Positions 1 through 34,988 of a stretch of 34,988 nucleotides of DNA are shown here, one piece after another. The translations under genes and the position numbers were made by a program. The stretch spans positions 1 through 34,988 of the forward strand of contig DRPG01000170.1 of assembly GCA_011376105.1 (NCBI GenBank), written 5' to 3'. A model generated the notes under the pieces. The model worked only from the letters and a program-made list of their open reading frames with translations, made no database searches and had not been told where the DNA came from. The first letter of the stretch is position 1. Every line of letters begins with the position of its first letter. This DNA is from Deltaproteobacteria bacterium. Lineage in GTDB: Bacteria > Myxococcota_A > UBA796 > GCA-2862545.

Positions 1-2
1 CC

Positions 3-233
3 TGGTCCCAGATGGACTGCGGCAACTTCCAGGCGAACTGGGAGGGGGCCTACGTGGGCTCCGATGGCTCGGAGCACCGCTTCGTGGCCGCGGCCGCCTT
101 CGTCGTCTGGGAGAGCACCCACCTCGAGGGCTTCATCGAGTGGAGCGAGGACTGGACGTCGAGCGAGGGCGCAGAGGGGGAGTTCGCGGCCTCGGCCCTG
201 CTGCGGGGCGAGGCGGTCCCCTCGGCGCCCTGA
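3..233 (+). CDS. C-terminal part of an unidentified protein (5' truncated by window edge)
   Basis: Open frame from base 3 to TGA at 233, ending ...ALLRGEAVPSAP; no family recognised. Confidence 0.45.
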   Translation, partial: WSQMDCGNFQANWEGAYVGSDGSEHRFVAAAAFVVWESTHLEGFIEWSEDWTSSEGAEGEFAASALLRGEAVPSAP

Positions 234-339
234 GCTGCCCGGAGCCAGCGCCCCGGGCGTGTGCTGCGGGGCCCGCCCGGGAGCGTCAGGGACGGGGCGG
301 GGCGGGCCCGGGGGGCTGAGAGCATGTTAGGCAGCCGCC

Positions 340-1092
340 ATGATCAACCTCGCGATCTCGCTCGGCCTCGGAGCGACCTTCTTCATCTTGGTGTCCCTGT
401 GGCTCGGTCCGGTCGCGGGGGTGTTCCCGGGCCTGGGGGTCACCGGCATCTCCCTGTTCCTCACCAGCCGGAGGATCGGCGGGCAGGTCGAGGCCGAGAT
501 GGCCGAGATCGTGCCGATGTTGCAGGAGCGCCGGATCGATGCAGCCCAGGCGCGGCTCGAGGCCATCAAGGAGCGCTATGGTCGCTGGCAGCTCCTGCTC
601 TCAGGCCAGATCGACGCTCAGCTCGGGATGATCGAGTACCTGCAGATGCACTGGGATCGTGCGATGCCCCTGCTGCAGCGGGGCAAGTGGCGCAACTGGA
701 CGGCCCTGGTCTGCATCGCCGCGATCCACCACCGCCAGGGCCGCAGGGAGGAGGCGTGGGCTGCCCTCGACAAGGCCGCCTCGGTGGGCCCCAAGGAGGT
801 GATCATCTACGCGATCTGGGCCACCCTGCTGGTGCGGGACAGCCAGCGGGGCGAGGCCTTGACCGTGATCGCCCGGGGGCTGAAGGCTCAGCCCGACAGC
901 CAGGTCCTCAAGGAACTACAGGCGAAGATCGCCAACAAGAAGAAGATCGATCCCAAGATGTTCGGGGAGACCTGGTACCAGTTCTTCCCCGAGGACATGG
1001 CGCGCAAGATGCTCACCCGGGGGCGTCGGGGGGGCATGCAGCAGCAGATCCCGCAGCCCCGGATCGGGGCGCGAAGGGCGCCGCGGCGGTGA
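340..1092 (+). CDS. Membrane-anchored TPR-like protein
   Basis: N-terminal hydrophobic segments (LAISLGLGATFFILVSLWLGPVAGVFPGLGV) then helical repeat-like region; stop overlaps next start. Confidence 0.7.
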   Translation: MINLAISLGLGATFFILVSLWLGPVAGVFPGLGVTGISLFLTSRRIGGQVEAEMAEIVPMLQERRIDAAQARLEAIKERYGRWQLLLSGQIDAQLGMIEYLQMHWDRAMPLLQRGKWRNWTALVCIAAIHHRQGRREEAWAALDKAASVGPKEVIIYAIWATLLVRDSQRGEALTVIARGLKAQPDSQVLKELQAKIANKKKIDPKMFGETWYQFFPEDMARKMLTRGRRGGMQQQIPQPRIGARRAPRR

Positions 1093-1967
1093 GCACCGCT
1101 GGCGGTGAGGAGCCCCGGGGGTTGCTCGCGCAGCCCGTCCACTCCGCCCCCGTCGCGGTGCTGGATCTGGAGCTGACCGGGCTGTCCCCCACCGGGGATC
1201 GGATCTGTGAGGTCGCGGTCGTCCGGGGCTCCGACGAGCAGGTCGTCCGCGAGTTCCAGACGCTGATCCGCCCCGGGGTCCCGATGAGCCAGGGAGCGCA
1301 GCGGTGCCACGGGATCACCGACACGATGCTGCTCGGTGCGCCGGTGTTCACCGAGATCGCCGGGGATGTGGTGACGGCCCTAAGGGGTGCGGTGATCATC
1401 TGCCACAACGTCGACGTGGACATGGGGTTCCTGCATCGGGAGCTGGAGGAGACGATCGTGTTGCCTCCGCCGGTCACCCTGGACACGCTGTTGATCGCCC
1501 GCCGCCTGTTTGCGTTCCGGCGCAACGGGCTGTCCGCCCTGTGCGAGGCCCTGGCGATCCCGCTGGAGGGGGCCCACCGGGCCCTGGCCGACGCTCGGGC
1601 GACGTTCGCCCTGTTCTACCAGCTGATGTCCGCCCTCGATCCCCAGCGGCGGATGACGGTGCGCGACGTCGCGGATCTGGTGGGTGCGATGGCGCCCCGC
1701 TCCCCGACCCGGCTCCGTCACCAGCAGCTGCTGCGGGACGCGCTGCGTCAGCGGCTGCAGGTCGAGATCGAGTACCAGAGCACCAGCGACCCCCTCCATG
1801 GGTTGACCCGCCGGAAGATCGACGTCTGGGCGCTGCGTCTCCCCTGGATCCAGGGGTTCTGTCACCTGCGGGACGCCGAGCGGGTGTTTCGGGTGGAGCG
1901 GATCCGCTCGGTCCGCCTGCTGTCCGGGGGCTACACCCTGCCTGACGATCTGAAGGTCCGGGTGTGA
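1089..1967 (+). CDS. DEDDh (DnaQ-like) 3'-5' exonuclease domain fused to a C-terminal WYL-like domain
   Basis: VAVLDLELTGLSPTGDRICEVAVV (Exo I), CHNVDVDMGFLHREL (Exo II), GAHRALADARATFALF (Exo III HxxxxD); C-term LRDALRQRLQVEIEYQS...FCHLRDAERVFRVERIRSVRLL resembles WYL. GTG start in GTGA overlap with upstream TGA; the 261..1967 ORF is over-extended. Confidence 0.8.
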   Translation: MSTAGGEEPRGLLAQPVHSAPVAVLDLELTGLSPTGDRICEVAVVRGSDEQVVREFQTLIRPGVPMSQGAQRCHGITDTMLLGAPVFTEIAGDVVTALRGAVIICHNVDVDMGFLHRELEETIVLPPPVTLDTLLIARRLFAFRRNGLSALCEALAIPLEGAHRALADARATFALFYQLMSALDPQRRMTVRDVADLVGAMAPRSPTRLRHQQLLRDALRQRLQVEIEYQSTSDPLHGLTRRKIDVWALRLPWIQGFCHLRDAERVFRVERIRSVRLLSGGYTLPDDLKVRV

Positions 1968-3076
1968 GCCGGATCGTGCACGTCTGCCGGACAGGCTGGC
2001 CCGCGGTGGGCGGGCTGGAGGCGAGCGTGTCGGGGCTGGCCCGGGCCCAGGCTGCGTCGGGGCACCAGGTCGAGGTGGTCACCCTGGATCGCGACGCGGC
2101 GGGGGTGCGGCTACATCCCTGCACAGACGAGGGGATCGTGTACCGTCGGCTGCGACGCGTCGGGCCCAGGCGCTACCCGGTGGCCCGGGGGCTGATCGGG
2201 GCGGTCTGTGGCGCGGAGCTGATCCATGTCCATGGCCTGGACGGGCTGGCCGATGTGCTGGTGGGGGTGCGCCGTCGCCACGGTGTGCCGGTGGGGATCT
2301 CGACCCATGGCGGCTACTTCCACACCCCCCGCCACCGCCGCCTCAAGCAGCTGTGGCTGCGCACCGTGACCCGGCACACCCTGTCGCGGGCCGACGCGCT
2401 GTGGTTCACCTCGGCCACCGATCGCGACACGCTGTCTGTGGCCCTGGGGCGGCTGCCCCCGGAGCAGCGGATCCTGCCCGACGGCGTGGACGTCGAGGCC
2501 TTCGCCGCGGTCCGCCGCCGGCCCGAGGCCGGCCGGTGGCTGGTGCCCGGGCGGATCGACGTGCACAAGGGGCTCGGGGATCTGATCCGGGCGCTGGGGC
2601 ACCTCGCCCGGGAGGATCAGCGGCCCTTCCTGGTCGAGATCACCGGCCGGGAGCGGGTCGTCGGCCTGCAGCGGCGCCTGCAGCGGCTGGCCCGGGGGTT
2701 GGGCCTCGGTGTGGCGGTCCGCTTCGTGGGGCAGCTCGATCGCGCCGCGATGATCGCGGCCCTGGGGCGGGCTGAGCTGGTCCTGCTGCCGTCCCGCTAC
2801 GAGGGGTTCGGGATCGCAGCGGTCGAGGCGATGGCCGCACAGGTGCCGATCGTCGTCTCGGAGGCGCCTGCGCTGCGGGCCCACGTCGAAGACGGCGTCA
2901 CCGGGTTCGTCGCACCGTTCACCGATCCGGTGGCCGCGGCGGAGGTGATCGCAGGGGTGCGGGGGAGGGACCACCGCGCCCTGGCCCGGCGGGGAGCCGT
3001 CGCCGCCCAGCGCCACAGCTGGTCCGCCCGGGCCGCCGAGGTCGCGGCGGCCTATCGGGCCCTGGGGGTGGGGTGA
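1964..3076 (+). CDS. Glycosyltransferase family 4
   Basis: HVCRTGWPAVGGLEASVSGLARAQAASGHQVEVVT N-terminus and ELVLLPSRYEGFGIAAVEAMAAQVPIVVSEA motif. Confidence 0.9.
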   Translation: MSRIVHVCRTGWPAVGGLEASVSGLARAQAASGHQVEVVTLDRDAAGVRLHPCTDEGIVYRRLRRVGPRRYPVARGLIGAVCGAELIHVHGLDGLADVLVGVRRRHGVPVGISTHGGYFHTPRHRRLKQLWLRTVTRHTLSRADALWFTSATDRDTLSVALGRLPPEQRILPDGVDVEAFAAVRRRPEAGRWLVPGRIDVHKGLGDLIRALGHLAREDQRPFLVEITGRERVVGLQRRLQRLARGLGLGVAVRFVGQLDRAAMIAALGRAELVLLPSRYEGFGIAAVEAMAAQVPIVVSEAPALRAHVEDGVTGFVAPFTDPVAAAEVIAGVRGRDHRALARRGAVAAQRHSWSARAAEVAAAYRALGVG

Positions 3077-3522
3077 GGGTGCTGCTGGTCGCCTCCAGCG
3101 GAGGGCACCTCACCCAGCTGTGGTGGATGCGGCCCTGGTGGTCGGGCCACGAGCGGGTGTGGGTGAGCTTCGATGAGCCCCATGCCCGCCGGCTGCTGGC
3201 CCACGAGCGCCTGATCGTCGCCCACCACCCGACCAACCGACACCTGCCCAACCTGGCCCGCAACCTGGCCCTGGCCCGGAGGATCCTCAAGGTGGAGCGC
3301 CCGGATCTGGTGGTGAGCACCGGCGCGGGTGTCGGGGTGCCGTTCCTGTGGCTCGGTGGGCGCTACGGCGCCCGGACGGTGTTCGTCGAGGTGTTCGATC
3401 GCACCGACGCGCCCTCGCTGACCGGGCGGCTGGTGGCGCCGGTGGTGGACGCGATCGTGCTGCAGCGCGGGTCCCAGCGGGCGATCTACCCCCGCGGGAT
3501 CGTGCTGGGGCCGGTCCGATGA
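3073..3522 (+). CDS. PssD/Alg14-like glycosyltransferase subunit
   Basis: MRVLLVASSGGHLTQLWWMRPWW; VVSTGAGVGVPFLWLGGRYGARTVFVE. Confidence 0.82.
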   Translation: MRVLLVASSGGHLTQLWWMRPWWSGHERVWVSFDEPHARRLLAHERLIVAHHPTNRHLPNLARNLALARRILKVERPDLVVSTGAGVGVPFLWLGGRYGARTVFVEVFDRTDAPSLTGRLVAPVVDAIVLQRGSQRAIYPRGIVLGPVR

Positions 3523-4049
3523 TCCTGGTGGCCACCGGCACCCACCACCAGCCCTTCGATCGGCTGGTGGCTGCGGCGGACGCGGTGGCCGCGGTCATGG
3601 CGGAGCCTGTCGTGCTGCAGCGGGGCTGCTCGACTCGGCCCGCGCCCCACTGTGAGGTGCACGATCTCCTGCCCCCTGGGGCGTTCGAGGCGCTGGTGGG
3701 CCGGGCGAGGGTGGTGGTGCTGCACGGCGGCTCGTCCTCCTTCCTCCAGGCCCGGGCGCTGGGCCACCGTCCGATCCTGGTGCCCCGGCGACCGGAGCTG
3801 GGGGAGCACATCGACGATCACCAGCTCCGCTTCGCCAGGAGCCTCGGCGATGCGATCGTGTGGGCCGAGCCTGGGGCGCTGCTCGAGGCAGTGCAGCACG
3901 GCACCCGGGTGCTGCCCGGTGCGGATCCCGGGGCGCGCTCCCGGGCGTTCTGCGAAGCCTTTGGGCGGCTGGTGGACGCGCTGTGCGCCGGAGATGGATC
4001 CATCTCTGGATCCATCTCTGGATCCAGAGATCCAGGAGGTCGCCGGTGA
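3519..4049 (+). CDS. PssE/Alg13-like glycosyltransferase subunit
   Basis: MILVATGTHHQPFDRLVAAAD; VVVLHGGSSSFLQARALGHRPILVPRRPELGEHIDDHQ; ATG overlaps stop of PssD-like gene (ATGA). Confidence 0.82.
   Translation: MILVATGTHHQPFDRLVAAADAVAAVMAEPVVLQRGCSTRPAPHCEVHDLLPPGAFEALVGRARVVVLHGGSSSFLQARALGHRPILVPRRPELGEHIDDHQLRFARSLGDAIVWAEPGALLEAVQHGTRVLPGADPGARSRAFCEAFGRLVDALCAGDGSISGSISGSRDPGGRR
3991..4031. repeat. 12-bp tandem repeat (TGGATCCATCTC) overlapping two perfect palindromes of 16 and 18 bp
   Basis: GAGATGGATCCATCTC at 3991-4006 and ATCTCTGGATCCAGAGAT at 4014-4031 are self-complementary. Confidence 0.9.
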
Positions 4050-4153
4050 GGGGGTGAGGACCCCAGCCGATCCTCAGCGGGGTAGAGATCAGGCCAGGGG
4101 AGCCGGCGCCCGTCGCCGGTGAGGGGGTGAGGGCCCCTGCCGATCCTCAGCGG
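4039..4153. repeat. Two 42-bp direct repeats, each with a hairpin-forming TGAGGR...TCCTCA core
   Basis: 4039-4080 and 4112-4153 differ at two positions by eye; between convergent genes and overlapping the porin stop codon. Confidence 0.85.
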
Positions 4154-5340
4154 CCTAGATCGCGCTCGGGGCGGATCTGGGCGGTCAGCCGGATCGTGTC
4201 GTTGGGGGCGTTGTCGAGCTCGATCCGGTGGATGAAGGCCAGCCCGAGATCGATCTGCTCGAGCAGGCCCCGGTAGGTGGCGCCCGTGTGGAGGATCCCC
4301 ACGTCGCCGTTGTTGTCCAGCGCCACCGCGTCGTCGAAGGTCGCGTAGCGGGCGGCGAGCTCGAGCCCCCGGGGGCCCTTCGTGGGGACGAAGACCGACA
4401 GCTGCCCCAGCCACCCCAGTCGGCCGGTGGCTCCCGCCACTCCGGGGGCCACCACGTCGGTCTGGTTGGGGGTGATCGTGGAGCTCACCGCCTCGCCGAG
4501 GAGGGTGACCACGCTGTAGCGCGCCAGCAGATCAGCCTCCAGCGCGCGGGTGGAGGTGGCGAGATCGGTGTCGATCAGGCCCGCGATCCCGAGCCCCAGG
4601 GCCGGCTCCAGCTCCGGGGACCAGGTGCGGTAGGCGTCGCCGAGGATCAGCTCCAGCCGCCCCGAGGCCAGGATCCCCGGATCGGTGTCGCCGAGCAGGG
4701 CGCCGTTGCCGTTGAAGGCCCCGAGGCGGAGCAGGAGCTGGTTGCCCCCGGGATCGTCGGACAGGGACAGGGACTGGGTGGCCAGCGCCCCCACCTCCCG
4801 GCCGGGGGGCAGCCAGTTGGTGCCGACCGCGCGCTCCTGGAACACCAGATCCGCGCTGGAGATCATCGCTTCCCGCGAGAACGGGACCCGCTGGACCCCC
4901 AGGGAGAGGCTGGTGAGGCCCATCGACGAGGGCAGGGCCCAGCGCCCGAACGCGTCCACCAGCTGCACGTCGCTGTCGGCCACGCTGATCGCGTCGTAGG
5001 GGGCGGCGATCCCCAGCGACAGGGCGTAGTCGAGCTGGCCGGGGCCTCCCCCGGTGGGCAGGAAGCCGTCGATGCCCAGCCTCGCCCGGGCGATGGAGAA
5101 GCCTGGATCGGCCTCCGGATCTCCATAGGTCGCCGGATCCGCCTGGGGATCGACATCCTGATCCCAGAGGGTGACCCAGGTCTGCAGCTGACCCCACAGG
5201 TGGGTGCTGCCTCGGGTGCGTGCGCCCTCGTTGGCCACCGGGACCGGGCCCCAGCCCGTCAGGGCCCCACCCACCAGGCCCTGGCTGTCTTCCTGTGCGA
5301 CGGCGGATCCAGTGATGAACACGGTGAGCAGCAGATACAT
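4147..5340 (-). CDS. Outer membrane porin-like beta-barrel protein
   Basis: Signal peptide MYLLLTVFITGSAVAQ; LRLGAFNGNGALLGDTD...GILASGRLELILGD and alternating strands typical of phosphate-selective-porin-like proteins. Confidence 0.65.
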   Translation of the reverse strand: MYLLLTVFITGSAVAQEDSQGLVGGALTGWGPVPVANEGARTRGSTHLWGQLQTWVTLWDQDVDPQADPATYGDPEADPGFSIARARLGIDGFLPTGGGPGQLDYALSLGIAAPYDAISVADSDVQLVDAFGRWALPSSMGLTSLSLGVQRVPFSREAMISSADLVFQERAVGTNWLPPGREVGALATQSLSLSDDPGGNQLLLRLGAFNGNGALLGDTDPGILASGRLELILGDAYRTWSPELEPALGLGIAGLIDTDLATSTRALEADLLARYSVVTLLGEAVSSTITPNQTDVVAPGVAGATGRLGWLGQLSVFVPTKGPRGLELAARYATFDDAVALDNNGDVGILHTGATYRGLLEQIDLGLAFIHRIELDNAPNDTIRLTAQIRPERDLGR

Positions 5341-5379
5341 GAGGGGCTCCGGGCTCGGGGGACGACCTCGTGGGGCGCG

Positions 5380-5387
5380 TTAGACTA
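5380..5387. promoter_or_regulatory. Candidate symmetric -10 element (TTAGACTA) between divergent porin and PHP-lipoprotein genes
   Basis: TAGACTA fits TANNNTA on both strands; 8 nt separate TTAGAC from the rightward ATG at 5394. Confidence 0.35.
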
Positions 5388-5393
5388 TCCGCC

Positions 5394-8300
5394 ATGCTGC
5401 GCACGTCGACCCTGTCCCTCACGCTGTGGGTGCTCCCCCTGGCGATCGGCTCCTGCGGAGGATCCGCCCAGCCGTTCGCCCGGGCCTACCCCATCGACTC
5501 CCTCGATCGAGCCATCGGGGGGCCCAAGGCCGTGGCTCAGGTCGGCGATCTGCTGCTGGAGAACCAGCACGCCCGCCTGGCGATCCTCGGAGCCCGCAAC
5601 AGCCTCGGCCCCGGCCTGTATGGGGGCTCCATCGTGGACGCCGATCTGCGTCGATCGGATCCAACGTTCGGGGGTGGGCGGGGCCGGGATCAGTTCGCCG
5701 AGATGTTCTCCACCGTGAACATGAACGTCGCCCACCCCCCCGAGGAGGGAGGCCCCTCGGTGCAGATCGTCTCGGATGGCTCGGGCGGGGGGCCTGCGAT
5801 CGTGCGCACCCAGGGCCCCGCTGAGCCGTTCCTGACCCTGCTCGGCGCCCTATGGAGCATCGTGGGGGCGCCCGACTTCTACCTGTGGACCGACACCATC
5901 GCCCGGCCCGGAGAAGACTGGTTCACCGTGCGCACCACCGTGGTGACCGGCGAGGGCGGCGGAGAGCCGGTGGAGGGCGCCGAGGCGCCCTACCTCGACG
6001 CTCCCTTTCCCCTGATCCAGTGGGCGATCGAGACCGGGATGGTCCTGGGGGACTTCTACCTGTCGGGTGGATCGGTCGATGTGTTTGCGCCGGGCATTGG
6101 GTTCGACGAAGACGGGGCGGTGTTCGAGTCGATGGAGCGAGGCGAGAACACGTTCGTCGAGCCGTTCCAGTTCCCGTTCCTCGCCGGGGTCGGCGACGGG
6201 GTGAGCTATGGCCTCGCCCCCAAGCAGGGGGATCTGTTCGTCCCCCTGTTCACCGCCTCACAGACCGTCGCGGTGACCAGCGCGCTCGATGGAGACGGCA
6301 CCAGCGATCGGTTCGCACCGGGCGAGGCCTACACCTACGAACGCTACTTCTTCGTCGGACACGGCGACGTGGCGAGCATCGTCGATCAGTACGTCGAGGC
6401 GAGGGGCATACCGTCGGGCCTGGTGCGGGGCACGGTGCTCGAGCGCACCACCCAGGCGCCGCTGTCGGGCATCGACGTGTTCGTCTATGCCCCGGGCGCG
6501 ACCCACCCCTGGTCCCAGTTCGAGACCGACATCCACCCCGACGATCGCACGCCGGATGGCTCGTTCTCGGGTCGGCTGCCGGTGGGCACCTGGGAGCTGC
6601 TGGCCCACGAGCGCGGGCGCCCCCACAGCGATCGGATCACGATCGAGGTCACCGAGGGGGGCGAGGTCACCACGGCGCTCTCCGCCGGCCGCCACGGTGT
6701 GCTCGAGTTCACCGTCCGCGACGAGGTCGGGCGCAAGGTCCCGTCGAAGGTGTCGCTGTTCCGCGCCGACGATCGCCTGCCCACCCGGGATCCAGTGCTG
6801 GGCGACGGCTTCATCGCCGGCTCGCCGGAGGCGGTGGTGTTCTCCCTGTACGGCGAGGGGGAGGTGGCGCTGGCGCCGGGGCGCTATGTCGCGGTGGCCT
6901 CCCGGGGGATCGAGTACGAGCTCGATCGCAGCGAGCCCTTCGAGATCAGCGGGGCGAGCGGAGCGCGGCTGGAGCTGCAGGTCGTCCGCAGCGTCGACAC
7001 CTCCGGGTGGATCGGCGCGGATCTGCACGTGCACGCGGTCCCTTCCCATGACTCAGGGGTGCTGCTGGCCGATCGGGTGCGCACCATGGTGGCCGAGGGG
7101 GTGGAGTTCTTCGCCTCCACCGATCACGACTACCTCGTCGACTATGCCCCCACCGTGACCGCCCTGGGGGTCGAGGAGTGGATCCAGACCGCGGTGGGCA
7201 ACGAGACCACCACGGTGGAGGTCGGGCACTTCCTGTCGTTCCCCCTGGCGCAGGACTTCCTCGTCGAGGCCGGCGGGGGGCGGGCGGCGGTGGACTGGAC
7301 CGGCAAGCGTCCGTTCGAGCTGATCGAGAGCCTGAAGACCATGGGCCGCGCCGCAGGCCACGATCCAGTGGTGTTCGTCGGCCACCCGAGGGATGGGATC
7401 CTCGGCTACTTCGATCAGTATGGACTCGATCCCTACGGAGGGCTGCCGGGGATCGGGGGCCAGCCGGGTCAGCCCAGCGTGCAGACACCGCTGCTGTCGA
7501 TCACCAACCCCCTGCTGAGCTCGGCGAACATCAGCTGGGAGTTCGACGGGCTGGAGCTGCTCAACGGCAAGCGCTCCGAGCTGATCCGGACCCCCACCAC
7601 CGAGGAGCTGGAGCGCTTCGCCCGGGGCGAGGCCGACGTCTATGACTTCATGACCCGCACCAGCGCAGAGCAGGCGGCGCTGGTCGAGGGCTCCGTCACC
7701 CTCTCCGGAGACGTCGAGGGTCAGGTTGACGATTGGTTTACCTTGTTAAACCTTGGTTTTCGTTATACGGCCCTCGGGAATTCCGACACCCACGGCACCT
7801 CCAGCACCGAGTCGGGCTGCCCCCGGAACTTCATCCTGTCCAACGAAGACGATCCGGCCTTCCTCGACGATCAGGCCATCGCGGACGCGGTGCGGGAGCA
7901 CCGGGTGGTGGCTAGCTATGGGCCATTCCTCCGGATGTGGATCGATGGAGCGGAGATCGGCTCCGAGGTGGTGGCCGACGGCGGCACGGTCGAGGCGAGG
8001 ATCGAGGTCCAGGCGCCGCGGTGGATCGCGGTGGATCGGGTGGAGCTGTACGAGAACGGCACCCTGATCCACGAGTGGCAGGTCGAGGACACCGGTGATG
8101 TGCTGCGGTTCTCCGAGGCCCTGGAGCTGACCCCCGCCCGAGACAGCTGGTACGTCGCGATCGCCGCCGGCGACGGAGATCTCTCTCCGCTGTTCACCCC
8201 GGTCGAGATCCCGTACGTGGAGCTGCAGCTGATCGTGACCGAGGCGCTGGCGGGGGTGTCGTCGGTCAGCTCCCTGCTCGAGGCGGCTCCGCCCATCCCC

Positions 8301-8405
8301 CGGGTCTACCCCGTCCGTCCCTATGCGCTGACGAACCCGATCTGGGTCGATCTCGCCGGTGATGGGTTCGACGCGCCGGGGGTGCCGGAGTGGCTCGCCC
8401 GGTAG
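5394..8405 (+). CDS. CehA/McbA-family (PHP-domain) metallohydrolase, predicted lipoprotein
   Basis: Lipobox-like LPLAIGSCGGS; PHP motifs GADLHVHAVPSHDSG, STDHDYLVDYAP, VGHPRDGILGY, ALGNSDTHG. Confidence 0.85.
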   Translation: MLRTSTLSLTLWVLPLAIGSCGGSAQPFARAYPIDSLDRAIGGPKAVAQVGDLLLENQHARLAILGARNSLGPGLYGGSIVDADLRRSDPTFGGGRGRDQFAEMFSTVNMNVAHPPEEGGPSVQIVSDGSGGGPAIVRTQGPAEPFLTLLGALWSIVGAPDFYLWTDTIARPGEDWFTVRTTVVTGEGGGEPVEGAEAPYLDAPFPLIQWAIETGMVLGDFYLSGGSVDVFAPGIGFDEDGAVFESMERGENTFVEPFQFPFLAGVGDGVSYGLAPKQGDLFVPLFTASQTVAVTSALDGDGTSDRFAPGEAYTYERYFFVGHGDVASIVDQYVEARGIPSGLVRGTVLERTTQAPLSGIDVFVYAPGATHPWSQFETDIHPDDRTPDGSFSGRLPVGTWELLAHERGRPHSDRITIEVTEGGEVTTALSAGRHGVLEFTVRDEVGRKVPSKVSLFRADDRLPTRDPVLGDGFIAGSPEAVVFSLYGEGEVALAPGRYVAVASRGIEYELDRSEPFEISGASGARLELQVVRSVDTSGWIGADLHVHAVPSHDSGVLLADRVRTMVAEGVEFFASTDHDYLVDYAPTVTALGVEEWIQTAVGNETTTVEVGHFLSFPLAQDFLVEAGGGRAAVDWTGKRPFELIESLKTMGRAAGHDPVVFVGHPRDGILGYFDQYGLDPYGGLPGIGGQPGQPSVQTPLLSITNPLLSSANISWEFDGLELLNGKRSELIRTPTTEELERFARGEADVYDFMTRTSAEQAALVEGSVTLSGDVEGQVDDWFTLLNLGFRYTALGNSDTHGTSSTESGCPRNFILSNEDDPAFLDDQAIADAVREHRVVASYGPFLRMWIDGAEIGSEVVADGGTVEARIEVQAPRWIAVDRVELYENGTLIHEWQVEDTGDVLRFSEALELTPARDSWYVAIAAGDGDLSPLFTPVEIPYVELQLIVTEALAGVSSVSSLLEAAPPIPRVYPVRPYALTNPIWVDLAGDGFDAPGVPEWLAR

Positions 8406-8448
8406 CCTCGCCCCACGCTGCGTTACGTGGGCCGGCCCTGGAGGCCCC

Positions 8449-9765
8449 ATGGCACGCATCCACATCGGTTTGCTCGACCGAGCCCTGATCGTCGAGAGTC
8501 CCCACGTCAGCCTCGACGGCTTCCTGAAGCAGTCGGGGATCGAGGCGACCCGGCTCGATCGGGTCCCCGACGAGGAGACCCTGATCGAGCTGATCCAGAA
8601 GACCAAAGCTCAGATCCTGTTCAAGCGCAGCCGGGTCCCGGTGAGCGCCCGGGTGATCGCTGAGTGCCCGTCCCTGATGTCGATCCAGCTGTGCTGCATC
8701 GGCACTGACTCCGTCGATCTGGAGGCCGCTGCAGATCATGGGGTGTTGGTGTTCAACGATCCGGTCTCCAACGGGCGCTCGGTGGTGGAGCTGGCGATCG
8801 CTCACCTGATCGCGCTGTCGAGGCGACTGTACGAGACCGACGTGGACATGCACAGCCACCGCTGGAGCAAGAGCGCCTCAGGTCGGTTCGAGGTGCTGGG
8901 TAAGGTGCTGGGGATCGTGGGGCTGGGCAACATCGGGCGCCAGGTGGCCCGGGCGGCCGAGGCCCTGGGCATGGAGATCCGCTTCTTCGACAACCGGCTG
9001 GTGGCCCAGGAGGTGGGGATCGAGATGGGGTGGACGTCGTGCCAGGATCCGGAGCAGCTGTTCCGCAGCAGCGACATGGTCACGGTGCACACCTCCGCCC
9101 GGGACGCCTACGGGAGCGACAACGCACACTTTCTCGACGACGTGCTGCACGAGCTCGCAGCCGATCGACCCGAGCCGAGCCCCAGGATCTTCCTCAACCT
9201 GGCCCGGGGCAACCTCCACCGGAGCGAGGCGCTGCTGGCCGCGGTGGAGCAGGGCACGATCCGGCGGGCCGCGGTGGATGTCTACCCCACCGAGCCCCGC
9301 CCCGGCGCAGACGCCTGGCGCAACCCCTACGCAGGCGAGGCCCGGGTGATCTGCACCCCCCACATCGGCGCCTCGACCCAGGAGGCTCAGCCCCGGATCG
9401 CGCGCCGGGTGGCGACCACCACCGATCGATTCTCCCGGCTGGGATCGCTGCGGGACTGTGTCTTCGAGCCGCGGGCCACCATGGGGCTGGGGGAACTCTC
9501 CGCGGGCAAGGCGGTGCTCGCCGTGGTCCACTCCGTGAGCCGGGGCACGAAGAAGGCCGTGGACGATGCGATCTATCAGGCAGAGGCGTCCAACCTGGGC
9601 TCCATGCACCGCGATCTGCCCAACGGGATCGCCTACGATCTGTCGGTGCTCGATCGACCGCTGAAGCGGCCTGAGCTAGAGGCCCTGACAGAGCGGGCCG
9701 TGCAGCTCGCGGCGGACGCGCGTGCGATCCGCTCGATCCGTCAGATCGTGGTGTCCGGGGCCTGA
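8449..9765 (+). CDS. D-2-hydroxyacid / phosphoglycerate dehydrogenase family protein
   Basis: IQLCCIGTDSVDLEAAADHGVLVFNDPVSNGRSVVELAIAHLIALSR; GLGNIGRQVARAAEALGMEIRFFD; ACT-like C-terminus. Confidence 0.88.
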   Translation: MARIHIGLLDRALIVESPHVSLDGFLKQSGIEATRLDRVPDEETLIELIQKTKAQILFKRSRVPVSARVIAECPSLMSIQLCCIGTDSVDLEAAADHGVLVFNDPVSNGRSVVELAIAHLIALSRRLYETDVDMHSHRWSKSASGRFEVLGKVLGIVGLGNIGRQVARAAEALGMEIRFFDNRLVAQEVGIEMGWTSCQDPEQLFRSSDMVTVHTSARDAYGSDNAHFLDDVLHELAADRPEPSPRIFLNLARGNLHRSEALLAAVEQGTIRRAAVDVYPTEPRPGADAWRNPYAGEARVICTPHIGASTQEAQPRIARRVATTTDRFSRLGSLRDCVFEPRATMGLGELSAGKAVLAVVHSVSRGTKKAVDDAIYQAEASNLGSMHRDLPNGIAYDLSVLDRPLKRPELEALTERAVQLAADARAIRSIRQIVVSGA

Positions 9766-9870
9766 GGCTGCCCGGGCCACAGCCCAGGGCACCAGGCCGC
9801 GGTGCTCCGGATCGGGGGGGCGCTCTGCGAGCCGTGCGGTGGCCTCAGAGCCCTCCCCGGGCTGGTGTGG

Positions 9871-9894
9871 ATCAGGCCGTCTCGGCGGCCTGAT
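9871..9894. terminator. Perfect 9-bp stem-loop covering the stop codon of the NYN gene
   Basis: ATCAGGCCG-TCTCGG-CGGCCTGAT; no U-tract downstream. Confidence 0.4.
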
Positions 9895-11923
9895 CCCCGC
9901 CGCGGGCCTCGGCCTCGGCCTCGGCTTCGGCCTCGGCTTCGGCCTTGGCCTTCTTGGGCCTGCGCCGGGCCCGGGGCTTGGGCTTGGGCTCGTCGGTGGC
10001 CCCGACGGCCCCGCCGGGGCCGTCGGCCCCGTCGGCCCCGGCAGCCTTGGGCTTGCGGGTGCGGGTGCGCTTCTTCGGCTTGTCCTCGGTGGCCGCGGCC
10101 TCGTCGGCCTCGTCGGCCCCGTCGGGCTTGCGGGTGCGGGGGCGGGTGCGGGTGCGCTTCTTCGGTTTGTCTTCGGTGGCCGCGGCGCGCTCGGACAGGG
10201 AGATCTTGCCTCTCTGTGGATCGACGTGGATGATCTCGACGCTGAGGAGCTTGCCCTCGGGGTAGTGCTCCCGCCAGTCGTCAGCGTCGTGGAGCAGCTC
10301 GGACGCGTGGATCATGCCCTCGGCTGTACCTCCGAGGGACACAAAGAGCCCGACGTCCTCGTGGCGTGTCACCGGGCCCTCGAGCCGCTGGCCAGCGGTG
10401 AACCGCTCCCCCTGGGCGTCCTCGCCTTCTGCGGGCTCTGCCCCGCCTTCTGCGGGCTCTGCCCCGCCTTCTGCGGGCTCTGCCCCGCCTTCTGCGGGCT
10501 CTGCCTCGCCTTCTGCGGGCTCTGCCTCGCCTTCTGCGGGCTTCGCCTCGCCCCGGGGTGGCTCGTCGGCGGGCTCTGGATCACCGCCGGTGGGCACGAG
10601 CAGCAGATCGAGATCGTCGAGATCGTCGTCGACCTCGATGTAGGCCAGGCTCTCTTCGATCTCCCGGCTCCGATCGCTGTCTCCGTAGATGAACTCAGCG
10701 AGGAGATCGGTCTTCGACAGGTTGACGTCGGATTCCTTGAGGTGACGCAGGTACAGCCGACCCAGCGACTGGTTCAGCTGCTGGGCGTCCTTGTTGAGGG
10801 TGAATGCGGCGGTGCTGGAGCGGATCGCCGTGCCGTCCCGGTGGATGAGATCGCCGGCGTTCATCAGGGACTCGAGCAGGTTCTTGAGGATCCGCGTGGG
10901 CATGTCAGGGTGGGTGCGGCGGAGCTTCTTCTGGATGTCCTCCGTGACGTACTTCATCGTGGTCTTGCGGCGGCGCTTCTTGCGCTCGGCGACGACCTCC
11001 TCGAGGGCCTCGAGGACCGACAGCCGGGTGGGTGCGGCCAGCGGGTATAGCCCCGCGCGCTCTAGGGCGTTGACGTAGGGGCGGGCCTCGTCGGGGAGGT
11101 ACTCGTCGACCCACTCGAGGCTACTTTCCTGTGGATCGTCCTCGTCGTCCTCGTCGGGGCTGTGCTCGGGGCTGTCGGGGGTCTCGACGCGGTATCCGCC
11201 TGACTTTCGGTCGCGGACCACCCGGATCAAGCCCTCGTCGCGGGCAGCCTCCAGGAACCGGGCGAAGGAGGAGAAGCCGAGATCGGACTCGGCGAAGTCG
11301 GGGCTCTTGCGCAGGATGGCGGACTTGACCACGCTCGCCAGCGGTGACTCGGGGCTCTCCCGCAGCAGGCCATCCAGCGCCTCCTCCAGCAGATCGAAGG
11401 CCGTAGATCGGGGGGCATCGACCTTGTTGTTCGGCGTCTTGCGGGGCCGCCTGCGCTGCTTGGGCTGCACCACGCTGTCGTAGAAGTTGAACTCATCGCA
11501 GGCCTGGATCAGCAGCCTGCTGGTGCTCTTGCGGGTGCCGATCCCGATGACCCGCTTGTTGAGCTCCCGCATCTTGAGGACCATCGGGGTGAAGTCGGAG
11601 TCTCCGCTGACGACGACGTAGGTGTCGATGTAGTCCTTGGTGAAGGCTAGCTCTAGCGCGTCGACCACCATCGCGATGTCGGCGCGGTTCTTGTCCTGCA
11701 TGCCGTGGCTCGTCAGCTCCATCATCGTGACGTTGGCGGTCAACAGGCTCTGCTTGAAGCGGCTGAAGCGGCCCCAGTCGGCGTAGGAGCGCGCGACCAG
11801 GATACGCCCCTTGTTGGTGATATGGCGCATGAGGGTCTCGACGTCGAAGCGTCCGAGGCCCTCCTTCTCTGTACCCGCTGCGATGTTCTCGAAATCGATC
11901 AGGACTGCAAGGTTGGTTTCCAC
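9872..11923 (-). CDS. NYN (LabA/DUF88-like) RNase-fold domain + OST-HTH/LOTUS-like domain(s) + S1-like RNA-binding domain + basic low-complexity tail
   Basis: VETNLAVLIDFENIAAG...NRADIAMVVDALELAF...VVVSGDSDFTPMVLKMRELNKRVIGIG; LOTUS-like FDLLEEALDGLLRESPESPLASVVKSAILRKSPDFAESDLGFSSFARFLEAARDEGLIRV; S1-like GQRLEGPVTRHEDVGLFVSLGGTAEGMIHASELL. Start may be GTG 11923 or ATG 11977. Confidence 0.85.
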   Translation of the reverse strand: METNLAVLIDFENIAAGTEKEGLGRFDVETLMRHITNKGRILVARSYADWGRFSRFKQSLLTANVTMMELTSHGMQDKNRADIAMVVDALELAFTKDYIDTYVVVSGDSDFTPMVLKMRELNKRVIGIGTRKSTSRLLIQACDEFNFYDSVVQPKQRRRPRKTPNNKVDAPRSTAFDLLEEALDGLLRESPESPLASVVKSAILRKSPDFAESDLGFSSFARFLEAARDEGLIRVVRDRKSGGYRVETPDSPEHSPDEDDEDDPQESSLEWVDEYLPDEARPYVNALERAGLYPLAAPTRLSVLEALEEVVAERKKRRRKTTMKYVTEDIQKKLRRTHPDMPTRILKNLLESLMNAGDLIHRDGTAIRSSTAAFTLNKDAQQLNQSLGRLYLRHLKESDVNLSKTDLLAEFIYGDSDRSREIEESLAYIEVDDDLDDLDLLLVPTGGDPEPADEPPRGEAKPAEGEAEPAEGEAEPAEGGAEPAEGGAEPAEGGAEPAEGEDAQGERFTAGQRLEGPVTRHEDVGLFVSLGGTAEGMIHASELLHDADDWREHYPEGKLLSVEIIHVDPQRGKISLSERAAATEDKPKKRTRTRPRTRKPDGADEADEAAATEDKPKKRTRTRKPKAAGADGADGPGGAVGATDEPKPKPRARRRPKKAKAEAEAEAEAEAEARGGDQAAETA
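10055..10186. repeat. 45-bp near-identical direct repeat (10055-10099 and 10142-10186) encoding AAATEDKPKKRTRTR
   Basis: Two mismatches by eye. Confidence 0.85.
10421..10546. repeat. 21-bp minisatellite, six tandem copies encoding PAEG[EG]AE
   Basis: Unit CYCGCCTTCTGCGGGCTCTGC repeated end to end. Confidence 0.95.
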
Positions 11924-12196
11924 GTGGAGTGTTTCTCCGCGAGCAGCTCGCTCGCGCCGGGGTTCGTCCCCCTTCACCGTTCCTGTAGGGCCTGGCGGCG
12001 GTTATCCGTCATGTCCGCCGAGGTTCCCTCGCCGTGGGCGACCGGGACTCAAGGGGGCGGGCGCCTCTGGACCTTCCAGAGCGCGCGTCCGTGCCGTAAC
12101 AACATGATCGTAGATGGGGTACGCGTTTTGTTGCACAGCGGTGGTTACGGACCCGGGATCGTCCCTACGAGATAGTCTGGTGCCCCTGGAGGCGAG

Positions 12197-13018
12197 ATGG
12201 CGTCGTTCGATCGGTTCTCGGGCAGCTCGACCTACATCGCCGACGAGGGTCTCAAGGAGGTCGTCAACGCAGCGATCGCGCTGCAGCGGCCGCTGCTGAT
12301 CAAGGGAGAGCCCGGCACGGGCAAGACCCTGCTCGCCCACGCGGTGGCCGAGGCCCTGGATCGGCCCCTGATCCCGTGGCACGTCAAGTCCACCACCCGG
12401 GCCGTCGACGGGCTGTACCACTACGACGTGGTCCAGCGGCTCAACGACAGCCGCTTCGGCGATCGCGACGTGTCGGACATCCGCAGCTATATCCGCATGG
12501 GCCCCCTCGGCGCCGCGTTCGCGTCCGAGACCCCCGTCGTGGTGCTGATCGACGAGATCGACAAGGCCGACGTCGAGTTCCCCAACGATCTGCTCCGGGA
12601 GCTCGACGAGATGGCGTTCCACGTCCCTGAGCTCGACGAGACGGTCCGGGCGCGGCACCGACCGGTGACCCTGATCACCAGCAACGCCGAGAAGGAGCTC
12701 CCCGACGCGTTCCTGCGGCGCTGTGTGTTCCACTACATCCAGTTCCCCGATCGGGAGCAGATGATCGAGATCGTCCGGGTCCACCACCCGGATCTGGAGT
12801 CGGCCGTGCTCGACGCCGCGTTGGATCGGTTCTTTGCGTTTCGCAAGGTCCAGGGCCTGCGCAAGCGCCCCTCGACCTCAGAGCTCATCGACTGGCTGTC
12901 GGTGTTGGTGCACGCGGGCATGGATCCCGAGCGGATCCGGGCCGAGGATCCCTTCCTCGGTGTGCTCTTGAAGCAGGAGGCCGATCTGGGCCGGCGCGCT
13001 CCGGGATCATCGAGGTGA
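12197..13018 (+). CDS. MoxR-family AAA+ ATPase
   Basis: LLIKGEPGTGKTLLAHAVAEAL (Walker A), VVVLIDEIDKAD (Walker B), LITSNAEKELPDAFLRRCVFHYIQFP. Confidence 0.93.
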   Translation: MASFDRFSGSSTYIADEGLKEVVNAAIALQRPLLIKGEPGTGKTLLAHAVAEALDRPLIPWHVKSTTRAVDGLYHYDVVQRLNDSRFGDRDVSDIRSYIRMGPLGAAFASETPVVVLIDEIDKADVEFPNDLLRELDEMAFHVPELDETVRARHRPVTLITSNAEKELPDAFLRRCVFHYIQFPDREQMIEIVRVHHPDLESAVLDAALDRFFAFRKVQGLRKRPSTSELIDWLSVLVHAGMDPERIRAEDPFLGVLLKQEADLGRRAPGSSR

Positions 13019-13551
13019 GCCTGGGGTCACAGGGATCGTGTCTAGGGCGGCCGTCGCTGCCGTCGCGCTCGCTCCTCGCCTCGTTCTCCTCCGGGGAGGT
13101 GACGGTCTGGAGACAGGTCGGCGGCGCCTCACGTCGGGGCCCGACCCGGGGGTGTCGGCTCTACCTGTCGCTGCCGTCGCTGCTGCACGACGAGCTCGTG
13201 GGCGACGGGCGGATCCAGGGGGTGAGGCTCCAGCGCGGGGGCTTCGAGGCGCTGCTGAACCAGGCGGTGCTCGACGAGCACGCGCCCTCGCTCTACCCCT
13301 GCGAGCAGTCGTGGCGGCTGGCCACTCGGTTCGCGCCGGTGTCGATCCGCTGGATCCAGGACATGGATCGGCGCGGTCGGCCCCTGTCCCGCCAGGTCCC
13401 GCTGCTGTCGCTGCGCCCCGCCGCTCTGCGGCAGCTCTCTGAGCAGTGGATCGCCTCGATCGAGGGCTGGCGGGGAGGGCCGGCTCCTGCGCTGCGGCCC
13501 TACCCGGCCCCCCCCACGCTGCTCGCGCGCCTCGTCGGCCGGAACCCCTGA
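13015..13551 (+). CDS. Small protein between MoxR and VWA genes; C-terminus weakly resembles DUF4291
   Basis: GTGA overlap with upstream stop, TGATG overlap with downstream start; VSIRWIQDMDRRGRPLSRQVPLLSLRPAALRQLSEQWIASIEGW. Confidence 0.6.
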   Translation: MSLGSQGSCLGRPSLPSRSLLASFSSGEVTVWRQVGGASRRGPTRGCRLYLSLPSLLHDELVGDGRIQGVRLQRGGFEALLNQAVLDEHAPSLYPCEQSWRLATRFAPVSIRWIQDMDRRGRPLSRQVPLLSLRPAALRQLSEQWIASIEGWRGGPAPALRPYPAPPTLLARLVGRNP

Positions 13552-14696
13552 TGTTCACCTCGTTCCTGTTCCACCTCCGCGCCGAGGGGATCCCCGTTGG
13601 GACAGGGGAGTGGCTGTCGTTCCTCGAGGCGCTGAGGCGTGGCCTCGCGACCTCCCTTACAGAGCTGTACCCGCTGGGTCGGGCCCTGCTGTGTCGCACC
13701 GAGGCGGACTTCGATCGGTACGATCTGGCGTTCGCTGCTGCCTTCGAGGGAGCCGCCCTGTCTGATGAGCTCCGGAGTCAGCTCGCCCAGTGGCTGGAGC
13801 GCAGGGTCGACCCTCAGGGCGAGCGGAGCGAGCCGGAGCTGGCCGACGAGGAGCTGTGGCGTGCTTTCCTCGAGCGGCTCGCGGAGCAGCGGGAGGAGCA
13901 CAACGGAGGGGATCGGTGGATCGGCACCGGGGGCACCAGCCCCTTTGGCCACGGGGGGCGGGGGGCCCGGGGGATCCGGGTGGGCGGCAGCGCGGGTGGA
14001 CGCGCTGCGGTGTCGGTGGCGCTGGAGCGCCGCTGGGAGAGCTACCGCAACGATCGCACCCTGAACGTGCGGGATCTCGAGGTCGCGCTGCGCACGCTGC
14101 GGAAGCTGGTGCGGGAGGGACGCCACGAGCTCGATCTCGACGGCACGATCCGGAAGACCTGCGACAACGCTGGCGAGATCGAGATCGTCGAGCAGCGCGC
14201 GCGCCGGAACCAGGTCCACCTCGTGCTGCTGATGGACGCCGGGGGCTCGATGGCGCCCCACCACGAGAGCGTCAGCCGCCTGTTCTCGGCCGCCGAGCGC
14301 ACCAAGATCTTCAAGAGCTTCACCGCGTACAGCTTCCACAACTGCGTCTATGGCTGGCTATATCGGGATATCGAGCAGCTCGATCGGGTCCGCGCCGAGG
14401 AGGTCTTGTCCGGGCTGACGCCTCATCACCGGCTGATCTTCGTCGGGGACGCCTCGATGGCGCCCTATGAGCTGTTCAACGCGTTCTCCTGGCCGGGCCA
14501 GGGGACAGGGATGACCGGGCTAGACTGGCTGCAGCGCTTCCGGGCGCGGTGTCCCGCCTCGGTATGGATCAACCCCGATCCCCTCAGGTACTGGGATCAT
14601 CCCACCGTCCGAGCGATCGAGGCGACGTTTCCGATGTTCGAGCTGACGGTCTCGGGGCTCCACCAGGCGGTGCAGAAGCTCAGGGCGCCGGTGTAG
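13551..14696 (+). CDS. VWA (CoxE-like) domain protein
   Basis: HLVLLMDAGGSMAPHHESVSRLF MIDAS-like motif; coupled to MoxR. Confidence 0.88.
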   Translation: MFTSFLFHLRAEGIPVGTGEWLSFLEALRRGLATSLTELYPLGRALLCRTEADFDRYDLAFAAAFEGAALSDELRSQLAQWLERRVDPQGERSEPELADEELWRAFLERLAEQREEHNGGDRWIGTGGTSPFGHGGRGARGIRVGGSAGGRAAVSVALERRWESYRNDRTLNVRDLEVALRTLRKLVREGRHELDLDGTIRKTCDNAGEIEIVEQRARRNQVHLVLLMDAGGSMAPHHESVSRLFSAAERTKIFKSFTAYSFHNCVYGWLYRDIEQLDRVRAEEVLSGLTPHHRLIFVGDASMAPYELFNAFSWPGQGTGMTGLDWLQRFRARCPASVWINPDPLRYWDHPTVRAIEATFPMFELTVSGLHQAVQKLRAPV

Positions 14697-14776
14697 GCCA
14701 CGCCACAGCGCCGCTGGTCCCGGTCGGGTTGTCGCTGCGCCGGGCACCCGAACGCATTAGGTTGCCCTGCCTCCGA

Positions 14777-14848
14777 TGGGGCGTCGCCAAGTGGTAAGGC
14801 ACCGGGTTTTGGTTCCGGCATTCGCAGGTTCGAATCCTGCCGCCCCAA
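14777..14848 (+). tRNA. tRNA-Gln(TTG)
   Basis: Acceptor TGGGGCG/CGCCCCA, T-loop GGTTCGAATCC, anticodon stem CCGGG/TCCGG with loop TTTTGGT (anticodon 14809-14811); CCA not encoded. Confidence 0.95.
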
Positions 14849-14878
14849 CTTCCAACGGCGACCGGCTCCGGGAGCAAC

Positions 14879-15844
14879 ATGTACGGCGAGATGGTCCTGT
14901 TCTCTGGCAACGCCAACCCCGACGTCGCCAAGAAGATCTGTCAGCGCCTCGGGCAGCCGCTGGCTGAGGCCATGGTCGGCCGCTTCTCCGACGGGGAGGT
15001 TCGGGTCGAGATCCAGGCCAACGTCCGTGGGCGTGACGTGTTCCTCGTCCAGTCCACCTGTGCTCCGGCTAACGACAGCCTGATGGAGCTGCTCATCATG
15101 GCCGAGGCCTGCCGCCGCAGCTCCGCGGGGCGGGTCACCGCGGTGTTGCCCTACTTCGGTTACGCCCGACAGGATCGAAAGGTCGAGCCCCGGGCGCCGA
15201 TCACCGCCAAGCTCGTCGCCTCCCTGATCCAGACTGCGGGCATCGATCGGGTGCTGACGATGGATCTGCACGCGGGCCAGATCCAGGGCTTCTTCGACGT
15301 TCCGGTCGACAACCTCTATGCACAGCCCATCTTGTTCCAGTACCTCAAGGAGCAGCTGCTCACCGAGAACCCCAGGGAGACCGTGATCGTCTCCCCCGAC
15401 GCGGGTGGGGTCGAGCGCGCGCGCTCCTACGCCAGCCGGCTGGGGGCCGGGTTGGCGATCATCGACAAGCGACGCAGCGGGCCCAATGAGGCTGCCGTCA
15501 TGCACATCGTCGGCGACGTCAAGGACAAGGTCGCGATCGTGGTCGACGACATGGTCGACACCGCCGGCACCCTGAGCAAGGGCGGGGTCGCGGTGAAGAA
15601 CGCAGGCGCCCGGATGGTCTATGCCCTGACCACCCACCCCGTGCTGTCGGGCCCCGCGGTGTCCCGGATCCAAGAGTCGGTCTACGAGCGGCTGGTGGTC
15701 ACGGACACCGTCCCCCTCTCAGAGGCCGGGCGGGCCTGTGAGAAGATCGAGGTGCTCACGGTCGCCTCCCTGTTCGCCGAGGCGATCCGGGCCATCCACT
15801 TCAACGACTCGATCTCCAGGCTATTCCTGCCGATAGGCTGGTAG
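14879..15844 (+). CDS. prs: Ribose-phosphate pyrophosphokinase
   Basis: VLFSGNANPDVAKKICQRLG; VVDDMVDTAGTL PRPP motif; AYFGYARQDRK-like VLPYFGYARQDRK. Confidence 0.96.
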   Translation: MYGEMVLFSGNANPDVAKKICQRLGQPLAEAMVGRFSDGEVRVEIQANVRGRDVFLVQSTCAPANDSLMELLIMAEACRRSSAGRVTAVLPYFGYARQDRKVEPRAPITAKLVASLIQTAGIDRVLTMDLHAGQIQGFFDVPVDNLYAQPILFQYLKEQLLTENPRETVIVSPDAGGVERARSYASRLGAGLAIIDKRRSGPNEAAVMHIVGDVKDKVAIVVDDMVDTAGTLSKGGVAVKNAGARMVYALTTHPVLSGPAVSRIQESVYERLVVTDTVPLSEAGRACEKIEVLTVASLFAEAIRAIHFNDSISRLFLPIGW

Positions 15845-15928
15845 CGCCGCGGCCCTTTAGGGCCCCGTGTGGATCCCTGCGCTCCGCTGGGGCGGTCTCG
15901 CTGGGGCTTGCTCCTCTCCACCCGACGC

Positions 15929-15934
15929 TATAAG
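15929..15934 (+). promoter_or_regulatory. Candidate -10 (TATAAG) upstream of the rplY leader
   Basis: TATAAG in a locally AT-rich spot, with TTGCTC at 15908-15913 as a weak -35 (15-nt spacer). Confidence 0.35.
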
Positions 15935-15979
15935 CGTGGCGCCGTTGCCCCGCTCCTTCCGGCTCGGGGCAGCCTCTTC

Positions 15980-16114
15980 ACAGCACAGGTGCTGTCCCGG
16001 TCGCCTACCAGGTGTGCCCGTCGAGTCCGGGGGACAGTCAGGGCACACGTGTGTTCCGACTGTCCAACGCTCGAGGGGGCCTGGCCTGTCACCGGGACCA
16101 ACCCGAGGCGTTGG
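15980..16114 (+). promoter_or_regulatory. Structured 5' leader upstream of rplY with competing stem-loops
   Basis: ACAGCAC/GTGCTGT (15980-15995); GTGTGCCC/GGGCACAC (16012-16019/16041-16048); GGACAGTC/GACTGTCC (16032-16039/16058-16065); CCAACGCTCG/CGAGGCGTTGG (16064-16073/16104-16114, one bulge) enclosing GAGG. Confidence 0.6.
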
Positions 16115-16118
16115 AACC

Positions 16119-16694
16119 ATGGACACCACGATTCGAGCAACCCCCCGCGAACAGAGCGGCAAGGGCTGGGCCCGCAAGACGCGGGCCGAGGGCCTGCTGC
16201 CTGCCGTCGTATACGGGCCCGGCTTCGGGCCCAGGCCGATCTGCCTGAGCCCGGTGGAGCTGCTGGGTCTCTTCAAGGAGACGGGCAACCGCAACACGAT
16301 CGTCGATCTCCAGATCGCCGAGGACGCTGCCGTGCCGTGCCTGGTGCGAGAGGTGCAGCGCCACCCCGTGAGCCGCAAGCTCCTCCACGTCGACTTCTAC
16401 GCCGTGGATCGAGAGGGCGAGGTCGAGGTCATGATCCCGCTGCGCCCCGTCGGTCGCCCCAAGGGGGCCATCCTCGGCGGGCGGCTCCGCCTGATCCGCC
16501 GCGAGATACGGGCGTCGTGCCGCTATGATCGGATCCCTGAGTCCTTCGAGGTCGACGTGTCTCCGATGGACATCGGCGACATGATCAAGGCGTCGGAGAT
16601 CCCGCTGCCCGAGGGCGTGTCCCTGGCCTCCGACCACGACTACAACATCATCAGCGTCTACGGGAAGCGTCGCTCCGCGGACAAGAAGAAGTAG
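16119..16694 (+). CDS. rplY: 50S ribosomal protein L25 (bL25/Ctc family)
   Basis: IRATPREQSGKGWARKTRAEGLLPAVVYGPG; HPVSRKLLHVDFYAVDREGEVEVMIPLRPVGRPKG; 15867..16694 ORF is over-extended upstream. Confidence 0.93.
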   Translation: MDTTIRATPREQSGKGWARKTRAEGLLPAVVYGPGFGPRPICLSPVELLGLFKETGNRNTIVDLQIAEDAAVPCLVREVQRHPVSRKLLHVDFYAVDREGEVEVMIPLRPVGRPKGAILGGRLRLIRREIRASCRYDRIPESFEVDVSPMDIGDMIKASEIPLPEGVSLASDHDYNIISVYGKRRSADKKK

Positions 16695-16697
16695 ACG

Positions 16698-17306
16698 ATG
16701 CACCTCGTCCTCGGCCTGGGCAACCCCGGCCGGCGGTATGTGCACACGCGGCACAACGCCGGCTTTCTCGTGGTGGACCGCCTCGCGGAGCGCCGGGGGG
16801 TGGCGTGCGAGCGACGCCAGCTGGGGGCTTTGGTCGAGACCGTCCGGATCGGCACCGAGACCGTGGTGTTGGCCAAGCCTCAGACCTTCATGAACCTCTC
16901 GGGCCAGGCCGCGGCCTCCCTGAGTGGCTTCTACAAGCCCGGGGGCGAACAACTCGTCGTCGTCCACGACGACGTGGACCTGCCCTTTGGGCAGATCCGC
17001 GTCAAGAAGGGGGGCGGCCACGGGGGCCACAACGGCCTGCGTGATCTCGGGGCGAGGCTCAGGGAGCCGTTCCTGCGCGTCCGCCTCGGCGTGGGGCGTC
17101 CCCCCGCGGGCTGGGACACCGCCGACCACGTGCTGGGCCGCTGGAGCGCAGACGAAGAGGCGGCCCTGCCCGGGCTGGTCGAGGAGGCCGCGGACGCGGT
17201 GGAGCTGGTGGTGACGCAGGGCGTCGTCGCCGCGATGAACCAAGTGAACGTCCGGCGGAGCCGCAGCGCGGCGACCCCCGAGGCGTCCAGCAAGATCCAG
17301 AACTGA
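16698..17306 (+). CDS. pth: Peptidyl-tRNA hydrolase
   Basis: [78 protein letters not shown]. Confidence 0.97.
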
Positions 17307-17340
17307 ACAAGGGCGGGGCGCTGCCCCGAGAGGAGACCAA

Positions 17341-19476
<2,136 letters not shown>

Positions 19477-19493
19477 CGTCTACGGAGGGGGCC

Positions 19494-19988
19494 GTGCTTT
19501 CCCACGAGTACGAAACGATCCTCATTGTCCGCCCCGACATCGAGGACTCGGCCGTCAAGGCCATGGCAGAGAAGTTGGAGGGCCTGCTGTCGGATGGCGG
19601 CGGCCACGTCCTCGATCGCGAGGACTGGGGGAGCCGCAAGCTGGCCTACCCCATCGCAAAGCACCTGCGCGGCCACTACGTCCGCATGAGCTACCTCGCG
19701 CCCGCCGAGATCATCGACGAGCTCGAGCGCCGCATGCGGCTCAACGAGATGGTGGTGCGCTTCATGACGGTCCGCCTCGCGGATGCGGTCGACGTCCCCA
19801 CCCGGGTCGAGGAGGCCGCGGTCCACCGCGCCGCCCGTGAGGAGGAGGAGCGTCGGCGGGCCGCCGAGGCCGCCGCCGCCGCTGAGCGCGAGGCCGCGCT
19901 GGCGACCGAGCACGAGGCCCGCCTCGCGGAGCTCGGGGACGCCAAGCCGAGCGAGCCCGCTCAACCCGACGCGTCTGACGCGAGCTAG
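19494..19988 (+). CDS. rpsF: 30S ribosomal protein S6 with charged Ala/Glu/Arg-rich C-terminal extension
   Basis: [49 protein letters not shown] preceded by GGAGG. Confidence 0.93.
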
Positions 19989-19996
19989 GAGACACT

Positions 19997-20440
19997 GTGC
20001 GCGTGATCCTCAAGCAGGAGATCTCCGATCTCGGAGACGCCGGCGACATCATCTCGGTGCGTGCCGGCTATGGACGAAACTACCTCATCCCCCGTGGGCT
20101 GGCGATCCCGGCCTCCGAGGGGAGCGTGCGTGAGCTGAAGCACCACCAGCGCATGGCGGACGCCATCCGCCGCAAGCGGCTGAAGGTGTCGACGGATCTG
20201 GCCGAGCGCCTCGAGGCGACCGCGATCTCCATCCGCAGGAAGACGGGTGAGGACGACAAGCTGTTTGGCTCGGTCACCAACCGTGACATCGCGGACGCCC
20301 TGGCGGCAGAGGGGCTCGAGATCGATCGAAAGCTGATCCATCTCGACGAGCCGATCCGGAACATCGGCCTGTTCACCGTGCCGATCCGGCTGCACCGCGA
20401 CGTGTCGGCCAACGTCCGCGTGTACGTCATCCGCGAGTAG
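19997..20440 (+). CDS. rplI: 50S ribosomal protein L9
   Basis: [37 protein letters not shown]. Confidence 0.96.
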
Positions 20441-20526
20441 CGCGGCGGGCGGGGGGGGGAGCCACCCCTCCGCCCCACGGTGCCTTCCTGATACAACAGG
20501 TAGTGTGATCTCGTCTGGGGCCGGTG

Positions 20527-23070
20527 ATGGACCTTCTCGACCGACCGTTTCCGCAGGCGATCGAGGCTGAGCGAGCGCTGCTCGGCGGTCTGCTGCAGCA
20601 ACCCGACCAGCTCTCGACCGTCGGCGAGGCGGTGCAGCCCGATGACTTCTACCGACCCGAGCACGGAGCCCTGCTCAAGCTGCTCCTCGAGATGCATGGT
20701 CGCGGGGAGAGCATCGATCTGGTCACCGTCTCCGATCGGATCACCCGGGAGGGCCAGGCCCAGCGCTTTGGTGGGGTCGCCTATGTGGTGGAGCTGCCCG
20801 AGCACGTCCCCAGCACCGCGAACCTGCCCCACTACGCCGAGGTCATCAAGGACAAGTCCACGCTGCGGGAGCTGATCCGCGCTGCGCGGGAGCTCGCCGA
20901 GCAGGCCTACCTCCAGCCCGAAGACGTCAGTCAGCTGGTCGAGCAGGCCGCCAAGGACTTCACCGGGCTGGGCCGGGGCGGGAGCCGACGCTCCTGGCGT
21001 CAGATCAGCCTGATCGTCGACGAGGAGCTGCTCCGGATCGAGAAGCTCTCCGAGCGCGGCGGCACCACCACCGGAGCCACCACCGGCTTCGTGGATCTCG
21101 ACAAGAAGCTCGCGGGGCTACAGCCCACCGATCTGCTGATCCTCGCCGCCCGGCCCGCGATGGGCAAGTGCCTGGCGGCGGGCTCGGGGATCCTGCTCTC
21201 CGATGGCCGGGTGGTGCCCCTGGAGGAGGTCGTGGCCCGGCGCCGGGCCGATCTGATCCGCCTCGACGACGATCTGCGGCTGCGGCCCGGTCGCGCCAGC
21301 GACTTCATCGACGACGGCATCAAGCCCCGGTTCGAGGTCCGCACCCGCCTCGGGCGTCGGGTGCGCACCACCGCGACCCACCCCTTCCTCACCTTCCGGG
21401 GCTGGCGGCCCCTGGCCGAGCTGAAGGTGGGGCTGAGGATCGCCGTGCCTCGTCGGATCCCTGTCTTCGGGGATCAAGGCGTCGGGCTACAGCGGGCGCG
21501 GCTGCTGGGCTACCTCGTGGCCGATGGCGCCCCCGGGGAGTCAGGCAACGCCGGCCCGGAGCTCTCCCGGGAGCTGACCGCGCTGGTTCAGGAGCTGAGA
21601 GCACCACGATCCTCCTCCTGTGCACACGCACCCTCGCCCGCTGAGCTCCGGGGTGGGGCTGACGAGGCCCTGTTGCGCTGGCTCGGAGGCCACGGGCTGG
21701 CGGTGGCCGGGCCACAGCGCCGGGTCCCCGAGGCGATCCACACCGCGCCCCGCCCAGAGATCGCGGCCTTCTTGAGCCGGCTGTTCGCGATCGATGGCGC
21801 TGCCTCCGTGTCGGCTCCGGGTCGGCCCCGGATCGTGCTGACCTCCTCCAGCGAAGCCCGGGCCCGCCAAGTCCAGCACCTGCTGCTGCGCTTCGGGATC
21901 CTCTCCCGTGTCGAGGCGCTGGAGGGGGAGGGGTCGGGGGGCCCCCCCACCTGGCGGATCGGGATCACCCACCCCGACAGCGTCTGTGCCTTCGCCGAGG
22001 AGATCGGCATCCAGGGCCGTGCCTGTGCCGTCGAGCGCGCCCGCCGGGCCGCTGAGCAGGGGCCGGAAGACGACAGCGACACGTTCCCCGGCGAGATCTG
22101 GGCCCGGATCGATGCAGCCCGTGGCGCCCGCCCCTGGGCGGAGATCTTCGAGATCCTGGGACCCGATCCAGTGGCGAGGGGGGCTCTGTCCCGGGCCGGG
22201 CTGGCTCGGATCGCTGCTCACCTCGGGGATCGGGGCCTGCAGGAGCTGGCGGGGGGCGACGTCTGCTGGGACGAGATCGTCGCGATCGAGGCGATCGGCC
22301 CCGGGCAGGTCTACGATCTGACCGTGGACGAGGTCCACAACTTCGTGGCGGACGACGTCTGCGTCCACAACACCGCCCTGGCGCTGAACATCGCCCAGAA
22401 CGTCGCCCTGATCGAGGAGGTCCCGGTCGGGCTGTTCTCCCTGGAGATGAGCCGGGGCCAGCTGGTGACCCGGATGCTGTGCTGTCACGGCCTGGTGGAC
22501 GCGGGCAGGGTCCGCACCGGGGGCCTCGACACCGAGGACTGGGAGCGCTTCCTGCACGCGTCCGAGCACCTGCGCAAGGCCAATATCCACATCGACGACA
22601 CCCCGGGGCTGTCGATCGGAGACGTCCGGACCCGGGCGAGACGGCTGAAGGCCGAGCACGACAACCTGTCCCTGATCGTGATCGACTACCTCCAGCTGAT
22701 GAAAGGCGACGATCCAAGGAGCCCCCGGGAGCAGCAGATCTCGAGCATCAGCCGGGGGCTGAAGGCCCTCGCCAAGGATCTCGAGTGTTCCGTGCTTGCG
22801 CTGTCTCAGCTCAACCGTGGGGTGGAGAGCCGCCAGGACAAGCGCCCGCTGGTCTCTGATCTTCGGGAGAGTGGTGCCATCGAGCAGGATGCGGATGTCA
22901 TCATGTTCATCTACCGCGACGACTACTACAACCCAGAGTCCCTGGATCGGGGGCTGGCGGAGGTCATCATCGCGAAGCAACGCAACGGCCCTACGGGCAC
23001 GGTGAAGCTGGCCTTCCAGGGTCAGTTCACCCGGTTTGATAACTACCTGGAAGATGATCTCTTGCTGTGA
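20527..23070 (+). CDS. dnaB: Replicative DNA helicase DnaB, interrupted by an intein
   Basis: PQAIEAERALLGGLLQQP; ARPAMGK | intein | TALALNIAQNVAL; DYLQLMKG; LSQLNRGVESRQDKRPLVSDLRESGAIEQDAD; start could also be GTG 20524. Confidence 0.95.
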   Translation: MDLLDRPFPQAIEAERALLGGLLQQPDQLSTVGEAVQPDDFYRPEHGALLKLLLEMHGRGESIDLVTVSDRITREGQAQRFGGVAYVVELPEHVPSTANLPHYAEVIKDKSTLRELIRAARELAEQAYLQPEDVSQLVEQAAKDFTGLGRGGSRRSWRQISLIVDEELLRIEKLSERGGTTTGATTGFVDLDKKLAGLQPTDLLILAARPAMGKCLAAGSGILLSDGRVVPLEEVVARRRADLIRLDDDLRLRPGRASDFIDDGIKPRFEVRTRLGRRVRTTATHPFLTFRGWRPLAELKVGLRIAVPRRIPVFGDQGVGLQRARLLGYLVADGAPGESGNAGPELSRELTALVQELRAPRSSSCAHAPSPAELRGGADEALLRWLGGHGLAVAGPQRRVPEAIHTAPRPEIAAFLSRLFAIDGAASVSAPGRPRIVLTSSSEARARQVQHLLLRFGILSRVEALEGEGSGGPPTWRIGITHPDSVCAFAEEIGIQGRACAVERARRAAEQGPEDDSDTFPGEIWARIDAARGARPWAEIFEILGPDPVARGALSRAGLARIAAHLGDRGLQELAGGDVCWDEIVAIEAIGPGQVYDLTVDEVHNFVADDVCVHNTALALNIAQNVALIEEVPVGLFSLEMSRGQLVTRMLCCHGLVDAGRVRTGGLDTEDWERFLHASEHLRKANIHIDDTPGLSIGDVRTRARRLKAEHDNLSLIVIDYLQLMKGDDPRSPREQQISSISRGLKALAKDLECSVLALSQLNRGVESRQDKRPLVSDLRESGAIEQDADVIMFIYRDDYYNPESLDRGLAEVIIAKQRNGPTGTVKLAFQGQFTRFDNYLEDDLLL
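21169..22371 (+). mobile_element. Intein (~401 aa) with LAGLIDADG-type endonuclease motifs, inserted in the DnaB Walker A loop (GK^T)
   Basis: Starts CLAAGSGILLSDGRVVPLEEV; block B TATHPFLTFRGWRPLAEL; LLGYLVADGA and FLSRLFAIDGA; ends VYDLTVDEVHNFVADDVCVHN then T. Confidence 0.95.
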
Positions 23071-23088
23071 GCGGGTGGTTGCCGGTAG

Positions 23089-23112
23089 AGGACCCTGTGA
23101 ACACAGGATCCT
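23089..23112. terminator. Near-perfect 24-nt inverted repeat after dnaB
   Basis: AGGACCCTGTG-AA-CACAGGATCCT, one C/A mismatch; no U-tract. Confidence 0.35.
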
Positions 23113-23274
23113 GCAGCGGTGTCGACCCGTGGACTACAACTCACCCTGGGCATGGCCTGTGACCACGTTGTGACGCGGCTGATCGAGCAGCCGTCACCTT
23201 GACCTGGGAGCCCAATCCCGGTAGCTAGGTGTCCTGGACTGCTCCTTTGGATACTAGGCCCGCCCACCGTCAGG

Positions 23275-24354
23275 ATGGAATCGATGGACAAAGCCGAGCT
23301 CTTGGCAAGCTTCACTGAGCGTGTCGATCAGTTCGACAGGTACCAGAGCTTCATCTCCAAGGCTCAGGAGCAATCTGGAAAGTTTGCCGCCGCTGTCGTG
23401 GAGAAGGTCGTCGCCGACAACGAGTCAAAGTCGATGGAGGTCGTCAGCGAGCTCGTCCCCCTGATGGCCGACATCGAGGCGATCATCGAGGATCTGCGCG
23501 CTCAACGCGCTGAGGCCCTCGACTCCTCGAAGGAGTCGCAGTTTCGCCTCGAGGAGCTCGAGCTGAGGCTCGCGATCGGCGATCTATCCGAGAAGGACTT
23601 CAACGCTGAGGCGTCCGAGTTCAAGGGTGTGGTCGACTCCACTGAGACCAAGGTCGCCGAGCTCGATGGAGAGCGGGTCCTGTTCGAGGAGGCCCTGTCG
23701 CGCTGGCACGAGCTGGGCACCAGCGCGGGCGTGCTCGCCAACGGTGCCTCGCAGCCCAACGGCGCACACCACGCAGACGATCCAGCGGGGTACGACGACT
23801 ACAGTCATCAACCCGAGCTGGACGCGGATCTCGACTACGAGGCCCAGCCCATGCCAGAGCCCGACATCGTGCTCGAGGCCGATCCCGGCGCTGATCCAAT
23901 CGAGACCTTCGACGTCGCCGGCGACGATCTCGGGTTCGAGGACGCGCTGGTCGACGACAACGCCTTCGAGGTCGATGATCTCGATCTGGTCGAGTCCGAC
24001 AACGAGCTGGATCTCGGCGACTCGGGCTCCGACTTTGCCGATGACAAGGACAAGCCCCGCAGAGCGGTCCTGCTGTACCAGGAGGGCACCGCGGAGGAGC
24101 AGATCTACCCCTTCACCGGGGAGATGATGTCGCTGGGGCGAGGCCGGGACAACGAGGTGCAGGTCAAGAACGACTCAAAGGTGAGCCGATACCACTGCAA
24201 GCTGTATCGCCGGGGCCCAAACTTCTACATCGAGGACAACAAGTCGGCGAACGGCACGCTGGTCAACGGCGAGCTGATCACCGAGCGGCGCCTCTTCGGT
24301 GGAGAGGAGGTCATCATCGGTGAGACCTTCTTCCGGTTCCGGATCCTGGACTAG
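23275..24354 (+). CDS. Coiled-coil protein with acidic linker and C-terminal FHA domain
   Basis: FTGEMMSLGRGRDNEVQVKNDSKVSRYHCKLYRRGPNFYIEDNKSANGTLVNGELI; start may be ATG 23275 or 23284. Confidence 0.88.
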   Translation: MESMDKAELLASFTERVDQFDRYQSFISKAQEQSGKFAAAVVEKVVADNESKSMEVVSELVPLMADIEAIIEDLRAQRAEALDSSKESQFRLEELELRLAIGDLSEKDFNAEASEFKGVVDSTETKVAELDGERVLFEEALSRWHELGTSAGVLANGASQPNGAHHADDPAGYDDYSHQPELDADLDYEAQPMPEPDIVLEADPGADPIETFDVAGDDLGFEDALVDDNAFEVDDLDLVESDNELDLGDSGSDFADDKDKPRRAVLLYQEGTAEEQIYPFTGEMMSLGRGRDNEVQVKNDSKVSRYHCKLYRRGPNFYIEDNKSANGTLVNGELITERRLFGGEEVIIGETFFRFRILD

Positions 24355-24450
24355 CCGGGCAAGCGCCCTGGCCCCGGGAGCCGTCGCTCCTCGTGGGCAG
24401 GAGGATCGCCGCGGAGCCCCGACGGGCCTGCCCGAGTCAGCGGAGGACAG

Positions 24451-24747
24451 ATGGATCTCGAGCGGATCCGGATCGCAGTGCGCCATGATCTACGCTCGCC
24501 CCTCTCGGTGATCGTCGGTCGGGCCGATCTGCTGCTGGAGGGGATGGCGGATCCTCTGACCCCCCGACAACGACACTCGGTGCAGGCGATCCTCCGGGCC
24601 GCTGAGCGGATCCAGGACCTGCTCGACGAGATCGTGGTGCACACCACACCCGACGAGCCACCCGACGAGCTGCCCGACGAGCTGCCCGACGAGCCACCCG
24701 ACGAGCCACCCGACGAGCTGCCCGACGAGCTGCCCGACGAGGGGTGA
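24451..24747 (+). CDS. HisKA (DHp)-only miniprotein with PDE(P/L) repeat tail, no ATPase domain
   Basis: RIAVRHDLRSPLSVIVGRADLLLEGMADPLTPRQRHSVQAILRAAERIQDLLDEIV is an H-box two-helix segment; then PDEPPDELPDELPDEPPDEPPDELPDELPDEG-stop. Confidence 0.7.
   Translation: MDLERIRIAVRHDLRSPLSVIVGRADLLLEGMADPLTPRQRHSVQAILRAAERIQDLLDEIVVHTTPDEPPDELPDELPDEPPDEPPDELPDELPDEG
24649..24741. repeat. 12-bp coding tandem repeat, eight units (last truncated at 9 bp)
   Basis: CCCGACGAG[CCA/CTG] units ordered P,L,L,P,P,L,L,(G). Confidence 0.95.
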
Positions 24748-24910
24748 GCCGCGGGCGGTGGCGATGCCCATGGGCCCGGTGGCTCCTTCCCCCAACCAGG
24801 GCCGGAACGTCCCTCGATCCGGGCCACGGAGAGGATATGCGCCTCGGTCATGTCCATCGACCACCTGGCCCAATACAGGGGTGGGGTGAGGGGCGGGGGG
24901 CGTCGCGGAC

Positions 24911-25516
24911 ATGGCGCGAAGGAAGAACGACAGCTCGAGCCCCATCTACTACACGACCCACCAGGTCGCGGGGTTCCTCGGTGTGTCGTTGCCGACGGTG
25001 GTCAACTGGGTGAACTCGAAGCGCCTTCGGGCCCACCGCACCCCGGGCGGGCACCGCCGGATCGCGCACAACGACATCATCGCGTTCGCCCGGGAGCACG
25101 ACTACCCGCTGGCCCCCGAGCTGCTGAATGCACCAGGGGATCGGGCGCGGATCCTGGTGGTCGACGACGAGAACGACTTCTCGGAGATGGTGCGGGACTA
25201 CCTCGTCATCAAGGGGGACTTCGAGGTGGAGATCGCCGACTCCGGGTTCCAGGCCGGCTTCGCCGTGGCGCGCTTCAAGCCCGATCTCATCCTGATGGAT
25301 CTGCTGATGCCTGACATGGATGGCTTCGAGGTCCACCGGACCCTGCGCAGCGATCCCGACACCCGCCACGTGCCGGTGATCGCCTGCACCGCGTTCCGCG
25401 ATCCCTCGATCAACCAGAGGATCGCAGAGGAGTCCTTCGATGGCTTCGTCGAGAAGCCCCTGAAGCTGGACGCGCTGCTGGAGCTGATCCGGGAGAAGCT
25501 CGGGATCAGCTCCTGA
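24911..25516 (+). CDS. Response regulator with N-terminal excisionase/BldC-type HTH and C-terminal receiver domain
   Basis: YYTTHQVAGFLGVSLPTVVNWVNSKRLRAHRTPGGHRRIAHNDI; REC: ILVVDDEND, DLILMDLLMPDMDG, ACTAF, EKPLK. Confidence 0.9.
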   Translation: MARRKNDSSSPIYYTTHQVAGFLGVSLPTVVNWVNSKRLRAHRTPGGHRRIAHNDIIAFAREHDYPLAPELLNAPGDRARILVVDDENDFSEMVRDYLVIKGDFEVEIADSGFQAGFAVARFKPDLILMDLLMPDMDGFEVHRTLRSDPDTRHVPVIACTAFRDPSINQRIAEESFDGFVEKPLKLDALLELIREKLGISS

Positions 25517-25520
25517 GCCC

Positions 25521-26369
25521 TCAGGAGGGGGGCCTGTCCCACAGGGGAGGGCTCGCCTGGCCGTCCCCGCCCCGGGCCGGGAGCGGCAAGGCTGAGAGCG
25601 GCAGCGGGGGACGATCGGCACGCCTACGCACCCGCACCAGCTCCGCTGCGATCGCCACGGCGATCTCAGCGGGGGTCTCAGCCCCCAGATCGAGCCCCAC
25701 CGGCGCAGACAGCTTGCGGAACAACGCCTCGGGCACACCGGCGGCCCGGTACCGGACGAAGAACCGGGCGACCTTGGCCCGGCTGCCGATCATGCCGATC
25801 CAGGCACAGGTCTTGGGCAGCAGGATCTCGACCAGATCCTGATCGAGCCGGTGATCATGAGTGACGACGAGCCAGTGAGCGTGAGGATCGTCGTCCAGGG
25901 CCCGCGCATAGGCGAGGGGATCCTGGGTGTGGAGGGTGGCGTGGGGAAAGGCCTCGGGGAGCGCCAGCTCATCTCGCTCGTCCACGATGGTCACGTCGAA
26001 GTCCAGCGCGTGCAGCAGCGGGACGGTGGCCCGTGCGACGTGGCCGGCGCCGAACACCACCATCGGGACCCGGCTCTGGATTGGATCGATGTAGACCTCC
26101 ATGCGTCCGCCGCAGCACATGCCCAGATCCTGGGTGAGGTGGACCGCCAGCCGCTCAGGGCGCCCCGCCTCGATCGCTCCGATCGCGGCCCGGCGGGCGC
26201 GGTGCTCGAGCGCACCCCCACCGATCGTGCCCACGATGCTGTCGTCCTCGTAGACCAGCATCCGTGCGCCGCTGGCGCGGGGGGTGGAGCCTCCGACCCC
26301 GATCACGGTCACGAGCGCTGCGCGGCGACCGGTGCGCCGGGCCTCAGCAGCGGCAGCAAACACGTCCAT
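25521..26369 (-). CDS. XdhC/CoxI family protein
   Basis: ALVTVIGVGGSTPRASGARMLV; VGTIGGGALEHRARR; QDLGMCCGGRMEVYIDP; VVFGAGHVARATVPLLHALDFDVTIVDERDE. Confidence 0.9.
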   Translation of the reverse strand: MDVFAAAAEARRTGRRAALVTVIGVGGSTPRASGARMLVYEDDSIVGTIGGGALEHRARRAAIGAIEAGRPERLAVHLTQDLGMCCGGRMEVYIDPIQSRVPMVVFGAGHVARATVPLLHALDFDVTIVDERDELALPEAFPHATLHTQDPLAYARALDDDPHAHWLVVTHDHRLDQDLVEILLPKTCAWIGMIGSRAKVARFFVRYRAAGVPEALFRKLSAPVGLDLGAETPAEIAVAIAAELVRVRRRADRPPLPLSALPLPARGGDGQASPPLWDRPPS

Positions 26370-26456
26370 CCCGCGATCCTAACCTGACGAGCGGCAGGTG
26401 GGCGTCATCGCGAAGCACCGGGTAAGGAAGCGGAGATCTGCGGGTCTCCAGGCGGG

Positions 26457-26758
26457 GTGATCGGGGTGATCGGGGTGATCGGGGTGATCGGGCTGATCGG
26501 GCTGATCGGGCTGAGAAGGGGGCAGGCCCGGGGAGCGCCCTGGGTGTTGTGGGGGCTGGCTGAGGCTCCTCCAGGGCTGCTGGGCCCGCAGGGCTTGCTG
26601 GAGCTGTTGCCGGGGCTGGGCCCGCGCCTGGCGGCTCCGGGGCCGTTGCCGGGGCTGGGCCCGCGCCTGGCGGGTCTGGGGCTGTTGCTGAGCCTGGGGC
26701 CGCTGCTAGGCCCCCTGGGGCCGCTGCTAGGCCCCCTGGGGCCGCTGCTGGGCCAGGA
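26457..26758. repeat. Successive tandem repeats: 9-bp (6 copies), 29-bp (2 copies), 21-bp (~3 copies)
   Basis: (G/C)TGATCGGG x6 at 26457-26510; GTTGCCGGGGCTGGGCCCGCGCCTGGCGG at 26606-26634 and 26645-26673; GGGGCCGCTGCTAGGCCCCCT at 26696-26716 and 26717-26737 plus partial. Confidence 0.92.
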
Positions 26759-28463
26759 GGCCCTCGGTCAGAGCACCCCGGGGCCCATGGAGGCCTGGCG
26801 CTCGGTCGGCCCCCCCGGGATCCGGGATCTGGTGGACGTCGCGATCCATCCCGAGCGTCCAGGCACCTGGGTGGGGATCACCGCCACGGGGGGGGTCTGG
26901 CACAGCCGCGACGCTGGGCTGTCGTGGCACGAGATCCTCGCCCCGATCCCCGGCATGCTGTCCTCCGACGAGGATCGCCTGATCGATGTCGAGGGGCGCC
27001 TCGGGGAGCTCACCGGAGCGCCCGAGCTCCTCGACGGCTCAGATCTGACCGGAGGCGACCTCGAGGCCTACGAGGATGAGCTTGCAGAGCTGGAGGCCGC
27101 GGCCCGGGACGCCGCCGCTCAGCTCCAGTCGGAGCTGGAGGGGGATCCATGGTTCTTGCAGGCCGATCCTGACGAGATCGAGACCCGCCCCCGGGTGCGC
27201 TTCTCCTCCGGAGGGGATCTGCTGGTGGCGCGTCGTGACGGGCTGCTCCGCCAGGACGCTGAGCGCCTCGGGGAGATCCGGGCGTGGTCGGCGCTGCTCG
27301 ACACCCCGGTCACCTCGGTGGCGGAGCTGGGCGGGGCCGACGGACCTGGCTCCTTGGTGATCGGCTCCCCCGGGGGCGTGTTCGGCTCCCTGGGGGCCCT
27401 CGGCCTGGTCCCACTGGTGCCGGAGCTGGAGGGGATCGCGATCCATGATCTGGTGCAGGATCGGGGGCTGTTCATCGCCTCCGACGCGGGCCTGTGGCGG
27501 GTGGTCCCCGGCAGAGCCCCCGAGCAGCTCGCGACCGGGGAGGTGCTCACCGCACGATGGATCGGGGGACGGGGGTCCGACGCCCTGGGGCCCGCCGTGG
27601 TGATCGGGAGATCCCGGGGCCTGGGGCGGATCGAGGGCGTCTCCGGAGCCCCTGAGGTGCAGGTCGCGGCGCTCGCCGGCGTGCGCTCGATCGCGCTCCA
27701 TCCCGACGGAGGCTTGATCGCAGCGTCGCTGCAGGGTGTGTTCCGCTCGACGGACGGGGTGACCTGGGTCCCCTGGGGGCGGGGCCTGGCCGGCGGGATC
27801 GGGGGCGAGGTCCCACGGGTGGTGTCGCGGGGATCGGTGGTGCTGCTGGCCTCCTCTGAGGGGCTTCACCAGCTGGGGGAGCATCGCCCGGACGCGTTGC
27901 TCGTGGGTCCCGTCCCCTGGATCCCGCTGTCGGTGCTGCTAGAGGCCAGCCTCGCCCGCCCCGGGCTGACAGCTCGCCCCGGGACGCGGTGGATCGCCGC
28001 TGTGATGCCGCAGATCACCGCAAGCTACCAGCGCCGCGACGAGCGCGGGAGCGCCTGGGACACCGACAGCTGGACCACACAGGGGGTTCAGGGCTACTGG
28101 CTCGCGGCGATGAGCCTCACCTGGAGGCCGGGCCGGGCGAGCACCTCCTCCGGTGACGATCCGCTCCAGGTCTTCACGATCGGGGATGATCTGGTGGTCG
28201 ACGACGGGATCTCCCCCGCCGTGTTGTTCGGGCGTGTCTCCCGGAGCGCGATCCGGTACCGCGATGAGCTCGCGGCACAGATCAGCGGCCTCTACCGGAC
28301 CCGACAGGCCCTCGCTGCTGGTCGCGCCGATCCTCGGCGGCGCACGCTGCTGCAGCGGGTCCAGCTCCAGCTGCAGCTAGACGAGGTGGAGGCTCAGCTC
28401 GATGCCTTGACCCATGGGGTCGTGAGCGCCCGCGCCGCGACCCATCCTGATCCGATACCTTGA
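26457..28463 (+). CDS. BNR/beta-propeller-like protein (probably exported) with repetitive hydrophobic N-terminus; true start uncertain
   Basis: GVWHSRDAGLSWHEI, GVFRSTDGVTWVPWGRGL repeats; C-term shared with next gene. Start could be internal (e.g. ATG at about 26787). Confidence 0.7.
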   Translation: MIGVIGVIGVIGLIGLIGLRRGQARGAPWVLWGLAEAPPGLLGPQGLLELLPGLGPRLAAPGPLPGLGPRLAGLGLLLSLGPLLGPLGPLLGPLGPLLGQEALGQSTPGPMEAWRSVGPPGIRDLVDVAIHPERPGTWVGITATGGVWHSRDAGLSWHEILAPIPGMLSSDEDRLIDVEGRLGELTGAPELLDGSDLTGGDLEAYEDELAELEAAARDAAAQLQSELEGDPWFLQADPDEIETRPRVRFSSGGDLLVARRDGLLRQDAERLGEIRAWSALLDTPVTSVAELGGADGPGSLVIGSPGGVFGSLGALGLVPLVPELEGIAIHDLVQDRGLFIASDAGLWRVVPGRAPEQLATGEVLTARWIGGRGSDALGPAVVIGRSRGLGRIEGVSGAPEVQVAALAGVRSIALHPDGGLIAASLQGVFRSTDGVTWVPWGRGLAGGIGGEVPRVVSRGSVVLLASSEGLHQLGEHRPDALLVGPVPWIPLSVLLEASLARPGLTARPGTRWIAAVMPQITASYQRRDERGSAWDTDSWTTQGVQGYWLAAMSLTWRPGRASTSSGDDPLQVFTIGDDLVVDDGISPAVLFGRVSRSAIRYRDELAAQISGLYRTRQALAAGRADPRRRTLLQRVQLQLQLDEVEAQLDALTHGVVSARAATHPDPIP

Positions 28464-28480
28464 GACCGCCCGGAGGAACC

Positions 28481-29347
28481 GTGACCCTGTCCCTGGGGAG
28501 CCGCACAGCGCTGCTCTTGTTGCTCTCGAGCCGTGTCGCCCACGGCGCAGATCGCCTGCTGCTCAACGAGGCCACCGAGCCCCAGCTCGCCGCCCTCGAG
28601 CAGATCGATCACCCCGAAGCCGCCGCGATCGTCGCGCTACGCAACGTCCGGGGACGGCTGTCGAGCGTGGAGGAGCTCCGGGTCCTGGGGCTGACCGATC
28701 CAGAGCTCCAGTCGATCCGCTCCCGCACCGCGGTGGCGATCCAGGTGCCGGATCTTGCCCTTGGGTCCGCCTCCTTCGAGAGCCCAGAGGCGGTGTTGGA
28801 GCACTTCTCCGCCGAGCCCACCATCCGCGAGGTCCACCAGTGGGCCAACGACTACGCCAACCTCAGCCCCCGGCAGGTCGAGCGCTGGCTGGCGCAGTCG
28901 GTCACCTTCGCCACCCTGCCGCAGGTCAGCCTCGAGTGGAAGCTCCGCGACGACTGGGATCAGGGCTTTGAGTACCTCAACCTCGACGGCGCCGAGCTGA
29001 TCCCGGGCGAGGATCCGGTCGCGGTGATCAACGACGCCGATCAGGGTCAGTACCAGGAGTACAAGGTCAAGCTGGTCTGGGATCTCGACAAGCTCATCAT
29101 GAGCTCCGAGCGCATCCGGGTGATCAACGAGGCCCAGGACATCGTCAAGCTGCGCGACAGCGTCTTGTCCGAGGTCACCCGGCTGTACTTCGAGCGCCGC
29201 AGGCTGCAGGTCGAGCAGCTGCTGGCGCCTGAGCCCGACACCCTGGCCCGGGTGCGCCGGCAGCTGCGCCTGATGGAGCTCACCGCCAACATCGACGCGC
29301 TGACCGGGGGAGCCTTCTCCGCTGGCCTGGACCGATCAGGGCGGTGA
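28481..29347 (+). CDS. Exported protein with ComEA-like helix-hairpin-helix region and helical C-terminal domain
   Basis: Signal peptide then LLLNEATEPQLAALEQIDHPEAAAIVALRNVRGRLSSVEELRVLGLTDPEL; GGAGG before GTG. Confidence 0.7.
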   Translation: MTLSLGSRTALLLLLSSRVAHGADRLLLNEATEPQLAALEQIDHPEAAAIVALRNVRGRLSSVEELRVLGLTDPELQSIRSRTAVAIQVPDLALGSASFESPEAVLEHFSAEPTIREVHQWANDYANLSPRQVERWLAQSVTFATLPQVSLEWKLRDDWDQGFEYLNLDGAELIPGEDPVAVINDADQGQYQEYKVKLVWDLDKLIMSSERIRVINEAQDIVKLRDSVLSEVTRLYFERRRLQVEQLLAPEPDTLARVRRQLRLMELTANIDALTGGAFSAGLDRSGR

Positions 29348-29399
29348 GTTAGAGCACCATCCCGGTGGGCTTGAGACCCGCCACAGCTCGGGCTCGCCA

Positions 29400-30929
29400 G
29401 TGCAACACCAGACCGTGTGGATCCTCGACTTTGGCAGCCAATACACCCAGCTGATCGCACGGCGGATCCGAGAGCTGGGGGTGTACTGCGAGATCCGTCC
29501 CTGCACCGACATCGCCCCCGATGCGCTGCCTGAGGATGTCGTCGGGCTGGTCCTGTCGGGGGGCCCGGCGAGCGTGCTGGGCACCGACGCCCCTGCGTTC
29601 GATGCGCGCTGGCTGCACACGTCGGTCCCCACCCTCGGGATCTGCTATGGCATGCAGCTGCTGGCGCTGGAGCTCGGGGGCACGGTGCACCGGGGGCGGA
29701 CCCGGGAGTATGGCCTGGCCCACCTCGAGCTCTCCGACGAGCCCGGGCCGCTGCTGGTCGACTTCGAGGGTGGAGACGCGGTGTGGATGAGCCACGGCGA
29801 TCACGTCGAGCGGCCTCCACCGGGCTTCCGGATCTCAGCGCGATCGGGGGAGGTGATCGCGGCGATCAGCGGTGAAGATGGTCGGAGCTTCGGGCTGCAG
29901 TTCCACCCCGAGGTCACCCACTCCGAGCACGGCAGCGAGCTGATCCGGCGCTTCGTGATCGACGTGTGCGGGGCGGTGGGGGACTGGACCCCGGGGTCGT
30001 TCGTCGAGGAGCAGGTCGAGCGGATCCAGGCCCTGGTGGGGGAGGCCACGGTCCTGTGCGGGCTGTCCGGTGGGGTCGACTCCTCGGTCACCGCGGCCCT
30101 GCTACACCGGGCGCTGGGTGATCAGCTCGTGTGCATCTTTGTCGACAACGGGCTGCTGCGGGAGGGCGAGGCCGAGGCCGTCCGGCGGGAGTTCTCCGAG
30201 TACCAGCTGCGGATCGTCGATGCCTCCGAGCGGTTCCTGGATGCGCTGCAGGGCGTCACCGATCCCGAGACCAAGAGGAAGCAGATCGGGGAGCTGTTCG
30301 TGCGGGTGTTCGAGGCTGAGGCCGCCACCCTGCCCGACGCACGGTTTCTCGCCCAGGGCACGCTGTATCCAGACGTGATCGAGTCGGTCAGCGTGCGGGG
30401 TCCCTCGGCGATGATCAAGAGCCACCACAACGTGGGGGGGCTGCCCGAGCGGATGAGCCTGTCGCTGATCGAGCCCCTGCGGGAGCTGTTCAAGGACGAG
30501 GCCCGGGCGGTGGGGGAGGTGCTGGGCCTGTCCGAGGCCCGGATCTGGCGCCAGCCCTTCCCGGGCCCGGGCCTGGCGGTGCGGTGCCTCGGGGCGCTGT
30601 CCCGGCCCCGGCTGGCGGCCCTGCGTCGAGCCGACGCGATCGTGCGCGAGGAGATCGCCGCAGCGGGCCTCGAGCGCTCGATCTGGCAGTCCTTTGTGGT
30701 GCTGCTGCCGGTCCGCAGCGTCGGCGTCATGGGGGACGAGCGCACCTACGAAGAGGCGGCGGTGATCCGCGCGGTCCGCAGCCATGATGGCATGACCGCC
30801 GACTGGGTGCAGCTGCCCTACGAGCTGTTGGGGCGAATGTCCAGCCGGATCATCAACGAGGTTGAGGGGATCAACCGGGTGGCCTACGACGTCTCGTCCA
30901 AGCCCCCCGCCACCATCGAGTGGGAGTAG
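29400..30929 (+). CDS. guaA: GMP synthase (glutamine-hydrolysing)
   Basis: VWILDFGSQYTQLIARRIRELGVYCEI; GICYGMQLLA; GLSGGVDSSVTAALLHRALGDQLVCIFVDNGLLR; PFPGPGLAVRCLG. Confidence 0.97.
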   Translation: MQHQTVWILDFGSQYTQLIARRIRELGVYCEIRPCTDIAPDALPEDVVGLVLSGGPASVLGTDAPAFDARWLHTSVPTLGICYGMQLLALELGGTVHRGRTREYGLAHLELSDEPGPLLVDFEGGDAVWMSHGDHVERPPPGFRISARSGEVIAAISGEDGRSFGLQFHPEVTHSEHGSELIRRFVIDVCGAVGDWTPGSFVEEQVERIQALVGEATVLCGLSGGVDSSVTAALLHRALGDQLVCIFVDNGLLREGEAEAVRREFSEYQLRIVDASERFLDALQGVTDPETKRKQIGELFVRVFEAEAATLPDARFLAQGTLYPDVIESVSVRGPSAMIKSHHNVGGLPERMSLSLIEPLRELFKDEARAVGEVLGLSEARIWRQPFPGPGLAVRCLGALSRPRLAALRRADAIVREEIAAAGLERSIWQSFVVLLPVRSVGVMGDERTYEEAAVIRAVRSHDGMTADWVQLPYELLGRMSSRIINEVEGINRVAYDVSSKPPATIEWE

Positions 30930-30962
30930 GCGGGGCGTGCCCCCGGGGCCCGCAGCCGGCGC

Positions 30963-31724
30963 TCAAGGCCCCGAGCCCCAGGCGTCGAGATCGGCGGCCC
31001 GACGCACGGCGACCCCGGTGCGGGCCACGGTGGCGATCGCCGCCGAGGCGTCGACCCCGGGGTAGAGGTGGGTCAGCCACAGCTCCCGGGGTCGGGCCGC
31101 GTCTGCGATGGCGGCGACGTCCGAGGGGGTGAGGTGGCCCGGGATGGGGTCGCTGTCTGGCGCTGCACACTCACAGACGAGCAGATCGACGTTGTGGGCG
31201 AGCCGTGCCAGGGCCTCGCTGGGGCCGGTGTCTCCGGAGAACACGATGGCCGCACCGTCGGCCTCGAGCCGGAGGTGGAGCGCGCTGGCGCCGTGGTTCG
31301 CGGGCTGAGTGTGGAGCACGAGGTTGTCTAGATCCCGGGTCGCTCCGCCGTCGAGGGGTAGCTCATGGATCACGATCTGCCCCCTGCCCGGCGTGATCCA
31401 CTTGCCCCAGGCCGCGGTCAGGCGCTCGAAGAAGTCGGCGAAGCCCTGGCCCGCCCAGATGGGGTAGTCGCGCCGGCGGGGGGGCGGACCCACCCGCATG
31501 CTAAACAGCAGCGGCACCAGATCTGCGCAGTGATCGGGGTGGTGGTGGGAGTAGATCCCGCCGGCGAGGGTTCGGGGATCGATGCCTGCAGCGCTGCAGC
31601 GCTGCAGCGTGCCGCTGCCTCCGTCGATCAGCCAGGCGCTGTTGCCCACCTGCACCAGCAGCCCACACGAGCCCCGGTGGGGATCGGGGACGCTGGTGCC
31701 CGAGCCCAGGAGGGTGAGCCTCAA
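30963..31724 (-). CDS. MBL-fold metallohydrolase (RNase Z-like superfamily)
   Basis: LTLLGSGTSVPDPHRGSCGLLVQVGNSAWLIDGGSGTLQR; YSHHHPDHCADLVPLLF; IVFSGDTGPSE; start inferred (TTG 31724), ORF track extends upstream. Confidence 0.85.
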   Translation of the reverse strand: MRLTLLGSGTSVPDPHRGSCGLLVQVGNSAWLIDGGSGTLQRCSAAGIDPRTLAGGIYSHHHPDHCADLVPLLFSMRVGPPPRRRDYPIWAGQGFADFFERLTAAWGKWITPGRGQIVIHELPLDGGATRDLDNLVLHTQPANHGASALHLRLEADGAAIVFSGDTGPSEALARLAHNVDLLVCECAAPDSDPIPGHLTPSDVAAIADAARPRELWLTHLYPGVDASAAIATVARTGVAVRRAADLDAWGSGP

Positions 31725-31740
31725 CAGAGCACGGCGGAGC

Positions 31741-32562
31741 TCAGAGCTCCTCCAGGGACAGCCCCAGCCAGTCCAGGGCTTCCTCCTGCAGGGCGTGGCT
31801 GAGCTGAGCGACGAGCTCCTCGGTGGTCGGCGCCCGGCCCAGGTTCCGGGCGAACAGGCGGATCGCCTGGGGACGCTGCTGCCAGGGATCGGAGGCGTCG
31901 GGGGGGCGACCCACGTACATCGCGCCGATGGTGGGGGGCAGGGGTGGATCATGATCCTGGAGCTCGTCCACCGTGGGGAGATCCTCGAGGTGGAACTGGA
32001 TCTGGGCGAAGAACACCTGGAGCCGGGGGTGCAGCCGCACCACGGCTGCACCCACGAGCTGCTGCCAGTCACCGTCCGCGAGCTGCATTGGCAGGGGGAA
32101 GCGATCGGGCTCCAGCCTCGCCGCCGCGGTCAGCTCAGTCAGGGCCTCGCCGGTACGGCCCGGCAGGCGCTCCAGGGCCAGGCCGAGGTAGTAGTGGGCT
32201 TCTGCGTTGTCGGGCTGCCTCCGTACCACCTCCCGGGCCGTCTCGGTGGCGATGAGCAGATCGCAGCCCTGGAACGCGGCGATGGCGAGGCCGAGCAGGG
32301 AGGGGAGATCGCCTCCGTCGAGGCGGACCCGCTGCTCGTAGCACAGCCTCGCCAGCTCGAAGTCCGCGAGCTCGAGCAGCGCCTCACCGAGGAGGAACAG
32401 GGCCTCGGGGTGTCGTGGCTCCTCGTCGAGCAGCTCCTCCGCTTCGAGCACCGCGACCTCCCACGCGCCCTCCTCGAGGGCGCCGCGGATCCGCTCGAGG
32501 CGCAGGCCCTCGCGGATGTCGGGGGCGATGCGCCACACGCCGCCAGGCAGCTCGTCGTCCAT
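31741..32562 (-). CDS. TPR protein with C-terminal minimal-zincin-like domain lacking an intact HExxH
   Basis: HPEALFLLGEALLELADFELARLCYEQ..., DNAEAHYYLGLALE; C-term PPTIGAMYVGRPP...QAIRLFARNLGRAPTTEELVAQLSHALQEEALDWLGLSLEEL. Confidence 0.7.
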   Translation of the reverse strand: MDDELPGGVWRIAPDIREGLRLERIRGALEEGAWEVAVLEAEELLDEEPRHPEALFLLGEALLELADFELARLCYEQRVRLDGGDLPSLLGLAIAAFQGCDLLIATETAREVVRRQPDNAEAHYYLGLALERLPGRTGEALTELTAAARLEPDRFPLPMQLADGDWQQLVGAAVVRLHPRLQVFFAQIQFHLEDLPTVDELQDHDPPLPPTIGAMYVGRPPDASDPWQQRPQAIRLFARNLGRAPTTEELVAQLSHALQEEALDWLGLSLEEL

Positions 32563-32628
32563 GTGTGCCCGTAACCTGGCGCTCCGACAGCGGGCGCCGC
32601 CCGAGGATCTCGAGGCGCCCTGCGTGGG

Positions 32629-33423
32629 TCAGCCGCCGAAGAGGCGGGCGAGGCAGCCGGGGTTCTTCGTGGGAGTGATCGTGTCCTGGGGAGCTGGATC
32701 GGTGGGCTCTCCCTGGGGGCGAGCGCTGTGGGCCGGCAGGCCACCGCGCAGGGCGATGGAGAAGTGGGCGAACTCGGCGATGTCCTTGCACAGATCGATG
32801 TCGGAGATCATCCACTGCTCGAAGTTGGTCTCCTCCTGATCGGTGGCCATGTGGCCCGACTCGTACAGGGGCAGGGGGGCCCGATCGAGGATCGGGTTCT
32901 CCGGTGCGACCTCGAAGGGCACGCCCTCGTTGTCGCGCAGCCACTGCTTGATCCGGTAGCGGGCCTTGAGCACCCCCAGGGGGTTGCCCCCCAGCGGAGC
33001 CGCCATCTCGTCGAGCTCCTGGCGGCTCACCCGACCTCCGTAGGTCGCCTCCAGGAGGTTCACCTCGCTGGGCAGCGCCATGCGGGCACGGACCAGGAGA
33101 TCCTTCGGGTACTTGTCGTCGGTGTAGGCGTTGGGCTCGTCTCCATCGGTGGCCCGGCTGCCTGCGTTCTCCAGCTCTGCGAGCACGATCTCGTGGGCCC
33201 AGCCGACCAGGGCCCGCGACTCGGTGACGTTGACGATGCCCTCCCCGAAGCGCTGGCAGGCGATGTCGCAGGGCTCGCGGCCCCGGGTCTCACCCAGGCG
33301 GCTGGTGGTGATCGCGTAGTACCAGTCGGCGAAGCGCTGAGCCATCGCCTGGCCCGCCTGACCGTCTCCCTGACGCCAGTCGTTGAACAGCTGCTTGGTG
33401 GACCGACCGTCCAGCTCTGACAT
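32629..33423 (-). CDS. Divergent sigma factor-like protein
   Basis: KQLFNDWRQGDGQAGQAMAQRFADWYYAIT (region 2-like) and LLEATYGGRVSRQELDEMAAPLGGNPLGVLKARYRIKQWLRD (region 4-like). Confidence 0.5.
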   Translation of the reverse strand: MSELDGRSTKQLFNDWRQGDGQAGQAMAQRFADWYYAITTSRLGETRGREPCDIACQRFGEGIVNVTESRALVGWAHEIVLAELENAGSRATDGDEPNAYTDDKYPKDLLVRARMALPSEVNLLEATYGGRVSRQELDEMAAPLGGNPLGVLKARYRIKQWLRDNEGVPFEVAPENPILDRAPLPLYESGHMATDQEETNFEQWMISDIDLCKDIAEFAHFSIALRGGLPAHSARPQGEPTDPAPQDTITPTKNPGCLARLFGG

Positions 33424-33501
33424 CGTGACCTGCTCCAGGACAGGGGGGAGGTGCGCGGTGGATGGTACTGATGGAGGGCTCCGAGCACAAGCACGGGCCC
33501 C

Positions 33502-34188
33502 TCAGGCGGGGCGGATCCGGACCGAGGTCAGCAGCTGGCCATGCAGCCAGCGGTAGCGAGCATCGACCCGAAACGGCCCCTCCTGCTTCTCCTGCCTCTC
33601 CAGCCGGAGGGTGACCTCGGCGCCGCCCTCCAGATCAGGCTCCACGTGTGCCTCCTGGAAGCCAACGTAGCGATGCACATAGGGATCGATCGCCTTGTAG
33701 ACCGATTCCTTGATAGAGAATCGGGTCAGCAGGGCGATCCAGCGTCGGGCCTCGGGGAGCGCCTCGACCACCGCGATCTCCTCGGGGGTGAGCACGCTCG
33801 CTGCGATCGACAGACGCGCCGGAGCATAGTCCTCGAGATCCACCCCGAGGGTGCCGTTGCGGGCCTGGCCCACCATCCCCACCGCCATCGTGCGCTTGTG
33901 GGAGATGCTGCCAGAGATCGCCGCGGGCAAGACCGGCGCGCCGCGATCGTCGGGCAGGATCGGTGGGGGATCGACGCCGAGCTGAGCGGCGGCGTGGCGC
34001 AGGGCGATCCGGCCCCCGACGAAGCTGACCTGCCGGTAGGCGCGCAGCGTGCGGGCGAACTCCGCCTCCTCCGACGGGAGCGTGGCCAAGACCCGCTCAG
34101 GGACAGGATCGGGGGAGTCGGGGATGTGGACCGTGGTGAGCACGCCGTGGGGCGTGGCGTATTGGAATGCGATGTTGTAGGCGCTCAA
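33502..34188 (-). CDS. 4'-phosphopantetheinyl transferase superfamily protein
   Basis: LGVDLEDYAPARLSIAASVLTPEEIAVVEAL; LLTRFSIKESVYKAIDPYVHRYVGF. Confidence 0.88.
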   Translation of the reverse strand: MSAYNIAFQYATPHGVLTTVHIPDSPDPVPERVLATLPSEEAEFARTLRAYRQVSFVGGRIALRHAAAQLGVDPPPILPDDRGAPVLPAAISGSISHKRTMAVGMVGQARNGTLGVDLEDYAPARLSIAASVLTPEEIAVVEALPEARRWIALLTRFSIKESVYKAIDPYVHRYVGFQEAHVEPDLEGGAEVTLRLERQEKQEGPFRVDARYRWLHGQLLTSVRIRPA

Positions 34189-34397
34189 GATGAGCCATCA
34201 TAGCCCGGGGTTGCATGCGGGGGCCGCGGGTCCTAGAACACGGAACGGAGAGTCGCCCACAGCGATCAAGTCGGTGTGCGGTGGGGGGCCCTCCTGGGCT
34301 ATCGGGCGGAGCGTGCCCGACGGCCGGACACGATCACACCAGGGGATCCCGCGTCACAGAGGATCCACCTGGCGGTACGGGACACCTGGGAGGCCCT

Positions 34398-34988
34398 TTG
34401 GGCAAGCGGTTGGTGATCACAGAGAAACCGAGTGTCGCACGCGACATCGCGGCAGCGTTGGGGGGGTTCACCGAGGGAGAGGAGTTCCTGGAGAACGAGG
34501 TCTTCGTGATCACCTGGGCGGTGGGGCACCTCCTGGAGCTCGCGGACCCCAAGGAATACGACAGCAAGTGGCGATCCTGGTCGATCAAGCTCCTGCCGAT
34601 CCTCCCCGAGCGCTTCGAGATCAAGCCCAAGGAGGGGCAGAAAAAACGCCTCGCTCAGATCAAGAAGCTGGGCAAGCGCAAAGATGTCGATGGGCTGATC
34701 AACGCCTGTGATGCCGGGCGCGAGGGGGAGCTGATCTACCGGCGGATCGTCGAGCACTGCGGGCTAGAGCGCAAGCCTCAGCAGCGCCTGTGGTTGCAGT
34801 CCATGACCCCCGCCGCGATCCGAGAAGCGTTCGATCAGCTGCGCGACGGCGCTCAGATGGACAACCTCGCCGACGCGGCCTGGCTGCGGTCGGTGGGTGA
34901 TTGGTTGATCGGGATGAACGCGACCCGGGCGCTGACCCAGCGCCTCAAGAGCGGCGGTGAGCGCTCGGCTTGGTCCGCTGGGCGGGTC
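34398..34988 (+). CDS. Type IA DNA topoisomerase, 5' part (runs off window)
   Basis: LGKRLVITEKPSVARDIAAALGG; VFVITWAVGHLLELADPKEYD; NACDAGREGELIYRRI; WLIGMNATRALTQ; TTG start inferred. Confidence 0.9.
   Translation, partial: MGKRLVITEKPSVARDIAAALGGFTEGEEFLENEVFVITWAVGHLLELADPKEYDSKWRSWSIKLLPILPERFEIKPKEGQKKRLAQIKKLGKRKDVDGLINACDAGREGELIYRRIVEHCGLERKPQQRLWLQSMTPAAIREAFDQLRDGAQMDNLADAAWLRSVGDWLIGMNATRALTQRLKSGGERSAWSAGRV

Follow-up and report, generated by a model that had tools for sequence, protein, structure and literature searches.

In the window, that is, the whole stretch of 34,988 nucleotides that we analyzed, a gene lying between an FHA-domain gene and a gene for an HTH-REC regulator encodes a 98-residue protein with the HisKA (DHp) part of a histidine kinase and no HATPase domain (Table 1). 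We consider it an even bet that this gene is the remnant of a kinase once paired with the HTH-REC regulator, pared down to its DHp hairpin, kept by selection, and serving as what we infer to be a phosphotransfer protein.

Table 1. Features of the locus, in window positions
Feature	Position	Strand	Remarks
FHA-domain gene, conserved upstream partner	23275..24354	+	DHp start overlaps or abuts FHA stop in most relatives
DHp-only gene (HisKA without HATPase), 98 aa	24451..24747	+	His12 codon 24484-24486; GGAGG 24442-24446
Two-helix DHp hairpin, residues 3-65	24457..24645	+	H12 and D13 invariant in 17/17 DHp-only orthologues
C-terminal tail, eight PDE(P/L/G) tetrapeptides	24649..24744	+	12-bp tandem array, only in window genome
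HTH_17/MerR-like and receiver regulator (HTH-REC), 201 aa, likely partner	24911..25516	+	D-D-D-T-K phospho pocket intact
XdhC-family gene, conserved syntenic flank	25521..26369	-	

The Pfam HisKA model (PF00512) matches residues 10-61 of the protein, including His12, at 45.5 bits (7.6e-12; the curated cut-off is 26.9), and AlphaFold, run on an alignment of 15 relatives, predicts two helices (residues 3-29 and 38-65) with pLDDT above 90 across most of the hairpin. The ATG of the gene lies 4 nt downstream of the GGAGG ribosome site. Pfam detects no HATPase_c domain C-terminal to the DHp, which sets the protein apart from HisKA histidine kinases, and none is possible in any frame, because only 163 bp separate its stop codon from the next ATG. 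These results bear out the earlier note, which had described a HisKA-only protein with an H-box hairpin around His12 and no ATPase domain readable before the next gene. The genome has 44 HisKA matches, and no other lies in an open frame shorter than 261 aa. A scan for sigma-70 promoters and terminators at the locus returned none, and a phage origin of the gene was rejected since no match was found.

The count of eight acidic, proline-containing tetrapeptides after the hairpin is also confirmed, seven being PDE(P/L) and the last PDEG. At the DNA level the tail is an AABBAABB array of eight 12-bp units, a pattern that indicates a recent expansion by slippage. The tail was found in none of the DHp-only orthologues, which rules it out as a conserved element. 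Its proposed role as an adjustable linker does not hold either, because the repeat is terminal and nothing lies beyond it to join; it would be dispensable. Elsewhere in the window, a 668-aa ORF begins with a nine-base tandem repeat (26453-26514), which encodes an IGV/IGL repeat.

The slot was read in more than 50 genomes by anchoring on the FHA gene upstream of it, whose C-terminal domain is conserved at 66-95% identity throughout the order. Every public record for these relatives is an uncultured MAG, and most bear the title Deltaproteobacteria, Proteobacteria or Myxococcota; on these titles we would place the order in Myxococcota, as the one that contains MAG UBA796. At L126, L137, L144, L153, L168 and L176, genomes of the order match records named as Klebsiella pneumoniae or Bifidobacterium breve, and these names look wrong. 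In some genomes the contig ends within the locus, and in the same-genus genome G001 it stops about 200 bp past dnaB, so that the slot is uninformative there. The dnaB gene of G001 is a 514-aa open frame; that of the window (20524-23070) contains what resembles an intein, inserted in frame at the P-loop from about residue 219 to about residue 616, with GK/C and HN/T as its borders.

A DHp without HATPase occupies the slot in 17 genomes (the window genome and 16 others) of three families, namely, 11 genomes of the window's family (G000, G012, G014, G018, G009, G010, G020, G011, G008, G003 and G006), which span nine genera with intact frames, five of f2 (G030, G026, G043, G056 and G055), and G028 of f5. 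A short match in G019 (C99) was rejected as an orthologue, being a piece of a PAS-type kinase (HELRSPL). The occurrence of the ATPase-less form in the same slot of the 16 other genomes excludes the truncating frameshift that the earlier note had raised, and an assembly artefact is likewise ruled out by the same form in many MAGs. The note had also proposed a survey for homologues of the same length; the DHp-only form does recur, but the length varies, as eleven of the proteins end 51-62 residues past the His, the tails of G000 and G003 are longer, and the proteins of f2 genus g20 carry about 65-75 extra residues. The next gene is HTH-REC in 16 of the 17 genomes (15 of 16 excluding the window genome); G006 has the DHp gene, and its best HTH-REC match (38%) is on another contig. 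Across all genomes read, the slot is followed by HTH-REC and then usually by xdhC, apart from those with a contig end or with no HTH-REC gene at the locus (G002, G004, G007, G016 and G042). At L068, L070 and L071, the sole in-frame start before the H-box is a CTG overlapping the FHA stop (CTGA), pointing to either a rare start or a frameshift fusion to FHA. Fusion of FHA and DHp by TAG readthrough (the two are in the same frame in the window genome), or by a -1 frameshift in G009, G012 and G018, is a less simple explanation than overlapping starts.

The same slot holds a full-length kinase of 655-781 aa in nine g15 genomes, G051, G058 and G033, and a kinase split across contigs in G024. All five slot kinases checked with Pfam have a HisKA-HATPase-GGDEF architecture, four of them with an N-terminal REC. 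In the proteins of G045 (471 aa) and of the outgroup G069 (241 aa), which resemble intermediates, Pfam finds HisKA and no HATPase, and the class outgroup G065 has HisKA and HATPase behind the FHA gene. In G069 (L181, 2461-3617), an AMMECR1-like gene, identified by eye, and the DHp gene both lie between FHA and HTH-REC. The slot is empty in f3, f4, f6, G060, G054 and four f1 genomes.

Full kinases in genomes of two other families, together with the empty slots, are what one would expect of a functionless, decaying pseudogene of a former kinase, and the earlier note had named kinase-bearing relatives as a sign of a degraded gene. The relatives do exist; the degradation is not borne out, because 11 genomes of the family have an unbroken short form that is under purifying selection. 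In six disjoint pairs of DHp-only genes, 242 of 780 sites differ at codon positions 1 and 2, versus 239 of 390 at position 3 (p 5e-23). Pairwise dN/dS values range from 0.14 to 0.46, and the codon-position test is the safer of the two because dS is near or beyond saturation. By this codon asymmetry, the DHp-only gene is shown to be under purifying selection. With frames also intact in the two other families, and with DHp starts that overlap or abut the FHA stop, we regard a pseudogene as very improbable.

The best matches of the window protein beyond the DHp-only set are the same-slot kinases of G033 and G024 (42% over 60 aa). In a tree of concatenated FHA, XdhC and DnaB, whose deep nodes are weakly supported, DHp-only G055 is sister to full-kinase G053 (support 100), DHp-only G028 is sister to full-kinase G033/G024 (99), and, within f2, genus g20 is a DHp-only clade of its own (100). 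Compared with the G053 kinase, the G055 protein retains a pseudo-REC (37%, 4e-11) and the DHp (44%, 1e-15), the intervening and following parts being gone; judged by this alignment, it derives from its sister's kinase by simple internal deletion. When regain of domains is charged at least twice as much as loss, a root with a full kinase scores best (12 versus 13-15); at equal costs no root state is favoured. Read on this tree, the full kinases of the slot gave rise to DHp-only forms on at least three occasions.

Among the 17 DHp-only proteins, the His and the Asp at H+1 are invariant (17/17 each), and the Arg at H+3 and the Pro at H+5 are nearly so (16/17 and 15/17, respectively). Position H+4 is T/N in nine, S in five (including the window protein, Ser16) and G in three, versus S in all ten full kinases aligned. 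In HisKA proteins the acidic residue at H+1 is needed for kinase but not for phosphatase activity, and work on CrdS in Myxococcus found that T/N at H+4 is required for the latter (PMC3510030). The bare DHp hairpins of HK853 (PMC5727384) and of EnvZ, a case cited in the same paper, can interact with and dephosphorylate their regulators, although these are engineered fragments and the window DHp is a natural gene. The hairpin may therefore be a stand-alone phosphatase acting on HTH-REC~P that a different kinase or a small-molecule donor has charged, as the nine proteins with T/N would suggest; however, the S or G in the other eight, the window protein included, and the strict retention of an Asp dispensable for phosphatase activity in the proteins tested (PMC3510030) make this unlikely.

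The best Foldseek matches of the hairpin are DHp regions of the kinases RetS, GacS and ERS1, with RetS-GacS DHp complexes at the top; every E-value is 0.18 or higher, as a short hairpin would give. This ranking is in line with a non-catalytic dimeriser or decoy, forming heterodimers with a full kinase via its DHp or holding the regulator without using its His, and the CA-truncated ChrS pseudokinase of C. glutamicum does work without its His (PMC9491836). Such a protein would need neither His12 nor Asp13, both invariant over 17 divergent orthologues, and we rate this explanation lower still than a phosphatase. Of the three roles offered in the earlier note, phosphotransfer, sequestering dimeriser and decoy, the first is the best candidate: an invariant H-D pair with a variable H+4 is more in keeping with a phosphate carrier than with a phosphatase or a decoy. 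Lineages with T/N at H+4 may also be phosphatases.

Wherever the slot holds a DHp or a kinase, the HTH-REC receiver pocket (D, D, D, T, K) is intact. Clear decay is confined to f4/f6, which have neither: all 11 genomes of these groups that were read (L076, L077, L079, L080, L087, L089, L093, L096, L105, L116 and L118) have lost the pocket and kept the HTH. Slot-empty G054 shows one conservative pocket change (D to E). An intact pocket also occurs in four f1 and two f3 genomes that lack a DHp gene in the slot, so the DHp is not always needed. Decay of the pocket with loss of the slot gene supports the putative DHp/HTH-REC pairing, short of proof because the f4/f6 loss is one clade-level event.

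Most likely, then, the protein would be a Spo0B/ChpT-like phosphotransfer protein, reduced to a bare DHp, for the adjoining HTH-REC. A histidine kinase without a CA domain cannot autophosphorylate, and the DHp-only protein would be likewise incapable of self-phosphorylation. It would dimerise into a four-helix bundle, and His12 would take phosphate from another donor, either a receiver belonging to a different kinase or a CA domain supplied in trans; no donor was identified among the 44 HisKA matches of the genome. Phosphate would then move from His12 to the receiver Asp of HTH-REC, or drain back, placing the regulator under the control of a distant kinase.

Like the window protein, Spo0B of Bacillus and ChpT of Caulobacter have a kinase-resembling DHp, and both relay phosphate through a His without self-phosphorylation, as presumed here. 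Unlike it, ChpT has a degenerate ATPase-like domain, as does Spo0B, whereas the PDE tail alone follows the window hairpin; outgroup G069, with a C-terminal region lacking a Pfam HATPase, looks more like these two. ChpT is a dimeric histidine phosphotransferase with a DHp four-helix bundle (PMC3433190). PhyT of Sphingomonas, a kinase with a degenerated catalytic domain, is a receiver-to-receiver phosphotransferase encoded beside its target regulator (PMC5898713), but it is membrane anchored, has an HRxxN-type DHp and still contains its degenerate ATPase domain. P2CS files proteins with HisKA or HPT and without HATPase or receiver as 'phosphotransfer proteins' (PMC2716373); the window protein has exactly this domain content, though the class is a database category only, and no conserved, syntenic, selected family within it was found described in the literature examined. 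The earlier note's undescribed component therefore stands as a conserved HisKA-only gene beside a REC gene, not as a wholly undescribed kind, given P2CS, Spo0B, ChpT and PhyT.

Kinases are the presumed ancestors of ChpT, Spo0B and PhyT, and the intermediate steps are rarely seen. Here, full kinase, kinase without detectable ATPase (G045 and G069), pseudo-REC with DHp (G055), bare DHp and no gene share one syntenic slot. We tentatively propose, at slightly less than even chance, that within one Myxococcota order the kinase of one kinase-regulator pair has shed its ATPase several times in separate lineages, with a selected bare DHp phosphotransferase of about 65 residues as the stable end point, and that the order would thereby hold a natural rewiring series in which a two-component pair turns into a phosphorelay. 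How a kinase becomes a phosphotransferase, along with the fate of the partner receiver, is open to testing with natural orthologues.
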